A stretch of 64,000 bases of DNA, from NCBI RefSeq assembly GCF_002100115.1, contig NZ_ANBM01000006.1, positions 124,001 through 188,000 on the forward strand, written 5' to 3'. Under the pieces are notes generated by a model, which made no database searches, was not told the origin of the DNA, and was given only the letters and a program-made list of their open reading frames with translations. Position numbers and translations under genes: made by a program. Each line of letters opens with the position of its first letter. Position 1 is the stretch's first letter. The DNA comes from Anaerovibrio sp. JC8 (GTDB taxonomy: Bacteria; Bacillota; Negativicutes; Selenomonadales; Selenomonadaceae). Of this stretch, positions 1 to 64,000 are shown piece after piece.

Positions 1-138
1 CTTAGTCCCCTGAATATCCGTTACTGTATAGCCCGTCTGTGTGTCGGCCCCTGCATTATCCTGCTTGCAGCCAGCCAGACAAGTTAAGACCAGCAGCATT
101 ACTACTATAAGCTTAAACTGCATTATTTTTTTCAGCAT
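1..138 (-). CDS. Lipoprotein N-terminus (partial), B12-riboswitch controlled
   Basis: Only the first 46 codons lie in the window; the gene runs off the left edge. The N-terminus is a lipoprotein signal: a basic MLKK start, a hydrophobic core and a lipobox ending LAGC. An AGGAT/GGAGG ribosome site sits 3-9 nt upstream of the ATG at 138. A cobalamin riboswitch with its own terminator lies directly upstream, so the product is probably part of cobalamin, cobalt or corrinoid metabolism, for example a BtuF-like binding protein. That role is inferred from the riboswitch alone, since too little protein is visible. Confidence 0.75.
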   Translation of the reverse strand, partial: MLKKIMQFKLIVVMLLVLTCLAGCKQDNAGADTQTGYTVTDIQGTK

Positions 139-161
139 ATATCCTCCAAGGCAATATAAAA

Positions 162-183
162 GCCGCCCTCAAAAGAGGACGGC
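162..183 (-). terminator. Riboswitch expression-platform terminator
   Basis: On the minus strand a 9-bp stem GCCGTCCTC/GAGGGCGGC with a TTTT loop is followed by a T tract and then the ribosome site of the lipoprotein gene. It lies between the B12 aptamer and the start codon, where a ligand-controlled intrinsic terminator is expected. Confidence 0.8.
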
Positions 184-214
184 CGAACATTGCATATAAC
201 ATTATAACGTGATG

Positions 215-425
215 CTAGAACTGCGTAATCCCCTTCCCATCTCTCGTAGGTCAAACGGTGATTGTTAATCAGGCAGTTCTCCTGGCTCCGGTTCACAGCT
301 CCTCCGCGCCTTCCCAGAGTCTCCCCCAGTGACATTTCTTGCAGATTCGCTCCCCGATACAGTGGCGTGACCGCGCCGGCCTTAAACCGGCTTTTCTATT
401 AAGTACTATGACGCCTAATCCGTTA
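215..425 (-). promoter_or_regulatory. Cobalamin (B12) riboswitch aptamer
   Basis: Read on the minus strand, the segment has the conserved landmarks of the AdoCbl riboswitch in order: a GCCGGTTTAAGGCCGGC stem, the GCCACTGT block near 365-372, the GGGAAGGCGCGG block near 303-314, and the B12 box GAGCCAGGAGAACTGCC near 272-288. A terminator hairpin follows before the start codon. The boundaries are approximate. The arrangement predicts transcription termination when cobalamin is bound. Confidence 0.9.
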
Positions 426-525
426 TTTTTTTATTAATTAATACGCCATAGATAATATCATCATACAAATTTTCTGTCAACGCAAAATAAAATTAACAAG
501 TCCTTTTACCTATAGTTCGCAACAT

Positions 526-556
526 AAAAAAGGGACCGCCAGGCGGCCCCTTTTGG
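526..556 (-). terminator. Terminator of the chemotaxis receptor gene
   Basis: GC-rich hairpin AAGGGGCCGCC/GGCGGTCCCTT with a 3-nt loop followed by a T run on the minus strand, 35 nt past the receptor stop codon. The A/T flanks make it potentially bidirectional. Confidence 0.8.
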
Positions 557-589
557 GTTGATAATCCATAATTAATATAAACTGAATTC

Positions 590-2626
590 TTAAACCTTGA
601 ACTTGCTCATGGCATTCTGCAGATCAACAGCCAGATTTGACAAGCCATTGGCGGCTGCAGCGATCTCCTCACTGGAGGCCGACTGCTCCTCGGCTGCGGC
701 AGAAATGGTCTGGGTTTCCTCAGAGGTATCACGGCATACCTTGTCGATATTATCCATAGAGCCTACTACACTCTGCATACCCTTGGATACAGTCTGAACT
801 GCAGAATTGATTTCTTCCATTTCGTTCTTAATGGAAGCTACACGGTCGGTAATATCACGGAACTGCTCGCCCACCTCACGGATGGCCTGAGTGCCGGCAG
901 TAACCTCCTGATTACCCGATTCCATAGCTTTTACTGCATTCTCAGTATCACCCTGAATAATGGCAATGCGGTTCTTGATTTCCTCGGCAGATTCCTGGGA
1001 CTGCTCTGCCAGCTTGCGAACCTCCTCAGCTACAACGGCGAAGCCACGGCCGGCTTCACCGGCACGGGCGGCCTCAATGGCTGCATTAAGGGCCAGAAGG
1101 TTGGTCTGGTCTGCAATGGAGGAAATACTCTCCACAATTTCACCAATCTGCTGGGAATTCTCGCCCAGCTTCTTTACTACTTCAGCGGAATTGGCCACGC
1201 TCTTTTCAATGCCATTCATCTTTGCCATGGCATTCTGCATGAGACGGGCACCATTGTCTGCTGCCCCGGCCATCTGCTCAGTATTTTCAGTAACACCGTT
1301 GGTCTTTTCAGTCATTACATTGATATCACCAAAGGAGCTGTCAATGCTGTACTTGGCCTCATCCATGCTGGTAAGCTGTTTTTCCATGCCACCGGCCACA
1401 TCCACAACGGACTGGGCCACATGGGTGGCTGCCTCTGCGGACTGCTGGGCACTGGCGGTCAGCTCCTCACTGGAGGCGGCTACCTGCTCAGCCGTTGATT
1501 TCATCTGGCTGATCATGTTCTTCAAATTCTGGTGCATCTGATTGAAATTGTCCGCCATCCGGCCCAATTCGTCCTGAGCCTTGATAGGCAGTGCATTCAG
1601 CCGCAGATTACCTCTGGACATTTCCTCAATATGAGCACCCAGGGCCTCAATACGGGTAACCATATTGTTGGCCTGATATACGATACTGCCTACGCAAAGG
1701 GCGATCATAACAACGCAGACAAAAATCATGATTTTACTCATGGTCACTGCCGGAGCGTTGATTTCTTCCTGTGGCATAATGAGACCCAGCTTCCAATTTA
1801 CATTTGGAACAGTAGCAAAGTACAAATTATGACCGTCAAATTCAGCTATGCCGCTTTCACTGTTCAGCATAATCTGACCAGCCGCTGCCAGGCTCTTGTC
1901 CTCATCATCGGTGATTTTGAGAGCATCAGCTACCGCCGCCTCATTATTTGTGTAAATGTATGTACCATCGGCGGTGGTGAGAATAGGCCGGCCATTTTCG
2001 CCCACCTTGAGAGAGCCCATTACATCGCTGATTTCCTTCAAGGTGAAATCTACGGTAATACAGCCCACATACTTGCCGGACAGGTCAAAAATAGGGGCAG
2101 AACAGGTGGACATAACCACGTTGGAGGTTGGATCATAGTAAGGGTCCGTAATCAGGGCAGCTTCCTTGCCGATATTCTTGGCATTCTTGTAGTAATCCTG
2201 CACAAAATAATTGTACTCGGCATTACTGTACTCATAAGTTTCCTTAATGGAGCTCCCGTCACGATACCAGTAAGGTCCCATGTATTCCTGGGACGCATCA
2301 AAGGCAAATGGCTCAAACCAGATACCACTGCCGAAGAAGAACTCATCGGATTTGATGGACTTGGCTATCATAGCCTTGTAGCTGTCCATTGGAGTTGAGG
2401 TGTAGGTACCGCCGATATAGCGGGCCGTATCAACTGCATTGGCCCGGGCCATGTTCAGCTTGTCATTGATAAAGTTTACATTGGCCTTCAGCTCGGAATT
2501 CATGGTGTGCTCCACCTGAGTGCCAAGACTGTTGCTGGATGAAATCACCGACACAATGGTCAGGATAAGCATACCGATAATAACAAACGGCAGCATACCA
2601 ACCAGCATTTTTCCTTTAATGCCCAT
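590..2626 (-). CDS. Methyl-accepting chemotaxis protein with dCache sensor
   Basis: 678-aa chemoreceptor of the inner membrane. Residues about 8-30 form the first membrane helix and about 35-290 a periplasmic Cache-type sensor, with the WYRDG and YYDPTSN patterns seen in amino-acid or organic-acid binding dCache domains. A second membrane helix lies near 300-320, a HAMP linker near 320-375, and a long cytoplasmic coiled-coil follows. The signalling tip around residues 510-545 carries the conserved [15 protein letters not shown] and [14 protein letters not shown] sequences that contact CheA/CheW. It is transcribed alone, with its own terminator. A GGAGG site precedes the ATG at 2626. The ligand cannot be assigned from sequence. 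It implies that the organism is motile. Confidence 0.95.
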
Positions 2627-2718
2627 TGTAAAACCTCCTTATATTAACAATCATTCAACAATTTTATGACAAAATGAGACAAATATTTCACTTATAATAC
2701 TTCTACACAAATGACAAA

Positions 2719-2743
2719 ACTCCTGCACATTGAATGCAGGAGT
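2719..2743 (-). terminator. Terminator of the ABC importer operon
   Basis: Hairpin AACTCCTGCA/TGCAGGAGTT with a 7-nt loop, followed by TTTGTCATTT on the minus strand, about 35 nt downstream of the ATPase stop codon. Confidence 0.75.
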
Positions 2744-2775
2744 TTAAGTAGTTTTAATTAATATATGACGTTACC

Positions 2776-3573
2776 TCAGCTTAAAAGCAGCTCATCGGAA
2801 TTCAGCTCGCTGCCGGCAGCCTTTTCGAACATGGCCAGCAGATCCTTGATGGTAAGGTTCTTCTTTTCCTCGCCGCTGACATCAATGAGGATTTTGCCCT
2901 CATGAAGCATGATAAGGCGATTTCCACAGGCCAGGGCGTCTCTCATGTTATGGGTAATCATAAGGGTGGTGAGCTTGCGGCTGTTGACGATATTGTTGGT
3001 AAGCTCCAGCACCTGGGCCGCAGTCTTCGGGTCCAGTGCCGCGGTATGCTCGTCCAGAAGGAGCAGCTTTGGCTCCACCATGGTAGCCATAAGCAAAGTC
3101 AGGGCCTGGCGCTGACCGCCGGACAGGAGGCCCACCTTGGACTCCAGACGGTCCTCAAGGCCCAGATTCAGTGGCTTTAACTGCTCACGGAAATAAGCCC
3201 GCTGGGATTCCGGCGCACTCCACCGCAAAGTTGGCCACTTGCCGCGACGGGAGGCAATAGCCAGATTTTCCTCTATCTGCATATTGGCCGCCGTGCCCAT
3301 CATAGGGTCCTGGAATACACGGCCAATGTACTTGGCCCGCTTGTATTCAGGCAGCTTGGTAATATCCTGGCCGTCAATTACAATTTTGCCCCGATCTACC
3401 CGGAAAGTACCGGCAATGGCGTTCATCAGAGTGGATTTGCCCGCTCCGTTGCCGCCGATAACCGTCACAAAATCACCTGGCTTAAGATGCAGGGATACAC
3501 CCCGCAGAGCCACCTTTTCCGTAATGGTCCCAGGATTAAAGGTCTTGGAAATATTGTCTATTTTCAGCATCAC
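2776..3573 (-). CDS. ABC transporter ATP-binding protein
   Basis: 265-aa cytoplasmic ATPase. Walker A is GGNGAGKST near residues 40-48, the Q-loop lies near VFQDPMMGT, the signature is LLSGGQRQAL near 150-160, Walker B is LLLLDEHTAALD and the switch histidine is in MITHNMRDA. Its start overlaps the stop of the permease gene by 4 nt (ATGA), so the two are translationally coupled. With the upstream permease and lipoprotein it forms a three-gene importer of the TrpXYZ/CD0873 type, whose known members take up tryptophan or tyrosine. The substrate here is inferred from family only. It is the last gene of the operon. Confidence 0.92.
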   Translation of the reverse strand: MMLKIDNISKTFNPGTITEKVALRGVSLHLKPGDFVTVIGGNGAGKSTLMNAIAGTFRVDRGKIVIDGQDITKLPEYKRAKYIGRVFQDPMMGTAANMQIEENLAIASRRGKWPTLRWSAPESQRAYFREQLKPLNLGLEDRLESKVGLLSGGQRQALTLLMATMVEPKLLLLDEHTAALDPKTAAQVLELTNNIVNSRKLTTLMITHNMRDALACGNRLIMLHEGKILIDVSGEEKKNLTIKDLLAMFEKAAGSELNSDELLLS

Positions 3574-4448
3574 TGGGCCACCTTTCTCTTTTTCAGCTTA
3601 GCCTGGCACAGCGGCATGGAAAGAGCGGCCGCAACCAGAATGGCTGTAAACAGCTTCAAGTCGTTTGGTGGCATACCCATCTGCAGTACAATGGCGATAA
3701 CAGCACGGTACACAATGGAGCCCAGAATAACGGAAATCAGGCAGTTTTTAAAGCTGCGGGTGCCAAATAGCACCTCACCGATAATAACAGAGGCCAAACC
3801 GATAACGATGGTTCCAACACCCATTCCCACGTCGGCAAAGCCGTTGGCCTGGGCCACCATGGCGCCGGATACGGCTACCAAAGCGTTGGAAATCAGGAGG
3901 CCTAATATAATAGTAATGTCTGTGTTAATACCATTGGCCCGAATCATGTGTGGGTTGCAGCCAGTGGCACGGATGGAGGCACCAATTTCGGTACCAAAGA
4001 ACCAGTAGCACAACACTCCCGTGAATACCACCACAATGGCCCCCACTATCAATATCATGTTGGCCAATGTCATATCAGGAATGGCATAAAGGGTAAATAC
4101 GGTGTCCACGTTCAGCAGGGACAGATTGGCCTTGCCCATAACGTGGAGATTTACGGAATACAGGGCAATCATGGTGAGAATGCCCGCCAAAAGAGCTGGA
4201 ATCTTTAATTTGGTGCACAAAAAGCCGGTTACCACTCCCGCCAGCATGCCCGCAAAGGCAGCGACAAAAATGGATGCCACCGGGCTCATGCCCCCCAGCA
4301 TACATGCGGCTGCTACCGCCGCCCCCAATGGAAAGCTGCCCTCTACGGTCAAATCAGCAATATCCAGCACCCGGAAGGTGATGTACACGCCGATGGACAG
4401 GAGAGACCACAGCAGGCCCTGGGATACAGTAGGAATAATCAGATCCAC
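3570..4448 (-). CDS. ABC transporter permease, BPD_transp_2 (LivH-like) family
   Basis: 292-aa polytopic membrane protein with about eight to nine hydrophobic helices. It begins MDLIIPTVSQGLLWSLLSIGVYITFR, typical of the LivH/RbsC-type permeases that pair with PF04392 substrate-binding lipoproteins. A conserved EGSFPLGAA region near residues 35-45 supports the TrpY-like subfamily. It lies between the binding-protein gene (127 nt upstream) and the ATPase gene (4-nt overlap downstream). The single permease probably acts as a homodimer. The substrate is uncertain. Confidence 0.9.
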   Translation of the reverse strand: MDLIIPTVSQGLLWSLLSIGVYITFRVLDIADLTVEGSFPLGAAVAAACMLGGMSPVASIFVAAFAGMLAGVVTGFLCTKLKIPALLAGILTMIALYSVNLHVMGKANLSLLNVDTVFTLYAIPDMTLANMILIVGAIVVVFTGVLCYWFFGTEIGASIRATGCNPHMIRANGINTDITIILGLLISNALVAVSGAMVAQANGFADVGMGVGTIVIGLASVIIGEVLFGTRSFKNCLISVILGSIVYRAVIAIVLQMGMPPNDLKLFTAILVAAALSMPLCQAKLKKRKVAQ

Positions 4449-4575
4449 TTCAAAAACCTCAATTCAATAGTTCAAATTTAATCCCGTACAGAGGAAAGCT
4501 CCAGACAGGGTCTGCATATCAGAGACATGTCCGGAGCTTGGTAAAAGACAAAATAGGATAGCAAACACTTAGTTA

Positions 4576-5571
4576 TTAGTTGATAACCTCGGCATCCTTC
4601 AGTACATCCTGAGGAAGGGTGATGCCCAGCTTATCAGCATTCTTCTTATTAACAACGGCCTTTAAAACCTTTGCAAATTCGATCTTCATATCAGCTGGCT
4701 TGGACTTGCCATCCAGAATGTCAGCTGCCATGAAACCGGACTGACGGCCCAGCTCATAATAATCTACACCATAGGTAGCAAGACCACCGGCCTTTACCAT
4801 GTTGGCCTCACCGCAGATAACTGGCTTCTTTGCTGCCTCAGTTACGGAAATAAGGGTAGGCATGGAGGAAGCAATTACGTTATCAGTAGGGAGATAGAAG
4901 GCATCTACCTTGCTGAGAAGGCTCTGAGCTGCCTGCTGGATATCATTTACGTTGGAAATGGTAGCAGCCTCAACCTTCAGGCCCTTGGACTCAGCGTATT
5001 CCTTCATGGCCTTGAACTGAATCTCGGAATTTACCTCACTGGAGGTGTATACACAGCCAATAGTCTTGGCATTTGGACAAAGCTTGATAAGCAGATCAAC
5101 CTGATCCTTGATAGGGTTCATATCGCTGGTGCCGGTTACATTGCCGCCAGGTGCCTCGTTGGACTTAACCAGCTTGGCCCCTACATAGTCGGTAATGGCA
5201 CAGCCTACGATAGGAATATCCTTGGTAAGGTTGGCCATGGTCTGAGCTGCAGGAGTTGCAATAGCATAAATCAGATCAACCTTGCTGCTGAGGAACCGCT
5301 GACCTATATTCTGGAGGTTTGACTGATCTGCCTGAGCGTTCTGGTTATCAATTCTCAGGTTCTTGCCATCCTCGTAACCACGTTCCTTCAGGGCGTCTAC
5401 AAAGCCCTTGTTGGCTGCATCCAGGGCGTCATGCTCAACCAGCTGTACCACGCCAACAACCTTATTGTTGGACGCAGACTGATTATTGGAGCCGCAACCG
5501 CCCAGCAGGCCAAAGGAGAATACCGCAGCCATTCCCAGGGCTGCCATTTTCATTTTTTTGGAAAACATCAT
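4576..5571 (-). CDS. ABC transporter substrate-binding lipoprotein (PF04392 type)
   Basis: 331-aa exported lipoprotein. The signal peptide ends in LLGGC, with the lipid-anchored cysteine near residue 26, followed by a low-complexity SNNQSASNN linker. The mature part has the two-lobe fold signature of ABC_sub_bind proteins, with VGVVQLVEHDALD at the start and GNVTGTSDMNPI in the middle. The family includes the pneumococcal TrpX and clostridial CD0873 aromatic amino acid binders, so an aromatic amino acid is a reasonable but unproven ligand. It is the first gene of a three-gene operon. Two adjacent ATGs follow a GGAGTGATA ribosome site; a TATAAT-like -10 lies near 5615. Confidence 0.92.
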   Translation of the reverse strand: MMFSKKMKMAALGMAAVFSFGLLGGCGSNNQSASNNKVVGVVQLVEHDALDAANKGFVDALKERGYEDGKNLRIDNQNAQADQSNLQNIGQRFLSSKVDLIYAIATPAAQTMANLTKDIPIVGCAITDYVGAKLVKSNEAPGGNVTGTSDMNPIKDQVDLLIKLCPNAKTIGCVYTSSEVNSEIQFKAMKEYAESKGLKVEAATISNVNDIQQAAQSLLSKVDAFYLPTDNVIASSMPTLISVTEAAKKPVICGEANMVKAGGLATYGVDYYELGRQSGFMAADILDGKSKPADMKIEFAKVLKAVVNKKNADKLGITLPQDVLKDAEVIN

Positions 5572-5993
5572 GCATTATCACTCCTAAAGTATAAAAATAA
5601 AAACCTGAACATATTATACATGATTGTTTCACAAAAATAAACATTGTTCTCCCTATAAACACAAATTTATTTTATATAAAGATTTTTATTATAAACTCCG
5701 TCAACTAAAAACATATATAGAATATTAATCGGACCCGCGGAAATTAAGACAGCGCCAAAACAATCCTTTTCGTTGAATAAATATTCACCTTATGCGACAT
5801 GAAGGAGTACTTAATGAGTGGACAGGTGCTTAATATATGAAAGCAAAATGGTCAGATGTATTTATTTTACCTTATTTTTGCAGGAAAATTTGAGTAGGTG
5901 AAGAATTAATGAGCATGGTAAATCGTTTGTAAACTATTATCCGGACTGATAATTTTTACGAGTGTGTAATATATTTGAAGAGGAGGCGGTTTT
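5572..5993. other. Divergent intergenic region
   Basis: About 420 AT-rich bases between the ABC importer operon (leftward) and the dicarboxylate carrier (rightward). A leftward -10 (TATAAT near 5615) and the carrier's GAGGAGG ribosome site just before 5994 are visible. Nothing else is recognised: no T-box, riboswitch or small gene with a good ribosome site. Confidence 0.5.
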
Positions 5994-7337
5994 ATGGAAA
6001 TTGCGTTGGGCTTTATTGTATTCCTACTATGCCTTATAATCGGCGTGCGCTTCGGTGGCCTTGGGTTGGCTGCAGTCAGCGGCATCGGCCTTGTAATCTT
6101 TGTCTTTGGCTTTGGCTACAAACCTGGCGTACCACCAAATGACGTAATGCTGACCATTTTGGCAGTTGTTACATGTGCTGCTTTCCTGCAGACCTCTGGT
6201 GGTTTGACGGTACTATTGAAATTGGCCGAGCAGATTTTGCGTAAGAATCCAAAATACGTAACTATTTTGGCTCCTATTACCACCTGGTTTTTGACCGTGC
6301 TTTGCGGTACCGGCCATGTTTGCTACACCATGTTCCCAATTGTCTATGATGTTGCCATCAAGCAAAATATCCGCCCTGAGCGGCCTATGGCAGTATCCTC
6401 CATCGCCGCCCAGATGGGTATCTGTGGCTCCCCGGTTTCCGTGGCTATTGTTTCCATTGTGAGCTTTTTGGCCATAGCCGGATATGATATCAGCATTGCC
6501 AAGGTTTTGATGGTTTCCATTCCATCCACCTTCTTCGGTGTGCTGGCAGCAGCCGTGTGGTCAATGCGCCGTGGCAAGGAGCTGGAGGATGATCCGGAAT
6601 TCCAGGCTTTGATAGCTGACCCTGAACAGAGAAAATATGTCTATGGTGCCACCGAGTCCCTGCTGGACAAGGAGCTGCCTAGAAGCAACTATATCGCCGT
6701 TGGTATTTTCGTTGTTGGTATTATCCTGATCGCCTTCATGGGCAATCTGCCGGATTATCTGCCGCATTTTTCCGCTGGCGTAGGCAAACCAGCCAAGCCG
6801 ATTTCCATGACCTTGGTTATTCAGATGGTTATGCTGTGTATTGCTTCACTGATATTGTTCTTCTGCAAGGTGGATGCCAAGAAAGTGGCTGACTCCAACG
6901 TATTCCGGGCTGGTATGGTGGCCCTGGTATCCGTTTATGGCGTTGCCTGGGCAGCAAATACCCTCTTTGCCCATCACATGGACTTCTTAAAGGGCGTATT
7001 GATTTCCGCCGTTGGGGTATATCCATGGGCCTATGCCATTATTGCCTTTTTCACCTCCAAGCTGGTAAATTCCCAGGCGGCAGCCATTGCTGTAGTAGTA
7101 CCACTGGCGCTGGAAGCTGGTATCGAGCCAGTTATTGTCCTTTCCTTTATTTCCGCTTGCTATGGTTACTTCTTCCTGCCGACCTATCCATCAGATCTGG
7201 CCTGCATCGGTTTTGACCGGTCCGGCACCACCAAGATCGGCAGGTTCATTCTGAACCACAGCTTCATGATTCCGGGCCTTATCGGCGTTATCACCGGCTG
7301 CTGCGTTGGTTACGTCATCGCCCATGCTATCGTATAA
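5994..7337 (+). CDS. Anaerobic C4-dicarboxylate transporter, DcuA/DcuB family
   Basis: 447-aa inner-membrane carrier with ten or more hydrophobic segments. The family pattern is clear: an N-terminal MEIALGFIVFLLCLIIGVR, a GTGHVCYTMFPIVYDVA stretch near residues 105-125 and AAQMGICGSPVSVAIVS near 135-150. DcuA/DcuB proteins exchange fumarate, malate or aspartate for succinate during fumarate respiration, which fits a succinate- or propionate-forming anaerobe. A strong GAGGAGG ribosome site precedes the ATG, and a bidirectional terminator follows. It is monocistronic. DcuA and DcuB cannot be separated by eye. Confidence 0.92.
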   Translation: MEIALGFIVFLLCLIIGVRFGGLGLAAVSGIGLVIFVFGFGYKPGVPPNDVMLTILAVVTCAAFLQTSGGLTVLLKLAEQILRKNPKYVTILAPITTWFLTVLCGTGHVCYTMFPIVYDVAIKQNIRPERPMAVSSIAAQMGICGSPVSVAIVSIVSFLAIAGYDISIAKVLMVSIPSTFFGVLAAAVWSMRRGKELEDDPEFQALIADPEQRKYVYGATESLLDKELPRSNYIAVGIFVVGIILIAFMGNLPDYLPHFSAGVGKPAKPISMTLVIQMVMLCIASLILFFCKVDAKKVADSNVFRAGMVALVSVYGVAWAANTLFAHHMDFLKGVLISAVGVYPWAYAIIAFFTSKLVNSQAAAIAVVVPLALEAGIEPVIVLSFISACYGYFFLPTYPSDLACIGFDRSGTTKIGRFILNHSFMIPGLIGVITGCCVGYVIAHAIV

Positions 7338-7356
7338 TTTCAGAATAGTTTCCTAA

Positions 7357-7398
7357 AAAACAAAGGTCACCGGCTCAAATTGAGTCAGTGACCTTTTT
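7357..7398. terminator. Bidirectional terminator between convergent genes
   Basis: Hairpin AAAGGTCAC..TGACTCAA / TTGAGTCAGTGACCTTT with T runs on both sides. It lies between the stop codons of the dicarboxylate carrier (rightward) and the ABC-2 permease (leftward) and probably serves both. Confidence 0.85.
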
Positions 7399-7400
7399 CT

Positions 7401-8507
7401 TTATGATCGGGCCATTTGTTCCTTATCAAATTTTCTGGCAAAAATCACCCATACTATGACAATGTATATCAAAAATTGTCCCAGGGTGACGGCGCAATCG
7501 AAAAAGCCCGCCCCACGGAATACAATGTCACGGATAAATTTAAACTCCCAGGTTAGAGGGAATATCTGGTTTACCCAATGAACCCATTCCGGCATCATGG
7601 TCATGGGCACGCCATAGCCGCCCAGGATAAAGCCCCCGGGAACAAAGAGAATCATCCGGCTGGAGGCCGCCCCGGGGTTAGACGCTGTCCACCCCATTAT
7701 TACCGACATCATGCCCAGCATAATAATATACAAGGCCTGTACGGCAAAATATAAGAGTATATTGCCGGAAAAGCTTATATCACCCCAAAAACGCAGCACC
7801 ACCAGCCCCACGAAATTGGCGATAAGCCAGCAGGCGCAATATGGCAGTATTCGTTCTATCAAATCATAAGCGGTACCCACCTTCAAATGAAGGTCCAGCT
7901 TTCCTTCCAGCCTAAGCCGTGGCACCATGCCCAAGGTGGCAAAGGCAAAAAACATGCTGGAAAAAAATATCAAAAAGCCCGTTACCTCACCATTGCTGGC
8001 CGAATCTGCCGGATTGAACAAGGAACGGGAAACCAGCTTGGTGCCGCCCCTTATGGTATCGCCAGTGCCCAGGGTTGGATTATTGATATCGGCAATAATT
8101 TCATTCAGGGCTTCCCGTACACCACTGAGGGCCGACGAGCTGGTATTATCGTAAAATACACCTATATCAGCACTTTCCCCATTGTAGTGGTTTTTCTCCA
8201 GCCCCTGGGGCAGATATACCACCGCATAGGCCTTGTCACGATACATCAGCTCATTTGGCTCCGCCGGCGTATTTACCACCGCCGTGACGGAAAGCATCTG
8301 GGAATTGTTCAGATAGTTTATGATTTCGTGACTGTAATGGGAATTGTCCAGATCAATTACTGTAATCGGCGTATCCTTGGCGTAATTTAGCCCCAGCATA
8401 ACACTGAAAATCACCGTGATTACCAAGGAAACCATTATGGAAACCTTCTCGTAGGGCATGCCATCGCCGGTGAGAAGGTGCTTTACTTCGTCCCGAAAGG
8501 CCTTCAT
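7401..8507 (-). CDS. ABC-2 type multidrug export permease
   Basis: 368-aa membrane protein. One N-terminal helix (about 25-45) is followed by a large extracytoplasmic domain (about 50-175) and five C-terminal helices (about 180-355), the layout of YhhJ/YbhS-like ABC-2 export permeases. Its start overlaps the stop of the HlyD-type gene by 4 nt. No ATPase gene is adjacent, which is unusual for a complete ABC exporter, so the ATPase may be encoded elsewhere. The terminator at 7357-7398 ends the operon. The export substrate is unknown. Confidence 0.85.
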   Translation of the reverse strand: MKAFRDEVKHLLTGDGMPYEKVSIMVSLVITVIFSVMLGLNYAKDTPITVIDLDNSHYSHEIINYLNNSQMLSVTAVVNTPAEPNELMYRDKAYAVVYLPQGLEKNHYNGESADIGVFYDNTSSSALSGVREALNEIIADINNPTLGTGDTIRGGTKLVSRSLFNPADSASNGEVTGFLIFFSSMFFAFATLGMVPRLRLEGKLDLHLKVGTAYDLIERILPYCACWLIANFVGLVVLRFWGDISFSGNILLYFAVQALYIIMLGMMSVIMGWTASNPGAASSRMILFVPGGFILGGYGVPMTMMPEWVHWVNQIFPLTWEFKFIRDIVFRGAGFFDCAVTLGQFLIYIVIVWVIFARKFDKEQMARS

Positions 8508-9601
8508 CTCAGCTTCACTCCCATCGTCATGCCGGGCATAATTCCTTCGGTGGGCTCAAGGTAAATTCGCATCTGGAAGGAGGTCAGGTCCGCCTGTCCC
8601 TTTTCTCTGGTCATGCGCAAATCAGCAAAGCCTGGGGCCTGAGTCAGCAAGCGGATGGTACCCTGGGCCTTTTTGTTACCGGCCACAGATGTAGCCTGGA
8701 TTTCATCCCCTTCCTTATATTTTTCTATGTTCTCTTCACTGACATATATATCAAAATAGTAACGGCTGCTTTCCATAAGCAGTACCGGCGTGTTTGGCGC
8801 AATCATTTCCCCTTCCTTGGCCAAAATCTTTATGATTTTTCCATCCTCAGGTGCCCGCAGAGTCAGGTGCTCTTTTTTCACCTTCAATTCCTTAAGCTGA
8901 ATCTCCAAGGCCTTCAACTGCTGATTCAAGGCCTCCACGTCATTTAACTTGTTCGCTGCGGTCTGACGCTGAAGATCAATCGTCGGCAGGTTCAGTGAAT
9001 CAGTATCGCCTGTATCCACCGTGCCCCCCAACAATTTGCTTAACAGCTGCTTTTGCTGGGCAACATTGGCCGCCGATACCTGCAAGGTTGTTTGGGCTGC
9101 ATCCAGCGCAGAGCGGGAAATAGCGCCTACCTCAAATAACTGCTGCTTTCGCTCATAATCAAGGTTAGCATTATTATAATTGGCCTGAGCCGCATCCACA
9201 GCCGCCCGCTGCTGGTCTATCTGGCGGAAGCTCTGCTGCTCATTGGTATCAGCCTGAGACATGGCAATATTTACACCACCGCCTGCGGACTTCACCTGAG
9301 CCTTCATCTGATTTATCTGAGCTTCCAGCTTGGCAATGGACAAATCCACGTCTGTGCTGTCCAAAACCATCAGAATATCCCCTTTTTTGACCTGCTGAGC
9401 CTCCTGAACGGCTTCTTTCACCAGCCGTCCACCTACATTATCAAAGGAAACCTTTATTTGTTCAGCAGTAAGTATTCCTTCCTTTTTTTCAGTGGCCAGC
9501 ACCAGGGCATCATTGCCCGTATACATCAATAAAAGCCCTGCCACTACCATTACGACAGCGAAAATCATGCCAAATTTCTTTGCCCTTAATTTTTTGTCCA
9601 T
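8504..9601 (-). CDS. HlyD-family membrane fusion (periplasmic adaptor) protein
   Basis: 365-aa adaptor. A single N-terminal membrane anchor (about 8-28) is followed by a biotinyl-lipoyl-like barrel (VSFDNVGGRLV..VKKGDILMVLD near 50-85), a long alpha-helical hairpin rich in Q, A and L (about 90-250), then the second lipoyl half (LRAPEDGKI) and a beta-barrel. Such adaptors link inner-membrane exporters to an outer-membrane channel in diderm bacteria. The start at 9601 was preferred over upstream in-frame codons because a GGAGG lies 5 nt before it. A long hairpin ending in a T tract lies directly upstream (9625-9700). Confidence 0.88.
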   Translation of the reverse strand: MDKKLRAKKFGMIFAVVMVVAGLLLMYTGNDALVLATEKKEGILTAEQIKVSFDNVGGRLVKEAVQEAQQVKKGDILMVLDSTDVDLSIAKLEAQINQMKAQVKSAGGGVNIAMSQADTNEQQSFRQIDQQRAAVDAAQANYNNANLDYERKQQLFEVGAISRSALDAAQTTLQVSAANVAQQKQLLSKLLGGTVDTGDTDSLNLPTIDLQRQTAANKLNDVEALNQQLKALEIQLKELKVKKEHLTLRAPEDGKIIKILAKEGEMIAPNTPVLLMESSRYYFDIYVSEENIEKYKEGDEIQATSVAGNKKAQGTIRLLTQAPGFADLRMTREKGQADLTSFQMRIYLEPTEGIMPGMTMGVKLR

Positions 9602-9624
9602 TTTTTCCTCCATTTTTTTGCAAC

Positions 9625-9700
9625 AAAAAACCAGCCGATACATTACCCTTTAGTGACTACAACTCCCGTCCCTGTAGTCACCTGGCATGTATCAGCCGGC
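9625..9700 (-). promoter_or_regulatory. Structured leader hairpin with T tract before the HlyD/ABC-2 operon
   Basis: On the minus strand an outer stem of 14 pairs (GCCGGCTGATACAT with ATGTATCGGCTGGT, including G-U pairs) encloses an inner 9-bp perfect stem GTGACTACA/TGTAGTCAC, an asymmetric internal loop and an 11-nt apical loop. Six Ts follow directly, then the ribosome site about 15 nt on. This has the form of an intrinsic terminator in a 5' leader, so attenuation or a small-ligand RNA switch is possible. The inner palindrome could instead be a repressor operator. It matches no RNA class I know. Confidence 0.6.
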
Positions 9701-9817
9701 GATATTTCCCATAAATGGGCGACGCACTCAAGTGCAATATTTATTTAAGTCTTGGTTATCTTACGATAAAAATCTGAAATAGTCAAGCCCAAATAGTTCA
9801 AAAAATTTACTGAAAAA

Positions 9818-10204
9818 TTAGATATACTTTTCTACCAGTTCAATAACTTCCTTAATAAGGGCATCACAATGTGCCTTTTTCTCAATGCCCTTCTCCTTGC
9901 TGATGCGGAGCAGGTCCCCACAGTCCAGGGCACCATCATGATTGGCTTTTATGGCCTCATGATATTCATGAAGAATCTTCACATCGTTTACCCCGTGCAT
10001 GCCCAATACCATAAGACCGGCTGTAACAGCACCGCACACGGACGCCCGCTTCATGCCGCCGCCAAAATTAAAGCCCAAATCAAAGGCCTGCTCCTTGGTC
10101 AGCCCCATTTCCTCCGCAAAGGGAATCAGCACCGACTGGGCACAGTTATAATGCAGGCTGGTATCATCCCGCAACGTCTGGGCATGTTCTGTGTACTTAC
10201 TCAT
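9818..10204 (-). CDS. C_GCAxxG_C_C family small redox-type protein
   Basis: 128-aa soluble protein of the family named for its cysteine pattern (PF09719). The visible cysteines are in HYNCAQSV near residue 21, in RASVCGAVTAG near 56 (the CGAxxAG core), in DCGDLLR near 95 and near 112 (KAHCDAL). Members are thought to bind metal or take part in redox reactions, but no reaction is established. The ATG at 10204 lies 8 nt after GGAG and is preferred to an upstream TTG. It is monocistronic. Confidence 0.85.
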   Translation of the reverse strand: MSKYTEHAQTLRDDTSLHYNCAQSVLIPFAEEMGLTKEQAFDLGFNFGGGMKRASVCGAVTAGLMVLGMHGVNDVKILHEYHEAIKANHDGALDCGDLLRISKEKGIEKKAHCDALIKEVIELVEKYI

Positions 10205-10282
10205 TTGCAACACTCCATTTATATAATACTTGTCTTTCAGTATAGCATATCGGGCTATTTTATGGCACTAAGCAGGCTAAAT

Positions 10283-11281
10283 TTAGTCATCCAGGAAGCT
10301 ATTAATCATTTTCAGGGCAGAGCCTGCTTTTGAAGCTGATTGTGAATCTGGATTTGCATTTGTAGATGATGTATTCTCAATTGCTTTCTGTTCACCCAAA
10401 TCATTGATAGGTGCAACAAGAATCTTACCTGTACCGCGATATACATTAACTATCCCTTCACCGGTTCCAAGACTGCTGATGAGGGACTTATTAACCTTTT
10501 CCACAGTAAACTGCAGATTACCGGACCAGGCAACAGCGTATGGGCCGTCAATTCTGGCAACACTGTTATCCAGCGTAATTTCCATCAATTCGTCATATGG
10601 TACGGAGGACTCCAATACAGCTACTCCGTCACCAACCAATTTGGTATTGAACAAGCCCTCTCCGCCTAAAATTGCCGAAGACAAATTGGCTCTTGACTGC
10701 ATATCCACCTTTATGTCACCGGAGCTGGCAAGGTACATACCGTCCTCCACGACGATGCCACCGTCCCAATCCTTAGGATTTACCAAAAGAATATGCTTAT
10801 AGGTTGGTTCAAGAATCAAGGTACCGCTGCCAGAATACAGTGGTTTTACGGCTGATTCGTTATTTACAACGCTCTTGACCATTTTCCCCAAAAAGTCTCC
10901 AGCGTCCTTTACATCTGATTTTACAGCAATATCGCCTAGCATCATCTGCATGGCACCAGCTTGCAGCCTATATGAGTCATTCTTCAGGTCAATCCATACC
11001 TGGCGCTTGCGAATGTTCATTTCAGATGCATAATACGCAATCATGGCCGAAAGCGGATTTGTCGATAAATCTCTCTTGTATTCATATACTTTTACGGCAC
11101 CTAACTCAGACACACAGCACCTGTTGCTGCCTTCCTCCTGCTTGATGGAAAAGCCACCATTGCCCATAGGTGCACTATTTACCGGCCCGGCACCTGCTGG
11201 TGCTGAACCAAGCTGCGTGCCACAGCTGGTGCAAAATCTGGATCCATCCGGCAATTGTTGTCCACAATTAGTACAAAACAT
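10283..11281 (-). CDS. Zinc-ribbon plus AIM24-like beta-structured protein
   Basis: 332-aa cytoplasmic protein. The N-terminus is a zinc ribbon with two CxxC pairs (FCTNCGQQ at 2-5 and FCTSCGTQ near 17-20), followed by a Gly/Ala/Pro linker. From about residue 120 the beta-rich repeats resemble the AIM24/TRAP-like family (GSGTLILEPTYKHILLV, GEGLFNTKLVGDGVAVLES, GTGEGIVNVYRGTGKILVAP). Family members are of unknown or scaffold-like function. The ATG at 11281 is chosen because a GGGGGAAGAGT site precedes it; codons further upstream have no ribosome site. A terminator lies well upstream. Confidence 0.75.
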   Translation of the reverse strand: MFCTNCGQQLPDGSRFCTSCGTQLGSAPAGAGPVNSAPMGNGGFSIKQEEGSNRCCVSELGAVKVYEYKRDLSTNPLSAMIAYYASEMNIRKRQVWIDLKNDSYRLQAGAMQMMLGDIAVKSDVKDAGDFLGKMVKSVVNNESAVKPLYSGSGTLILEPTYKHILLVNPKDWDGGIVVEDGMYLASSGDIKVDMQSRANLSSAILGGEGLFNTKLVGDGVAVLESSVPYDELMEITLDNSVARIDGPYAVAWSGNLQFTVEKVNKSLISSLGTGEGIVNVYRGTGKILVAPINDLGEQKAIENTSSTNANPDSQSASKAGSALKMINSFLDD

Positions 11282-11462
11282 ACTCTTCCCCCCATAAATA
11301 AAATCACATAAATAATTATTTACCCATGACCATCTTAGCACATAGCGTTCATAGAATCTAGAGCGATATCTCTCTTGTAATTGCCAAACACAAATTGATT
11401 CTCCCCTCAATAGCAGCTCATGATCTTATCATCTTTATGATAGAATTGAAATACTATACCAA

Positions 11463-11508
11463 TACAAAAAGACCCCAGCTGCTCTAAAAACAGCTGAGGC
11501 CTTATTGT
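11463..11508 (-). terminator. R5-type terminator (CAGCTG stem)
   Basis: Hairpin with arms CCCAGCTG and CAGCTGAGG, T-rich on both sides. Nearly the same sequence recurs at 30467-30512. It lies between the HigA-like gene and the AIM24-like gene. Which gene it serves is unclear because both neighbours are leftward. Confidence 0.65.
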
Positions 11509-11567
11509 ATATTAACTAACTTTTTCATCACTTTAGGGTTATTCTCTGCATATATTAAGCTTTTCCT

Positions 11568-11921
11568 TTATCTTTCTATTGGTACCACCCTAAGGGTTTT
11601 GCCTAACGGAGCCAATACCTTTAACACTGTAGCTAGTGTGGAATTTGCACTCCCCCGTTCCATACGGGCAATGACTGGTTGCTTTACACCACTTAATTCC
11701 TCTAGCTGTTTCTGGGTAATTCCCTTCTCATTACGGGCAGCTATCAACTCTGAGATGAGTGCAACCCGCAAATCACTTTCAGATATTTCTTCTGATGTAA
11801 AATATTTTTTCTCCAGAGCATCCCACTCATCAATATTATTCTCATCAGTAACATGTCGTTTCCCGTAATCAACCAGCTTACTTTTCGCATCATTCACTGC
11901 TTCTTTATACTGCTTATTCAT
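11568..11921 (-). CDS. XRE-family antitoxin (HigA-like)
   Basis: 117-aa DNA-binding protein. A helix-turn-helix covers about residues 60-110 (LIAARNEKGITQKQLEELSG, then VKQPVIARMERG), as in Cro/XRE regulators. It follows a RelE/HigB-like toxin gene and overlaps it by 8 nt, the toxin-first order typical of higBA. The ATG at 11921 is chosen because GGGAGG lies 9-10 nt upstream; an earlier ATG at 11942 has no such site. It probably neutralises the toxin and represses the operon. Confidence 0.88.
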   Translation of the reverse strand: MNKQYKEAVNDAKSKLVDYGKRHVTDENNIDEWDALEKKYFTSEEISESDLRVALISELIAARNEKGITQKQLEELSGVKQPVIARMERGSANSTLATVLKVLAPLGKTLRVVPIER

Positions 11922-12285
11922 CCCGACCAATCCTCCCGACATAGTTTTTCAACATACTTTTTGCTTTGTCTATTTCTCGTTTTGGGGTCTTCTGCGACTT
12001 CTTAACAAAATGGTTCAGGATTAGAAAAGTTTGCCCCGTCCACAAGGCAAACATAAATCTATCATCCAATGGGCGCAACTCCCATATATCACCGTCAATA
12101 TGCTTCACAAAGGGTTTTCCTGCTCTAGTTCCATTAGCACGCAATACTTTCATGTAATCATTTATCTTATTTGCCTTTATACGATTATTTTTATCTTGCT
12201 TAGAGATAATAGAGCGAATATACTCTCTTGTTTCTGATATACCGTTCTCATCTTCATAAAAACGTATGTTATACAATATGTACAT
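11914..12285 (-). CDS. RelE/HigB-type toxin (Gp49-like)
   Basis: 123-aa basic protein of the phage-derived Gp49-like/HigB group. It shows the core pattern WELRPLDDRFMFALW near residues 68-82 and LILNHFVKKSQKTPKREIDKA near 87-107, typical of ribosome-dependent mRNA interferases. It is the first gene of a two-gene operon with an XRE antitoxin. The start is uncertain: the ATG at 12285 lies almost on top of AAGAAGGG, and a TTG nine bases later has better spacing. Function is inferred from the family. Confidence 0.85.
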   Translation of the reverse strand: MYILYNIRFYEDENGISETREYIRSIISKQDKNNRIKANKINDYMKVLRANGTRAGKPFVKHIDGDIWELRPLDDRFMFALWTGQTFLILNHFVKKSQKTPKREIDKAKSMLKNYVGRIGRDE

Positions 12286-12618
12286 TCCCTTCTTGCAAGA
12301 ATTATAACTTAAAAGTTATTAAGCGTCAATATTCCATCTTCCACTTGTTTACATTATTCTAAATTTATTAATATTATATCATATATTATTTAATAATTAT
12401 ATGTATTATTAATAATAGTATTAATATTTTTGACGTTATTTTGTAACTTCAATATACGCAGAAGAAGGGATATCAATAGCAGTAGACATAGGAATTTGTC
12501 AATACTATTTTGGGCAAAACCTTCACAATATCTTTACATTCTCTGCAAGGGTTCTGCATATTTGGTCGCTATACTGTAAGCAGATAAGAAAAATCAACCC
12601 TTGAGGAGGAATTTGTGT
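12286..12618. other. AT-rich divergent intergenic region
   Basis: About 330 bases between the toxin-antitoxin pair (leftward) and the membrane protein/two-component operon (rightward). It is very AT-rich from 12340 to 12440. A TATACT hexamer near 12569 could be the rightward -10. A short direct repeat TTCTCTGCA/TTCTGCA near 12537-12557 could bind the downstream OmpR-type regulator, which is speculation. No gene is seen. Confidence 0.4.
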
Positions 12619-13152
12619 ATGACAAACTATATGGAACTTTTGATGACGAATCAGCCCTGGAATCTCATCGCCTTTATGGTGCTGCCGGTGGCAATGGCCG
12701 AACTCATCACCATGGCGGAATTTTTTATTCTGTCCGATGCCCAGGAACATAAGAGCTGGAAAAAACTGAGCCACTATCTGGGCATGATTTTAGGCGTTTA
12801 TTTTACCGGGGTGTTCCTGTACCTGGCCACAGCCGTGGTACCGCAGATTGAATTCCGTGGCTGGATTGACCTGCTGGCTGTAGGCTTTTATATGCTGGGC
12901 GTCATCCCCTTAGGTGCCATTGCCCTGCAGGAAATGGGCATCATCAGCGGAGCTTTTGATGAAAATAGAAAGATGCACCGCCATATCGTGCTGCTGGTCA
13001 CGTTCCTGATTGTCAGTCATGTGGCTATGGTCTTCGGCATGGCTGACCCTACATTAGGTGGTTGGCAGTCCGCCCCGCAATATGATATGATGGATAGCAA
13101 TATGAGCGTTATGCATCACACGGATGATGCCGCCCATGGAATGAAACACTAA
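12619..13152 (+). CDS. Four- to five-helix membrane protein, DUF6803-like
   Basis: 177-aa inner-membrane protein with hydrophobic segments near residues 15-35, 50-70, 80-105 and 125-145. The C-terminus is rich in His and Met (MDSNMSVMHHTDDAAHGMKH), suggesting possible metal binding. It resembles proteins annotated as DUF6803 permeases, with moderate certainty. It is the first gene of an operon with a response regulator and a histidine kinase, so it may be a target or accessory of that system. The ATG at 12619 follows GAGGAGG; the upstream TTG is not used. Confidence 0.75.
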   Translation: MTNYMELLMTNQPWNLIAFMVLPVAMAELITMAEFFILSDAQEHKSWKKLSHYLGMILGVYFTGVFLYLATAVVPQIEFRGWIDLLAVGFYMLGVIPLGAIALQEMGIISGAFDENRKMHRHIVLLVTFLIVSHVAMVFGMADPTLGGWQSAPQYDMMDSNMSVMHHTDDAAHGMKH

Positions 13153-13218
13153 TACGGCAAGGAAGATGGACTCTTACGGAAATTGAGTCCGTCTTTTGCA
13201 TATACGAGGAAAAGCAGA

Positions 13219-13919
13219 ATGCAGAAAAAATATTGCTGGTGGATGATGATGTGAAACTGCTGGATGTTCTGGAGCCATTTCTCCGCAACGAAGGTTTTGC
13301 AACCATGCGGGCCCCAGACGGGCTGGAAGCCCTGACGCTGCTGATGAAGCAGCCAGACCTCATCGTCCTTGACATCATGATGCCGCACCTGGATGGCAAG
13401 GAAGTCTGCCGCCGCATCCGGCAGATCAGCCAGGTTCCCATCATCATGCTGACCGCACTGGATGAGGAAGCAGACAAATTGGAAAGCCTGGATTTAGGCG
13501 CAGACGATTATATAGCCAAGCCCTTCAGCATGCGGGAACTGGTGGCCAGGATACGGGCCGTCCTGCGGCGGGCCTCAGGCCCCCTTGCCGATACGCCGCC
13601 TCAGACACGTAAAATTACCGCAGGCGGCCTTGTCCTGGACAGCTTGCGGCACACGGTGCAGCTGGATGGGAAAATGCTGGAGCTTACCCCTACTGAATTT
13701 ACCCTGCTGGAAGTATTGATGCGTCATCCGGGGCAGGTGCTGAACCGCCTGCAGCTGATGGAGCAGAGCCATGGTTTTGCCTTTGATGGTTATGAACGGA
13801 CCATTGATGCCCATATCCGCAACCTGCGCCGCAAGATTGAGCAGGGTACCCGCAAGCCCACCTATATTTTGACCGTGTATGGCGTGGGCTACCGCTTTGG
13901 AGGTGATGCTAGTGAATAA
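13219..13919 (+). CDS. OmpR-family response regulator, apparent 1-nt frameshift at N-terminus
   Basis: Two-domain regulator. The receiver domain has the acidic pair in VDDD, the phospho-acceptor aspartate in LIVLDIMMPHL and the lysine in AKPFS. A winged-helix DNA-binding domain of the OmpR type ends ILTVYGVGYRFGG. The expected start MQKKILLVDDD is present at ATG 13219 (GAGGA upstream), but the run has six As where seven are needed, so the start and the rest are in different frames. From 13233 (TTG) the frame is open to the stop, but without a ribosome site. It could be a sequencing error, a real mutation, or rescued by slippage. The histidine kinase gene overlaps its end. Confidence 0.85.
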
Positions 13920-15000
13920 ATGGCAAAGCATCCGCCTGAAACTGGCCGGAGGGACCTTTCTCCTGCTGGCCATCACCGTATGCAGCCTGATTGTGCTGAT
14001 GAACGGACAGATGGAACGTGCCTTCCACGGTTTCCTGCAGCTGCATTTTTCCGCAACGGCAGCACAGGATACAGCAGAAGTGATGTTCCTGCAATCTGTC
14101 CATCAATCCCTTTGGTGGGTGGGGCTGTTTTTCATCGTTCTGGGTCTGGCGGCCAGCTATCTCCTGGCCACCAGCATTACCAAGCCCTTGCGCCGCCTCA
14201 CCGAAGCGGCCAAGGAAATCGGCCGGGGAAATTTCAACCAGCAGCTGCCTGCTTCAGCCCATGATGAAGTGGGTCAGCTGACCCAGGTCTTCAATCAGAT
14301 GGCCGAAGACCTGTCACGCAATGAAAAATCAAGACGTGAGTTTTTCGCCGGCATCGCCCACGAACTGCGAACCCCCCTGGCTATCCTGCAGGGAAATCTG
14401 GAGAACATCAGCAGCGGCATCACTCCCCCGGAACCAGAAATCATCTTCTCCATGCAGGAGGAGGTCATGCGCCTGAGCCGTTTGGTGACGGACCTGCGTG
14501 ACCTGTCCCTGGCCGAAATCCGGGAACTGAAGTTGCACCGGGAGCCCACCGATTTAGGCCAGTTAGTCCTGCAGCTTGGTCAGTTCATGCAGCCGTTATT
14601 TGACGAAGCCGGTCAAAAACTGCTGCTGAATGTGGCAGACAATCTGCCCCCCGTATCCGTAGACCAGGACCGCATGCGCCAGGTCATTGGCAACTTATTG
14701 GCCAATGCCAGCCGTTACAGCGGCCCCGGAAGCACAGTACAGCTCTTTGCCCGCCAGGAAGGCGATTCCCTGTGCATTGAGATACAGGATAACGGGCCTG
14801 GGATACCGGAGGAAGACATGCCCCATATCTTTGAGCAATTCTATCGCGGAGAAAAATCCCGCAGCAGGAAAAATGGCGGCTCGGGAATTGGTCTGGCCTT
14901 AGCCCGCCGCTATGTGGAAATCCATGGCGGTACCATAAAGGCCGAAAACCTGCCGACAGGCGGGGTACGTTTCGTAATCCGAATCAAAAATATTGACTAA
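13912..15000 (+). CDS. Sensor histidine kinase (HAMP-HisKA-HATPase)
   Basis: 362-aa inner-membrane kinase. Two membrane helices (about 10-30 and 60-82) flank a short periplasmic loop. A HAMP domain follows, then the dimerisation domain with the phospho-accepting histidine in GIAHELRTPLA, and the ATPase domain with NLLANASRY (N box), DNGPGI (G1), a phenylalanine box and GGSGIGLALARR (G2). The GTG at 13912 lies 8 nt after GGAGG, within the last codons of the response regulator gene, so the two are coupled. It phosphorylates the adjacent OmpR-type regulator. The short sensor loop suggests a membrane or small-ion signal. Confidence 0.92.
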   Translation: MNKWQSIRLKLAGGTFLLLAITVCSLIVLMNGQMERAFHGFLQLHFSATAAQDTAEVMFLQSVHQSLWWVGLFFIVLGLAASYLLATSITKPLRRLTEAAKEIGRGNFNQQLPASAHDEVGQLTQVFNQMAEDLSRNEKSRREFFAGIAHELRTPLAILQGNLENISSGITPPEPEIIFSMQEEVMRLSRLVTDLRDLSLAEIRELKLHREPTDLGQLVLQLGQFMQPLFDEAGQKLLLNVADNLPPVSVDQDRMRQVIGNLLANASRYSGPGSTVQLFARQEGDSLCIEIQDNGPGIPEEDMPHIFEQFYRGEKSRSRKNGGSGIGLALARRYVEIHGGTIKAENLPTGGVRFVIRIKNID

Positions 15001-15049
15001 TACCGCAATGGCCATATCTATGAATTAGGACAGGAAGGACAATATCATT

Positions 15050-15102
15050 CTCCATTCACATGACCTGTTTTTCGGATAAAAATGCCAAAACTAAAACAGA
15101 CC
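15050..15102 (+). repeat. R1 repeat, truncated copy A
   Basis: First 53 bases of the R1 element (CATGACC..TTTTCGGATAAAAAT..ACTAAAACAGACC). It breaks off inside the first arm of the R1 hairpin, exactly where the R2 repeat begins; the two share ACAGACC. Confidence 0.75.
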
Positions 15103-15337
15103 TTCTTGATACAATTATAACGATTACCAACCAAACCGATTTAACAATGAACCCATTACAATATTCAACTATCGTTACAGTGGTATGCACCTTTTTATTC
15201 TTCTTTTCCATACCCCTACAATCTAGTTTCGATAATCTTCCCTTATGAAAACTCAAAGTGCCTGATATCCCAGACTACAGGGATATCAGGCACTATTTAT
15301 TTCGTTATATTGTATCAATTTATCCGTGATGGGGTTT
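15096..15337 (+). repeat. R2 direct repeat, left copy
   Basis: 242-bp segment repeated at 25911-26152 in the same orientation and with the same length. The first 110 bases are almost unchanged. It ends with a hairpin whose arms GTGCCTGATATCCC and GGGATATCAGGCAC are perfect here, followed by TATTTATTT. An open frame inside encodes a short hydrophobic peptide (MNPLQYSTIVTVVCTFLF..) in both copies but has no ribosome site. The two copies flank about 10.6 kb of accessory DNA. Confidence 0.85.
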
Positions 15338-15350
15338 GCTAGAATTTATC

Positions 15351-15407
15351 ATCGATACAATTTAATCATTACACCCGTAACCCACTTAACCATAAACACC
15401 GTGTGCA
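15351..15407. repeat. R3 repeat, copy 1
   Basis: 57-bp segment (ATCGATACAATTTAAT..ACACCCGTAACCCACTTAACC) recurring at 30392-30448 with a few changes. It overlaps the 3' end of the small leftward gene at 15369-15554. In both copies the leftward frame reads ..C(L/F)WLSGLRV-stop, so the repeat may be a conserved gene tail. Confidence 0.7.
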
Positions 15408-15554
15408 AGTGCCATAAATCCGCTTAAATACTGGCTTTGAAATAAACTCGGTAAAGTCCTCAATGTAAACGGAATAGCAGATTTCTTTCTCAATTTCATC
15501 CAGCGTGAGGAAAAACCTACCAGCCTCGCCATATTCATATTTTACACAATACAT
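15369..15554 (-). CDS. Small unrecognised protein, 61 aa
   Basis: 61-aa reading frame with a strong AGGAGG site 5 nt before its ATG. It is rich in charged and aromatic residues (GRFFLTLDEIEKEICYSVYIEDF), has no membrane segment, and carries a CxxC pair near the end (GTCTRC). I do not recognise the family. The last codons lie in repeat R3, also present at 30392, so this may be a shortened or recombined version of a longer gene. It is followed by the R2 hairpin. Confidence 0.5.
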   Translation of the reverse strand: MYCVKYEYGEAGRFFLTLDEIEKEICYSVYIEDFTEFISKPVFKRIYGTCTRCLWLSGLRV

Positions 15555-15613
15555 AATGCCCTCCTAACTGATACCACCTTACCCAGAAAAATTGCAATGG
15601 ATAACCGTTTAAA

Positions 15614-17038
15614 TCAGTAATCGATGAGATAAAAATTTCTTGAATGTTTTATGTCGTGAATTGCTTTTTTCAGTATTTGTCCTATACGTCCTCTGCCCAC
15701 ACCGAAAGATTGCCCAACTTCCTCTAAAGTACGTTCTCTATAATCCTCCAAGCCAAATTTAAGTGCCAATACTCTTTTTTGTCTTTCGTTTAACGTATCA
15801 ATAGCCTTCATAAGTGTATCTTTATAAATTTTAAATACCGCTTCATCTTCGATTAATTCTATTTTTTTACTATCATCGCCACTTAATGATACTATTTCGT
15901 ACACACCAATATCATTTTTTTCCATAAAATACTCTAGTGACTCAATATGAGTTAGAAAATAATACTCAGAAAAATATTGTTCAGCCGTTGATATCTTACA
16001 ATCATCATACCATTTAACAAATTCTTCAATTTCTTGAGACTTTGTTAAACATCCCTTTATCAATTCAATTTCAGGTAATACGTTATACATATACTTATAT
16101 ACTGACCTAAGATATTGTTGGGTTCTGTCATTCTTTACTAAACCAATATTTGTAGACCACAGTGATTCTCCAATTTTCTTCTTTATTGTATTTGCAAGCA
16201 TATGATTTATGTGTGGTATTTCACCATCACCCCGATATACCTTGCCGGTTACTAATACATCAAAATCAAACTCTTTTTTATACTTGGTAAACTGATATGT
16301 GTAATCACTATAAAGTGACCAAAATGCTAACTCCGCACTTTTCTCTTCATAGTTTGTGATCAATTCTATTATTTCTAGCATTATAGATTGATATAAATCA
16401 TTTTCGCCTGCCAATGCTCTGTTATTAAAATACTCGTAGTAACAAGAAACAGCTCTTTTTACTACATCTGATATTTTTTCGCATATAGCAGATAATGCAT
16501 CCGTATCACCGTTTCTATATAACCTAAAAAGTTCCTTATATGAATATAACGATTTTAAAGATGAGTTATACCCTACTATTTTAAATTGTAATTTTTCTAA
16601 ATAATCAAGGTATAGTTCTTCTACACCCATTCTAGGATAAATCCCAATTAATCTTCTGTATATACTATCCACTGTCTCAATATGAACGGTTCCGTAATGT
16701 ACATCATTCCATACATTATTCATAAAAACCTGTTTATAAAAGTTCTTTTCTATGTATAAATCGTGGAACCCCAACAATGCATAATCTATAAGCACTTCAA
16801 TATCGTTATCTTTGCAGAATTCACATATCATGTAGCTTATCCAACGAGTATCTGGTAAATCACTTAACTTAGTGATCCGCTGAATTTCTTTATAAGATAT
16901 TTTATCATCGTCAATCCTTGCAGATTTTATTTTGTAATAACAATAATCATCTAGGTAGCCGTATATATTTTCAGCTTCCTGGGTCGAACGATATTCATTT
17001 ATGAAACTAGCATAATCTTTATAGCTGACAGATTCCAT
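15614..17038 (-). CDS. Unrecognised protein with C-terminal sigma-70 region 4-like helix-turn-helix
   Basis: 474-aa protein. The last 60 residues match sigma-70 region 4: LNERQKRVLALKFGLEDY, then TLEEVGQSFGVGRGRIGQIL and KAIHDIKHSR. The first 400 residues are helical and charged, with no recognised domain and no region 2 signature. It is therefore more likely a DNA-binding regulator, or a protein built on a sigma-4 module, than a complete sigma factor. GAGGACG precedes the ATG. It starts 56 nt past the stop of a lipoprotein gene in the same direction. Its lower GC content than the core genes suggests acquisition. Confidence 0.6.
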   Translation of the reverse strand: MESVSYKDYASFINEYRSTQEAENIYGYLDDYCYYKIKSARIDDDKISYKEIQRITKLSDLPDTRWISYMICEFCKDNDIEVLIDYALLGFHDLYIEKNFYKQVFMNNVWNDVHYGTVHIETVDSIYRRLIGIYPRMGVEELYLDYLEKLQFKIVGYNSSLKSLYSYKELFRLYRNGDTDALSAICEKISDVVKRAVSCYYEYFNNRALAGENDLYQSIMLEIIELITNYEEKSAELAFWSLYSDYTYQFTKYKKEFDFDVLVTGKVYRGDGEIPHINHMLANTIKKKIGESLWSTNIGLVKNDRTQQYLRSVYKYMYNVLPEIELIKGCLTKSQEIEEFVKWYDDCKISTAEQYFSEYYFLTHIESLEYFMEKNDIGVYEIVSLSGDDSKKIELIEDEAVFKIYKDTLMKAIDTLNERQKRVLALKFGLEDYRERTLEEVGQSFGVGRGRIGQILKKAIHDIKHSRNFYLIDY

Positions 17039-17094
17039 TTTAACTCGTCCTCAATGTATTTTTTATATTCCATATTCTCCCTTTTAATGGCATT

Positions 17095-17826
17095 TTATCT
17101 CCACCGTCTGGTTCCGCCTCCAGATTGGCGATGATGTTCCCTGTCCTCACGTTTTTCTGAACGATAGCTGTCATCGTCATAATCTTCGCTGTAATTGCCG
17201 GCTGTATAAAATTCTTCGTCATAATAAGGATCATCGTCACCCTGTTTTGCCACCCGCTCAGAATATGTCCTGTCATATTCTGCCTGAAGTTGCTTATGCC
17301 GTTCTTTTAGTGCGGCTGCTTTAGGTTTTACAACATTTTCATCGATATCAATAATTTGATTGCGAATCAGCAAAACCTTTTCTTTTAAATCTCCATCATA
17401 TTTTTCCGGGATTAACTCAGCATAATACCTCAGCATGCTGTTCTTTATTGTAAGCCCTTTTTCTATAGTTCCCCATTCACTAATGATTTCCAGACAATTG
17501 GCAGTATAATACAATTCCTCAGCATTTGGACATTTACTTTTTACTTCGCTGGCACAGTCCTCCCGTTCACTAAAGTGTCTGTGGTCAGCTGTACCAACAA
17601 AAAAACATAAAGACGCTTTCTTGGACTTCTCCTTGTCAGGATTTGAAAAATCCATCTCCTGAAATATCGCCATTCCTTCCTGATAACTCTCCTCGGCACT
17701 TTTTATGAAGTATTCTCGTTCCTGCTGTTGCCTTGCTTCTATATCGGACTTGGTTTCGCAACCACCTACGAATAATAGAAGCAGCACCAAACAGATCACA
17801 AAAGATATTGTTTTTATAGTTTTCAT
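17095..17826 (-). CDS. Unrecognised lipoprotein, 243 aa
   Basis: The protein has a lipoprotein signal peptide (MKTIKTISFVICLVLLLLFV then GGC near residue 26). The mature part is helical and rich in Glu, Lys and Tyr, with scattered cysteines (near residues 75, 93, 101 and 112) that could form disulfides. The last 60 residues are strongly charged and of low complexity (DDDPYYDEEFY, then SEKREDREHHRQSGGGTRRWR), probably disordered. No family is recognised. It lies upstream of the sigma-4-like gene in the same direction and could be co-transcribed. The ribosome site is weak (AGGGT). Confidence 0.6.
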   Translation of the reverse strand: MKTIKTISFVICLVLLLLFVGGCETKSDIEARQQQEREYFIKSAEESYQEGMAIFQEMDFSNPDKEKSKKASLCFFVGTADHRHFSEREDCASEVKSKCPNAEELYYTANCLEIISEWGTIEKGLTIKNSMLRYYAELIPEKYDGDLKEKVLLIRNQIIDIDENVVKPKAAALKERHKQLQAEYDRTYSERVAKQGDDDPYYDEEFYTAGNYSEDYDDDSYRSEKREDREHHRQSGGGTRRWR

Positions 17827-17991
17827 ACCCTAATACTCGCACCACTTTTCATAATCATCTCGTACTATTGTATATTCATGGTGGGGCTATCATGGCTGAT
17901 ATTATTGGATAAAATGCCCTTATTTCTATAAGGTTGTACCGTTCACCATTACTTGATACATAGACCATGTGCAATCTCTAGTTTTTCAGAA

Positions 17992-18222
17992 TTAAGTTTC
18001 ACGCTGTATTTTTCTCCAAGCAAAATAAATTATACTTCCGTATGTCACGGTTAATCCTACCCATGCCATAAATGTTTTAGTATCTCCATTTATTAACGCG
18101 AGAAAAGAAGCGAATGTAAATATAGCATACACTATTACACTTGAAGTAAGAGCTACTTCGGGGCCAAACATAAAATTTATAATTATAAAAGCGAACGCTG
18201 AGAAAATAAATAGTCCTACCAT
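17992..18222 (-). CDS. Small membrane protein, 76 aa
   Basis: Short protein with three hydrophobic stretches (MVGLFIFSAFAFIIINFMFG, then VALTSSVIVYAIFTFASFLAL and a segment near AWVGLTVTYGSIIYF) and a basic C-terminus. The ATG at 18222 lies 8 nt after GGAGG; a longer frame reaching 18321 has no ribosome site. No family is recognised. It stands alone between two unrecognised genes in the accessory region. Confidence 0.5.
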   Translation of the reverse strand: MVGLFIFSAFAFIIINFMFGPEVALTSSVIVYAIFTFASFLALINGDTKTFMAWVGLTVTYGSIIYFAWRKIQRET

Positions 18223-18399
18223 GACAGGTACCTCCATTATGATTTTATCACTGTCTTGACAATTTCTCGGTATTTTTTCCACGGCATCCATCATATGTAC
18301 TGTAAGTATAAAAATCTTCAATAAAGAAGGCTATTCACCTTTTATATCTTCCCCCGGCCATAAGTGCCGGGGGGATGGATATAGAACTGTATTTTAAAA

Positions 18400-19470
18400 T
18401 CAATTATTACCTTTTTTCAAAAATTCAGCCAACGGAGAATTAGGACCCCATTCCAATGAGTATTTCACTATACCACTTTCACCAATTAGAGTTGCCATTC
18501 TTGCATTAATGGTTTCCTTAGAAACTTCTTGTCTTTCTGCCAGAAGCTGCTTCCTCATTTTTTCTATAATAGAAACAGTTTTTACTACATAACCAATAAT
18601 CAAATTAGCAGCGATAAATGTTGAATAGTCTTTAAACAATTTTACATCTGTTATAAGGCTTCCCATATTCTCAATTTCTTCATCTTCACAATCATTAAAC
18701 TGTTGATAATCCAGCTCATCAATTTTCGGATTATATAACATATCACGTAAAAATGGGTAAAATATTTTATTTTTTTCTATCAACGATAATACTCTATTTC
18801 CATCAAACTCGACATCAGGACGACTATTTCCCAAAGGGTCCATGACAAGCGAAGAAATTTCATCATAATCATACCCTTCTCCAATATCGCCTCCTAAAGT
18901 TTCATAAATAGACTCAAAAACATTCTCCGGATTGTTCCATGCTGAATTAATATCCTTTAATCTGCTTAACTCATCTTCACTTACATAGCACTGCACTTCA
19001 GCAGATAAATCATCTGGCAGTAAATTGGACAAATCTACCAACCTTTTACAGTAGTCATCTATTATATCTGTATATCCGTTACTTAACACCTTTGGTATTC
19101 CCTGTTGCTTATCATTAGCAAGCAAAACTCCTGTAAATGCATATACCTCTTTTATACAGTCAGCAATTTTCAGATCTACAGCATTATTATAATTATTAGA
19201 ATTAACGGTAGTGTTCATAATATTCCCTTCGTTCTTCTCAAAATGATTTAAGTCGACGCCTAACAGGGATGTCAACCTTGCCTTTGTATCATTATCGCCA
19301 GGACCATTATTATTGTCTCTTGTCCAGCTTTTAACAGTTTCTTCTGATAAATAAAGTTCATCAGCTATTATTTTGAATATTTCGGTGTAGAAATTAACAG
19401 GTTGGCCAATAAACTCCTTCCTATCCTTGATCTGTTTTAAGTAAAGTTTAAATGCTATTGGCGACCACAT
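18400..19470 (-). CDS. Unrecognised protein with N-terminal helix-turn-helix-like segment
   Basis: 356-aa soluble, acidic protein. Residues about 28-75 (FKIIADELYLSEETVKSWTR, then TKARLTSLLGVDL) look like an XRE-type DNA-binding helix-turn-helix. A poly-Asn stretch (NTTVNSNNYNN) follows as a linker, then a helical region of about 260 residues with no known signature. It could be a regulator with a sensor region, or part of an uncharacterised defence or mobile module. GGGAGG lies 9 nt before the ATG. AT-rich codon use is consistent with horizontal acquisition. Confidence 0.55.
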   Translation of the reverse strand: MWSPIAFKLYLKQIKDRKEFIGQPVNFYTEIFKIIADELYLSEETVKSWTRDNNNGPGDNDTKARLTSLLGVDLNHFEKNEGNIMNTTVNSNNYNNAVDLKIADCIKEVYAFTGVLLANDKQQGIPKVLSNGYTDIIDDYCKRLVDLSNLLPDDLSAEVQCYVSEDELSRLKDINSAWNNPENVFESIYETLGGDIGEGYDYDEISSLVMDPLGNSRPDVEFDGNRVLSLIEKNKIFYPFLRDMLYNPKIDELDYQQFNDCEDEEIENMGSLITDVKLFKDYSTFIAANLIIGYVVKTVSIIEKMRKQLLAERQEVSKETINARMATLIGESGIVKYSLEWGPNSPLAEFLKKGNN

Positions 19471-19924
19471 AATGAGTTCCTCCCTTTAATTATTTTCAAC
19501 CGGTTGTTGGTATTATAGTAGCAATTTTAATATCAAATGTCAGTGTATTTTGTGTAGCAAAGTTGTGTATTAAAATGTGTATTTACAGAGGTGCTGTAAG
19601 GTGTGCAAGCTGCATATAATGATGGAAATGTAGCAATTTATTAATAATCTTCCACATTACTGCATATTCAATTCACACGACTGATTTTCAGATAAAAATG
19701 TCAAAATTAAAACAGACCGTGAAACCAGAAAAAACAATGGTTCCACGGTCTGTATTTTTATACCTTCCGATAAGGCGAATTTATAGGTACTAATATGACG
19801 CTTGGTGGTATCCCCCAATTTTTCCAAAATCTCCTCAAAAATAAAGAATCCAGACTATGTCATTACAGCTCTCTGCAACCTAATATTTTTGTTGCTTTCG
19901 TATCCCCATACATAAGGAATAAAA
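19471..19924. other. Intergenic region containing R1 copy B
   Basis: About 450 bases between two leftward genes. It holds the R1 repeat (19656-19775) and otherwise AT-rich sequence with no good ribosome site or open frame. Confidence 0.5.
19656..19775 (+). repeat. R1 repeat, copy B
   Basis: About 120-bp member of the R1 family: TTACTGCAT, CAATTCACACGACTGATTTTC, then a long hairpin at 19712-19753 (ACAGACCGTGAAACCA/TGGTTCCACGGTCTGT, one mismatch) and CCTTCCGATAAG. T-rich on both sides of the hairpin, so it may also terminate transcription. Confidence 0.85.
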
Positions 19925-20359
19925 TTATGATCTAATCATCTTTATATGTGGTATACCATCTATATCATATGGTTCAGACACCTGCTTAAAGCCATTTTTC
20001 TCATACAGGCCTTTGGCATAAACCTGTGCTTCAAGGTATATTTTATCAGCAGCAAATACCTTCTCAGCAATCTCTATACCGTCGGTTAGAATTCTGCTAC
20101 CAATACCGCAACGCCGTTTTACAGCAATGACTCTTCCTATGGATACATGTTCGTTTTCTACTCCCCTATCCATAACACGTAAATATGCTTGAATTTGACC
20201 ATCTTCCTCATACCAAACATGTATGGCATCCTGGTCCAAATCATCAATTTCTTTATATGGACACTTTTGTTCAACTACAAAAACATCAACTCTTAATTTT
20301 AGAATTTTATACAGCTCAATGTTTGCCAATTCGGAAAATCTCTTATATTTCAAAACCAT
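19925..20359 (-). CDS. GNAT acetyltransferase, ElaA family
   Basis: 144-aa N-acetyltransferase of the ElaA type. The beginning (YKRFSELANIELYKILKLRV, then VFVVEQKCPYKEIDDLDQDA) is diagnostic of ElaA, and IGRVIAVKRRCGIGSRIL gives the acetyl-CoA pyrophosphate loop (R-x-x-G-I-G). The physiological substrate is unknown. The ATG at 20359 lies 9 nt after GGAG. It is probably transcribed with the leftward EamA-like gene upstream. Confidence 0.88.
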   Translation of the reverse strand: MVLKYKRFSELANIELYKILKLRVDVFVVEQKCPYKEIDDLDQDAIHVWYEEDGQIQAYLRVMDRGVENEHVSIGRVIAVKRRCGIGSRILTDGIEIAEKVFAADKIYLEAQVYAKGLYEKNGFKQVSEPYDIDGIPHIKMIRS

Positions 20360-20422
20360 AGCCAACTACTCCTTTATCTTATCTATTTTCAGCAGGATAT
20401 TCTCCACACTGTTGGTACAGGA

Positions 20423-20848
20423 TTACACGCGGACAAGGAAAAAACCAATCAAGCAGAACATTATTCCAATCCCTTGTTTTATTGTTAAACTTTCGTTATA
20501 TAAGCCAACACCGATGGCGATAAGAATTAATGCTCCTGTAACATTCACCATAAGAGGAGCGATGCTGATTTCCCATCCAGCCCTATAAAGCAACAAATAA
20601 CCTACTTCAATTCCAACCAATACAAAGCCCCAGGCAACACTCACCCAATTCAGATCCTGAATATCATGTTTAATTCCACCGCCAGTATAATAATACCCTA
20701 TCACGCATAGTATAAAACTTACAAAATATGTGACACCAAGCCCCAACATGGGACTTAATGAAATCGGTGTCCATTTGGCTATATTGTGATAAAGTACATT
20801 TGACAAAACCGTAAGGGCAAATGGCCCCCAAAAAGCTAACCCACTCAT
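20423..20848 (-). CDS. EamA-like small transporter, half-length (DMT superfamily)
   Basis: 141-aa membrane protein with four to five helices, equal to one EamA repeat rather than the usual two. The end (LYNESLTIKQGIGIMFCLIGFFLVRV) matches the terminal helix pair of drug/metabolite transporters. Such half-size members act as dimers, as in the SMR family. AAGGAG precedes the ATG. The neighbouring gene downstream is a GNAT enzyme. The substrate is unknown. Confidence 0.75.
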   Translation of the reverse strand: MSGLAFWGPFALTVLSNVLYHNIAKWTPISLSPMLGLGVTYFVSFILCVIGYYYTGGGIKHDIQDLNWVSVAWGFVLVGIEVGYLLLYRAGWEISIAPLMVNVTGALILIAIGVGLYNESLTIKQGIGIMFCLIGFFLVRV

Positions 20849-20882
20849 TTAACCAGCTCCTTCTTTAACCTAAAAAAACATA

Positions 20883-20945
20883 AAGCGTTATTATCCATTC
20901 CACTGTTGCTATAGCAACAACCCTACAGAACGGATAATAACGCTT
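20883..20945. repeat. Nested inverted repeat
   Basis: Perfect 14-bp arms AAGCGTTATTATCC (20883-20896) and GGATAATAACGCTT (20932-20945) enclose a 16-bp palindrome TGTTGCTATAGCAACA (20904-20919). The 63-nt unit would fold into a cruciform or a two-hairpin RNA. No T tract follows directly, so it is not an ordinary terminator. It could be a small mobile repeat or a protein-binding site. Confidence 0.7.
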
Positions 20946-21137
20946 CCTCACACAATCCCCGGGGAGATTGACAAGCTCAATATAAATTTGATCATCATTG
21001 TATAACATACCATCAGTAAATTCAAGAAGATTTTTGTTCGTATTGCGGCTGAAAGCAATGATGAGTAGAATTAATATGTCAATCATAAAAATCATTTATT
21101 CTTTTCCGGCATTCAAATGAAACGTACAATATTCCAC

Positions 21138-21270
21138 TTTACTTTATATCCAATTCACACGACTGATTTTCGGATAAAAATCCAAAAACTAAAACAGACC
21201 GTGGAACCAGTAAAATCAATGGTTCCACGGTCTGTTTTTTATACCTTCTGATAAGATGTCTTTATGGGTA
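21138..21270 (+). repeat. R1 repeat, copy C
   Basis: R1 element with a perfect hairpin at 21194-21235 (ACAGACCGTGGAACCA/TGGTTCCACGGTCTGT, 10-nt loop) followed by TTTTTT. It has the same orientation as the other copies. Confidence 0.85.
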
Positions 21271-21293
21271 CTAATATTGCCCCTCTGACATCG

Positions 21294-21995
21294 TCAAGGG
21301 TCAATTTCACCCTTAAAATCATGCAACAACTCTTTTGGCTGAATATCCTTATGCCGATAACGTCTACGTCCTTTGGTCACTCCAGCATAATCTATTGCCT
21401 CAACCGGGCAAATATGCAGACATCCAAGACACTCCACGCAGTTATGCTGCCACACCGGATGTCCATCCGGGCGTACTATATTTCCTTTAGGGCAAATACG
21501 CTGGCACATATCTCTTAAAACCTGCCATGTGTCGTGATGGCCATTTTGAGCAATAGCCTTCGCTATACCTTTAAGTTTCCGTTCTGCCAGCCAAGCCCTA
21601 ATACTGATACGCCACTCGGCTGCCGTATCCCTATAAGGCAGATAGTTTGATACCAGGCGAAGGAACCAGGCACCATGCAGTTGCCGCCTTTTCTTTGCCA
21701 GAATGGCGTTCATATCCAAAAATGGTCTGCCCCAATAGGGCACACCACATGTAGCGATGGCAAACAGATACGGTGATTCCTTGAAGGAAACTTTCTCCAA
21801 GAATTCCTCCACCTGCAAAGGCAAGGATAAGTAATGCATAGGAAACACAAAACCTACCTTGTCAGCCTGTACTTCAAATATGCCACTGTTCAATTCCTCC
21901 GGTATGGAACGAAGCTCCACATCCGGCAGTCTCTCCTGAAGAAATCTAGCCACATAGAGAGAATTCCCCGTGGACGAGTAGTAATATATGATCAT
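21294..21995 (-). CDS. EFR1-type flavodoxin/ferredoxin protein
   Basis: 233-aa protein joining an N-terminal flavodoxin-like domain (MIIYYYSSTGNSLYVARFL, the FMN phosphate loop SSTGNS) to a C-terminal ferredoxin domain. The second 4Fe-4S motif is complete (CVECLGCLHICP near 190-202). The first is degenerate: only CQRICPKGNI remains, lacking two of the expected cysteines, so probably one cluster is bound. EFR1 proteins are common in anaerobic Firmicutes and are presumed electron carriers. GGTGGTGA precedes the ATG. It is monocistronic. Confidence 0.88.
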   Translation of the reverse strand: MIIYYYSSTGNSLYVARFLQERLPDVELRSIPEELNSGIFEVQADKVGFVFPMHYLSLPLQVEEFLEKVSFKESPYLFAIATCGVPYWGRPFLDMNAILAKKRRQLHGAWFLRLVSNYLPYRDTAAEWRISIRAWLAERKLKGIAKAIAQNGHHDTWQVLRDMCQRICPKGNIVRPDGHPVWQHNCVECLGCLHICPVEAIDYAGVTKGRRRYRHKDIQPKELLHDFKGEIDP

Positions 21996-22040
21996 TCTAA
22001 TTCACCACCGAGGCCATAATCTTTTGCCTCAACGCATCCA

Positions 22041-22231
22041 TCAGATATCAAACTCTTCCTTTAAGTCTAATATGCCACGAATTTCAACATGGCCATTTTC
22101 CAGATAAAACAAGCCCATTTCCCAGCCTTTTTCATCGTATAAGGGATGAATTTCCCACCAAAGTGAATAACGCAACCTACTACAACAAGTACTATCCCCA
22201 AATATATGAGCATTTTTCCAATATCAGGCAT
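22041..22231 (-). pseudogene. DUF2905-like start joined out of frame to another short coding remnant
   Basis: From the ATG at 22231 (GAGGTGAGG upstream) the frame reads MPDIGKMLIYLGIVLVVVG, the typical beginning of a DUF2905 membrane protein. It soon loses resemblance and stops at 22067. In another frame of the same strand the following DNA reads LRYSLWWEIHPLYDEKGWEM and ends ILDLKEEFDI-stop at 22041, which looks like the end of a soluble protein. The simplest reading is two fragments fused by recombination, or a frameshifted gene. No function is proposed. Confidence 0.4.
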
Positions 22232-22262
22232 TGCCTCACCTCTTCTCTACCCACATATAATG

Positions 22263-23132
22263 TCAATCTTCCTTTACATAATTCTGTAAAATCAAACAAA
22301 CCAGAATAATAACACAGCCTATCATGCCATTAAGTGACAGTTGCTCATTCAACAATAAGAAGGCGAATCCTGCGGTCATAACAGGACAGGAACATTGTAG
22401 AAGAGCAATTGTTTTTGCTGAAATCGTACCTAATGCAGCATTTTGCAGCAAATAACCACCTATCGTGCAAGCAATGCCGATATAAGCAAGAATGGCAAAC
22501 GACAAGCCATCAACCGTGCTAAAATCCACCTTCCCGTCAATAGCGAAAGTTGCCACAATAGTTACTATCCCCGTAGCAACAGTTTGTACTGTAGTGAGTC
22601 CCAGTGGTGTTGTACTTTCAAGAGCATTTTGTCCAAACACCAGCGAACCGGCCAAGGTAAGTGCTGATATAAGGGCCAATATGTCCCCGACTCCTATGCC
22701 AGAAAAACCATTGTCTGCTACGCCACACAAGAAATACAAGCCCATAAGCATCAAAAGCAAAATAGGTATCTGTTTCCAACTACATGAAATCCTAAAACAG
22801 ACAAATGCCAATACTGGAGTAAAAATTATGGCCAGTGAACGCAAAAAAGCTACTGTTGTAGCCTCCGTCAAACTTATGGCTACATTACCCACAACATAGG
22901 CTATAGCAATAGATATGCTTGGTAAAAGCAGTGGCCTAATTTTGCTATTTTTTAATTCATTTATTATCCTTTTACCAGCAAACAAAAATAGTACAGTAAT
23001 AGCTATGCCGTAACGTATCACAAGAGCTGAATAAACTGGAACAATCTCAAATGCATATTTTGATATAGGGTCACCAAAGCCGTAAATCAGGCTTTGAAGT
23101 AAAATACACAATACCGCCTTCATCGGAGTCAT
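22263..23132 (-). CDS. EamA-family (DMT) transporter
   Basis: 289-aa membrane protein with ten predicted helices in two EamA repeats. The first begins MKAVLCILLQSLIYGFGDPI; the second ends LLNEQLSLNGMIGCVIILVCLIL. Family members export amino acids, metabolites or drugs. AAGGAGAG lies before the ATG. It is the second of three DMT-type genes within 5 kb, none close enough in sequence to look like a recent duplicate by eye. The substrate is unknown. Confidence 0.88.
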   Translation of the reverse strand: MTPMKAVLCILLQSLIYGFGDPISKYAFEIVPVYSALVIRYGIAITVLFLFAGKRIINELKNSKIRPLLLPSISIAIAYVVGNVAISLTEATTVAFLRSLAIIFTPVLAFVCFRISCSWKQIPILLLMLMGLYFLCGVADNGFSGIGVGDILALISALTLAGSLVFGQNALESTTPLGLTTVQTVATGIVTIVATFAIDGKVDFSTVDGLSFAILAYIGIACTIGGYLLQNAALGTISAKTIALLQCSCPVMTAGFAFLLLNEQLSLNGMIGCVIILVCLILQNYVKED

Positions 23133-23173
23133 TGCTTACTCTCCTTATTCTGGTATATCGCGGGAACACCTCA

Positions 23174-23611
23174 TTACCTATCAAGTAACTTTTCCAACGC
23201 ATCCTTATACTTCAAATCATCCGCCTCAGTTCGTTTGGCTGGACCTTTAAGATGATGTTTCCCAGATGACCTCCGGGCCTTCTTTGCCATGTGCCTTTCC
23301 ATCAGCAGTCTATCTATGTTCTCATTGGTATAAAGCCATCCATTCTGGTGTATGGCATGAGCCTTCTTACCCAATGCCATAGCTGCCACACCGTAATCCT
23401 GGGTGACTACAATATCGCCTGCATGGCACAGATTGACAAGAGCAATATCTACCGCATCCGCCCCGGCTCCAATTACCTTGACCTCACTATAAGCGGAGTT
23501 CAAGATATGATTGGTGTCACACAAGAGCGTAACCGGAACACCATATTTCTTTGCTATTTCCTCTGTCTGCCTCACGACCGGGCAGGCATCCGCATCAACA
23601 AATATTTTCAT
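23174..23611 (-). CDS. YaiI/YqxD family protein (DUF188)
   Basis: 145-aa soluble protein of the UPF0178 family, recognised from MKIFVDADACPV at the start, DIVVTQDYGVAAMALGKKA near 70-88 and the basic KARRSSGKHHLKGP region near 112-125. The fold is PIN-like with conserved aspartates, suggesting nuclease-like chemistry, but no activity is established. AAAGGA precedes the ATG. It lies upstream of the EamA gene, 41 nt away. Confidence 0.92.
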   Translation of the reverse strand: MKIFVDADACPVVRQTEEIAKKYGVPVTLLCDTNHILNSAYSEVKVIGAGADAVDIALVNLCHAGDIVVTQDYGVAAMALGKKAHAIHQNGWLYTNENIDRLLMERHMAKKARRSSGKHHLKGPAKRTEADDLKYKDALEKLLDR

Positions 23612-23960
23612 TTTATCCGTTCCTTTGCCTTTGGCTCATATTATATCATAATTACTGCATAACCAATTCACACGACCTGATTTTCGGATAAAAATGTCAA
23701 ATTTTAAACAGACCGTGGAACCAGTAAAATCAGTGGTTCCACGGTCTGTATTTTTATTCCTTCCGATAAGATGTCATTATCGGTATTCATAGTGACCTAC
23801 AAAGTTTTTCCTAAATCAGGTCATGTATCCGGCCTTATCAGCCCTTATTCCATCAGGGCCAAAAAAGAATGATACAATGTGGTCTTGTTATTAAAATAGG
23901 GCAATATTTTACAATACTCCTCCTGTTCATATAACTACACTATGAGCAGGAGGTTTTATT
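23612..23960. other. Intergenic region containing R1 copy D
   Basis: About 350 bases between divergent genes. R1 copy D occupies 23652-23810. The rest contains the promoter region and AGGAGG ribosome site of the rightward EamA gene. Confidence 0.5.
23652..23810 (+). repeat. R1 repeat, copy D (full length)
   Basis: Longest copy together with E. The first hairpin is at 23708-23749 with 16-bp arms. A second, smaller hairpin CCGATAA/TTATCGG lies at 23763-23782, and a conserved tail GGTATTCATAG..ACAAAGTTTTTCC is shared with copy E. Confidence 0.85.
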
Positions 23961-24914
23961 ATGAACAACAATTTAAAATCCGTACTTCAATCACCAGCTT
24001 TTAATCTTTCCGCGGCAATGATCATTGTGGGAAGCTCAGTCATCTGTGGAAAGGTTCTTACCCAGGAAATCCCCTTATTTTTGGCATCGGAAATTCGCTT
24101 TTTGCTATCCACGCTACTTTTCACCCCCTTTGGGATATACAATAAAAAACTTCTCTTTATCCCCCGCCACGACCTGCTTATTTTATCTGCAATGTCTTTT
24201 TGCGGACAGGTGGTATTTACAATCTTACTCCTGTGGGGGCTGCGTTACACATCAGGAATAAATGCAGGCACTCTTACCAGCACTACGCCTTTTTTCATGG
24301 CAATTATAGCCATTTTACTTCTAAATGAAAAATACGGTAAAGTGCAGATTATTGCACTCTGCATGAGCCTATCGAGTATTATGTGCCTTAGTTACGATTC
24401 TTTTATTGATATTGCAAATTCAAATTTTGACCAAACTATTGGCAATTTGATGGTGTTGGGAGCGGTAATGGGAGAAAGCTGCTTTCTCTTGCTTGGGAAA
24501 AAATTAAAAACCAATATTTCCGGGATAAACCAGACTGCCATATTATCGCTCCTAGGTGTCATTATTTGCCTGCCCCCAGCTATAGCTGAATCAATCCATT
24601 TTCCCTTTCATTCATTGACATATACCGATCTACTTGCTATGTTATACCTAGGCTGGATATATACCAATCTCGCCTATTTCTGCTGGTTTAACGGGCTAAA
24701 AAGGACCTCAGGGGCCAATGCCGGTATTTACACCGCACTGATGCCAATTTCTGCCTCTTTTTTCTCCCTATTATTAATGAATGAATCCATAAACCTGTAC
24801 CAGGGACTGGCCTTATTCCTGGCTATAAGCTCTATAATTATTTCCACATCTTGGAAAAGGGTGGCTGATTATGGGAAATTCAAGAAAAGAAACAATCAAA
24901 TACAGCCATCTTAA
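23961..24914 (+). CDS. EamA-family (DMT) transporter
   Basis: 317-aa ten-helix membrane protein with two EamA repeats (SSVICGKVLTQEIPLFLASEIR and RYTSGINAGTLTSTTPFFMA in the first; LKRTSGANAGIYTALMPISA in the second). It is likely an exporter or carrier of amino acids or related metabolites. AGGAGG lies 8 nt before the ATG. It overlaps the following AraC-type regulator gene by 44 nt, so the two form one unit, and the regulator probably controls the transporter. Confidence 0.9.
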   Translation: MNNNLKSVLQSPAFNLSAAMIIVGSSVICGKVLTQEIPLFLASEIRFLLSTLLFTPFGIYNKKLLFIPRHDLLILSAMSFCGQVVFTILLLWGLRYTSGINAGTLTSTTPFFMAIIAILLLNEKYGKVQIIALCMSLSSIMCLSYDSFIDIANSNFDQTIGNLMVLGAVMGESCFLLLGKKLKTNISGINQTAILSLLGVIICLPPAIAESIHFPFHSLTYTDLLAMLYLGWIYTNLAYFCWFNGLKRTSGANAGIYTALMPISASFFSLLLMNESINLYQGLALFLAISSIIISTSWKRVADYGKFKKRNNQIQPS

Positions 24915-25698
24915 TCTCTTGGGTGGCATTGATTTGCTGGATGCGGATTATCACAGTCAGCATTTTTCCAAGCATACCCATGATGGATATGCTTTTGGTG
25001 TAATTACTCAAGGAGAGCTGGATTTTTCTTATTTAGGCAAAAGCTGGGAAGCACAGCCGGGAGATATAAATCTTGTAGTGCCCGGCGAAGCCCATGATGG
25101 TCATGGTAAGGACCACAAAGGCTGGTCCTATAAAATGCTATACCTTCCCCCGGAAATTCTTTACAAAGTTTATGCTGACAGGACGGGAAAGGATACATTA
25201 CCATGGTTTACGGCCGGTGTGGTTCAAGATTCCTTGTTATCCAAGAATCTGCTTCATCTCTATCAACAATTAACTTTTAATGGCGAAGCAGCACTGGAAC
25301 AGGAATCATCTCTTATAGAATGGCTTACAGCCTTTGTGGAACGCTACAGTGCTGAACCAATAAAAATGTACCGTGGTGGAAAGGAACATCAGGCCATAAA
25401 AATTTGTCTTGATTTTATCCAAGAACATTTTCAGAAACCAATCTCACTATCCGCCTTATCCCAGCTGACAAATTTAAGTCCTTATTACCTTCTCCGTTCC
25501 TTCAAAAAAGCCACAGGGCTTCCACCCCACCTTTATCAGCAGCTGCTACGCATAAAAATTGCCAAAGAGCTTCTGTTATCTGGCGATTCACCAGTAAATG
25601 TTGCTGCTGACCTGGGCTACACAGACCAAAGCCATTTTTCTCGCCAATTCAAGCAGATTACAGGAGTAACGCCGGGAAATTTTGCCAGTAACAGATAA
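24871..25698 (+). CDS. AraC-family transcriptional regulator
   Basis: 275-aa regulator. An N-terminal cupin-like sensor domain covers about residues 15-140 (HSQHFSKHTHDGYAFGVITQ, then QPGDINLVVPGEAHDGH). Two helix-turn-helix motifs fill the C-terminal 100 residues, including FQKPISLSALSQLTNLSPYY and LGYTDQSHFSRQFKQITG. It begins inside the 3' end of the EamA gene (44-nt overlap), which argues for coupled expression. The ligand is unknown. A terminator follows at 25837-25878. Confidence 0.92.
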   Translation: MGNSRKETIKYSHLNLLGGIDLLDADYHSQHFSKHTHDGYAFGVITQGELDFSYLGKSWEAQPGDINLVVPGEAHDGHGKDHKGWSYKMLYLPPEILYKVYADRTGKDTLPWFTAGVVQDSLLSKNLLHLYQQLTFNGEAALEQESSLIEWLTAFVERYSAEPIKMYRGGKEHQAIKICLDFIQEHFQKPISLSALSQLTNLSPYYLLRSFKKATGLPPHLYQQLLRIKIAKELLLSGDSPVNVAADLGYTDQSHFSRQFKQITGVTPGNFASNR

Positions 25699-25836
25699 AA
25701 TCAGCTTGTGAAAGGATTTACTGCCATGAAATTGTCATTTAGTTATATTCCATTAGGTTAATTCGATATAAAAATTGTATTATCCTGCTTATTTTAAAAG
25801 CCCCGGCTCTGGAAAATGATAGTACCCAAATAAAGA

Positions 25837-25878
25837 AAGCCCCTCTGAGCCATTATATGGACTCTGAGGGGCTTTTAT
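25837..25878 (+). terminator. Terminator of the EamA-AraC unit
   Basis: Hairpin AAGCCCCTCTGAG/CTCTGAGGGGCTT (one mismatched pair), followed by TTTATTGG, about 140 nt after the regulator's stop codon. Confidence 0.75.
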
Positions 25879-25910
25879 TGGTATCAGGGTAGATATTATT
25901 GTATCTCCTA

Positions 25911-26152
25911 ACAGACCTTCTTGATACAATTATAACGATTACCAACCAAACCGATTTAACAATGAACCCATTACAATATTCAACTATCGTTACAGTGGTA
26001 TGCACCTTTTTATTCTACTTTTCCATACCTCTACAAACTAGTTTCGAGGATATTCCCTCACTAATACTCAAAGCGCCTGATATCCCAGACTACAAGGAAA
26101 TCAGGCACTATTTATTTCGTTATATTGTATCAATTTATCCGTGATGGGGTTT
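25911..26152 (+). repeat. R2 direct repeat, right copy
   Basis: Second copy of the 242-bp R2 repeat (see 15096-15337), same strand and length. Changes cluster in the distal half; the terminal hairpin is weakened (GATATCCC against AGGAAATC). Confidence 0.85.
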
Positions 26153-26421
26153 TATACAATTCTACAATAATGTCCTTAAACCTTTTATTATCATTTCATT
26201 CATATTCATATGCATCTACTTCACCAGCTATGTTTTTTTAGCCGCTATTTCTTTTGCCCACTAACTTATCCCCTTGGGACTATTGGGGTGAATAATTGTT
26301 ATCCGCAACTATTGATTAACTCCATTCAGCAAGTTATAATTAATTAGCTAGAATATTTGTTATATTTAACAACAGTTTGGGTTTCTTTCCAGGTATCATT
26401 TTATATTCGAGGGAGATTTTT

Positions 26422-27762
26422 ATGAAAAAAGGGATTATAGCAACTTTTTCAGCTCTGGCATTGCCACTGCTTTGCGGAAATGCTCTTGCAGCTTCTTCTG
26501 CTGAAATGTCCAATCATCATTGGGCTGTGGATGCAATTGAGCAACTAGCCCAGGACGGCTTCATTGAGGATTTGGATGAAAATTTTGGTAAAGGCAAGGT
26601 TTCCCGTCAGGACATGGCCCAAATAGTGGCTAAATTTGCCGACAAAAATGTCCAGGGGCCAAGCAAACCATTGGCTGACCGCCTTGTTGTGGAATTTGCC
26701 GATGAGCTACATCAGATGGGAATAAACAAAAAGAACACAGACAAGGTGCTCTTTAACAATAAATTCCAGATACGCACCCAGGACCAGTGGCAGGCAGACA
26801 AGGGCAACAGCATCAGAAATGATGCCCATTATGCTACTCTCCAGCTCAATCCTTATGTTTTATTTGACAAAAATTGGTCTGTAAATCTTAGGGCAGAAGC
26901 CAATTTTAACTTCGATACAGGGAACTTTGTCTCCCCTGGCAATTATCTTACGGATGGACAAAGGGTAATCCCAAGCACTGGCATACAGCACGCCTACCTA
27001 CAGTATGACGACAATAACGTCCAATTAATGGGCGGTATGATACCATATTTCTCAAAAATTGATGAAGGCATGATGTATGATTACCATCTTTATGGTGGAC
27101 AGGTGACAGTATCCAACGATGTTAATGTTACCCTTACTGCCGGCAAAACAAACCGCTTTGATGCAGTAAACGACTTGGCCAAGGTATATGCCAACGATTC
27201 CACTGTAAAATATGGCAAATACTATGGACTGGAAATCTACAACAACCGCCATGACCGCTTTACTTGGGGAGTTGCCTACCACCATTGGAGCGATAAGAAC
27301 AAGCTTTACGAGGAATGTGGTGCCACTGCCATAAATATTTATGAGGCTGCATTTGGATATAGATTTGACAAAAATTTCCGTATCCACGGTGCTGTTGCCT
27401 GGACCAATAGCCCAAATTCAGAGCATGAGCCAGGAGAGGCTCCTGATCAAGTAAACCATGATTCCAAACGTGCCTATAATATTGAACTGGATTATAAGGG
27501 TGCCAAGCTTTCCCAGCCAGGCTCCTTTGGATTATTCATAGCTTATAGACAGCTTGGACACTACGCAGTTATTGCTCCTACCTATGACATTATTGGTCAC
27601 GGCATGAGGGGAATGGAAATCGGCGGAGATTATGTCTTTACCCCTAATCTCTTAGGCAGTGTCCGTTACTTCCACGGCCAGGAAATGCCAGACGAGACTG
27701 GCCCTGGCGAGCTTCTTGAAAACGCCCGTGGTTTCCTATGTGAGTTAAAGTACTTCTTCTAA
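26422..27762 (+). CDS. Outer-membrane porin with SLH domain (OmpM-like)
   Basis: 446-aa exported protein. A signal peptide (MKKGIIATFSALALPLLCGN then ALA) is followed by an SLH domain (HHWAVDAIEQLAQDGFIEDL near residues 32-52, SRQDMAQIVAKFADK near 62-77), a short coiled segment, and a beta-barrel of amphipathic strands ending in a terminal phenylalanine (ELKYFF). SLH-porins of Negativicutes (OmpM) tether the outer membrane to polyamine-modified peptidoglycan and form diffusion channels, so this gene is good evidence for a diderm Firmicute. The ATG at 26422 follows GGGAG; the upstream frame has no ribosome site. A strong terminator follows. Confidence 0.92.
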   Translation: MKKGIIATFSALALPLLCGNALAASSAEMSNHHWAVDAIEQLAQDGFIEDLDENFGKGKVSRQDMAQIVAKFADKNVQGPSKPLADRLVVEFADELHQMGINKKNTDKVLFNNKFQIRTQDQWQADKGNSIRNDAHYATLQLNPYVLFDKNWSVNLRAEANFNFDTGNFVSPGNYLTDGQRVIPSTGIQHAYLQYDDNNVQLMGGMIPYFSKIDEGMMYDYHLYGGQVTVSNDVNVTLTAGKTNRFDAVNDLAKVYANDSTVKYGKYYGLEIYNNRHDRFTWGVAYHHWSDKNKLYEECGATAINIYEAAFGYRFDKNFRIHGAVAWTNSPNSEHEPGEAPDQVNHDSKRAYNIELDYKGAKLSQPGSFGLFIAYRQLGHYAVIAPTYDIIGHGMRGMEIGGDYVFTPNLLGSVRYFHGQEMPDETGPGELLENARGFLCELKYFF

Positions 27763-27784
27763 AGGTAGAACTAAAAACAGCTAT

Positions 27785-27822
27785 CCCCCAAGGGCATCTG
27801 AAACCCTTGGGGGATATTTTTA
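27785..27822. terminator. Terminator of the porin gene
   Basis: Perfect hairpin CCCCCAAGGG/CCCTTGGGGG with a 9-nt loop, followed by ATATTTTTATGG, 22 nt after the porin stop codon. Confidence 0.85.
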
Positions 27823-27842
27823 TGGTCTGTACTTCATACGGT

Positions 27843-28289
27843 TTAATCACGGAGCTTGCACTTTATCTTTACAATATTACCACCAACTACCTTAAATTCC
27901 AATTTTTTAAAGTAGTCGGTACTGTAATAGGTATATTCAGTATCGTCATAATCCCGGTCAAGCTTGTCAGGAGCTCCATAGGTGGCAGTAATGGATGCTT
28001 CAGGCATACCCACCTGCAGACCGCCAGGAGTGGCATTTCCAGCGGTATAGGTTTCAATTTCCTCTACCAAATTCGGATTGTAGTCGGAACGTTCAATAAC
28101 AATACCATTGGAAAAATAAATCTTGTCCCCGGCAAATTGCGGATTCCCCAGCTTGGCTGTAGCATCACTTACAGAGGAGCCTGGAGCCACTCCGGATATT
28201 GCCATTCCCTCTGGTGAAATCATGGCACAACACACTGCACTTGCTGTCATGGTAAGGCCTGCCACCAGTGCTATCATCTTCTTTTTCAT
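27843..28289 (-). CDS. Small exported protein with GxS..TYGxP motifs
   Basis: 148-aa secreted protein. The signal peptide is MKKKMIALVAGLTMTASAV. The mature part has two similar segments: VAPGSSVSDATAKLGNPQ near 34-51 and VGMPEASITATYGAPDKLD near 92-110. This pattern is also found in the neighbouring 210-aa protein and in SmpA/BamE-like or copper-amine-oxidase-like small repeats; the exact family is not recognised. AAAGGAG precedes the ATG. It is downstream of, and probably co-transcribed with, its relative. Confidence 0.65.
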   Translation of the reverse strand: MKKKMIALVAGLTMTASAVCCAMISPEGMAISGVAPGSSVSDATAKLGNPQFAGDKIYFSNGIVIERSDYNPNLVEEIETYTAGNATPGGLQVGMPEASITATYGAPDKLDRDYDDTEYTYYSTDYFKKLEFKVVGGNIVKIKCKLRD

Positions 28290-28304
28290 ATCAAAACGTC
28301 TCCT

Positions 28305-28937
28305 TTAGTGCAACATTCCACACTCTATTTTTTCTACATGATTTAATTCAATCTCAAAATTAAGGCCCACGGCAGGGTTGTTGACAGAATTATATATCAT
28401 GTGATCACCCAGCACGGAATTAGGCTGACCATAGGCTGCTATAACATCGTCAACCGATGAGCCAACACGGATTCCCTTGGCCGTGGCCAGTCCGTTTAAA
28501 TCATCCACCTTAATCCGCTGCACTATGCCATTAATCACGTACAAGTCAAATACATTTTTGTATTCGTATTTCGTCATCCCGTCGTCCCTATCAATTTCAT
28601 GGGGTTCACCATGACGCTGACGCACTGCATCAATTGATGCACCGTAGGAAATCTGCCCCAATACCAGCTGGTCATCAGTCAAGGTTCCAGCCGCCGAAGG
28701 CTGATTCTGTACTCCCCCCGCTGCCGGCACCTGAGTCTGGGTAGCCGCCGGAATGGTTGTATTGCCAGCCGGTGGTACAGCACCCGCTGGTACAGCACCC
28801 GCTGGCTGCTGTGTAGCCGCCGGAACTACAGGGGCCGTATTGGCCACATACACCGAGTGCAGATAGAAATATGCAACCGTGCCACCAATTCCCAAAAATA
28901 ATGCAACCACCACTGCAAAAATAGCCTTCTTGCTCAT
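28305..28937 (-). CDS. Membrane-anchored protein with Pro/Ala linker and GxS..YGxP repeats
   Basis: 210-aa protein. An N-terminal membrane anchor (about 5-27) is followed by a Pro/Ala/Gln-rich linker (about 32-85, including a duplicated AGAVPAG) and a C-terminal domain with two motif copies (ISYGASIDAVRQRHGEPHEI and IRVGSSVDDVIAAYGQPNSV). The downstream 148-aa protein has the same two-motif plan, so the two are paralogues. They are probably periplasmic. The start at 28937 is chosen because GAGGAGGG lies upstream. Function unknown. Confidence 0.65.
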   Translation of the reverse strand: MSKKAIFAVVVALFLGIGGTVAYFYLHSVYVANTAPVVPAATQQPAGAVPAGAVPPAGNTTIPAATQTQVPAAGGVQNQPSAAGTLTDDQLVLGQISYGASIDAVRQRHGEPHEIDRDDGMTKYEYKNVFDLYVINGIVQRIKVDDLNGLATAKGIRVGSSVDDVIAAYGQPNSVLGDHMIYNSVNNPAVGLNFEIELNHVEKIECGMLH

Positions 28938-28993
28938 AATGATGCCCTCCTCTAGCATTAATAATCTTGTTGGTGATTATAATGCCTTATTGC

Positions 28994-29737
28994 TTAATGT
29001 TTTTTATTTTGCCCTTTATAAAGTGTTCCCAAGTGGATGGTTGAGTTCAGCAACACCAATTTCCACTTGCCTTTTTTGTATTCCAGCACATTTATACAGG
29101 TGTTATTCTGGGTGATTTGCGGATAATGCTCCAAACCAATGTCCAGCACACTGCAAATCAAGGCCTTAATTCCTTTGGAATGGGCTCCAATAAATATGGT
29201 CTTGCCGGGATAACGGCTTACAGCATCATCGACAGCAGCGCGATAACGCTCCTGCAGCTCCTGAAGACTTTCTCCCTCGGGCAGCTTCATGGTCCAAGGC
29301 TGCTTATCCCATTTGCGGTAAGCAGCTGGATCATTTTCTGATATTACCTTTTTATACTCTCCGGCCCACTTGCCATAATCTATTTCCTTTAAGCGAGGGT
29401 CTGTGTAACTAATGGTCATCCCCTTGGCCTGGGCACATTTTTCCGTGGTAACGTAAGCCCGTTCCAAAGGACTGCTGATAAATACGTCAATGGGCACATC
29501 CTTGATGCTGGCCGCCAGCTTATCCGCCTGGTCAAGTCCAGTGGCATTCAGAGGAATATCCAAAGCTCCCTGAAATCGGTCATAAATATTGTAATCTGTT
29601 TGTCCATGACGGACCAATACGATTCTGGTTACCTCTTTTTTGTTCTTGGCTGCATGAACGGGGATAGTTACGGACAAACAAAGCAACAAAAATAATGAGG
29701 TCAAAAAATAAATAAATTTTGTCTGTCGCACTTCCAT
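28994..29737 (-). CDS. Exported histidine phosphatase family protein
   Basis: 247-aa protein with an N-terminal signal or anchor (about 8-29) followed by a phosphoglycerate-mutase-type fold. The catalytic motif is VRHGQTDYN near 41-49, and further family signatures are SSPLERAYVTTE near 88-99, GKWAGEYKKV and the second histidine in IGAHSKGIKALI. Cytoplasmic members hydrolyse phosphate esters such as alpha-ribazole phosphate; the export signal suggests a periplasmic phosphatase. GGAGG precedes the ATG. It is the first gene of a leftward set with the two GxS..YGxP proteins. Confidence 0.88.
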   Translation of the reverse strand: MEVRQTKFIYFLTSLFLLLCLSVTIPVHAAKNKKEVTRIVLVRHGQTDYNIYDRFQGALDIPLNATGLDQADKLAASIKDVPIDVFISSPLERAYVTTEKCAQAKGMTISYTDPRLKEIDYGKWAGEYKKVISENDPAAYRKWDKQPWTMKLPEGESLQELQERYRAAVDDAVSRYPGKTIFIGAHSKGIKALICSVLDIGLEHYPQITQNNTCINVLEYKKGKWKLVLLNSTIHLGTLYKGQNKKH

Positions 29738-30041
29738 TTTGTATTACCTCCTCAGTAAAACCACGGTTACCCCCGCATTAGAATTACGGGTGTTATTTTC
29801 TATAATTGAGAAGAAAAATCCTGCATTTTCCTAAAGGCGTTATAGCGTAAATTTCATGTATATCCTTATATACGGACATAGAGAAAATGTATTACAAACA
29901 TTTTTAAAAAATCTCTCCTTTCGGGGCAATGTACAATAATGCAACAGAAAACAGACCAAGCGTATAACTACTGATGCTTACTTCTATATCTAAAGAAAAT
30001 ATCCTGCTTAAATACATGTGTGTACATTGTCATAAATAAAA

Positions 30042-30075
30042 ACACCTCCTGCTACATTATCCTGTCAGGAGGTGT
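30042..30075 (-). terminator. Terminator overlapping the 18-aa frame
   Basis: 10-bp perfect hairpin ACACCTCCTG/CAGGAGGTGT with a 14-nt loop and a TTTTTATTT tail on the minus strand. Confidence 0.65.
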
Positions 30076-30113
30076 ATGCGGACACATGTTATTGATAACT
30101 TTTCCTTAATCAT
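30057..30113 (-). CDS. Candidate 18-aa peptide or leader
   Basis: Tiny frame MIKEKLSITCVRIHLLTG with a near-perfect AAGGAGGTG ribosome site 6-7 nt before the ATG. Its last codons lie in a hairpin (30042-30075, arms ACACCTCCTG/CAGGAGGTGT) followed on the minus strand by TTTTTATTT. Upstream is a plausible -35 TTGATA overlapped by the inverted repeat TATCAAG/CTTGATA. No gene follows in the same direction for 300 nt, so it is more likely a small peptide gene or the remnant of one than an attenuator. The terminator's arm resembles the ribosome site, which could be coincidence. Confidence 0.35.
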   Translation of the reverse strand: MIKEKLSITCVRIHLLTG

Positions 30114-30391
30114 GTTAAGCACCTCCTTGCGTCTATATTCCCGTACTAACCGCGTTATATCAAGCTATACTTGATAAAGTTTTTATCGGAATAAAACACT
30201 ATTAATAAGCTATGGTTACAACCGTGCTCCAGGTCTGAGTAATCATTACATTCCATCTAGCTTTTATTCTATTGCTATAACAACGGAGTACATAATAAAA
30301 TGCCCGGTAGCCTATAATTAAGACTCTCAGGCACTGATTATATGGTTATTTTTTGACTTTTTGACTATATCGGAGTTCAATACAACAGTAC

Positions 30392-30448
30392 ATCGATACA
30401 TTTTAATTATTACACCCGTAACCCACTTAACCAAAAACATCCTGTGCA
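30392..30448. repeat. R3 repeat, copy 2
   Basis: Matches 15351-15407 (ATCGATAC..ACACCCGTAACCCACTTAACC), with changes mainly in the last 15 bases. The leftward tail ..WLSGLRV-stop is kept, but no complete gene precedes it. Confidence 0.7.
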
Positions 30449-30466
30449 GATCCCGTAACTTTCAGA

Positions 30467-30512
30467 TACAAAAAGGCCCCAGCTGCTCTAGAAACAGCTG
30501 AGGCCTTCTTTA
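30467..30512. terminator. R5 terminator, copy next to the ssrA-end repeat
   Basis: Hairpin GGCCCCAGCTG/CAGCTGAGGCC with T runs on both sides, nearly identical to 11463-11508 and in the same position relative to the ssrA-end repeat as the terminators at 33170 and 37125. Confidence 0.75.
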
Positions 30513-30518
30513 TGTGTA

Positions 30519-30559
30519 GACGAAAATCTCATTTTCGTCTTAATTGATGGTGGAGATGA
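30519..30559 (-). repeat. ssrA 3'-end repeat, copy 3 (distal attachment-like site)
   Basis: 41 bases identical to 37170-37210, which contain the last 12 bases of tmRNA (TCATCTCCACCA on the minus strand) and the hairpin just beyond. The next 35 bases on the right (GCATAATTCACCCTTT..) match the right flank of copy 2 at 33251 but not ssrA. It therefore looks like the outer end of a DNA element inserted at the ssrA 3' end. Confidence 0.8.
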
Positions 30560-30719
30560 AGCATAATTCACCCTTTAGACTTAATGGAAAGTCATCTCAT
30601 CTCCAAATATTAACCATATATAGTCTGAATATTAACTTACTTTTTCTTCTACTGCTTGTCTGTTATCTGCACAAAACTCATGAAAATCCGGCTGAAATGA
30701 TTGCATCGATGAAACTATT

Positions 30720-31103
30720 TTATTTACCCTGCGTTAAATACATTTTTACAGCATCATAATACTCAACAGCTCTAGCATACTGTTCTTCAGCATCAGCCTT
30801 AGCCACAATATAGAAATCATTATAATCGCAGTTATTCCTTATCTGAAACGCCTCTTGTAGGTACGTCGAATATTTTTTATCAAAGATACCTGTCTTAATG
30901 TATTCTCTTTGAAAATAGGAAATAACCCCTGCATGCTTGGCAAAATCTACAGCATCTTTGGCTAACACAGCCCTAACCGCAGAAAAGATAGCATAATAAG
31001 ACCGCCCAATAGAATCTTTATAATGTTCATTATCCAATAATATCTTGGCTGACTCCAGTTTCTCCTTGGCGCTGTCCAAACGGTAGTCTACAAGTTCATC
31101 CAA
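30720..31103 (-). CDS. HEPN-domain protein (toxin partner of MNT)
   Basis: 127-aa all-helical HEPN protein (PF05168 type). The beginning (YRLDSAKEKLESAKILLDNEHYKDSIGRSYYAIF) is characteristic. The C-terminal R-N-N-C-D-Y sequence near residue 92 stands where HEPN RNases have R-x4-6-H, so RNase activity is uncertain. It overlaps the upstream nucleotidyltransferase gene by 8 nt. HEPN/MNT pairs act as toxin-antitoxin modules in which MNT AMPylates and silences HEPN. It lies inside the outer ssrA-linked cassette. Confidence 0.88.
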   Translation of the reverse strand: MDELVDYRLDSAKEKLESAKILLDNEHYKDSIGRSYYAIFSAVRAVLAKDAVDFAKHAGVISYFQREYIKTGIFDKKYSTYLQEAFQIRNNCDYNDFYIVAKADAEEQYARAVEYYDAVKMYLTQGK

Positions 31104-31431
31104 CCTTCTGCCCCTCCTTTATTATATTTTTATAATACGGTAGGGTACCCTTATATTTGATAAACTCATTATATGGAACAACTGTCGGCGAAATAATGAC
31201 ATCGTTTTCTAATCCTAACTCAGTAGATAGTTCCCACATTTTCTTAAGTTTACGCTGCAAATCCAGTCTATCTCCCTTTACTATAGCCACAAAATCAATA
31301 TCTGATTCACAGTCGTAATCACCCCGTGAATATGAACCATAAAGATAAATATCTATTATGTCATCACCATAAATTTTTCTGTAACCATCCTTGATAGTAG
31401 CCACAATGTTCTCCAGTGATAAAGCTGTCAT
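31096..31431 (-). CDS. MNT-type nucleotidyltransferase (antitoxin)
   Basis: 111-aa minimal nucleotidyltransferase. The active-site pattern is intact: GSYSRGDYDCESDIDFVAI, with the G-S-x-x-R-G helix start and two metal-binding aspartates in SDID. It precedes the HEPN gene and overlaps it by 8 nt. In studied pairs MNT transfers AMP to the HEPN toxin. The ATG at 31431 follows AGGTGGTGACA and is preferred to an ATG 18 nt upstream. Confidence 0.9.
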   Translation of the reverse strand: MTALSLENIVATIKDGYRKIYGDDIIDIYLYGSYSRGDYDCESDIDFVAIVKGDRLDLQRKLKKMWELSTELGLENDVIISPTVVPYNEFIKYKGTLPYYKNIIKEGQKVG

Positions 31432-31755
31432 ATTGTCACCACCTAGCACTCATTCTTCTGTAACAGTTTCCTCTCTTTGCCTTATTTTACTATGGTTGCT
31501 GATTTTATAGCAAGGCAATATTTTGACCACAACAGAAAAGCCCCATCTCCATGAGAGAGATGAGGCAAATTTTCTCACCGAATAACTTGTAGACCGCACC
31601 ATCGATAAGCGGTAACATTTTCATTTATCTTCATGTTCATATTACCACATAGCACGATGATAGACTCACAGGACTCACAAAATTCAAACCAACCAACAAT
31701 ACAGGAAAAGCCCTATTCAGTTGACATCATCTGCCTACTGACTAGGGCTTAATTT
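31432..31755. other. Intergenic region with two hairpins
   Basis: It contains the hairpin CCCCATCTC/GAGATGAGG near 31541-31564 and the R4 repeat/terminator at 31698-31778. No further gene is supported. Confidence 0.45.
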
Positions 31756-31778
31756 CTATATTTCCTGTTCCCAGCCAA
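31698..31778 (-). repeat. R4 repeat, copy 1 (gene tail plus terminator)
   Basis: About 80 bp shared with 36088-36166. On the minus strand it encodes the last residues GWEQEI of the 427-aa protein, then a hairpin AAGCCCTA/TAGGGCTTTT with a 29-nt loop and T-rich tail, that is, a terminator. Its counterpart follows a different gene. Confidence 0.8.
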
Positions 31779-33039
31779 ACTCAACGGCTATGCTATGCCA
31801 TTTCTGTGACAGGGTTTGCTGTTCCAGTTTCACATCAGGGTCTACAAGATGAACGATACCTTCAGTTTCAGTTTCCATTTCCTTCTGTACTTTTTTAACT
31901 GTTGGTGGATTTTGTTCATCATCGGAGTTCAGCCGCCGGTTCTGCAGCTTAGCTTCTTCCTGCTGCCTGTTGGACTCGTTTTCCCATGCTCTATTTAAAA
32001 GATTTCTGGCAGTTGTATCAGGCTTCTGTTCCTCCTTATTGCCAAACATCTTATCCAAGAGTTTTTTATCTTCCTTCAATGACATGAGCTCCAACTCCTG
32101 ACTTGAAAGCCCTTTGGACTGCTCCGGTCCCTTATGCTTATCGTTCTTTTTAACGTAGACACCCTTAGTTGGTGTTTCAATTTCCCAATAGTCGGCCACA
32201 GCCTTACGGACACTTTCCTGATAGTCGGCGCTTTCCGTATCTATACGCTCACCGTTGCTGACAGTTTCCACCATACTACGTATTTGCTTGATAAGGGAAT
32301 TATTGCCGTCATCAATTTTATCCAGGGCACTGCTTAGCTTGCTGAAAAAATCATTATCTTTCCCAAATACATCCAAGTAATTGTTCAATGTGTTGGCCAG
32401 CTGACCAAAGAGGCCAGAAAAGGCTTCCCCGTTTTTGTTCATCTGGTAAACAACATTATAATCCTCATCATAGCTTGTCCATGTGCCGGCCCCAGTATTC
32501 AGATACAATGCCTGCTCGGCTTCCTCATAGGTATCATAAGGTTGCAGGATTTGTCCAATAAGATTATTTACACTGCCGCTCAATTCCTTTTGGACAGTTT
32601 CCTCTGCGTGTTCCCTGCGCTGAACAATTTCTTCCTCAATGGTCATTTTCTCAACAATACCGGTTTCCTCGGTCCATCTGTAATGGGCTGAGTCTATTGA
32701 AGTTACTTTTGGCAAGGTGGCAGGCTCTGCCGTTGGGTCAACCCCAGGAATAGTTTTTTTCTCCAGATACAGTGCCATGGCCTGATCACTAATTTCGACA
32801 ATATATGGCTCGTTATTCTTCCATATATTGTTAGGGTCCAGCTCCCCGGTCTTAACACCGCCCAAAATCTTCTTGGTATTATCTACATGGAGATTTTGGT
32901 AGCTGTCTACCGCCCTATTCATCTGCTTCATTTCGTCTTCCCTGGCCTGCTGCAGTTTCTCAGCCAAAGTTCCCTCGTACTTGGAAAGATTACTGCCAGC
33001 CCACAGCATTGAAACCATGGAATTATTCCGTACCATCAT
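31756..33039 (-). CDS. Unrecognised 427-aa protein of the ssrA-linked cassette
   Basis: Soluble, charged, largely helical protein without a signal peptide. Near residue 78-90 it has EPYIVEISDQAMALYLEKK, resembling the VEIS-type motif common in Firmicute flagellar export substrates and FlgM. A coiled-coil-like segment lies at about 335-385, and the C-terminus ends GWEQEI. Upstream is a sigma-28-like promoter (TAAA, 15 nt, ATCGATAT) inside the repeat shared with 37018-37210. It could be a late flagellar-class secreted or effector protein; that is inference. AAGGTGAAG lies before the ATG. Confidence 0.55.
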   Translation of the reverse strand: MMVRNNSMVSMLWAGSNLSKYEGTLAEKLQQAREDEMKQMNRAVDSYQNLHVDNTKKILGGVKTGELDPNNIWKNNEPYIVEISDQAMALYLEKKTIPGVDPTAEPATLPKVTSIDSAHYRWTEETGIVEKMTIEEEIVQRREHAEETVQKELSGSVNNLIGQILQPYDTYEEAEQALYLNTGAGTWTSYDEDYNVVYQMNKNGEAFSGLFGQLANTLNNYLDVFGKDNDFFSKLSSALDKIDDGNNSLIKQIRSMVETVSNGERIDTESADYQESVRKAVADYWEIETPTKGVYVKKNDKHKGPEQSKGLSSQELELMSLKEDKKLLDKMFGNKEEQKPDTTARNLLNRAWENESNRQQEEAKLQNRRLNSDDEQNPPTVKKVQKEMETETEGIVHLVDPDVKLEQQTLSQKWHSIAVEFGWEQEI

Positions 33040-33056
33040 AATACTTCACCTTCTTA

Positions 33057-33250
33057 AAAACGAACACGATACTCCTTAACAGTATATCGATATTTTAGGC
33101 AGATAGTTTAATTAAATAATTACTAATAGACCAACAGCCAAGAAAAAAGCTTATTGACACACAAAAAGACCAGAACCACTCTAGAAATGGTCCTGGCCTT
33201 CTTTATTACAGGCGAATTTTGCGTTTTCGCCTTAATTGATGGTGGAGATG
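33057..33250 (-). repeat. ssrA-end/terminator/promoter repeat, copy 2
   Basis: 194 bp matching 37018-37210. In leftward order it holds the last 12 bases of tmRNA, a hairpin (33210-33230) with a compensatory pair change relative to copy 1 (GGCGAA..TTCGCC against GACGAA..TTCGTC), a strong terminator (AAGGCCAGGACCA/TGGTTCTGGTCTTTTT), and the sigma-28-like promoter. The right flank matches that of copy 3. It marks the junction between two cassettes. Confidence 0.85.
33088..33118 (-). promoter_or_regulatory. Sigma-28-like promoter of the 427-aa gene
   Basis: Minus strand TAAA, 15-nt spacer, ATCGATAT, close to the Firmicute sigma-D consensus TAAA-N15-GCCGATAT. It lies about 50 nt upstream of the start codon. 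The same element with a 16-nt spacer precedes the 252-aa gene. Coordinates are approximate. Confidence 0.5.
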
Positions 33251-33287
33251 AATCATAATTCACCCTTTTGACTTATCGTGAAAGTTA

Positions 33288-33569
33288 TCAACAATAATAT
33301 GCTTTTCCTAGTCCTCCCTGTCTGGCAAACTGAATTATCAGATGTGCAGTTGACTGAACAATATCTTTTAAGTTTGCCATTTCTTCATCATCGAAGCCAT
33401 CAACTTTATCCCACTTATATGCCGGCAAATAGCAATAAGCAGATTTAAAACCAAGGTGGATTGGTTTTTCCATATATACTTTTACATATTCTTTACCATT
33501 CTCATCAAAAAGAGCATCTGAATGCACTATCTGAGTACCATCATTTAATTCCATGAACTGGTGCATCAT
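33288..33569 (-). CDS. Unrecognised 93-aa protein, partner of UPF0175
   Basis: Small acidic soluble protein beginning MMHQFMELNDGTQIVHSD, with a central FKSAYCYLPAYKWDKVDGFD and a helical end. The family is not recognised. It follows the UPF0175 gene by 26 nt and is the last gene of the pair, the place usually taken by a PIN-like toxin (DUF3368), but no PIN acidic residues are visible. GAGAGGG lies 8 nt before the ATG at 33569. Confidence 0.55.
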   Translation of the reverse strand: MMHQFMELNDGTQIVHSDALFDENGKEYVKVYMEKPIHLGFKSAYCYLPAYKWDKVDGFDDEEMANLKDIVQSTAHLIIQFARQGGLGKAYYC

Positions 33570-33595
33570 AAGAATCACCCTCTCGAAACCATACC

Positions 33596-33850
33596 TTACG
33601 CATTTTTGAATTCATTTTCAAATTCCTCATCGTCATCAAACGAAAATATGGATACTTCAAACTCCGCAAGAAAATGTATAAATTCTTCCTTAGACATTTC
33701 AGCCAAAGCAGCACAATACCCCAATGAAACCTGTTTCTTTTTGTATAAATCCACAGCATAGAGCCGTTTCATGTATAATGCAACCTCAGCCTGAGTTTTA
33801 TGAACATTCAATAATACCTCATCAGGTATTTTTATAGCCAATGTACACAT
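33596..33850 (-). CDS. UPF0175 family protein (antitoxin-like)
   Basis: 84-aa protein of UPF0175 (PF03683), recognised from MCTLAIKIPDEVLLNVHKTQAEV, then AVDLYKKKQVSLGYCAALAEMSKEEFIHFLAE, which includes the conserved helix-turn-helix-like part. Family members often form toxin-antitoxin pairs with PIN-domain proteins. Here the partner is an unrecognised 93-aa protein. The ATG at 33850 follows GGGAGATGATATTT. Confidence 0.85.
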   Translation of the reverse strand: MCTLAIKIPDEVLLNVHKTQAEVALYMKRLYAVDLYKKKQVSLGYCAALAEMSKEEFIHFLAEFEVSIFSFDDDEEFENEFKNA

Positions 33851-34141
33851 AAATATCATCTCCCTTAAAGCACCTTTTACAGGGATAAGTAGCTAAATAG
33901 TGAACCTCTGTTCTCATACTAAATATAGCATAATACCTTACAGATTGCCAACAATTTATAATATTAGCCTTATAGACCCTTTCGGAAACCACAAGCAAAC
34001 CTTATGAACCCCTCAAAGAGAACCCTCTAAAGCCTTGATAATATTGGTGTCAAGAGGTAATGGACTCACAGGGCCCACTACCCCCTCCATCAGTAGAACA
34101 GTAAGAAAAGACCTACGAGATGTAAGATTAATAATATCCCT

Positions 34142-34302
34142 CTTTACTGCATATCCAATTCAAGCGACCTTATTTTCGGATAATAATCCAAAAACTAAAA
34201 CAGACCGTGGAACCAGTAAAATCAATGGTTCCATGGTCTGTATTCTTATACCTTCCGATAATGTGCAGTTATCGGTATTCATAGTACCTTACAAAGTTTT
34301 TC
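34142..34302 (+). repeat. R1 repeat, copy E (full length)
   Basis: Hairpin at 34200-34241 (ACAGACCGTGGAACCA/TGGTTCCATGGTCTGT, one G-T pair) and a second small hairpin CCGATAA/TTATCGG at 34254-34273, with the tail ACAAAGTTTTTCC as in copy D. It is about 10.5 kb from copy D and inside the ssrA-linked cassette. Confidence 0.85.
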
Positions 34303-34404
34303 CGACTTTATCAAGATAAGTGTGTAATTTTTTCTTATATTTGTTTGGGACTCGGAGAAAATACTTCTACAAGATAGCACAAAGAAAAATCCATATTAGA
34401 AACA

Positions 34405-34440
34405 TAAATGGGGCTGACCATCAAAATGACAGTCAGCCCC
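34405..34440 (-). terminator. Terminator of the 454-aa gene
   Basis: Hairpin GGGGCTGAC/GTCAGCCCC with a 13-nt loop, about 25 nt past the stop codon of the 454-aa gene. Confidence 0.75.
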
Positions 34441-34462
34441 AATACTTATTACCGTGGATTAT

Positions 34463-35827
34463 TTATCCCAAAACGTGCGCCTTGTCATATTCAAGCTTTG
34501 TGCCTTGCAAGGTTTGTATCTGATTTTGATAGCTTTCTATCATCCGCCTGTAGGTTGCAGCCTGCCGTTTCTGGCTGTCGCTTAATTCTGCAACATTCTG
34601 CAATGAAGATAATTTTTTCCGGGTTTCCTTGATTTTGTTTTGCAGCATTTCTATCTGCACATCAGTAGGTGTTTGTGGTGAGGCCGGATTATGCTTGATA
34701 AATTCTTCCTCTTGCTGTGCTTTGGTCATAAAGAGCTTGCCGGTTGTCGGGTTGTATAAATCCCCATTATCGCTTTCTACCATGTAATAAGGAACATTGC
34801 CCGTTTGATGTAGCCCAAAGTAAATGCTGCTGGAAGTGTGGGTATGCACAGCACCAAAGCCGTGGTACAGATAGTCTGAATAATCTCGTCTGCTGGAATA
34901 GGACTCGGTGATATGGGTGTTGTAGTTAACTTCAGTCCAGAAGTCCTTGGCAGTGGCACCTTTCTTGGTGGTATCGAAGTCCTCATACATATCAAGGGTT
35001 ACTGCCGCATACTTGTTATACACCGTGCTTTTCAGTTCCTGGGAGAAACTTCCTTTACGCCACTGGCAGGCGATTTTCCAGTCCTCGATTAGACTTTCAT
35101 CGTTAGTGTCCATGATATTCTTGGTGATTTCCGCATAGCTTTCGTAGGTGCCATTTACGATATTTTCCCAAATATCCATGTGGTCCTGATGTTGGGCCAT
35201 GGTCTGGAAGGTGTAATCGTCTACTCTGAACAATAAGCCGTCCAATGCTTTTGTGATGTTGCCCTCGGAACCATTGGTCACGATGGCTACTCCCGTGTTC
35301 TGTCTGATTTTATCCGCAAAATCAAACATACTTTGGTCGTATATTCCTGCGTTCTTGTAGCTATTTTGCCAGTGGTAGGACTCTGCTGCCGCCAGTAATT
35401 CATCTACATCATTCTGGCTTTTTGTACCACCCTGGGCCGCCATTCTCTTGTAGGTTTCATCATTGGCGAAATCTGCCCAAACGTCCTTTATATAACCATC
35501 ATCTACATCATCAACGCAAGGGTCCGTTTTGCGGTTTACCCCGGCATATACATTAAGGGCCCGCAGTGAGTCATAATCCTGCTTCATGTGTTCCTGTACA
35601 ATATCTGCCTTGAATAGAGATGAATTTTGATATAACGCAGTGCGGGCTGCTTCGGCCTCATGCAATGTTTTATAGCGCTTGCTAAATTCCACCTCATAAG
35701 CCGGTGCATTGGCATGATCTTGTGTCGACATGCTACGCAGGGCACGTTCATCTCTCGTTACCGAGTATAATGGCATTTTGCTATCAGTATGATAGCCAGG
35801 CAGGTAAATATCAACTCCTACAAACAT
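34463..35827 (-). CDS. Unrecognised 454-aa protein of the ssrA-linked cassette
   Basis: Soluble protein without signal peptide. Near residues 42-52 it has APAYEVEFSKRYKTLHEAEA, again of the VEIS/VEFS type seen in the two other cassette proteins and in flagellar export substrates. The middle is rich in Asp, Tyr and Trp with no enzyme motif I recognise. The last 75 residues form a predicted coiled coil (IEMLQNKIKETRKKLSSLQN, then RRMIESYQNQIQTLQ). AGGAGGG lies 9 nt before the ATG. A weaker sigma-28-like element (TAAAATTA..GACGATAT) lies about 100 nt upstream. Function unknown. Confidence 0.55.
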   Translation of the reverse strand: MFVGVDIYLPGYHTDSKMPLYSVTRDERALRSMSTQDHANAPAYEVEFSKRYKTLHEAEAARTALYQNSSLFKADIVQEHMKQDYDSLRALNVYAGVNRKTDPCVDDVDDGYIKDVWADFANDETYKRMAAQGGTKSQNDVDELLAAAESYHWQNSYKNAGIYDQSMFDFADKIRQNTGVAIVTNGSEGNITKALDGLLFRVDDYTFQTMAQHQDHMDIWENIVNGTYESYAEITKNIMDTNDESLIEDWKIACQWRKGSFSQELKSTVYNKYAAVTLDMYEDFDTTKKGATAKDFWTEVNYNTHITESYSSRRDYSDYLYHGFGAVHTHTSSSIYFGLHQTGNVPYYMVESDNGDLYNPTTGKLFMTKAQQEEEFIKHNPASPQTPTDVQIEMLQNKIKETRKKLSSLQNVAELSDSQKRQAATYRRMIESYQNQIQTLQGTKLEYDKAHVLG

Positions 35828-36192
35828 TTACTTTTTCCCTCCTTGCATATCTGATATAGACATTTAACGCAAAATGCCTATACCAGTTCCTAAATACTTT
35901 TCTAAATAATATCGTCATAAAAATATAATTTTATAAATTAAAATTTGAGTTTTACAGATAAATTTATAAAGATAAACGATTTTTACTAAAATTATAGAGG
36001 AAAAATATAATGGTTCTAAACATCCAAATAAAAAGAAAGTGCGTAAGTTTAGTTACCGGTAACTTACACACTTAATTTTACACTCTCAATACAGGAAAAG
36101 CCCTGTTCAGTTGACATCATCTGCCTACCGAATAGGGCTTTTTTTACATTTCCTGTTCCTAGCCAATCGTTTCAAGTATTGATTGAAACCGT
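35828..36192. other. Intergenic region with hairpin and R4 copy 2
   Basis: About 365 very AT-rich bases. An imperfect hairpin GTAAGTT/AACTTAC lies at 36039-36071, then R4 copy 2 (36088-36166) with its terminator and gene-tail remnant. The promoter of the 454-aa gene is probably in 35880-35960. Confidence 0.5.
36088..36166 (-). repeat. R4 repeat, copy 2 (tail remnant plus terminator)
   Basis: Counterpart of 31698-31778. The gene tail reads G-stop-EQEM-stop where copy 1 reads GWEQEI-stop, so a TAG replaces the tryptophan codon. It follows the 252-aa gene outside its frame. The hairpin GCCCTGTTCAG../..CGAATAGGGC with a T tail still looks like a working terminator. Confidence 0.75.
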
Positions 36193-36951
36193 CTAAATCA
36201 GCATATTAATTGTCATTATGCTCTGTTCTTCCTGGGTTGGTTCACGATCTGGTAAACTGCCCATCCGCTGCTTGGCATCTGCCAGAAGTCTTTTCACCTT
36301 TTCTACTTCAGCCGCATCACACATATTCTGCTTATACCCATTTTCAACTTCCTGCAAATCCTGTTCTAACAGAGCTATTATAGCCTGCATATCCTTTTGA
36401 GTAGCAGCTGCCGCAATCTGACGACTACGTTTTCCTTCATTAACGGAAACCGTGGTTTTCGATGATTCTGCCGTCACTTCACCATTTTCATCAACAATAA
36501 TTCTCATACCCTGAAAGCCCACTTCATCCTTATGGCTGTTATATGACTCATCCGCTGCTCGCAATATGTCAAAGAGTCGTTCGCAACTGTCACTATCCGT
36601 CAGGCATTTCTTTAAATATTTACTGGAAATACTGGTCATGCCACCATTGACTACATTGAAATTTTCACGTAAATATTTTGTCAGCTCATCAACACTTCCA
36701 AAATTTGTACTTTTACTAGTAGCCATTGTATTTTGCAGATGAGCCTCTGAGACAGCCGAACCGACTTGGGACAATGATGATATTTCCACCATATCGCCGT
36801 CCTGATTTTTTATCAGACCTGTCGGTTCTTGCTCTGCCTTGCGTGCATCGCTTTCTTGCTTCACACGATTGCCTACATCTTTGGCCTGCTGCCGAATACC
36901 TGTGAGGCTACCTAAAGGTCTACCGCCAAAACTGATACCATTTTCTCCCAT
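36193..36951 (-). CDS. Unrecognised 252-aa protein of the ssrA-linked cassette
   Basis: Soluble charged protein beginning MGENGISFGGRPLGSLTGIR. Residues about 50-62 read DGDMVEISSLSQVGSAV, a FlgM-like VEISS motif. Most of the rest is helical. The N-terminus does not resemble that of the 427-aa protein, although the DNA before and after both genes is homologous (33057-33250 with 37018-37210; R4). The sigma-28-like promoter near 37047-37079 precedes it. GGAGGGAACAACC lies before the ATG. Possibly a late flagellar-class or regulatory protein; not established. Confidence 0.55.
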   Translation of the reverse strand: MGENGISFGGRPLGSLTGIRQQAKDVGNRVKQESDARKAEQEPTGLIKNQDGDMVEISSLSQVGSAVSEAHLQNTMATSKSTNFGSVDELTKYLRENFNVVNGGMTSISSKYLKKCLTDSDSCERLFDILRAADESYNSHKDEVGFQGMRIIVDENGEVTAESSKTTVSVNEGKRSRQIAAAATQKDMQAIIALLEQDLQEVENGYKQNMCDAAEVEKVKRLLADAKQRMGSLPDREPTQEEQSIMTINMLI

Positions 36952-37017
36952 GGTTGTTCCCTCCTTGGTTTTCTTCCTTGTATCCTTACATCTAGCTTCA
37001 AAAACTGCTCTTCATTG

Positions 37018-37210
37018 AAAACGAACACGATACTCCTCAACAATTTATCGATATTTTAGGCAGATAGTTTTATTAAATAATTCCTAATAGACCAGCAGCC
37101 AAGAAAAAAGCTTATTGACACACAAAAAGACCAGAACCACTCTAGACGGTTCTGGTCTTCTTTATTACAGACGAAAATCTCATTTTCGTCTTAATTGATG
37201 GTGGAGATGA
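37018..37210 (-). repeat. ssrA-end/terminator/promoter repeat, copy 1
   Basis: The copy joined to the intact ssrA gene. In leftward order: last 12 bases of tmRNA, hairpin GACGAAAAT/ATTTTCGTC (37170-37190), terminator AAGACCAGAACC/GGTTCTGGTCTTTTT (37125-37162), then sigma-28-like TAAA-N16-ATCGATAA (about 37047-37074). It matches 33057-33250 over its whole length, and 41 bases of it match 30519-30559 exactly. Confidence 0.85.
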
Positions 37211-37550
37211 GGAGAATCGAACTCCTGTCCGAAAGCGTTGTTATATAGACTTCTCCGAGCGCAGTCAATGTTTAAATTTAAGAGCTGGGCAGACACAGAC
37301 AACCGCCGTCCCTCCGATCCTGGAGAAATTTCCCCTCAGGCCTCCAGGAGTCAGCCCTTTGGGTATCCCGCTATTGGCCTCTTATCCGCTCACGCGGGAG
37401 ATAAGCAGACAGAGGTTAGCATTAAGCTGCTAAAGCGTAGTTTTCGTTTGCTTTTATATTTAAAGCGTTTTCACCTTACTAACGGGGCTAGGTGACCCCC
37501 CGGCTCGCTATCCATACTCCAGCCACCCCCGTCGAAACCTTTACATCCCC
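37199..37550 (-). ncRNA. ssrA: tmRNA (transfer-messenger RNA)
   Basis: 352-nt RNA for rescue of stalled ribosomes. The acceptor stem pairs 5' GGGGATG (37550-37544) with CATCTCC before the 3' CCA at 37199-37201. A T-arm GGACAGGAGTTCGATTCTCC lies near the 3' end. The tag-coding part at 37422-37451 reads ANENYALAA-stop, the standard proteolysis tag form. It is followed by a hairpin and a strong terminator in repeat copy 1, and preceded by its own promoter. Its 3' end is repeated at 33239-33250 and 30548-30559, the pattern left by elements that insert at ssrA. Confidence 0.97.
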
Positions 37551-37607
37551 CTGTAAAGGGCAATCTCAGGTTGTTAGAGATTTCTGATATATGAATTAGT
37601 GTTCTCT

Positions 37608-37635
37608 ATTATAACAATAATCCACAATAAGTCAA
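37608..37635 (-). promoter_or_regulatory. ssrA promoter
   Basis: Minus strand -35 TTGACT (37630-37635), 16-nt spacer and -10 TATAAT (37608-37613). Transcription would start near 37601, about 50 nt upstream of the mature tmRNA 5' end, consistent with later processing. Confidence 0.75.
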
Positions 37636-37648
37636 GTAAAATGAGACT

Positions 37649-37679
37649 TATTCAGTGGAAAGATTATTCTTTCACTGAA
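37649..37679 (-). terminator. Terminator of the ASCH gene
   Basis: Hairpin ATTCAGTG-AAAGA/TCTTT-CACTGAAT with a TTAT loop and one bulge, about 80 nt past the ASCH gene's stop codon. The tail is weakly T-rich on the minus strand. Confidence 0.55.
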
Positions 37680-37759
37680 TTTAGTCGAATAAATCCAGAG
37701 CTCTACGGATGCTTAGTCCACACCTTGCAAAAAGGGCTTTAGCAACCGTTAGCGTGGGG

Positions 37760-38107
37760 TCAGTCCAGCACTTCCGTGAAATAAATAACCGTTACGGTAT
37801 CATCCATGGTGATGCGCTTCTGGTAAATCTGCTCAAAGTCAGCCACCAGCTCCTCACGGGAGTTAATCTCAGGGTTCTGCTGACCCAAATCCTCTGAGGT
37901 CAGATTCGCCATGGTCTTTACCCGAACCTTGTCAAGGAAGGCAGAATACAGCTTCTTTTTAGGAGTGAACTTCTTGCCAACGGTAATCCAGACGATGGAA
38001 TTTTCCGGGAACTGATCGCTCACATCACCCAGACGAACGGTACAGCGCTTGGTACGGGCCTCCAGCATTTTCGCATGCTTTTCAGCCTGAAAATTTAATG
38101 ACATCAT
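37760..38107 (-). CDS. ASCH-domain RNA-binding-type protein
   Basis: 115-aa soluble protein with the features of the ASCH fold (a PUA-like beta barrel): KRCTVRLGDVSDQFPENSIV near residues 20-40 and WITVGKKFTPKKKLYSAFLD near 40-60. Such domains are predicted to bind RNA, in translation or RNA modification. GGAGTGATAAGTT precedes two adjacent ATGs. It is monocistronic, upstream of ssrA. The exact role is not known. Confidence 0.7.
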   Translation of the reverse strand: MMSLNFQAEKHAKMLEARTKRCTVRLGDVSDQFPENSIVWITVGKKFTPKKKLYSAFLDKVRVKTMANLTSEDLGQQNPEINSREELVADFEQIYQKRITMDDTVTVIYFTEVLD

Positions 38108-38219
38108 AACTTATCACTCCTAATATTAAAATTGACACAAGTTTCGTCAGAGTCTACACAGACCTAACATAGAAACAGTTTAACACATTTTTGTGTTGTA
38201 ATAAAGAAAAGTGTAAAGA

Positions 38220-39149
38220 TTATTTTTTCTGCTCGGAAACCTTAGGAATTTCCTTTTGTACGGCATTGTTCAGCACATCATCAGGAATAACAACATTATT
38301 CACGGAGCCGTAATTGGATGCGGCAAAGTTTATCTCTATGGTGCTGGCATCAATAATGGCCATCATGCCGCTGTCCTCCTTCATGTCCTTGAAAACCGCC
38401 TTGGCAGCTGCCCGCACCTGAGGAGTGAGATCTGCATGGAGGCTGCTGAACTGGTGCTGAACCTCATCAATGATGATGGTGCTCTCAATGTCCCCCATAT
38501 TGCTCAGGATGTCCTCCAGAAGCTTTTTGTCAGACTCCTTGCCGCCCTTTTTCACATTGTCCAGATTATATATCTTCATTACATAATCCTTCACCTTCTG
38601 GCCATCCAGGGTAACAATATAGCTCTGCTCGGCGCCCTCACGGGGACCATAGCTGACACTCTTTACCACATCAGGCATATCTACAGTAAGGCTTTTCTGG
38701 AGAGCTGCTTCCATGGCCTTGTCATCGACCTTGCCATAAACGTATTTATCCCAGCTGCCATTTTGGTTCTGGGAATAAAACTCAACGTTCTTGGCAGTTT
38801 CCCGGCAATAGAAATTGTATTTGACAGCCCCATTAGGAACATCGGCCACCTTCATTACAACCTCACTACTGCCCTTGGAAACAAAAACAGGCTTGGAAAC
38901 AAAATCGCAGGTTCCGGTCATATCCCCGCCAAAAATCGGAGAGTTGAAATCAATCTTGAAGGCCAAGGTACCATTATCCATATCCCTAAGGCTGGCCAGA
39001 GAATCTATCAGCTGGGTTCTGGCATCCACCTCCATAACCGCTGCCGACTGTATTTCCTCAGCATAAACTGTGGAATCCGTAAAACCCGGAGTACCAAGCA
39101 TCAACGCACAAGCCACACCTGCTGCCAAAAGCTTATTTTTTAATTTCAT
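38220..39149 (-). CDS. Exported protein, LppX/DUF6612-like
   Basis: 309-aa secreted protein. The signal peptide MKLKNKLLAAGVACALMLGT is followed by a cut near TVYAEE. The mature part alternates beta strands and helices like the LolA/LppX-type lipid-binding proteins often labelled DUF6612 in Firmicutes (GTLAFKIDFNSPIFGGDMTG; DVVKSVSYGPREGAEQSYIV). A carrier role in the periplasm is plausible but unproven. The ATG at 39149 follows AAAGGATGATTTCT. It is monocistronic. Confidence 0.65.
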   Translation of the reverse strand: MKLKNKLLAAGVACALMLGTPGFTDSTVYAEEIQSAAVMEVDARTQLIDSLASLRDMDNGTLAFKIDFNSPIFGGDMTGTCDFVSKPVFVSKGSSEVVMKVADVPNGAVKYNFYCRETAKNVEFYSQNQNGSWDKYVYGKVDDKAMEAALQKSLTVDMPDVVKSVSYGPREGAEQSYIVTLDGQKVKDYVMKIYNLDNVKKGGKESDKKLLEDILSNMGDIESTIIIDEVQHQFSSLHADLTPQVRAAAKAVFKDMKEDSGMMAIIDASTIEINFAASNYGSVNNVVIPDDVLNNAVQKEIPKVSEQKK

Positions 39150-39210
39150 AGAAATCATCCTTTCAACTTTTGTTTAAATTATTAGGTTACCTTTATTATT
39201 TAGGTATTGC

Positions 39211-40077
39211 TTACTCTGTATCCAATGGCACCTTAAAGGCCGGTGGCGGATATTCTCCATCCAGGGCCTTCAGCTCAGCCGCAGTCAGCTCAAGCTCAGC
39301 TGACTGGACATTTTCCTTTATATGAGTGGCCGAGGAGCTCTTTGGTATAGCTATCGTATGGCCGTTGCGGATATTCCACGCCAGCAGCACCTGAGACGGG
39401 GTAACCCCATGGGCCTTTGCGATGTCGCAAACCACAGGATTTTCACGAAGTCCCCTGCTGAGCCGCCCCCCCTGGGCCAACGGACAATATGACATAAGCA
39501 CAATACCATGCCCATTCATATAATCAATAAGATTGAACTCTATACCTCTTGACCCCAGATGATAAAGCACCTGATTTACCTGGCACTTCTCTCCCCCTGG
39601 AATCTTCAGCAGCTTCTCCATGTCCTTGGTGTCAAAATTCGAAACGCCCCAGCTGCGGATAAGGCCCTCATCCTGCAGGGCATTCAGTCCTTCCACCACT
39701 TCTTCCATGGGAACATTGCCAATCCAGTGATAAAGATACATATCCAGATAATCCAGCCCCAGCCGCTCCAGACTTTTCACGCAGGAGTTGCGCATATCCT
39801 TCCTGCCGGCGTTCCACGGAAGCACCTTGGACACCACAAATACGTCCTCCCGTTTCCCTTCCTTGAAATACTGGTCAAGAGCCTTGCCTACCAATATTTC
39901 CGAGCGGCCATCACCATACATTTCCGCCGTATCAATGAGGCCCATTCCAGACCGGAGGCCAGTGAGTATTGCTTCAATTTCCTGCTTTTCCTTGGCAGGC
40001 TCATCACCGATCATCCAGGTGCCGAGACCAATAGGGGGTAAAATAGAGCCATTCTTTAATGTAACTTGCTTATTCAT
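39211..40077 (-). CDS. Aldo/keto reductase
   Basis: 288-aa NADPH-dependent reductase. The family landmarks are present: MGLIDTAEMYGDGRSEILVG with the catalytic Asp and Tyr, FVVSKVLP with the catalytic Lys, MYLYHW with the His, and the cofactor-binding IPKSSSATHIKENV near the end. Substrates are aldehydes or ketones and cannot be named. The ATG at 40077 lies 8 nt after GGAGG; the longer upstream frame is not favoured. It is monocistronic. Confidence 0.93.
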   Translation of the reverse strand: MNKQVTLKNGSILPPIGLGTWMIGDEPAKEKQEIEAILTGLRSGMGLIDTAEMYGDGRSEILVGKALDQYFKEGKREDVFVVSKVLPWNAGRKDMRNSCVKSLERLGLDYLDMYLYHWIGNVPMEEVVEGLNALQDEGLIRSWGVSNFDTKDMEKLLKIPGGEKCQVNQVLYHLGSRGIEFNLIDYMNGHGIVLMSYCPLAQGGRLSRGLRENPVVCDIAKAHGVTPSQVLLAWNIRNGHTIAIPKSSSATHIKENVQSAELELTAAELKALDGEYPPPAFKVPLDTE

Positions 40078-40348
40078 AGCCATAACCTCCATTACCGTTA
40101 TTATAACGCAGATACTGGTATTTTTCTTTTAGATATAGATTAAAATGCGTGTGAAATTTTGCTCAAATGAAATATAACAAAATTGTTAGAAAACATATAT
40201 TAAAGTTCTATGGAGGTATAGCCCATTATAGGACTATAGTCCCTTTCGTGTTTTCGAAACAAGCAGTATAATATGCACTGTAAGTTGAAGAAACCCAGTA
40301 AACCGTTGATATTACTGAGGTTATGACTGTTCAGGAGGCGAAAACAAC

Positions 40349-40423
40349 ATGGATATGGCAATTATTGCAGACGGCATTCTCAAGGCTATCACTCTGGCTG
40401 GCGTTTATGCTTTCATTAAGTAA
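40349..40423 (+). CDS. 24-aa hydrophobic peptide gene
   Basis: Short gene encoding MDMAIIADGILKAITLAGVY then AFIK. An AGGAGG site lies 10 nt before the ATG. A TATAAT -10 is at about 40267-40272, and a 12-bp palindrome GGACTATAGTCC (40231-40242) lies upstream like an operator. A clear terminator follows at 40440-40479. The peptide would form one short membrane-spanning or amphipathic helix. No family is recognised; a small membrane regulator, signal peptide or type I-like toxin is possible. The complete transcription-unit layout argues that it is real. Confidence 0.6.
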   Translation: MDMAIIADGILKAITLAGVYAFIK

Positions 40424-40439
40424 TTAAGACATACATGCT

Positions 40440-40479
40440 AAAAGGTCAAACCCTTGGCTACGAAGGGCTTGACCTTTTT
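40440..40479 (+). terminator. Terminator of the 24-aa peptide gene
   Basis: Hairpin AAAGGTCAA..CCCTT/AAGGG..TTGACCTTTTTT with a run of six Ts, 16 nt after the stop codon. It could also act for the leftward thiolase operon. Confidence 0.85.
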
Positions 40480-40515
40480 TATTGTCTCAAAATATATCTA
40501 TGTATTGTCAGTATA

Positions 40516-41667
40516 TTAGCATTTCTTTACAAGAATGCTCTGCCCCATGCCACCGGCCCCGGCAATGGACAATATACCCAAAGACCCATGGCGAAGCTCC
40601 AAGGCCCGCAGAAGATGAATCATGATAATGCCACCGGAGGCCCCATAAGGATGGCCATAGGCCAAGGCTCCGCCCAGCATGTTATAGCGGTCGATAAGGT
40701 CCGGATACTTTCGCTGGAAAAGCACATCTATTACCGCAAAGGCCTCATTAAATTCGATGGCAGCCATGTCACCGTAGGTAAAATCATGACGGGCCAGCAG
40801 CTTGTCAGCCGTCAGCATGGCACCCCGGGGGCTCTCCACTGGGCTTCCTCCCGCAGCACAGGTCCCCAATATTTCCGCCTGCGGGGAAAATTCCGGATGA
40901 TCCTGAAGCCATTTTCCAGATACCAGCACCACAAAGGCCGCCCCATCATTGATAAGGCAGGAATTTCCAGCCGTAAGGAGGGAGCCTTCTCCCAAAATCC
41001 TCGGGAGACGCCCCAGAAAACGCTGGTTCATTTTGGAACGGATACCATCATCCTGTGTGATACCCTCCACCGGCACGATCTGCTCCTTCAGCAGCTCCTT
41101 CTGGGCACACTCCGTTGCCAGCTGATGGGAACGCAGGGTCCAAAAATCCAGTTCTTCCTTGGTGACCTTCTCAGCCTCCATGGTGGCCTCAGCCCCCCGC
41201 AGCATGGCGTCCTCCGCTATTTTCCCCGGAGAGAACTGAGCCGTCATATAACGGCCATCCCCCTGAGGAGTATGGCTGTAGCGCTCGTCCCGGGCATTAT
41301 AAATCCGCACCGGCTGCAAAGAGGAGCTTTCCATACCGCCACAGATATACATATCCCCGTTGCCGCTGGCTATCTGGGCATAGCCCATGGCAATAGCCGC
41401 TGCCCCGGAGGCACACTGCATATCCACGGTAAAGGCCGGCACTTCCTCAGGCAGACCCGCTGTAAGACACATGAGCCGGGCAATATTGCCCCCGGTCCCC
41501 ACTGCATTTCCTGCAATAACGCCGTCCGGCAATATACCCGGCCCCAATTTTTCCATAATAGCCTGCACCACAAAGGCTCCCAGCTTTTCCGCCGGGATAA
41601 ACTTGAATTTATTGTTTTTGGTTACAATGGGGGTCCGCCGCCCCCACAATACGTACACCTTTTCCAC
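40516..41667 (-). CDS. Thiolase-family enzyme (YhfS-like), C-terminal catalytic Cys replaced
   Basis: 383-aa thiolase fold. The nucleophile is present as C85 in VDMQCASGAA, the NEAFAV motif is conserved, and H339 lies in GGALAYGHPYGASG. At the C-terminus the usual C-x-G-G-G-x-G is AGAGGMG, so the second catalytic cysteine is Ala369. This suggests altered chemistry, such as condensation with another acid/base, or reduced activity. It is the last gene of the BirA-controlled bioY-ligase-hotdog operon, like B. subtilis yhfS in yhfUTS. The GTG start at 41667 has only a weak ribosome site. Confidence 0.88.
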   Translation of the reverse strand: MEKVYVLWGRRTPIVTKNNKFKFIPAEKLGAFVVQAIMEKLGPGILPDGVIAGNAVGTGGNIARLMCLTAGLPEEVPAFTVDMQCASGAAAIAMGYAQIASGNGDMYICGGMESSSLQPVRIYNARDERYSHTPQGDGRYMTAQFSPGKIAEDAMLRGAEATMEAEKVTKEELDFWTLRSHQLATECAQKELLKEQIVPVEGITQDDGIRSKMNQRFLGRLPRILGEGSLLTAGNSCLINDGAAFVVLVSGKWLQDHPEFSPQAEILGTCAAGGSPVESPRGAMLTADKLLARHDFTYGDMAAIEFNEAFAVIDVLFQRKYPDLIDRYNMLGGALAYGHPYGASGGIIMIHLLRALELRHGSLGILSIAGAGGMGQSILVKKC

Positions 41668-41702
41668 GAAGCAGCCTCTTATATACTCTACTTAGCTCTA
41701 TA

Positions 41703-42263
41703 TTACTCTACCTCAAAGGTACCATTGATATATTCCTTGCCATTGCCCCTGAGAACCACCTTGTTGCCCTCAACGTCCAGCCACAGTGGTTCCCCTGCAA
41801 ACACGGCATTTCTGTAGGAAACCTCAAACTTCACCACATTCTGCGGCAGGGTCTCCAAAATTCTCTCCATAATGAAGATACCAGGCACCACAGGAATCTC
41901 AGTACGGTGAATCTGATTGGTATCTCCTACGGCAATAACAAAATCCAAAGTCTCCTGGCGGGTAAATACATGCCAGCAGCCCTCAGAATTTACGGCATTA
42001 TCCCCTGTAAGCTCGGGAGCGGTGAGCTCCGCCTTGGCTGCCGCCTCCTTTGGGGTCAGCAGCATGGTTGTGGTAAGGCTCTCCATACCGGAACGGGCCT
42101 GACACAACAGCATACGCTTGGTGGATTTCAGCATTTCCGGCTCGTAGGTGTCACCCTTGTAGGTATCCGGGCTTTCCTTCTGCCACAAATTCTTGATAAT
42201 CATTACACCATCATAATCTCCGCCTCTTAAGCGGCCTGCAATTACTGCTAATTCTCGATTCAT
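41703..42263 (-). CDS. MaoC-like hotdog-fold dehydratase-type protein
   Basis: 186-aa protein. The N-terminal half is unrecognised. The C-terminal half (about 95-186) is a MaoC/FabZ-like hotdog domain with FVIAVGDTNQIHRTEIPVVPG, the D-x-N-x-x-H hydratase/dehydratase motif. It overlaps the ligase gene by 4 nt (ATGA) and precedes the thiolase gene. Together these could activate, condense and dehydrate an acyl chain, possibly for a biotin precursor; that role is inferred from the BirA-controlled context. Confidence 0.75.
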   Translation of the reverse strand: MNRELAVIAGRLRGGDYDGVMIIKNLWQKESPDTYKGDTYEPEMLKSTKRMLLCQARSGMESLTTTMLLTPKEAAAKAELTAPELTGDNAVNSEGCWHVFTRQETLDFVIAVGDTNQIHRTEIPVVPGIFIMERILETLPQNVVKFEVSYRNAVFAGEPLWLDVEGNKVVLRGNGKEYINGTFEVE

Positions 42264-43601
42264 AGCAACTCCTTCAAGGCCTCCTTGTTGACCTTGCCTC
42301 TATCATTTAATGGAAGCATTTCCAAAAAGACCAGCTTCTTTGGACGCTCCCTTTCATCTACATATTCACCAACATCATGGCGGAACTGCTTGGAATCCGC
42401 AGGCCCCTCCGTAACCACAAAGGCCGCAATATCCTGGCCCCTGGTTTCATCCGCAAAGGGCAGCACGGCCACATCTCTGACGTTGTCCATATTTCTGATT
42501 TGCTGCTCCAGCTTAAAGCAGCTGATTTTGTAGCCGCCCTTGTTTATCCAGTCTGTCTTACGGCCTGTAAAAATGATATCCCCATCATCATTTATATAGC
42601 CTGTATCATCGCAGCAATACGGCACCTGAACCCCGCTGACATGAAATGGGGTATCAACCACCAAAACACCGTCTACGGACTTCACCCGGATGCCCTCAAA
42701 GGGCTTGCCCAGATTCATTGTGTTCTCATCATCTATCTCCAGATGCTTGTAGGAAATATAGCTGAGCTCACTGGAGCCGTAGTAAAGAATTATATCCGCC
42801 CCGGTAAAGGTCCTGCGGAGAGCCCGCTGGGTCTTGAGGCTTAAAATCTGGGACCCTGCAATTATCTGCTTCACATAAGGGCTTTCTCCCTTGGCCGCAA
42901 CCCCCAAAATCTGGAGCTTGGCCGGCACCATGTACACATGGGTGACAAAATTACGGACTATAAGCATATTCCAGTAATTTCCGCTGATGCGTCGGCAGGT
43001 CACCACGGAGCCCCCGGCAGCCATCACCGACAGGAACATATTAAGATTGCCGGTAAAGCTCATGCTTCCGTGAAGGAACATAACAGTGTCGGCATCCACA
43101 CCAAACACCTTGTTCTGCTCCTGAAAAAATCCCGCCCAGCTTTCGTAGGTGCGGTACATTACCTTGGCCACCCCCGTGGTTCCGGAGCTCAGTGCCCCCA
43201 TGACATCACAAGGGTAATGGTCCGTCACCCCTTCATCCAGCAGAAGGAAATTGTTTTGCATGGTTCCTACCTGCCACATGCCGTAAATGTTGTTTTCCTG
43301 CATTATGGCTTCCACCACGTCGGAGGAACAATCCTGATGCATCAGAACAGGAATGGCCCCCAGCTTCTCCAATGCCAAAAAAGGCCCCGACTTGATAGAC
43401 AGGACCCTCTGCAATTATCAGTATTGGTTTATACGGCTTGATCCCCTTTTCGGACGCACTGGCAGCCAGTTCATCCACAAGCCTTAAAAGAGAAGCATAA
43501 GAAAAACTTTCCCCATCGCAGTCCAGCATCATTTTATCCGGTATTCTGCTGCACTGCCCGACAAGTAAATCGTAATAGTTTAGCATCTTAACGCTATTCA
43601 C
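42260..43601 (-). pseudogene. AMP-dependent acyl-CoA ligase (YhfT-like), split by +1 frameshift
   Basis: The two halves of one adenylate-forming ligase lie in different frames. The first part starts at GTG 43601 (overlapping the bioY stop as GTGA) and runs KMLNYYDLLVGQCSRIPDKM to ILIIAEG. The second continues VLSIKSGPFLALEKLGAIPV to the end, with the P-loop GALSSGTTGVAK, LYYGSSELSY and TGRKTDWINKGGYKIS. The break is at the GGG of 43405-43407: with two Gs the product would read IIAEVLSIKSGP and be about 446 aa. It could be a sequencing error or a true mutation. The function would be activation of an acyl group with ATP and CoA in a biotin-linked operon. Confidence 0.75.
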
Positions 43602-44155
43602 TCCCCCAGAGCACTATTTACTCTAACCCCAATAAATGCTGCTAAGATACATTTTACTACATCTCCCGGGATAAAAGGAAGTACTGCCTGCATAAAAGCG
43701 GCCTTAAATCCTATATTTAGGACTAACATCATGGAAATCAGTCCACCAATATAAACAATAGGAATACTTACGATAATGGCTACGGCAATGTAACGCTTTA
43801 AATCAGGACGGGAGCCCTTGAAATAAGAAACCGCCGTAAAGGCCAGCACCCAGGCAAAATAGAAGCCTCCTGTGGGACCAAGAAGCCGCCCCAGGCCGCC
43901 CGTACCGCCTGGCAATATAGGCAGCCCTGCCAGCCCTCCCAGAATAAGATAAGCTGACAAGGTCATGAATGTCTGCTTCGGCGTCAGCACAAAGGCCGTC
44001 AGGCAGGTTGCTGCAGTGGTGGCCACCACCATAGCCGGTGTAAAGGGAAGCGGAAATGCTATGTATGATGACACACTGACCACCGCCAGACACATGGCCA
44101 TCTTGGCCAAGACCTTAACGGAAATATTCTGCTGAACTGCAACACTCTGACTCAT
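43598..44155 (-). CDS. bioY: BioY family biotin transporter S component
   Basis: 185-aa membrane protein with about six helices. The family signatures are FTPAMVVATTAATCLTAFVLTPKQ, then LPILPGGTGGLGRLLGPTGGFYFAWVLAF with the glycine-rich biotin-binding loop, and IPGDVVKCILAAFIGVRV at the end. BioY imports biotin alone or with an ECF module. The ATG at 44155 is chosen because a promoter and BirA operator lie upstream at 44204-44257, so starts before that are impossible. Operon: bioY, ligase, hotdog protein, thiolase, as in yhfUTS. Confidence 0.93.
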   Translation of the reverse strand: MSQSVAVQQNISVKVLAKMAMCLAVVSVSSYIAFPLPFTPAMVVATTAATCLTAFVLTPKQTFMTLSAYLILGGLAGLPILPGGTGGLGRLLGPTGGFYFAWVLAFTAVSYFKGSRPDLKRYIAVAIIVSIPIVYIGGLISMMLVLNIGFKAAFMQAVLPFIPGDVVKCILAAFIGVRVNSALGE

Positions 44156-44203
44156 CTTGTCAACACTTACCTTTCTTGCTCCAAGAGCTTTATTACGAAT
44201 ACA

Positions 44204-44257
44204 AGTATAACCCCCTGTCAACCATTCGTCAACCAAAAGTTTACTGATGGTTGACAT
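44204..44257 (-). promoter_or_regulatory. BirA-type operator overlapping the bioY promoter
   Basis: Minus strand -35 TTGACG (44227-44232), 17-nt spacer, -10 TATACT (44204-44209). The half-sites ATGTCAACC and GGTTGACGA, separated by 14 bases (44226-44257), match the BirA consensus TTGTAAACC-N14-GGTTTACAA at 7 of 9 positions each and cover the -35. This predicts repression by biotin-loaded BirA. Confidence 0.8.
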
Positions 44258-44424
44258 TAAAGTTAACCTATTATGGTTTCGTGTATCCATCATTTACCGA
44301 TTCTTGAAATTGTTTAACGAATTTCTTTTCTAATAATTATAATTTAAGCTAAAAACCAATATTTCCATTTACATTTTTCCATATATACTTTATAATATCA
44401 TCGAAATGGTGGTGATTAATAAAA

Positions 44425-44871
44425 ATGGATAAAATCGATAAGCAAATTTTAAAGCGCCTGCAGGAGAATGCCCGTGTAACTATTTCCGTGCTGAGCTCCG
44501 AGATTTCCCTTTCCATGCCGGCTATCAGCGAGCGTCTGAAGAAGCTGGAGGCTTCCGGTGTTATTAAGCAGTACACTGCGATTCTCAACCCAGAATTAAT
44601 GGACAAGAATCTCACTGCCTTGGTAAATTTGGGCTTTGATAATCCTTCCAAGGCCGACGATTTCAAGAAATTCGTTGTAAACGAGCCTGACATCAAGGAA
44701 TGCTTCTACATTACCGGTGATTTCGACTATTGCCTGAAGATTATTACTCATAACACCCAGACATTGGAAGGTCTCCTTACCCGTATCAAGGAGCAGGCTG
44801 GTGTTACCAAAACCCAGACTATCGTGGTGCTGTCCTCCATTGTTGACAGACCATCCGTTGTCCTTGACTGA
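44425..44871 (+). CDS. Lrp/AsnC-family transcriptional regulator
   Basis: 148-aa regulator. The N-terminal helix-turn-helix is IDKQILKRLQENARVTISVLSS, then SMPAISERLKKLEASGVIKQY. The C-terminal RAM ligand domain has FYITGDFDYCLKIITHN. Such proteins sense amino acids and act as octamers. It is divergent from the bioY operon, but the BirA site explains that operon's control. GGTGGTGA precedes the ATG, and a terminator follows at 44897-44939. Confidence 0.93.
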   Translation: MDKIDKQILKRLQENARVTISVLSSEISLSMPAISERLKKLEASGVIKQYTAILNPELMDKNLTALVNLGFDNPSKADDFKKFVVNEPDIKECFYITGDFDYCLKIITHNTQTLEGLLTRIKEQAGVTKTQTIVVLSSIVDRPSVVLD

Positions 44872-44896
44872 CAACTTAATTAAAATCGCAAACAAA

Positions 44897-44939
44897 AAAC
44901 TGTGGATATGCCCTTTATGGGTCTGTCCACAGTTTTTAA
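44897..44939. terminator. Terminator between convergent genes
   Basis: Hairpin AAAAACTGTGGA..GCCC/GGGT..TCCACAGTTTTT, T-rich on both strands, between the Lrp gene (rightward) and the end of the large leftward operon. Confidence 0.85.
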
Positions 44940-44962
44940 ATTTGTCTGATTAATTTTTCCTT

Positions 44963-46465
44963 TTATGGCTGGCGCCTGTCTTCTCCGTCTGTTATGACCT
45001 TATTCCACCCATAATACTGGGCGTACATAATATTATGGCTTCCTTCAAGACGGGGCTCCAGATCAGCGCCCCAGGCCAGAATACCCGTATTCCAGGTCAT
45101 GGCACTCTCGCACCACTCTCCCAGTTCATCAGCAATCGGCGGCACATCTATCTGATGCACCACCACCAGCTCCTGATTGGCACGGGCGTTAATGTAGTCT
45201 ATGCGGTCGGTCCACTGTTCATAGACGCTCCATTCCACATGGATAAGGATGCCCGAAACCACCAGCCAAACAGCCGCCACCAGTCCAAAGGCACCCCGGC
45301 AAAATCCCACGTGGTTCTTTGCAAAATGCTCCAGCTCCGGCATTAATTCCCTCAATGCCGTCAATGAAAGAATAATCAGGCAAACTGTAGGGAAAAAGCC
45401 AGCCCGGGCCGAGGCCATGGGCACAAACATCATGATTATCATAACCACCAGTGCTGCGGCAAAAAATACCCCCTGAAACATGGTTACCCTGTTCAGCCGC
45501 TGACCAGCCGGAAGGTTATAAATGTACAGCACCACCGGCACCAATAAAGGCAGCCAGAATTTTGTCACCGGCCAAAAACATTCATCGAAATTGATGTAAA
45601 ACATCAAGGAAGTCCAATACATTTCCGGTGGCAGGGCAGGATTATATTCAAATTCCCGCTGCAAAGCCAAACGATGCATTTCTCCCGGTGCCTGGGTCAG
45701 CATAAGGGTTCCTATGCAGAGGAAAATAAACCCTACCACCATCCAAGCCTCCAGCTGCTTCTGCCGCCAGAAGTATATCAAGGCAAAAAAGGTAATAAAG
45801 GCTACGGCTGCCGCCCCTGTTTCCACGGACCAGCCGGCGGCCAGACCACTTACAGCCATCACGGGAATACTCCATTTTGGGGGAGCTTCCCAAAAATCAC
45901 TGTGCCAGTATTTGAGGCAATAAGGCAGTAAAAACAAGCATTCCAGCAGGGCCATCCAGAGATAAACGCAGCTGCCGCACATCCATAATATGGTCAAGAA
46001 CGGGTCCGGCAGGAAAAACCAGGCGGCCACCACCAGCCATATCATATAGGTCTTGTTCATGCTCTTCAGAATTTCGCCGGTTCCCAGGCGGAACATTAAA
46101 AATATAAGTGCCACAAAAACAACAGTATTCAAAATGTTGAAGGGCAGCTTGCCCTGCCAGGCGAAAAACTGGGTAAGGCCGATTCCCAATATTCTGCCGC
46201 CCCAGGTGAAGTAATGGGACCACTGGCTGACCACAATATCATAAAATGACGTTATCCGCACCCGTTCCCCTACTCCGTCCAGAAGATTTCCCCGGTCTGC
46301 CCCATCCCATATAAAAGCATAGGGTATATCATCAGATACCAGAGGAAGAATCATATTCCGCACAAAAAAGACCAGGGTCACCACCAGCAAAATGGCCTGC
46401 CAGGACAGCCAGGAGGGCAATACAGCTGTATTTTGCTCAATCCGTCCTTCGTTGTGTTTTGCCAT
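44963..46465 (-). CDS. DUF6056-like polytopic membrane protein (second copy)
   Basis: 500-aa membrane protein with about ten helices. The N-terminal region has LVSDDIPYAFIWDG after the first helix and SQWSHYFTWGGRILGIGLTQ near 90-110, as in its upstream paralogue (MVGDDYSYAFIWDP; SQWTHYFTWGGRTFSMLIIQ). The conserved Asp pair after helix 1 resembles GT-C-type glycosyltransferases and O-antigen-modifying GtrII-like proteins, so sugar or lipid transfer at the outer face of the membrane is possible. It is the last gene of a five-gene operon, 1 nt from the preceding gene. Function unknown. Confidence 0.75.
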   Translation of the reverse strand: MAKHNEGRIEQNTAVLPSWLSWQAILLVVTLVFFVRNMILPLVSDDIPYAFIWDGADRGNLLDGVGERVRITSFYDIVVSQWSHYFTWGGRILGIGLTQFFAWQGKLPFNILNTVVFVALIFLMFRLGTGEILKSMNKTYMIWLVVAAWFFLPDPFLTILWMCGSCVYLWMALLECLFLLPYCLKYWHSDFWEAPPKWSIPVMAVSGLAAGWSVETGAAAVAFITFFALIYFWRQKQLEAWMVVGFIFLCIGTLMLTQAPGEMHRLALQREFEYNPALPPEMYWTSLMFYINFDECFWPVTKFWLPLLVPVVLYIYNLPAGQRLNRVTMFQGVFFAAALVVMIIMMFVPMASARAGFFPTVCLIILSLTALRELMPELEHFAKNHVGFCRGAFGLVAAVWLVVSGILIHVEWSVYEQWTDRIDYINARANQELVVVHQIDVPPIADELGEWCESAMTWNTGILAWGADLEPRLEGSHNIMYAQYYGWNKVITDGEDRRQP

Positions 46466-46466
46466 A

Positions 46467-47945
46467 TTATTCTCCTACCTTTTTCCAATCATTTTCCTTG
46501 TCGATACGAATGCTTTTTAAGCCATAAAACTGGGCAAACATATTGGAGCGGTTATCCTTGGGCTTGTATTCCAAATCCGCCCCGTAAATCAGGTGGTATA
46601 TGGTCATGGACCGTGGCCCAAGCCATTCATCCAAATCATCCTGTATATATAGGGCAGGAACCACAATTTCATCATCGTTGCGGTGCTGCTCTATATACTC
46701 CATGCGTCTCTCCCACTGACGGGCATTGGAGGTTTCCACGTATAGCGCCCCCATCAGTGATAGCACCACATATACAAAGGTGACCATTCCCAGGCCCCAA
46801 AGTGAATTGCGCCACACTGCAGACAGCCGGCATTTTTCCCTTAGGAATGGTACGCATTCCTTAAGGGCCGCCGTGGAAGCCACTGTCAGAAACATGGTGG
46901 AATGAAAGCCCGTATGCACCTTAAATTCGGGGGCAAACATCATCAGGCACAGTATTTCCATGCCGGCCCCCGCAAAGGCCATAATATAATGCTTCACCTC
47001 ACGGGTCTTTTGCACTTTCATAAAATATATTATCAGAGGGAGAAGCAAAAAAGACTCCCAAACAAAAATCGGCAGGAACCCCTCGGTGAAGTTTCTGTAA
47101 AACATTTCCGAGGTAAAGAGCTTTTCCGCTGCCAATACGTATTCCGGCTCGTACTGCAGCATGAATTTTTCACGCATAATGGAGCCCGGTGCCAGCATCA
47201 GCAGCAAACAGCCTATAACGGCTCCCGCTGCCCCCGCCACCATCCAGTGCTTAAGGTGCCCCTCCTGACGGTAGAAAAAGAACAATGCCAGCCCCACCAG
47301 GGTCAGTGTAACCAGACTGCCCCCTTCCTCTGACCAGCCGGCCACAAGGCCCAAAAGAGCCATGACCAGTATGGACCATTTAGGCCATTGCCGCCCAAAA
47401 TCCCCGTTTCTGTAGGCCAGTGCGTAGGGCAGCAAAAAGGCACACTCCCAAAGGCCCGTCCACAGATAAACGCAGGCCCCTGTCATCCATACCATGGTGG
47501 TAATGTAATCAAATACCCCAAAGTGAATACACAAAATAACCCACAGAAAACAGCCCTTGGCCTTGGCAGGGGACACAATTTTTCCCATGGCCAGCCAATA
47601 GACAATCGTCATCAGCAGCAGACAGGCAGCAGTGTTGGCCATATCGAAGCAAGCCATGTCCTGCCAGGCAAAAAACTGAATTATCAGCATGGAGAAGGTG
47701 CGCCCGCCCCATGTAAAATAATGGGTCCATTGAGAGGCAAAAACATCACCTATGCTTGCAATCTTCTGCCGTGGGCCTATATCATCCATAAGATTGCCAC
47801 CGTGCTCCGGGTCCCATATAAAGGCATAGGAATAGTCATCCCCCACCATGGGCATAAGGTTATTGCGCCAGAAAAATATTATGCCCACAATAAGCAATAT
47901 AACCTGCCAAGGTATTTTTTCCCACGTTTTAGCAATCCAATTCAT
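46467..47945 (-). CDS. DUF6056-like polytopic membrane protein (first copy)
   Basis: 492-aa relative of the following gene product, with the same topology and motifs (GDDYSYAFIWDP; HYFTWGGRTFS; GAGMEILCLMM..). Its ATG overlaps the RND pump's stop codon by 4 nt, which shows translational coupling. The tandem paralogues in one operon may act as a heterodimer or on two substrates. The acidic DD motif after helix 1 is the likely active-site candidate. No biochemical role is known to me for this family. Confidence 0.75.
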   Translation of the reverse strand: MNWIAKTWEKIPWQVILLIVGIIFFWRNNLMPMVGDDYSYAFIWDPEHGGNLMDDIGPRQKIASIGDVFASQWTHYFTWGGRTFSMLIIQFFAWQDMACFDMANTAACLLLMTIVYWLAMGKIVSPAKAKGCFLWVILCIHFGVFDYITTMVWMTGACVYLWTGLWECAFLLPYALAYRNGDFGRQWPKWSILVMALLGLVAGWSEEGGSLVTLTLVGLALFFFYRQEGHLKHWMVAGAAGAVIGCLLLMLAPGSIMREKFMLQYEPEYVLAAEKLFTSEMFYRNFTEGFLPIFVWESFLLLPLIIYFMKVQKTREVKHYIMAFAGAGMEILCLMMFAPEFKVHTGFHSTMFLTVASTAALKECVPFLREKCRLSAVWRNSLWGLGMVTFVYVVLSLMGALYVETSNARQWERRMEYIEQHRNDDEIVVPALYIQDDLDEWLGPRSMTIYHLIYGADLEYKPKDNRSNMFAQFYGLKSIRIDKENDWKKVGE

Positions 47946-50900
47946 CCTTGAGCCGTACCCTTATATACTCTGCTGATCATAATAAACAGCAATGGAATAA
48001 CAAATACACCCAAAATTGTGCCCACGGTCATGCCGCCTACCACAGCCACACCCATGCTGCAGCGGGATACACTGCCCGCACCGTCAGCAAAGGCCAGCGG
48101 CAGACAGCCCACCACGAAGGCAAAGGATGTCATTATAATTGGCCTGAAACGCAATTTGGCAGCAGTCATCACCGCCCGCAGAGGGGCCATGCCATTATCC
48201 ACCCGCAATTTGGCGTATTCCACTATTAAAATCGCATTTTTAACCGTCAGACCTACTATCAGGAGAATACCAATCTGAACAAAAATGCTGATAGGCTTAT
48301 CAGCCACGGCTACCCCCAGCAGGGTGCCGCCGATTCCCAGCGGTACAGACAGCAGCACCGCCACTGGCAGGCTCCAGGACTCGTAAAGAGCCACCAGACA
48401 AAGGAACACAAACAGAATACCCAGTGCCAGAATATAAATAACCTCACGCTGAGCCTTTTTTTCCTGCAGGCTGTCCTTGGACCAGGCCATACGGAAGCCA
48501 GTTCCGATTACCTTGCCCGCCGCTTCCTCCAAAGCATCCATAGCCTCTCCGGAGGAGTAGCCGTCGGCAGCGGTTACATTGACCTGTATGCTCCGTACAC
48601 CGTTGTAGCGGCTGATATAGCCCGGGCCCACGCCCTTGGAGGAATGGACCAGACTGCTTATTGGCACCATTTCCCCGTCCTCGCTGCGGACAAACAGATA
48701 GCGCAGATCCTCCTCGGTTTCCCGATAGCCACGGTCAGCCTGGATAACAGTCTTATATACTTGGCCATAGCGGGTGAAATCATTGACCTCCTCCCCACCA
48801 AACATGGCTTCCATGGTGGTGTAGATGTCACTTATATTCACCTTTAATTCCTTGGCCAGATCCTCATTTACAGTAAAATCAGCATAAGGGGTATTGATGG
48901 AAAAACCGATTTCCACCTCATCCAGCTCCTCATGCTTCTGGGCCTCCAGATAAAGGGCCGTAGCCAAATCGTTAAGCTCCTCATCTGTATGGCCGCTGAC
49001 ATCCATAATCTGCATGGATATATCCCTCGACAGGAACGGGGCCGCCACCAGCCCGTGGGCCTCCGGCACTGCCTTTTCAATAGCTTCGTTGGCAGCATCC
49101 ACAATATCATCTGGTGCAATGCCCAAATCCTTACGTTCGCTCCAGTCCTTCAGTGCCACGAACATTATGCCCGCATTTGGCTTGGTGGTATCACTTAGCA
49201 GATCGGAGCCGGCAATGCCCACAATATTCTCGATGGCCTCATATTGCAGCATATTCTCCGTCAGCCTGTTAATGGCATCAGCCGTGCGGTTCATGGAGGT
49301 ACCCTCAGTAAGATTAAGTCCTACCATGAAATACCCCTGGTCCTCCCCCGGAATATACTCCGTAGGCAATAACCGATAGCACAATATGATGCCCACGGTC
49401 ATAATTGCCAGACCCACCAATATTGTTCTGGTACGTCTGATGCACCAGCCCAGAACCTTTAAATATTTTTGCTGGCAGCTTCTGAAATAATTTTGGAATC
49501 CCGCCAGTATTTTACTGTTTTCTACCTTATCATTCCAAATTGGCAGTATAAGCACACAGAGAGCCGGTGTGAGAGATAATGCCACAACGGCAGATATTCC
49601 CATGGACACGGCTATGGTCAGGGCAAACTGACGATACAAAATGCCTGTCATGCCGTCAAAAAAGGCTACCGGCAAAAATACAGCCAACAATACAAAGGCA
49701 ATGGCCACAACAGGCTTCTGAACCACACCCATGGCCGCCCTGGTGGCTTCCTTGATATCCAGAATGCCTCTCTCCCGCTCCTGCATTACACTTTCCACCA
49801 CCACTATAGCGTCATCCACCACAAGGCCGATGGCCAGAATAAGGGCAAAGAGAGTGAGAAGATTCAGGGTAAAGCCCAGCAGCTTAAAGGCGATAAAGGT
49901 GGCTATCAACGACACCGGTATGGCGATAATGGAAATAATGGTGGCACCACGGTTCTGCAAAAACAGGAACATGATTACCATTACCAGAAGCAGGGCCTCA
50001 AAAAAGGTATAGGAAACCTCCTGCATGGATTCAGAAATATATTTGGTGCGGTCCACCACTATCCTGCATTCCATGTCAGGCGGAAAGGCTCCTTCAGCCT
50101 CCTCCAATATATCCCGTACCTTGTTTATGGTCTCCAGTGCATTGGCATTATCCGCCAGAGTGATACCATAAGCGGCAGCGGGCTGGCCATCCACATAGGA
50201 TAAATAACGGGTATCCCTTACCCCCTCACTGATACGGGCCACATCCCTCAGTCTGGTGGTGGCGCCGTTTTCTGACTGCAAAATTATTTTTTCAAAATCA
50301 GCGGGGGTCTTCTTGGTGTTCATTACCCGGCCGATTAACTGCTTTTCCTGAACATCCGTTGTCGGGAGCTTGCCCAAAGAGCCCACTGCGGGCCGGACAT
50401 TCTGCTCCTCAATGGCGTTGGAAACATCACTGACAGTAATTCCCCTTGCAGCCATTTTGTCAGGCTGCAGCCATATCCGCATGGCATAATCCTCAGTGTA
50501 CTCATCCACACCGCCGACACCGGAAACCCTCTTGATACGGTCAAGGAAATAGGACTTGGCGTAATTCTGCAAATACACGCTGTCATAGGTGCCATTAGGG
50601 GAGCATAAGGCCATAACAAAGATGGTATCCCTGGTATTGCGGGTCACCTGTATTCCCTCGGACTGAACCGCCTGTGGCAGTTGTGGAAGAATAGCCTGCA
50701 AACGGTTCTGCACATTGACGGTGGCAATATCACCATTGATACCATAATCAAAGGTCACGTTCAGCTGATAGCTTCCCGATGAATCGGAAAAGGAGCTCAG
50801 TGAATCAATGCCTTCGATTCCCCTTATTTCATTTTCGATAATTTTGGCCACTGTATCCTGCAGCACCTGGGAATCAGCCCCCGGATATGAAGTGGAAACA

Positions 50901-51031
50901 CTAACCGTGGGCTGGTTCATGTTCGGGTATTCCTCTATCGGCAGCCTGATGACCGCCAATATACCCAACAGTGTCAGCAAAATAGCCCCTACTACCGCCT
51001 GCAGAGGGTGCCTGATAAAATATTGTGCCAA
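47942..51031 (-). CDS. RND efflux pump, HAE1 (AcrB/MexB) type
   Basis: 1029-aa inner-membrane pump of normal length, twelve helices and two large periplasmic loops. The proton-relay residues are visible: the Asp pair in GLVVDDAIVVVES near 410-420 and the Lys in GLTVKNAILIVEYAK near 930-945. N-terminal RLPIEEYPNMNQPTVSVST and the TM-proximal PGEDQGYFMVGLNLTEG are typical. No adaptor (MFP) or outer-membrane channel gene is in the operon, so it must borrow these or work differently. The start is a TTG at 51031 after GGGGGA; no in-frame ATG or GTG exists after the preceding stop. The MATE-HATPase gene is 36 nt upstream. Confidence 0.93.
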   Translation of the reverse strand: MAQYFIRHPLQAVVGAILLTLLGILAVIRLPIEEYPNMNQPTVSVSTSYPGADSQVLQDTVAKIIENEIRGIEGIDSLSSFSDSSGSYQLNVTFDYGINGDIATVNVQNRLQAILPQLPQAVQSEGIQVTRNTRDTIFVMALCSPNGTYDSVYLQNYAKSYFLDRIKRVSGVGGVDEYTEDYAMRIWLQPDKMAARGITVSDVSNAIEEQNVRPAVGSLGKLPTTDVQEKQLIGRVMNTKKTPADFEKIILQSENGATTRLRDVARISEGVRDTRYLSYVDGQPAAAYGITLADNANALETINKVRDILEEAEGAFPPDMECRIVVDRTKYISESMQEVSYTFFEALLLVMVIMFLFLQNRGATIISIIAIPVSLIATFIAFKLLGFTLNLLTLFALILAIGLVVDDAIVVVESVMQERERGILDIKEATRAAMGVVQKPVVAIAFVLLAVFLPVAFFDGMTGILYRQFALTIAVSMGISAVVALSLTPALCVLILPIWNDKVENSKILAGFQNYFRSCQQKYLKVLGWCIRRTRTILVGLAIMTVGIILCYRLLPTEYIPGEDQGYFMVGLNLTEGTSMNRTADAINRLTENMLQYEAIENIVGIAGSDLLSDTTKPNAGIMFVALKDWSERKDLGIAPDDIVDAANEAIEKAVPEAHGLVAAPFLSRDISMQIMDVSGHTDEELNDLATALYLEAQKHEELDEVEIGFSINTPYADFTVNEDLAKELKVNISDIYTTMEAMFGGEEVNDFTRYGQVYKTVIQADRGYRETEEDLRYLFVRSEDGEMVPISSLVHSSKGVGPGYISRYNGVRSIQVNVTAADGYSSGEAMDALEEAAGKVIGTGFRMAWSKDSLQEKKAQREVIYILALGILFVFLCLVALYESWSLPVAVLLSVPLGIGGTLLGVAVADKPISIFVQIGILLIVGLTVKNAILIVEYAKLRVDNGMAPLRAVMTAAKLRFRPIIMTSFAFVVGCLPLAFADGAGSVSRCSMGVAVVGGMTVGTILGVFVIPLLFIMISRVYKGTAQG

Positions 51032-51067
51032 TGCTTTTCCCCCATTACTTCCAAGACTAAAGACTGA

Positions 51068-52804
51068 CTAATTCATTTCAAATACCAGCTTGTTTTCATC
51101 CCCGGCTGACAAATACTTGCGTCTATAGAAATCCTTGGTTACTGAATCAATAAAATAATCCCTAAAAGAGTATTGCCCCTCGTTAACTACAGAAAGAACA
51201 TCATAGGGCTTCCCATTATCCCGGGCAATCAGCTTAACCGTTTGATTTGCGGCGTCCTCCAGCAAAAAGGAAAACTCCAGCTGAACCGGCTTATTCTGAG
51301 CCCTTTCCACGGCATTCAGCCCCACTTCCTCCACCAGAAGGCTGAGCCGCAATATCTTTGATTTGGGCAGTCCCCAGGCCTTTAATTCATCACGTACTGA
51401 ATAGGATAAATTCATAACCTCTTCCATAACGGCATTTATATCATAGGAATACTGCCTTGCCATTTTGTCCCTGTTCAGCAGGAGGATATTCCCCCGTCCG
51501 GGCCATAGCCTTGTGATCAGCAGATTAAATAAAAAGGCCAGCAAATATCCTGCACCTACTCCCAGCCACATACCTTCCATGCCCCAGTCAGTTCCCAGGA
51601 GCATTCCCAAGATTGGAAATACAAGCAGCAGCATGGTTTTGAGGATAAGGCCATAATTGCGTTCCTCGATGTATATATAATAATTGCTGTAAATCAGGGT
51701 CGGCCCCAGAAATACCAGGAAAATCAGGACGCAGCGCAAGGAAGCAACTATCTCCGCAATAAGATAATCCTCATCCACGCCAAAGAGCAGCGGCAACAGG
51801 AAGGCAAATACGCCCACCCCAATGGCCACAAGCAGGCTCATGATAACTGTACAGGCTATACCCAGCTCCATGGTCTTGCTGACACTGGAATAGCTGCCCT
51901 CGGAATGATACTGGCACACCATGGGCTGCAGACAGTCCACCACGCCGGTATACAGGGCTATGGCCAATACCAGTACATTGGTAATAACAGTTACAACAAT
52001 GATATGGCTCTCACCCCAATGGGCGATAACATACGAGGAAAATACCAAAGGAAGCATGGACAAATACAGGGTATCCGCAGAGTGGTAAAAGCTGTAGGCA
52101 AAGCTCCTTACAATTTCCCGAAAATTACAGTACCAGACAAATTCAAGCTGGCTCTTTTCGGAAAATAAAAAAGCACACTGCACCACACAGGATATGGTGG
52201 TCCCGGCTACAGTTCCCAAGCCGATGCCAATGGTTCCCAAAGCCTTGCACAGAATGATATCCGATATAATATTGGCCACAAAGGCAATGGATGAGGCCCT
52301 GACGCAGACCTGCTCCTCCCCCTCCTGTATGAGAAAGGTGTAGAACAAAATATTTAAGAACACCACAGGAGGCAGCCATTTCAGCCCGTCATAATAGCCT
52401 CTGGCATAGGCCATATAAGCCGGTGAAATCTCCCAAAAGGACAGCAGCTGCTCCCGAAAAATACTTAACAGCAGACTCAGCACCAGCCCCAGGCCTACGG
52501 ACAGCATTATGCCCTGGCTAAATAGGCGGTTGACCTTCTCCCTGTCCTCCTGCCCCTGGGCATAGGCCGCCATCATTCCCAGACCATCTGCAATGAGATA
52601 GCTCACAAAGAACAATATGGTCAGCAGTGGAAAGACCAAGGACATGGCCGCCACTGCATCATCATCAATAAACTGTCCGGCTACGATGTTATCCGACAGC
52701 ATAAGGATATAGGACAGGGTCATGGCCACCATGGCTGACACGAACACTGAACGAAATCTGGTAGAAATAACCGTTTTCTTCCGCAATATTGAGAGAAGGC
52801 TCAT
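51068..52804 (-). CDS. MATE-family exporter fused to a C-terminal HATPase (SpoIIAB-like) domain
   Basis: 578-aa fusion. Residues about 15-440 form twelve helices of the MATE/MOP type (MLSDNIVAGQFIDDDAVAAM, the family's first-helix signature). Residues about 450-578 are a GHKL ATPase of the anti-sigma-factor kind: LLVEEVGLNAVERA (N box, E493 and N497) and ARDNGKPYD (G1 box, D529). The G2 glycine motif is not obvious. The start overlaps the STAS-condensation gene by 4 nt. This suggests an exporter whose activity, or whose partner, is switched by SpoIIAA/SpoIIAB-like phosphorylation of the STAS domain next door; that link is inference. Confidence 0.85.
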   Translation of the reverse strand: MSLLSILRKKTVISTRFRSVFVSAMVAMTLSYILMLSDNIVAGQFIDDDAVAAMSLVFPLLTILFFVSYLIADGLGMMAAYAQGQEDREKVNRLFSQGIMLSVGLGLVLSLLLSIFREQLLSFWEISPAYMAYARGYYDGLKWLPPVVFLNILFYTFLIQEGEEQVCVRASSIAFVANIISDIILCKALGTIGIGLGTVAGTTISCVVQCAFLFSEKSQLEFVWYCNFREIVRSFAYSFYHSADTLYLSMLPLVFSSYVIAHWGESHIIVVTVITNVLVLAIALYTGVVDCLQPMVCQYHSEGSYSSVSKTMELGIACTVIMSLLVAIGVGVFAFLLPLLFGVDEDYLIAEIVASLRCVLIFLVFLGPTLIYSNYYIYIEERNYGLILKTMLLLVFPILGMLLGTDWGMEGMWLGVGAGYLLAFLFNLLITRLWPGRGNILLLNRDKMARQYSYDINAVMEEVMNLSYSVRDELKAWGLPKSKILRLSLLVEEVGLNAVERAQNKPVQLEFSFLLEDAANQTVKLIARDNGKPYDVLSVVNEGQYSFRDYFIDSVTKDFYRRKYLSAGDENKLVFEMN

Positions 52805-54405
52805 GATAACAGCTCCAGCACCGATTTATCCTTTTCCTGCAGGCCCTTGATCATTTCATCCACCAATGTGGCAAAGCGCTCCATCATTCCCTCAGAATAA
52901 CGGCTGGCGTCATATTCCAGCTTCAAGCGGTAGGAGCCGTCATCCTCGCACACCACATGGATGTCCAGTGAATTTTCCACCGCCGAGGCTTTGTTTTGCG
53001 GCAAATCCTGGATTATGGCCACAGTGCCGCAAAGTGGGAATTCACCGCTGACATTGCCCATTATATTGCCCTTCTGCAAAATAAAGGTGGCACATTCATC
53101 CTCCAGCCCCTCATTATACACAGTTTCCAGGCAGTCACGATACTGGAAGCCCTCCGCTACCAGTCGCTCCAGATCCTCAAGGAAATAGCCGACACTTATA
53201 TCCTTGTCAAAATCATATCTTACCGGTATCTGGATAAGCATCAGCCCCATCAGCCGCATTTCCGCCCTGGTGGTGCGCCCGTTATGGACATAGCTCATGA
53301 TGGCATTGCGGCTGCCGGTGGACTTGGCAATGGCCAGCATCATGGCTCCCAGCAAAAATATATGCTCAGGACATTTTGTTTCCTTTAAAAAGTTCTTTTT
53401 AATGTTCTGCAGTGTAGCAAAATGAGCATTAAAATTCCAGGACCCCTCATTTTTATCACTTGGAGGAAGATGTTTACTTTCATCAAAATCCGTCAGCATT
53501 TTGTGCCAATAGGCTGCCCCGGCCTCATTCTTCGGTTTGGCACATTCCTCTTTTATATACTCCGCATAGCTATATGGAGGCTGCTTTACCGGTTTTCCCA
53601 GATAGCGGTTGTCCAATTCACGGAAAAACAGCAATGCCGTGGCCACACCGTCCATTATCACATGATAGAAATCCACATAGAGATATTTCCCCGACGGGGT
53701 GATTATCAAATAAATACGGAACAATGGTCTGTCTATAATCTGATATGGCTTCTTCAGCTCCAGCTTGCGCTTTTCAAACTCCGCTTCCGACAGGGACTCA
53801 ATCCGTACCTTGGACAGGGTTCCGTCAAAGCGTTGGGATATTTCGCCGGTTTCCGGATGGAACAATATACGGCAACGGAAAATATCATGGGCCGCCAGGG
53901 TATCATTGATAGCCCCTGCCAAACGCTCCATATCAATGGAATCATCCAACTTGGCCAGACCGCCTTCGTTCATCATGGTAGAATTGGCCTTCTGGAAATG
54001 GGTGTCCATCATCCAGCGCTGGATCGGACGGAGCGGATAAAATCCTCCCAGGCTGTCCTGGAGTTCCCCCTCCTCATCCTCCTGACCAATGTGAACAATA
54101 TCCACAAACCGGTTGAAGCCAGTCATGGAAAAGACCTCGTCCACCTCTTCCTTTGGATTTACCACCTTGAATTTAATATTTTCCCGGTCCGCCCACTTTT
54201 TGGCCAAAAGGATGGCACGCAGCCCCGCCGATGACATATACTCCAGCTGGGATAAATCAACCTGGATTTCAGCAAAATCACGGGTCAAGGACTCCAGCTT
54301 ACCATTAAATTCCGGAGATGTATTGGCATCCAGCCGCCCCACCAGCCTTGCCACCATCACGTCATTATTGGCATCATTTCTGTTTATATTAATATCCAGC
54401 TTCAT
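52801..54405 (-). CDS. STAS domain fused to a condensation-type acyltransferase domain
   Basis: 534-aa soluble fusion. Residues 1-110 are a STAS/anti-sigma-antagonist domain (VARLVGRLDANTSPEFNGKL, then VDLSQLEYMSSAGLRAILLA; Ser59 aligns with the phospho-serine of SpoIIAA). Residues about 118-534 resemble the NRPS condensation/CoA-dependent acyltransferase superfamily, with H-x-x-x-D-G at 248-253 (FYHVIMDGVA) and the expected N-terminal RWMMDTHF. No adenylation or carrier domain is nearby. It is the first gene of the operon, coupled to the MATE-HATPase gene. A GAGGGTAAGATAAT site precedes the ATG. It may join an acyl or aminoacyl group to a small acceptor; the product is unknown. Confidence 0.82.
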   Translation of the reverse strand: MKLDININRNDANNDVMVARLVGRLDANTSPEFNGKLESLTRDFAEIQVDLSQLEYMSSAGLRAILLAKKWADRENIKFKVVNPKEEVDEVFSMTGFNRFVDIVHIGQEDEEGELQDSLGGFYPLRPIQRWMMDTHFQKANSTMMNEGGLAKLDDSIDMERLAGAINDTLAAHDIFRCRILFHPETGEISQRFDGTLSKVRIESLSEAEFEKRKLELKKPYQIIDRPLFRIYLIITPSGKYLYVDFYHVIMDGVATALLFFRELDNRYLGKPVKQPPYSYAEYIKEECAKPKNEAGAAYWHKMLTDFDESKHLPPSDKNEGSWNFNAHFATLQNIKKNFLKETKCPEHIFLLGAMMLAIAKSTGSRNAIMSYVHNGRTTRAEMRLMGLMLIQIPVRYDFDKDISVGYFLEDLERLVAEGFQYRDCLETVYNEGLEDECATFILQKGNIMGNVSGEFPLCGTVAIIQDLPQNKASAVENSLDIHVVCEDDGSYRLKLEYDASRYSEGMMERFATLVDEMIKGLQEKDKSVLELLS

Positions 54406-54595
54406 ATTATCTTACCCTCTTTACGTCATTTCTTACCTAACAACAGTTATTTTTTAATTATAACGTAATTTTACAAATTTTTCCCACATTTTCCTATGTG
54501 AAATTTTTTTGTAATACATCCTTTTGCTGTTCGTATGTAATAAACGAGAAAAGAAATTCATCTGCTATCTGCTATTTGATAGAAAGGAAAACAAG

Positions 54596-55312
54596 ATGAA
54601 GAAATTGATGTATTCCAACAACAGCAATTTATCACTGCCATGCTGCATTACTGATGATGCAGTCCTAGTTTCCGGCAGCGCTGCAGCCCAGGACAATGTT
54701 TTGGCCGGATGCCAGCTTCAGGCTCAGATGATTTACAATATGGCCATAGCCAAGGAACCCTACATCACCATTGACATGCTGGATATAGCCCATAAGCTGG
54801 GCACCACCATGGTGGGTTTGGAAAATTCCATCAAGACAGCCTCCAGCATCAAGAAAAAAATTGACCGTCTCACCAATGATGCACTGCTGGCCGGGGAAGA
54901 GCCAAAGCAGGATTACGCCTATGTGGCCGAATTCGGTGACCTTCTCCGCTATACCGAGCTGGTTGACCACGACGAAATGGCCGGCAAGGCCCGTGAAACC
55001 GTGTTGCTCCTTGAGGATAAGGGGTACACTCTGTACGAAATCGACAACAAATATCTGAACCAGCAGGGCCGTTACAAGGCGGTTCACCTTAATGTTCTGA
55101 GCCCATCGGGCCAGACCTTTGAAATACAGATTCATTCCCGGGAAACCATGGAAGCCAACCAGTTTACCCATAAGCTCTATGAGGAATGGCGCAAGCCTGA
55201 AACCAATGCTGAGCGGAAAGCCGCTCTCTATTCCACCATCAAGCGTACCTACGACAATCTGCCATTACCTACGGGAATCTTCCAGCTGGAAAACTACAAA
55301 CGGGCTATATAG
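54596..55312 (+). CDS. RelA/SpoT-like domain protein
   Basis: 238-aa soluble protein. From about residue 78 it follows the (p)ppGpp-synthetase fold: SIKTASSIKKKIDRLTND, then EFGDLLRYTELVD (D-x-x-R with the metal-binding Asp), GRYKAVHLN and FEIQIHSRETME followed by HKLYEEWR. The N-terminal 75 residues are not recognised. It resembles small or phage-type RelA/SpoT proteins, so nucleotide pyrophosphate transfer is possible but unproven. The ATG at 54596 lies 9 nt after AAAGGAAA. It is divergent from the STAS-condensation operon with a 190-nt shared promoter region. Confidence 0.75.
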   Translation: MKKLMYSNNSNLSLPCCITDDAVLVSGSAAAQDNVLAGCQLQAQMIYNMAIAKEPYITIDMLDIAHKLGTTMVGLENSIKTASSIKKKIDRLTNDALLAGEEPKQDYAYVAEFGDLLRYTELVDHDEMAGKARETVLLLEDKGYTLYEIDNKYLNQQGRYKAVHLNVLSPSGQTFEIQIHSRETMEANQFTHKLYEEWRKPETNAERKAALYSTIKRTYDNLPLPTGIFQLENYKRAI

Positions 55313-55327
55313 GCCCGTTTCATCAAG

Positions 55328-55358
55328 GAAGCCGCCTGGCACAGCGGCTTCTTTTTTT
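55328..55358 (+). terminator. Terminator of the RelA/SpoT-like gene
   Basis: Hairpin GAAGCCGC/GCGGCTTC with an 8-nt loop and a run of seven Ts, 15 nt after the stop codon. Confidence 0.88.
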
Positions 55359-55408
55359 TATGTAAAAATTTCTATGAAGCAAAATACTTTGCCTCATCCG
55401 CAAATAAA

Positions 55409-55433
55409 AAGGACCAGAGATTTTCTCTGATCC
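55409..55433 (-). terminator. Terminator of the rubrerythrin-OhrR unit
   Basis: Hairpin GGATCAGAGA/TCTCTGGTCC followed by TTTTTATTT on the minus strand, 15 nt after the OhrR-type gene's stop codon. Confidence 0.8.
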
Positions 55434-55447
55434 ATCCTGAAATACAG

Positions 55448-55885
55448 TTATTTTTTTATAAAGGTGTCCATAAACTTATGAAGCAGACGGTGCATGATCT
55501 GCAAATCCTCCAGCTCCATATCTATGCACTGGCCCATTTTTTCTGGAACCGAAGCCGCTTTGTCCTGTAGCTGCCACCCCTCATCGGTAAGGGTCACCAC
55601 AAGGCTGCGCTCGTCATCCTGGGATCGCTGACGGGCCACAAAGCCCTTCTTTTCCAGGGTTTTCAGCACCGGTGTCAGGGTTCCGGAGTCCAGATAGAGA
55701 ATATCCCCCAGCTCCTTGGCGGTAAGCTGCCGGTGCTCCCACATGGCCATCATGGTAATGTATTGGGTATAGGTCAAATCCAGCTCATCCAGAAATGGCT
55801 TGTACCTGCGCACTACCTCCTTTGAACACACATACAAAGGAAAACAAAGCTGGTTGCTTAATTTTAACTGTTCATAATCTGCCAT
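55448..55885 (-). CDS. OhrR-type MarR-family peroxide sensor/repressor
   Basis: 145-aa winged-helix regulator. The sensing cysteine sits in LSNQLCFPLYVCSKE near residue 15, as in one-Cys OhrR proteins. The DNA-binding part has LTAKELGDILYLDSGTLTPV, then KTLEKKGFVARQRSQDDERS. Organic hydroperoxides oxidise the cysteine and release the repressor. It follows the rubrerythrin-like gene by 27 nt, and two OhrR-like boxes lie upstream of that gene, so it likely represses its own operon. GGAG precedes the ATG. Confidence 0.92.
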   Translation of the reverse strand: MADYEQLKLSNQLCFPLYVCSKEVVRRYKPFLDELDLTYTQYITMMAMWEHRQLTAKELGDILYLDSGTLTPVLKTLEKKGFVARQRSQDDERSLVVTLTDEGWQLQDKAASVPEKMGQCIDMELEDLQIMHRLLHKFMDTFIKK

Positions 55886-55912
55886 GGGGTATCTCCTTGG
55901 ATTTAATATTTT

Positions 55913-56329
55913 TTACTTGCAAAGCTCTGGGGCATGCTCCTTGAGAAGCTCAGCCAATACCTTGCCGTGATTCATCTCCTGGCCCATAAATACCTCCAGC
56001 TCATCAGCAGCCTCTGGTATACCGAGCTTGCGCAGGCCCTCGATCATCTCAGGCATCTTCTCGTCAGCAGAGGCCTCCAGCTTCTGGATTTCTGCCACCA
56101 TTGGCCAGAAATTCTGGTCATACTTGCCGTTCAAGGCTGAGAAAAAGCCGGAGTGAATGGACTCCTGCATAGCAATATTATAAAACTTCTTGGCCACTTC
56201 TGGCAAACCCTGCTCTCTGGCCATGCGGGACAGGAACTGATACACCATTGCTCCGTCGCTCTCAGCCTTGGCCATATACTCCACTACCTCTTCCATGGCA
56301 GTGCCTTTAGTCTTTCCGAAAATGCTCAT
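55913..56329 (-). CDS. Ferritin-like/rubrerythrin-type protein without rubredoxin domain
   Basis: 138-aa four-helix protein. Iron-binding glutamate/histidine patterns are seen in VVEYMAKAESDGAMVYQFLS, then AMQESIHSGFFSALN and FMGQEMNHGKVLAELL. It lacks the C-terminal CxxC rubredoxin part, so it resembles the erythrin or reduced rubrerythrin group. Such proteins reduce peroxides or store iron in anaerobes. Operon with an OhrR-type repressor, behind two OhrR-like boxes. AAGGAG precedes the ATG. Confidence 0.88.
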   Translation of the reverse strand: MSIFGKTKGTAMEEVVEYMAKAESDGAMVYQFLSRMAREQGLPEVAKKFYNIAMQESIHSGFFSALNGKYDQNFWPMVAEIQKLEASADEKMPEMIEGLRKLGIPEAADELEVFMGQEMNHGKVLAELLKEHAPELCK

Positions 56330-56347
56330 ATATAACTCTCCTTACCT

Positions 56348-56438
56348 AAATTAAATTGTGTACAATTAATTTGATGCATTTATAATAATTCAACCTCAAA
56401 TAAAAGTCAAGTGTGAAATTTAATTTTGTGCAATTTGT
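56348..56438 (-). promoter_or_regulatory. Two OhrR-like operator boxes
   Basis: The first box (56348-56372) reads AAATTAAATTGTGTACAATT then AATTT, an inverted repeat very close to the B. subtilis OhrR site built of TACAATTAAATTGTA units. A second, poorer box (AAATTTAATTTTGTGCAATTTG) lies near 56416-56437. Both are upstream of the rubrerythrin-like gene, whose partner gene encodes an OhrR-type repressor. Confidence 0.7.
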
Positions 56439-56486
56439 CTTTCCAAAAATAAACAGACGCCATATTTGACGCCTGTTTCCGTGATA

Positions 56487-57584
56487 TCAGCTATGATCAG
56501 ATTTTAAACCTGCCCCGCACATGGACAGCAATGCCTCCTGAGGCTTTCCATATTTTTCACAATAATGCTCATAGCCCGCATAAACAGCAGCCGTGGTATG
56601 CTCGCAGTAAATGCCCTGTCTGGATATTTTCATCCTGGCCGGCAGGATCATGTCCTCTGGAATTGTTATACCCTGTACATCATACTTGTATATATACTCC
56701 AAAATTTCCTCGCTGCGCATTGGTACACCAATGGCAATACCCTCTGCCAGCGTTCTTTCCACCGGCTCTATTTCCACATCAGCCAGCTTTTTCTCCATGG
56801 CCTTTACAAAAGGCTGGCATACCTCACTTTGAACTATAACCACCTGAGGCATCTTTGCTATGGCCCCGCTGGCCAACAGCTCCTCCAGCCCCTTCATAAT
56901 GCCAATGAACAGGGTTCCATTTCCCAGAGGAACAAAGATGTGATCAGGAATTTTGCCCAGCTGCTCATAGGTTTCATAAATATAAGTTTTTGTGCCCTCG
57001 TAAAAGAATGGATTATATACGTGGTTGGCGTAGCATACACCCTCCTGCTCCACCTTGGCCCGGCAAACATCAGCGCAGTGATCCCGATTGCCCGGCACCA
57101 CTGTAGCCTTCGCACCATGGGCTTCAATCATATTAATTTTCTTGTCGGAAGTCCCTTCCGGCACGAAAATCTCACACTCTATACCAACCCGTCCACAATA
57201 TGCTGCCACACTGTTGCCGGCGTTGCCGCTGCTGTCCTGCACCACCTTTTTTACACCCTGGGATTTCAAAAAGGCCACCAAAACTGCTGCGCCTCTATCC
57301 TTGAAGGACAAAGTCGGCATGAAATAGTCCATCTTAAAATAGGTATGCTCATCAAAAGGAATGATTGGGGTCATGCCTTCCCCTAAGGTGACTTTTTTCC
57401 AGGTATCATCAGTCAGTGCCATGAATTTTCTATACCGAAACAGACTCCAGGTGTTTTTATCCACCTGTGACAAGTCAAACCTTGGCGGCTGATAATCCAG
57501 CTTCCACAAACCGCCACAGTCACATTTCATCTTTTTGGTGGTAACTTCTTCACTATGACCGCATTTTCCACAAACATACTTCAT
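56487..57584 (-). CDS. Threonine synthase-like PLP enzyme with N-terminal zinc ribbon
   Basis: 365-aa fold-type II PLP enzyme. A zinc ribbon at the start (YVCGKCGHSEE, then MKCDCGG) is typical of threonine and cysteate synthases. The PLP lysine is in TLSFKDRGAAV near residue 95, the substrate loop is DSSGNAGNSVAAY, and VPLGNGTLFIGI holds the phosphate of PLP. It differs from canonical ThrC in size and context, so it may act on another hydroxy or phospho amino acid. It is the last gene of an operon with a D-amino-acid enzyme, nitrilase, RidA and a YheO-type regulator. GGGGGCAG precedes the ATG. Confidence 0.85.
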   Translation of the reverse strand: MKYVCGKCGHSEEVTTKKMKCDCGGLWKLDYQPPRFDLSQVDKNTWSLFRYRKFMALTDDTWKKVTLGEGMTPIIPFDEHTYFKMDYFMPTLSFKDRGAAVLVAFLKSQGVKKVVQDSSGNAGNSVAAYCGRVGIECEIFVPEGTSDKKINMIEAHGAKATVVPGNRDHCADVCRAKVEQEGVCYANHVYNPFFYEGTKTYIYETYEQLGKIPDHIFVPLGNGTLFIGIMKGLEELLASGAIAKMPQVVIVQSEVCQPFVKAMEKKLADVEIEPVERTLAEGIAIGVPMRSEEILEYIYKYDVQGITIPEDMILPARMKISRQGIYCEHTTAAVYAGYEHYCEKYGKPQEALLSMCGAGLKSDHS

Positions 57585-57621
57585 TTGTAACTGCCCCCTT
57601 CAAAATTACACCAAACTGTAC

Positions 57622-58245
57622 TTATCTTTTTCCCCGAACCTCATCCAAATAGCTGTATACAGTGACTCTGTTGATGCCCAGGCGTTCAGCCACCTGGTCA
57701 ATGCTGCCTTTTAGTTGGAAAATTCCCCTGGAATCCATAAAGCGGATTTTTTCGATTCGCTCCTCCCGGCTAAGAGCGGTAACATCACAGCCAGCCAAAA
57801 TATTGTCTACCAGGGCCATGACCATTTCCTCCACCCTTTTGCCCTTTCCTTCGTTTTTAGTTGCCGGTGGCTTAGGCTTTGGCATAAAGCCTTGCAGATA
57901 TGCTATCTGCTGCTGGGTGTGTGTCATATCCAGATTTATGCACAGGGCTCCAATAAGCCTGCCATCGTCATCCCTTATCAACGCAGAAGAGGTACGGATG
58001 AGCCTGCCATTTTTTTGGAAAAAATCATTTGCAACAAAATCTTCCTCAGCCCCTTGGGTAATTGCCGTTTTCACAAAATGCTCAAAGCCCTGACCTATTT
58101 TTCTGCCTGTTACTGTTCCGTTGGCCACATACACTACACTATGCTCCGGATCCGCAATATCGTGGAGCACTACTTCACACTCATCCCCAAATGTTTCTGC
58201 CAACATATCCGCCATCGGAATATAGGCCTTTAATTTTGGATTCAC
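57622..58245 (-). CDS. YheO-type PAS/helix-turn-helix regulator
   Basis: 207-aa regulator. The N-terminal part (about 5-125) is a YheO-like PAS domain (VLHDIADPEHSVVYVANGTV, then GALCINLDMTHTQQQ). The C-terminal part is a helix-turn-helix (DSRGIFQLKGSIDQVAERLG then INRVTVYSYL). These regulators (DUF/PAS_6 with HTH_22) often control D-amino-acid and RidA-linked genes, such as the dauR and dpaL contexts. Start GTG at 58245 after GGGGGATAATA. It is 14 nt from the RidA gene. Confidence 0.88.
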   Translation of the reverse strand: MNPKLKAYIPMADMLAETFGDECEVVLHDIADPEHSVVYVANGTVTGRKIGQGFEHFVKTAITQGAEEDFVANDFFQKNGRLIRTSSALIRDDDGRLIGALCINLDMTHTQQQIAYLQGFMPKPKPPATKNEGKGKRVEEMVMALVDNILAGCDVTALSREERIEKIRFMDSRGIFQLKGSIDQVAERLGINRVTVYSYLDEVRGKR

Positions 58246-58259
58246 TATTATCCCCCATT

Positions 58260-58646
58260 TTACTTAAGCTTTGGAATTTCAGCCATCGCTTCAATTTCCA
58301 CCAAGGCACCGCCATGCAATTCCCTGCTGGGCACCACTACTCTGGCTGGCTTGTGGGTCCCAAAGAATTTGGCATAGGCAGCATTTACCTCATCCCAATA
58401 CTCAACATTGGGAATATACACATGACACATTATTACATTTTCTTTTTTAAGGCCAGCGGCATGCAGCACTAACTCAACATTATGAAGTGCATCAAGGGTC
58501 TGCTGGGTTATATTGTCAGCTAATGGTGCCCCCGTTTCGTGATGTACAGGGAGCTGCCCCGATATATACAGCATACCATTGGAAATAACGCCAGGCACAT
58601 AGTGCCCCTTGTTTTCCAGCTTGGAATCAATAGTAATACTTTTCAT
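58260..58646 (-). CDS. RidA family enamine/imine deaminase
   Basis: 128-aa RidA/YjgF protein. The family signatures are HYVPGVISNGMLYISGQLPV near 14-34, ALHNVELVLHAAGLKKENVI near 70-90 and the C-terminal PARVVVPSRELHGGALVEIE, although the usual catalytic Arg-Ser-x-V segment reads RVVVPSREL. RidA clears reactive enamines made by PLP dehydratases, which fits an operon with two PLP enzymes. GGAGGTGAAATAGG precedes the ATG, 1 nt after the nitrilase gene. Confidence 0.92.
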   Translation of the reverse strand: MKSITIDSKLENKGHYVPGVISNGMLYISGQLPVHHETGAPLADNITQQTLDALHNVELVLHAAGLKKENVIMCHVYIPNVEYWDEVNAAYAKFFGTHKPARVVVPSRELHGGALVEIEAMAEIPKLK

Positions 58647-58647
58647 C

Positions 58648-59466
58648 CTATTTCACCTCCAAAGCATAAAGGTCAGTCCGCCGATGCTTAATTAATGGCA
58701 GTTGCTGCCTGATAGCCTCTGTTTCAGATAAATCCAACTCTATTAGCTGATAGCCCTCTTTTTCATCCATTTGGGCTATTACATTTCCCCAAGGGCCAAC
58801 GGCAATGCTGTGTCCCCAGGAATGATAGGTGGCATTTAAATCCCGGGCTGGGGCAGTCCCGATGGCAAAGCATTGATTGAACATGGCCTGGGAACGGTAC
58901 ATCAGCTCCCAATGGGCCGGGCCAGTAGTCATATTAAAGGCTGCCGGTGCAAAAATAACCTTTGCCCCCTTTAGCACCATTAAACGGGCCAATTCCGGAA
59001 AGCGAAAATCATAGCATATACACAATCCCATAGGTCCAAATTCTGTATCAAACACAGTTACATCCCGACCAGCAGTTAAGGTATCTGATTCCTTGAAGGA
59101 TTGTCCCCCCTTGACATCTATATCAAAAAGATGCATTTTGCGGTGTTTGGCGATTTGCCTTCCCTGACGGTCAAAGACATAAGCCGTATTATAAACTTCG
59201 CCAGCTTCTCCCTGCTCCGGTACCGACCCAGCGGATATGTAAATACTGTATTTTTTTGCCAGGGCAGCACATTTACTCCAGACATTTCCTCCTTCCGCCT
59301 CGGCATAAAGAGGGAAATTAGCCGTTTCATAGGGACAGCAGAACATTTCCGGCAAGGACAAGAAATCTGCCCCCACCTTAACAGCCTGCTTACAAGCTGC
59401 TTCCAGTGTCTTAATCGCCTCATCTTTACTCGGTGATACCATCATTTGCGCCTGTAATATCTTCAC
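58648..59466 (-). CDS. Carbon-nitrogen hydrolase (omega-amidase/nitrilase family)
   Basis: 272-aa nitrilase-fold amidase. The catalytic triad is visible: Glu in LSLPEMFCCPYE near 40, Lys in KHRKMHLFDID near 108, and Cys in GLCICYDFRFPE near 147. The closest known activities are omega-amidase (alpha-ketoglutaramate) and related short amides. It is preceded by the D-threonine-aldolase-like gene (43 nt) and followed directly by RidA. GGAGGACG lies upstream of the ATG. Confidence 0.92.
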   Translation of the reverse strand: MKILQAQMMVSPSKDEAIKTLEAACKQAVKVGADFLSLPEMFCCPYETANFPLYAEAEGGNVWSKCAALAKKYSIYISAGSVPEQGEAGEVYNTAYVFDRQGRQIAKHRKMHLFDIDVKGGQSFKESDTLTAGRDVTVFDTEFGPMGLCICYDFRFPELARLMVLKGAKVIFAPAAFNMTTGPAHWELMYRSQAMFNQCFAIGTAPARDLNATYHSWGHSIAVGPWGNVIAQMDEKEGYQLIELDLSETEAIRQQLPLIKHRRTDLYALEVK

Positions 59467-59509
59467 CCTTCACGTCCTCCTTTTCCCTTTTACTTCAACT
59501 CAATTGCCT

Positions 59510-60619
59510 CTACACAATTTTTCCGCGACAGGCAATTTCAATTTCATTTACCACCTTATCCCCGGAAATAAGATATGCTTTTTCATACAGATTACATACA
59601 GGACATATATGAACTGGTATTATACGAAGCTTGTCCCCTATTTCTATCTGATCATGAAAACCTTGGTTATTAATAATTCCATGTTCATCAAAAACCTTAT
59701 CAATATGTACCTCTGGATATTCATATATGGTTCCTAAGCCTGGAGTTGCACAAATTCCTACTGTTCTGCGCTGCATAGTCAGCCCCTTGGCCCCCACATC
59801 CACAATTATCCGTTCACTGGTGGGTTTACTTATAACCGTCGCAAGAACAGTGGCTGCACATTTATCCAAAGTACCGACTGCATTCCCCTGAGAAGCATCC
59901 ATTAAGGAATATGTACCCGGTCTAAGCTCGGTAATTCCGTCCAAAATTTCTACTCCATTCATGAAAGTAGGTGTAGCACCATAGCTGACGATTTCACATA
60001 TCATTCCATGTTCTTTTGCCATATTTGCAAAATAAATTGTCCTTTTCTGGGCATATTGGGCAATTTCTTTTAATTGATGAATATTTTCGGCACCGTAGCT
60101 GTTACCGTCATGGGAAAAAATGCCACCAAATTTCACAAATTCACACTTTTTTAGTTCTTCCAACAGATTGATAAAATCCTTATCTTCGATAATTCCAGAG
60201 CGATTTTCTCCGACTTCAATTTCAATAAGCACCGGAACTGAAACATTGTAAGCTGAAAAAACTTCTTCTGCCGCCGTAATATGGCACACGGAATCAACAC
60301 CAAAGGAAATCTTCACACCACTTCTGGCCAGTTGGGCAATTCTGTCCAATTTAGGTTTACCCACTATCTCATTAGCTATAAAAATATCCTTTATGCCATG
60401 CTGAGCCATACACTCCGCCTCGCCTACCTTGGCTACCGCTATTCCACAGGCACCAGCTTTCAACTGCATCTTGGCAATTTCCGGCATTTTGTGTGTTTTT
60501 GTATGAGGCCGTAAGTTAACCTTATTTTTATCAGCATAGGACTGCATATACACTAAATTTTTCTCCAGTCTTTCCCTGTCAATTAACAAAGCGGGAGTAT
60601 CTAAATCTCTATACAACAT
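59510..60619 (-). CDS. D-threonine aldolase/D-serine dehydratase-like PLP enzyme
   Basis: 369-aa fold-type III enzyme. The PLP lysine is in LRPHTKTHKMPEIAK near residue 37-47. The N-terminal barrel is of the alanine racemase kind. The C-terminal metal site HICPVCNLYEKAYLI (His and Cys ligands) is that of low-specificity D-threonine aldolase and DSD1 D-serine dehydratase. It cleaves or dehydrates D-3-hydroxy amino acids. The ATG at 60619 follows AGGAGGG; codons further upstream lack a ribosome site. It is the first gene of the five-gene operon. Confidence 0.92.
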   Translation of the reverse strand: MLYRDLDTPALLIDRERLEKNLVYMQSYADKNKVNLRPHTKTHKMPEIAKMQLKAGACGIAVAKVGEAECMAQHGIKDIFIANEIVGKPKLDRIAQLARSGVKISFGVDSVCHITAAEEVFSAYNVSVPVLIEIEVGENRSGIIEDKDFINLLEELKKCEFVKFGGIFSHDGNSYGAENIHQLKEIAQYAQKRTIYFANMAKEHGMICEIVSYGATPTFMNGVEILDGITELRPGTYSLMDASQGNAVGTLDKCAATVLATVISKPTSERIIVDVGAKGLTMQRRTVGICATPGLGTIYEYPEVHIDKVFDEHGIINNQGFHDQIEIGDKLRIIPVHICPVCNLYEKAYLISGDKVVNEIEIACRGKIV

Positions 60620-60716
60620 GTTCAGCCCTCCTAAATGAAAACTTACAAATATTTTATTTGCCATCATTTTATATATTTTTTTATACGGTGTCAATCAAAA
60701 TATATTTTTTTATATA

Positions 60717-60768
60717 AAAATATACTGGACAAACAGTCCTCAAAAACTGTTCTATCCAGTATATTCAA
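60717..60768 (-). terminator. Terminator/inverted repeat after the MFS gene
   Basis: Long inverted repeat AATATACTGGA..ACAG/CTGT..TCCAGTATATT between the MFS stop codon and the D-threonine-aldolase gene, followed on the minus strand by TTTTTATATAAAA. It probably ends the MFS transcript. Confidence 0.65.
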
Positions 60769-60778
60769 ATACAGTATA

Positions 60779-61957
60779 TTAATTTTGTGCCGGCAATGTG
60801 CGCCACAGAATAATCCCCAATACGGAAAAGCCCAACATAATATAGCCCAAGCCCAAAATAAAATCAGGCCATGGCAACGTTCCGGCCAACATTCCTACAC
60901 TTCCAAAAAAGGTTTGAACGAAATTTATCATGGCAGCAGCGGTACCAACATTTTCCTTTGTTTCCCGAAGCAGTATATCCATACTGAAAGGTCGTACCAT
61001 AGACTCAATGACAGTAAAAGGCAAAAATGACAATAGGAAAAAAACGGCCCCCATTTTGCCACCAAATAATACAGCTGCCGTGCTTATAATTGCCACCCCA
61101 AAGGAGAAGAGGATCAGCTGGTCATTTGTAAATTTACTTTTAATTCTAATGTATAGGATCGGACCCAAAACCGCCATAGCAGAGTTTATCGCAAAGAAAT
61201 AGCTGTATTCCTGGGCTGACAGCCCAAACTGCTCAATATACACAAAGGAGGATACCGCCAAATATGCCATATAAGGTGCTGCCAGCAAAGAAAACATGAG
61301 CAACAGCTGCATAAATCTTCTAAACTTGAGCAATTGCCCCAGCAAGGAAAAGGATTTTAATAAACTACCCTGATAACGCTTCTCTGACGGTAATGTCTCA
61401 GTTAATAAGCACGCAAGGATCAGGTTGATGATTCCCAAGCCTGTAAGCAGATAAAATGCTCCATGCCAGGAGGTGACCGTCAAAAGCAGGCCTCCGACAA
61501 TTGGGGCGCACATAGGAGCAATAACCCCCAGGGCCTGGCTGATAGCCAATATTTTTGTCATTAGCCTGCCCCTGAAGCATTCCTTGATCAGTGCTGTTGC
61601 GACAGTAATAACCGCACCTGCCCCAAACGCCTGCAGAATTCGCCCGGCAATTAAAACATAAATACTTTCAGCTAATGCACAGCTGAGGGATGCTGCTGTA
61701 TAAAGCACAGTACTAAATATAAGCACTTTTTTACGTCCATATTTATCGGTTACTGGGCCAAAAAATACAATACTTACAGCAAATACCACAAAAAATGCCG
61801 ACAGGGTCAACCCCACAAGAAAACTGTCTGCCATGAAATAATCTCCCATTTCCGGCATAGCAGGTAAATAAAGATCCGTAGACAGGGGTATAAACATATT
61901 CATAAATGTGATAAACCCTATCAGGGCCGGATTGTTCAAATGCTTCTGTCTTACCAT
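60779..61957 (-). CDS. MFS multidrug exporter, Bcr/CflA type
   Basis: 392-aa twelve-helix transporter. The signatures are PLSTDLYLPAMPEM near 25-38 (diagnostic of Bcr/CflA), GPVTDKYGRKKVLIFS in loop 2-3 and GAVITVATALIKECFRGR in helix 5. Known members export bicyclomycin, sulfonamides, dipeptides or cysteine. It is preceded by a promoter and a leader with an intrinsic terminator (61978-62080), suggesting induction by antitermination. AGGAGG precedes the ATG. It lies just upstream of the D-amino-acid operon but is separated by a terminator. Confidence 0.92.
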   Translation of the reverse strand: MVRQKHLNNPALIGFITFMNMFIPLSTDLYLPAMPEMGDYFMADSFLVGLTLSAFFVVFAVSIVFFGPVTDKYGRKKVLIFSTVLYTAASLSCALAESIYVLIAGRILQAFGAGAVITVATALIKECFRGRLMTKILAISQALGVIAPMCAPIVGGLLLTVTSWHGAFYLLTGLGIINLILACLLTETLPSEKRYQGSLLKSFSLLGQLLKFRRFMQLLLMFSLLAAPYMAYLAVSSFVYIEQFGLSAQEYSYFFAINSAMAVLGPILYIRIKSKFTNDQLILFSFGVAIISTAAVLFGGKMGAVFFLLSFLPFTVIESMVRPFSMDILLRETKENVGTAAAMINFVQTFFGSVGMLAGTLPWPDFILGLGYIMLGFSVLGIILWRTLPAQN

Positions 61958-61977
61958 AAAAACCTCCTAATAAAACA

Positions 61978-62080
61978 AAAAACCGGATAAGACTACGGCA
62001 GTGCCGCCATCTTATCCGGTATTATTAATACCCTCCGATGAGTACGTTGGATATGATAACACAGATATATTATTTGTCAA
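61978..62080 (-). promoter_or_regulatory. Promoter and terminator-containing leader of the MFS gene
   Basis: Minus strand -35 TTGACA (62075-62080), 16-nt spacer, -10 TATCAT (62053-62058). The leader carries GGAGGG, a small hairpin GGTATT/AATACC, then a strong hairpin ACCGGATAAGA/TCTTATCCGGT with TTTTTTG, 10 nt before the gene's ribosome site. Between the arms is ATGGCGGCACTGCCGTAG, a possible 5-codon frame. The hairpin could instead end the YkvI transcript, but the promoter placed before it favours attenuation. Confidence 0.6.
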
Positions 62081-62086
62081 CAGTTT

Positions 62087-63400
62087 TTATTCTTTTTTTA
62101 ACGGTGAACCCTTCATTGAAAGTTTTTCCTTGGCATAACCCTGTAAATCATCCGTTTTTTCCACCACTTCCTCAACATAGGCTTTAATGTCCTTCTTTAA
62201 ATCCTCCGTATCAGCAGCAGACATTTCACCTAATTTTTGAAAAGTTCGTTTGTTTTGGGCTGTAAATTCATAATCATCGTCATATTTGCGAAAAAGCAGC
62301 CTCATCATTTTTCTGCGCAAAAACTTTTCCCTGATTATATTTTCCCTCTCCTGAATCCAGGCAACAGTAAGCACCACCAAAAGCAGTATGCCCATATAGC
62401 CCAGCAGTGGATACATATAGTAAACCAGCTTGGTAAAACCGCCAAAGCTGCATATATACCCTACTGCCACAATACATATCAGCAAATAACGCATCTTTTT
62501 AAGATTATTGCCGGCAAACCGGCGGGCAGTAGCATAATACAGACTAAAGGCTGTATTAAAAATCAGGGCAAAAATAACCATCGCATACACCACAGCAACA
62601 CCCGGATGAATATTGTTGACTATGAGCAGCATGGGAATTTCCGCATCCTTAACCTTGTCCAAATTGGCAAACAGTGTCACTGCTGCACAGGCTACAATCA
62701 GGCCAATGATAGTACCGCCCAATGCACCGCCCTTTTCCGCATCACCAATACGAATTACGGAGCCTCCAAGCACAAAGGCCATTGATACGCCATTCATGGC
62801 ACAAAGGGCAAAATAATTAATTACCGACAACCATATATTAGGCATGGTTGGCTCCATTGTGCCAGCCAATGTATCAAGATAAGCATAGTCATAGGACTTG
62901 TCCCAGAAGGTATAACACGCCAATGACATTATCATTACTACAATAATTGGCGTAAAAATTCCCAATATTCGCGTAATCTTTTCAAAATCCATAAAGGACA
63001 CAACAATTACTGCAAGGGAGCACACCAAAGCCCCCAGCCAGCTGGCAATACCAAACTGCTGCTGCAGATTGGCTCCTGCCCCAGCTACCATAACAAAGCC
63101 CACAACGAAGCAGGATATTACCAAGGTTATATCAATAATACGATTTATGACAGGGTGAGTTATCTGCTCCAGCACATCCTGGTGGTTGCTTGACTGATAA
63201 TGGGACCCCAGGGTAACAATAATCCGTCCAAAAATTATATTCAATATACCCAGCAATACTACTCCAAGTATACCCATTTGTCCAAAACACAAAAAGTATT
63301 GCAGCATATCCTGACCGGAGGAAAGACCAGCACCAACTAAAACGCCCACATAAGCCAGGGCAATAGACAACGCCTCTTTACTTATGTGCAAAAAATTCAT
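62087..63400 (-). CDS. YkvI-like membrane transporter (COG3949)
   Basis: 437-aa protein with about ten helices over residues 10-355, beginning MNFLHISKEALSIALAYVGV then LVGAGLSSGQDMLQYF, the family's G-x-G-x-x-S-G-Q signature. A charged cytoplasmic tail of about 80 residues follows (KKDIKAYVEEVVEKTDDLQ). The family is related to branched-chain amino acid and LeuT-type carriers; the substrate is unknown. The ATG at 63400 follows GGAGGCGG; the frame extends further upstream without a ribosome site. Confidence 0.85.
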   Translation of the reverse strand: MNFLHISKEALSIALAYVGVLVGAGLSSGQDMLQYFLCFGQMGILGVVLLGILNIIFGRIIVTLGSHYQSSNHQDVLEQITHPVINRIIDITLVISCFVVGFVMVAGAGANLQQQFGIASWLGALVCSLAVIVVSFMDFEKITRILGIFTPIIVVMIMSLACYTFWDKSYDYAYLDTLAGTMEPTMPNIWLSVINYFALCAMNGVSMAFVLGGSVIRIGDAEKGGALGGTIIGLIVACAAVTLFANLDKVKDAEIPMLLIVNNIHPGVAVVYAMVIFALIFNTAFSLYYATARRFAGNNLKKMRYLLICIVAVGYICSFGGFTKLVYYMYPLLGYMGILLLVVLTVAWIQERENIIREKFLRRKMMRLLFRKYDDDYEFTAQNKRTFQKLGEMSAADTEDLKKDIKAYVEEVVEKTDDLQGYAKEKLSMKGSPLKKE

Positions 63401-63555
63401 GAAACCGCCTCCTAAAACAACAATTATTTTTTCATTATATAATACTTTACATAAAAATGTAAAACGAGACTCCGTTATCCCATGGTTCCAGGCAGGGAAT
63501 TTATCAATGGATATAGAATTATTAAAAGGCAAGATTTGTGCAAGGAGGATTTTCT

Positions 63556-64000
63556 ATGAATATTTTAAAAAACATTCTTGCTGATGTTTTTGACCTGCAT
63601 AAAGACCGGGCACCCCTGGATGAAATTACCGAACGTATTTATTCCGGTGGAACTCTTAAGGGCACAAATATGTGTATCTTAATTCTGGCCATATTCATTG
63701 CCTCCATTGGCCTGAATATGAACAGTACGGCTGTTATCATCGGTGCCATGCTCATTTCACCCCTAATGGGGGTTATTATGTCTATTGGCTATGGTATGGC
63801 TACCTATGACGGTGAATATGTTCGCGAGTCAGTCCTGAAGCTAGTTTTTCAGGTCACCCTGTCGGTTATGACCTCGGCAATATATTTCACCCTATCCCCT
63901 ATTGACACCGCTTCTTCCGAGCTGCTGGCCCGCACCGAGCCCACCATTTGGGATGTGCTCATAGCGATTTTTGGTGGTCTGGCCGGCATCATTGGCAGCA
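63556..64000 (+). CDS. DUF389 (TIGR00341-like) membrane protein, partial
   Basis: First 148 codons of a gene that runs off the right edge. After a short cytoplasmic start (MNILKNILADVFDLHKDRAP) come hydrophobic segments with IGLNMNSTAVIIGAMLISPL then MGVIMSIGYGMA, the diagnostic DUF389 motif. The family's function is unknown. AAGGAGG lies 8 nt before the ATG. It is divergent from the YkvI-like gene. Confidence 0.9.
   Translation, partial: MNILKNILADVFDLHKDRAPLDEITERIYSGGTLKGTNMCILILAIFIASIGLNMNSTAVIIGAMLISPLMGVIMSIGYGMATYDGEYVRESVLKLVFQVTLSVMTSAIYFTLSPIDTASSELLARTEPTIWDVLIAIFGGLAGIIGS

Follow-up and report, generated by a model that had tools for sequence, protein, structure and literature searches.

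A SpoIIAA-like STAS domain on a condensation enzyme and a degenerate HATPase tail on its neighbouring MATE exporter may form a docking switch in rumen bacteria

Why would one half of a bacterial partner switch be built into a biosynthetic enzyme, and the other half into the exporter encoded next to it? Partner-switch parts are known mainly from sigma-factor control, and a SpoIIAA-type antagonist is phosphorylated by its cognate kinase and releases the target protein. The window analysed here, a stretch of 64,000 nucleotides from Anaerovibrio sp. JC8, is part of contig C6 of a 2.68 Mb genome (99.99% complete), and it contains five leftward genes, all on the minus strand, with overlaps of 4 and 4 nt and gaps of 36 and 1 nt. 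ORF and residue checks of the window reproduced the gene order, strand, overlaps and spacings of the original prediction, as well as the positions it had given for Ser59, H248-x3-D252-G253, E493/N497 and D529-N-G531. The nearest named relative at the locus is A. lipolyticus LB2005, at 85% identity. The genes and their parts are:

52801..54405, minus strand: STAS-condensation fusion, 534 aa (Pfam; AF2 model, mean pLDDT 87.7)
54088..54405, minus strand: SpoIIAA-like STAS domain, aa 1-106 (PF01740, 8e-15; NCBIfam ant_ant_sig above cut-off)
54229..54231, minus strand: codon of Ser59, putative SpoIIAA-type phospho-site (Ser in 38/38 STAS-condensation homologues)
52804..54045, minus strand: condensation domain, aa 121-534 (PF00668, 1.7e-39; VIA Z about 32 to NRPS condensation domains)
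53647..53664, minus strand: catalytic H248-x-x-x-D252-G253 (YHxxxDG in 38/38 fused homologues)
51068..52804, minus strand: MATE exporter fused to a degenerate GHKL ATPase, 578 aa (Pfam; AF2 model, pLDDT 88.6)
51071..51454, minus strand: HATPase-like domain, aa 451-578 (HATPase_c_2, PF13581, 7e-5, 23.3 bits against a curated cut-off of 27.4)
51314..51328, minus strand: N-box E493..N497 (Glu kept widely; Asn in only 3/47 homologues)
51212..51220, minus strand: G1 box D529-N-G531 (Asp kept in 44/47; next Gly replaced, K-P)
47942..51031, minus strand: RND permease (HAE1-type, AcrB-type), 1029 aa (PF00873, ACR_tran, 2.5e-292)
46467..47945, minus strand: DUF6056 membrane protein 1, 492 aa (PF19528, 4e-94)
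44963..46465, minus strand: DUF6056 membrane protein 2, 500 aa (PF19528, 4e-111)

The N-terminus of the enzyme matches the profiles of SpoIIAA and RsbV, and is a STAS domain of the SpoIIAA type, with a putatively phosphorylatable serine two residues before G-L. In the AF2 model, a loose linker (residues 108-117) connects it to the fold of an NRPS condensation domain with the (H)HxxxDG motif, in which the second His, the Asp and the Gly are invariant and the first His is Tyr across the 38 fusions. Neither the putative phospho-serine of STAS nor the active site of the condensation domain, both flagged beforehand, varies among the fusions, and Ser59 with its surrounding loop is the best-conserved part of STAS among the fused homologues. 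The enzyme does not belong to a canonical NRPS assembly line, which has adenylation and carrier domains in the cluster; by gene content and Pfam, genes for phosphatase, adenylation and carrier functions are all missing from the window operon.

The second gene encodes a MATE exporter, with MatE domains (PF01554, 1.1e-26) and a 12-helix MATE fold (VIA Z 36.8 to PfMATE), followed by a domain whose strands and helices take a GHKL-like order in the AF2 model. The tail is clearly homologous to HATPase_c_2, at a Pfam score below the cut-off, and its secondary structure agrees with a GHKL/HATPase fold. By hhalign, the window-type tail matches canonical HATPases at 92.5% probability from N-box to G1 only, and the tail of the loci that we call type A matches at 93.7% over most of the domain. 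A fold search with the MATE-HATPase model returned lists filled by MATE chains that aligned up to residue ~450, none of them over the tail, and a PDB profile search with the tail alone gave no significant match. The original prediction had cast this HATPase as the kinase of the pair, and it is here that our reading departs from it. Of 47 MATE-linked HATPases, 44 have no N-box Asn any more, the exceptions being the window protein and its two nearest relatives, and the G2 (GxG) box is absent in the window's lineage, with a remnant persisting in the type-A lineage. In the window tail the N-box Asn is kept and the second G1 Gly and the G2 box are missing, a pattern that does not fit a SpoIIAB/RsbW kinase with ExxxN, DxGxG and GxG intact. 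Given the widespread loss of the Asn and the disappearance of the G2 box, the exporter's tail is probably a docking pseudokinase in which catalysis is unlikely; since the window copy keeps E493, N497 and D529, it may still bind some ATP.

Kinases of this type with their motifs intact are encoded at other loci of the genome and, in relatives, within the operon itself. The JC8 genome has four STAS domains, three full-length dCache-HAMP SpoIIE phosphatases along with a partial one, and two HATPases, on contigs C3 and C7, in which every nucleotide-binding box is intact. All boxes are likewise intact in the stand-alone HATPases of type-A operons (L061, L069, L071, L073 and L077), and a dCache-SpoIIE gene lies just upstream of the fusion in 18 loci. 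The C7 cluster comprises STAS, a 2044-aa A-T-C-A-T-C NRPS, MATE and dCache-SpoIIE genes, and the C3 cluster comprises HATPase, STAS and SpoIIE genes with a condensation protein that has a weak match to a cyclic-nucleotide-binding domain; condensation enzymes beside partner-switch genes are therefore a recurring theme in this organism. Three of five fusion-less congeners tested (G003, G012 and G014) had no STAS and no SpoIIE at the thresholds used, and some are present in G001 and G008.

Of the loci recovered from 84,980 species genomes, 88 were confirmed, and the 80 that were kept were annotated with purpose-built HMMs; within the family, 76 of 189 genomes have orthologues, as do 8 of 30 genera. 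The 38 STAS-condensation loci are mainly from rumen Selenomonadaceae and Acidaminococcaceae, and in 34 of them a MATE-HATPase gene is adjacent or one NRPS gene away; of the remaining four, three are cut short by the end of their contig, and in L112 the MATE is a plain one. The fusions are thus real rather than assembly artefacts; orthologues recur across the family and the two fusions are conserved together, and on this point the original prediction is supported. In type A, found in Succiniclasticum, other Acidaminococcaceae, Selenomonas and others, the order is dCache-HAMP-SpoIIE phosphatase, STAS-condensation, A-PCP-condensation NRPS and MATE-HATPase, and in some species unfused STAS and HATPase genes and another SpoIIE come next; Schwartzia has the phosphatase, fusion and exporter without the NRPS gene. 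In type B, found in Anaerovibrio and Selenomonas ruminantium, MATE-HATPase comes directly after STAS-condensation, at a spacing of -4 nt in most loci, and an RND gene and two DUF6056 genes are as a rule close by. Aligned by hand to GrsA and numbered after it, the type-A adenylation pocket comes out as about D-G-A/T/G-D-V-G-E-V-S, and its two acidic residues weakly predict a cationic amino acid as substrate. Two Lachnospiraceae loci also carry the STAS-condensation fusion. Across these loci, STAS-condensation proteins pair with two MATE lineages that are more than 3 substitutions per site apart, and with a third in Lachnospiraceae. With branches this long, the MATE-HATPase fusion may have arisen once or several times. 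One locus labelled ‘Fretibacterium’ falls within the Negativicutes, perhaps through an error in binning. Going by record titles, the named hosts were either isolated from the rumen or binned from metagenomes of ruminant guts. Spread on plasmids was rejected, the best plasmid matches including only NRPS-like proteins, at about 20-23% identity.

In type C, confined to one genus-level group of uncultured Selenomonadaceae, the condensation protein has no STAS and in many loci stands behind a MATE-HATPase gene, an association that counts against a strict pairing of the two domains. A single STAS change splits type C from the rest of the condensation tree (support 99), with type C beside type B, so that STAS was most simply lost in type C. 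The tail is further degraded in most of this clade, and in many of its loci MATE is not beside the condensation gene. A PotABCD-like ABC operon often comes after the STAS-less condensation genes, and a polyamine-peptidoglycan ligase was considered for this reason, namely the diamine transferase of Selenomonas, a known activity to which, to our knowledge, no gene has been assigned. This candidate was rejected because even among Anaerovibrio genomes the fusion comes and goes (5 of 15 congeners), and a literature search on the idea found nothing.

The last three genes of the window operon tend to travel with the enzyme-exporter pair, which bears out the earlier view of them as its companions. The DUF6056 pair has orthologues in 13 of 15 type-B-fusion genomes against 2 of 18 others (Fisher p 1.7e-5), and in 5 of 6 against 1 of 10 within Anaerovibrio (p 0.008), neither value being corrected for relatedness; the second DUF6056 gene is 64-89% identical among orthologues. 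S. ruminantium Z108 and SIG241 have the same parts in another order: RND, DUF6056, DUF6056, STAS-condensation, MATE-HATPase. In two congeners (G008 and G002), all that remains of the second DUF6056 gene is its final 48-58 codons, next to flanks that are otherwise syntenic, a scar left when the whole block was deleted. One congener (G004) has MATE-HATPase-RND-DUF6056-DUF6056 behind its ATP synthase operon without the fused enzyme, which counts against a strict pairing, and another genome (G006) has the enzyme-exporter pair with RND-DUF6056 on a separate contig. The RND permease is an orphan, its adaptor gene being absent from the operon. The DUF6056 proteins have a conserved Asp-Asp near the N-terminus (D45-D46 in protein 2), and at one locus (L085) a DUF6056 gene adjoins a GT2 glycosyltransferase gene; they are probably glycosyltransferases, putatively of the GT-C type, that depend on polyprenyl-phosphate sugars. 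No paper on DUF6056 was found in the literature covered here. The BioY-ligase-186 aa-thiolase genes were ruled out as part of the operon, since an opposite-strand Lrp-type gene intervenes and these genes are retained where the operon is deleted.

Synthesis coupled to export, the frame that the original prediction gave the locus, is supported by these data. As the pair recurs in dozens of rumen bacteria, the switch may dock the enzyme onto the exporter rather than control genes. We tentatively favour, without going so far as to call it probable, a reading in which the partner switch acts directly on the enzyme-exporter pair instead of a sigma factor, and phosphorylation governs docking. In such a scheme, the condensation domain would form an amide or ester product, probably from an acyl or aminoacyl thioester donor. 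An intact kinase of the RsbW/SpoIIAB type, its gene lying elsewhere, would phosphorylate Ser59, and a dCache-HAMP-SpoIIE phosphatase in the membrane would sense an extracellular signal and remove the phosphate. Unphosphorylated STAS would then dock on the catalytically dead HATPase tail, such that the synthase meets the exporter. MATE would carry the product over the inner membrane, and the RND permease and the two DUF6056 proteins may act on it at the outer side. Against this scheme stand the persistence of the HATPase in type C, the gene sets of G004 and G006, the nucleotide-binding residues kept in the window copy, and the lack of phosphatase, adenylation and carrier genes in the window operon.

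Other arrangements of the same parts are conceivable. The STAS and HATPase domains might merely dock the synthase to the exporter, with phosphorylation no longer relevant, as a degenerate HATPase and an operon with no phosphatase gene would suggest. We think such a constitutive tether unlikely, as it accounts poorly for the concentration of STAS conservation at Ser59 and its loop, and for the dCache-SpoIIE genes flanking the fusion in 18 loci. The first reading of the locus, in which the tail would have kinase activity towards the partner's Ser59 and in this way link synthesis with export, draws on the retention of E493, N497 and D529-x-G531 in the window copy, the invariance of Ser59, the translational coupling of the two genes, and the occurrence elsewhere of MATE-HATPases with an intact N-box (L037 and L154). 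It has to contend with the loss of the Asn in 44 of 47 homologues, the missing G2 box in the window's lineage, the sub-cut-off Pfam score and the intact kinases held in relatives' operons, and we consider it rather unlikely.

A further possibility is that the two domains have unrelated partners, with STAS answering to other switch modules of the genome and the tail binding the condensation domain or regulating MATE. Persistence of the HATPase in the STAS-less clade and in the enzyme-less G004 speaks for such a separation, but the tail is further decayed in most of that clade and MATE is missing beside the condensation gene in many of its loci, and we judge this improbable. Finally, partner-switch proteins could govern transcription of the cluster, the fusions being incidental, much as has been proposed for the NRPS clusters of Methanobrevibacter ruminantium, in which STAS, phosphatase and MatE have separate genes (PMC2812497). 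In dozens of loci, however, the STAS is covalently part of the enzyme and the HATPase part of the exporter, so direct protein control fits better, and control of expression strikes us as distinctly improbable.

The arrangement may extend beyond the rumen fusion. With the MATE tail as query, a search of 299 genomes from across the Bacillota revealed MATE-HATPase fusions in further families. All six of the loci examined from this wider class have a SpoIIE gene, and four of the six have STAS or free HATPase genes. The N-box is intact in the MATE-HATPase proteins of L037 and L154, the latter with a Pfam score above the cut-off. In L153, L155 and L158, the place of the condensation protein is taken by an acyltransferase of the MBOAT type or GNAT, the MBOAT call for L155 being made from the similarity of the protein's start to the L153 protein. 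Loci with SpoIIE and acyltransferases of this sort point to a general design, in which partner-switch parts are placed on the MATE exporters of enzyme-linked clusters. It is a more doubtful suggestion that MATEs with dead GHKL tails form an undescribed Bacillota class, in which partner switching works directly on the making and export of small molecules and a phospho-switched STAS delivers the biosynthetic enzyme to a pseudokinase docking site on the matching exporter; the rumen fusion would be its clearest example.

If the docking model holds, it would describe post-translational switching in which a synthase is recruited to its exporter, and the numerous SpoIIE, STAS and HATPase genes of rumen Negativicutes would gain a concrete target outside transcription. 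By their record titles, the named hosts come from ruminant guts, and the product may therefore matter in rumen ecology. Natural relatives with the system, without it and with half of it make the question testable.

Several known systems share parts of this design. Like SpoIIAA/SpoIIAB and RsbV/RsbW, the pair combines a predicted phospho-serine STAS with a GHKL fold that retains N-box and G1 remnants, and SpoIIE-type phosphatases lie nearby in relatives. Unlike them, the operon has no sigma factor, the antagonist is part of an enzyme, and the HATPase is tethered to the membrane and lacks catalytic boxes. The exporter shares the MATE fold of ClbM, which serves an NRPS-type product, and of PfMATE/DinF (VIA Z 31-37), but the aligned solved chains cover only its transporter part and none extends over the HATPase tail. 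Gut Firmicutes produce fatty acid amides with OaaC, a free-standing condensation domain whose motif is (D/H)HxxxDS, OaaC-type domains being mainly (D/H)HxxxDS/A (PMC13142362). Our enzyme resembles it as a condensation protein of gut Firmicutes outside an assembly line, with the second His and the Asp of the motif invariant. By motif and gene content it differs from OaaC-type fatty-acid-amide enzymes, having YHxxxDG and a STAS domain and no stand-alone adenylation or ACP genes in the window operon.

The original prediction knew of no described system with this layout. For the fusions this holds, in that a literature search covering few subscription papers found no report of a STAS-condensation or MATE-pseudokinase fusion; for the unfused layout it does not, as one is reported in Methanobrevibacter ruminantium (PMC2812497). 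In M. ruminantium M1, the genes on either side of an NRPS encode two serine phosphatases, an anti-sigma antagonist and MatE, and a further cluster contains acyltransferase, PPTase, phosphatase, antagonist and kinase genes; these clusters (mru0066-0071 and mru0512-0516) were read in 2010 as sensing and control of NRPS expression (PMC2812497). There, as here, genes for a condensation-type or acyltransferase enzyme, MatE, antagonist, phosphatase and anti-sigma-type kinase are clustered in a rumen organism. The M. ruminantium genes are separate, whereas in the loci described here the STAS is fused to the enzyme and the degenerate HATPase to the exporter.

Partial retention and loss of the operon are both seen among Anaerovibrio congeners, at the following loci:

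L137:5389-13623 (G004:C174), MATE-HATPase, RND and two DUF6056 genes in that order, STAS-condensation gene absent
L138:9267-9410 and L140:1714-1887, remnants of the second DUF6056 gene, final 48-58 codons, at the syntenic site

The retained G004 block lies immediately after atpC. The DUF6056 scars in L138 and L140 mark block loss of the operon in these two congeners.

The genome that carries the operon encodes further condensation clusters on two other contigs:

Contig C7, L035:4721-14804, second condensation cluster, all genes unfused: STAS, a 2044-aa NRPS, a plain MATE and a dCache-SpoIIE phosphatase
Contig C3, L036:5434-12975, partner-switch and condensation cluster: HATPase, STAS, SpoIIE and a condensation protein

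The C7 NRPS has the domain order A-T-C-A-T-C. The C3 condensation protein has a weak match to a cyclic-nucleotide-binding domain and its cluster adjoins an aminotransferase gene and a MATE gene. Separately, the STAS-less condensation genes of a genus-level group of uncultured Selenomonadaceae often have a PotABCD-like ABC operon on their 3' side (e.g. L089:9989-15221).

Three other features of the window were recorded:

37199-37550, tmRNA gene, encoded tag ANENYALAA
42260-43601, AMP-ligase of the neighbouring BioY-ligase-186 aa-thiolase cassette, ORF broken across two frames
54524-55312, divergent 262-aa ORF that resembles the C-terminal region of PRK09169/XopAD-type proteins at a sub-threshold level

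The AMP-ligase is one intact ORF of 441-446 aa in the comparison loci L025 and L026, and its split in the window is a frameshift or sequencing error. A Pfam search with the 262-aa ORF gave zero matches above cut-off; its motifs look RelA/SpoT-like.

We found no literature description of the class of MATE-HATPase fusions beside SpoIIE genes, which is represented in Bacillota outside the window's group by L153-L158, some of these loci also carrying MBOAT or GNAT acyltransferase genes.
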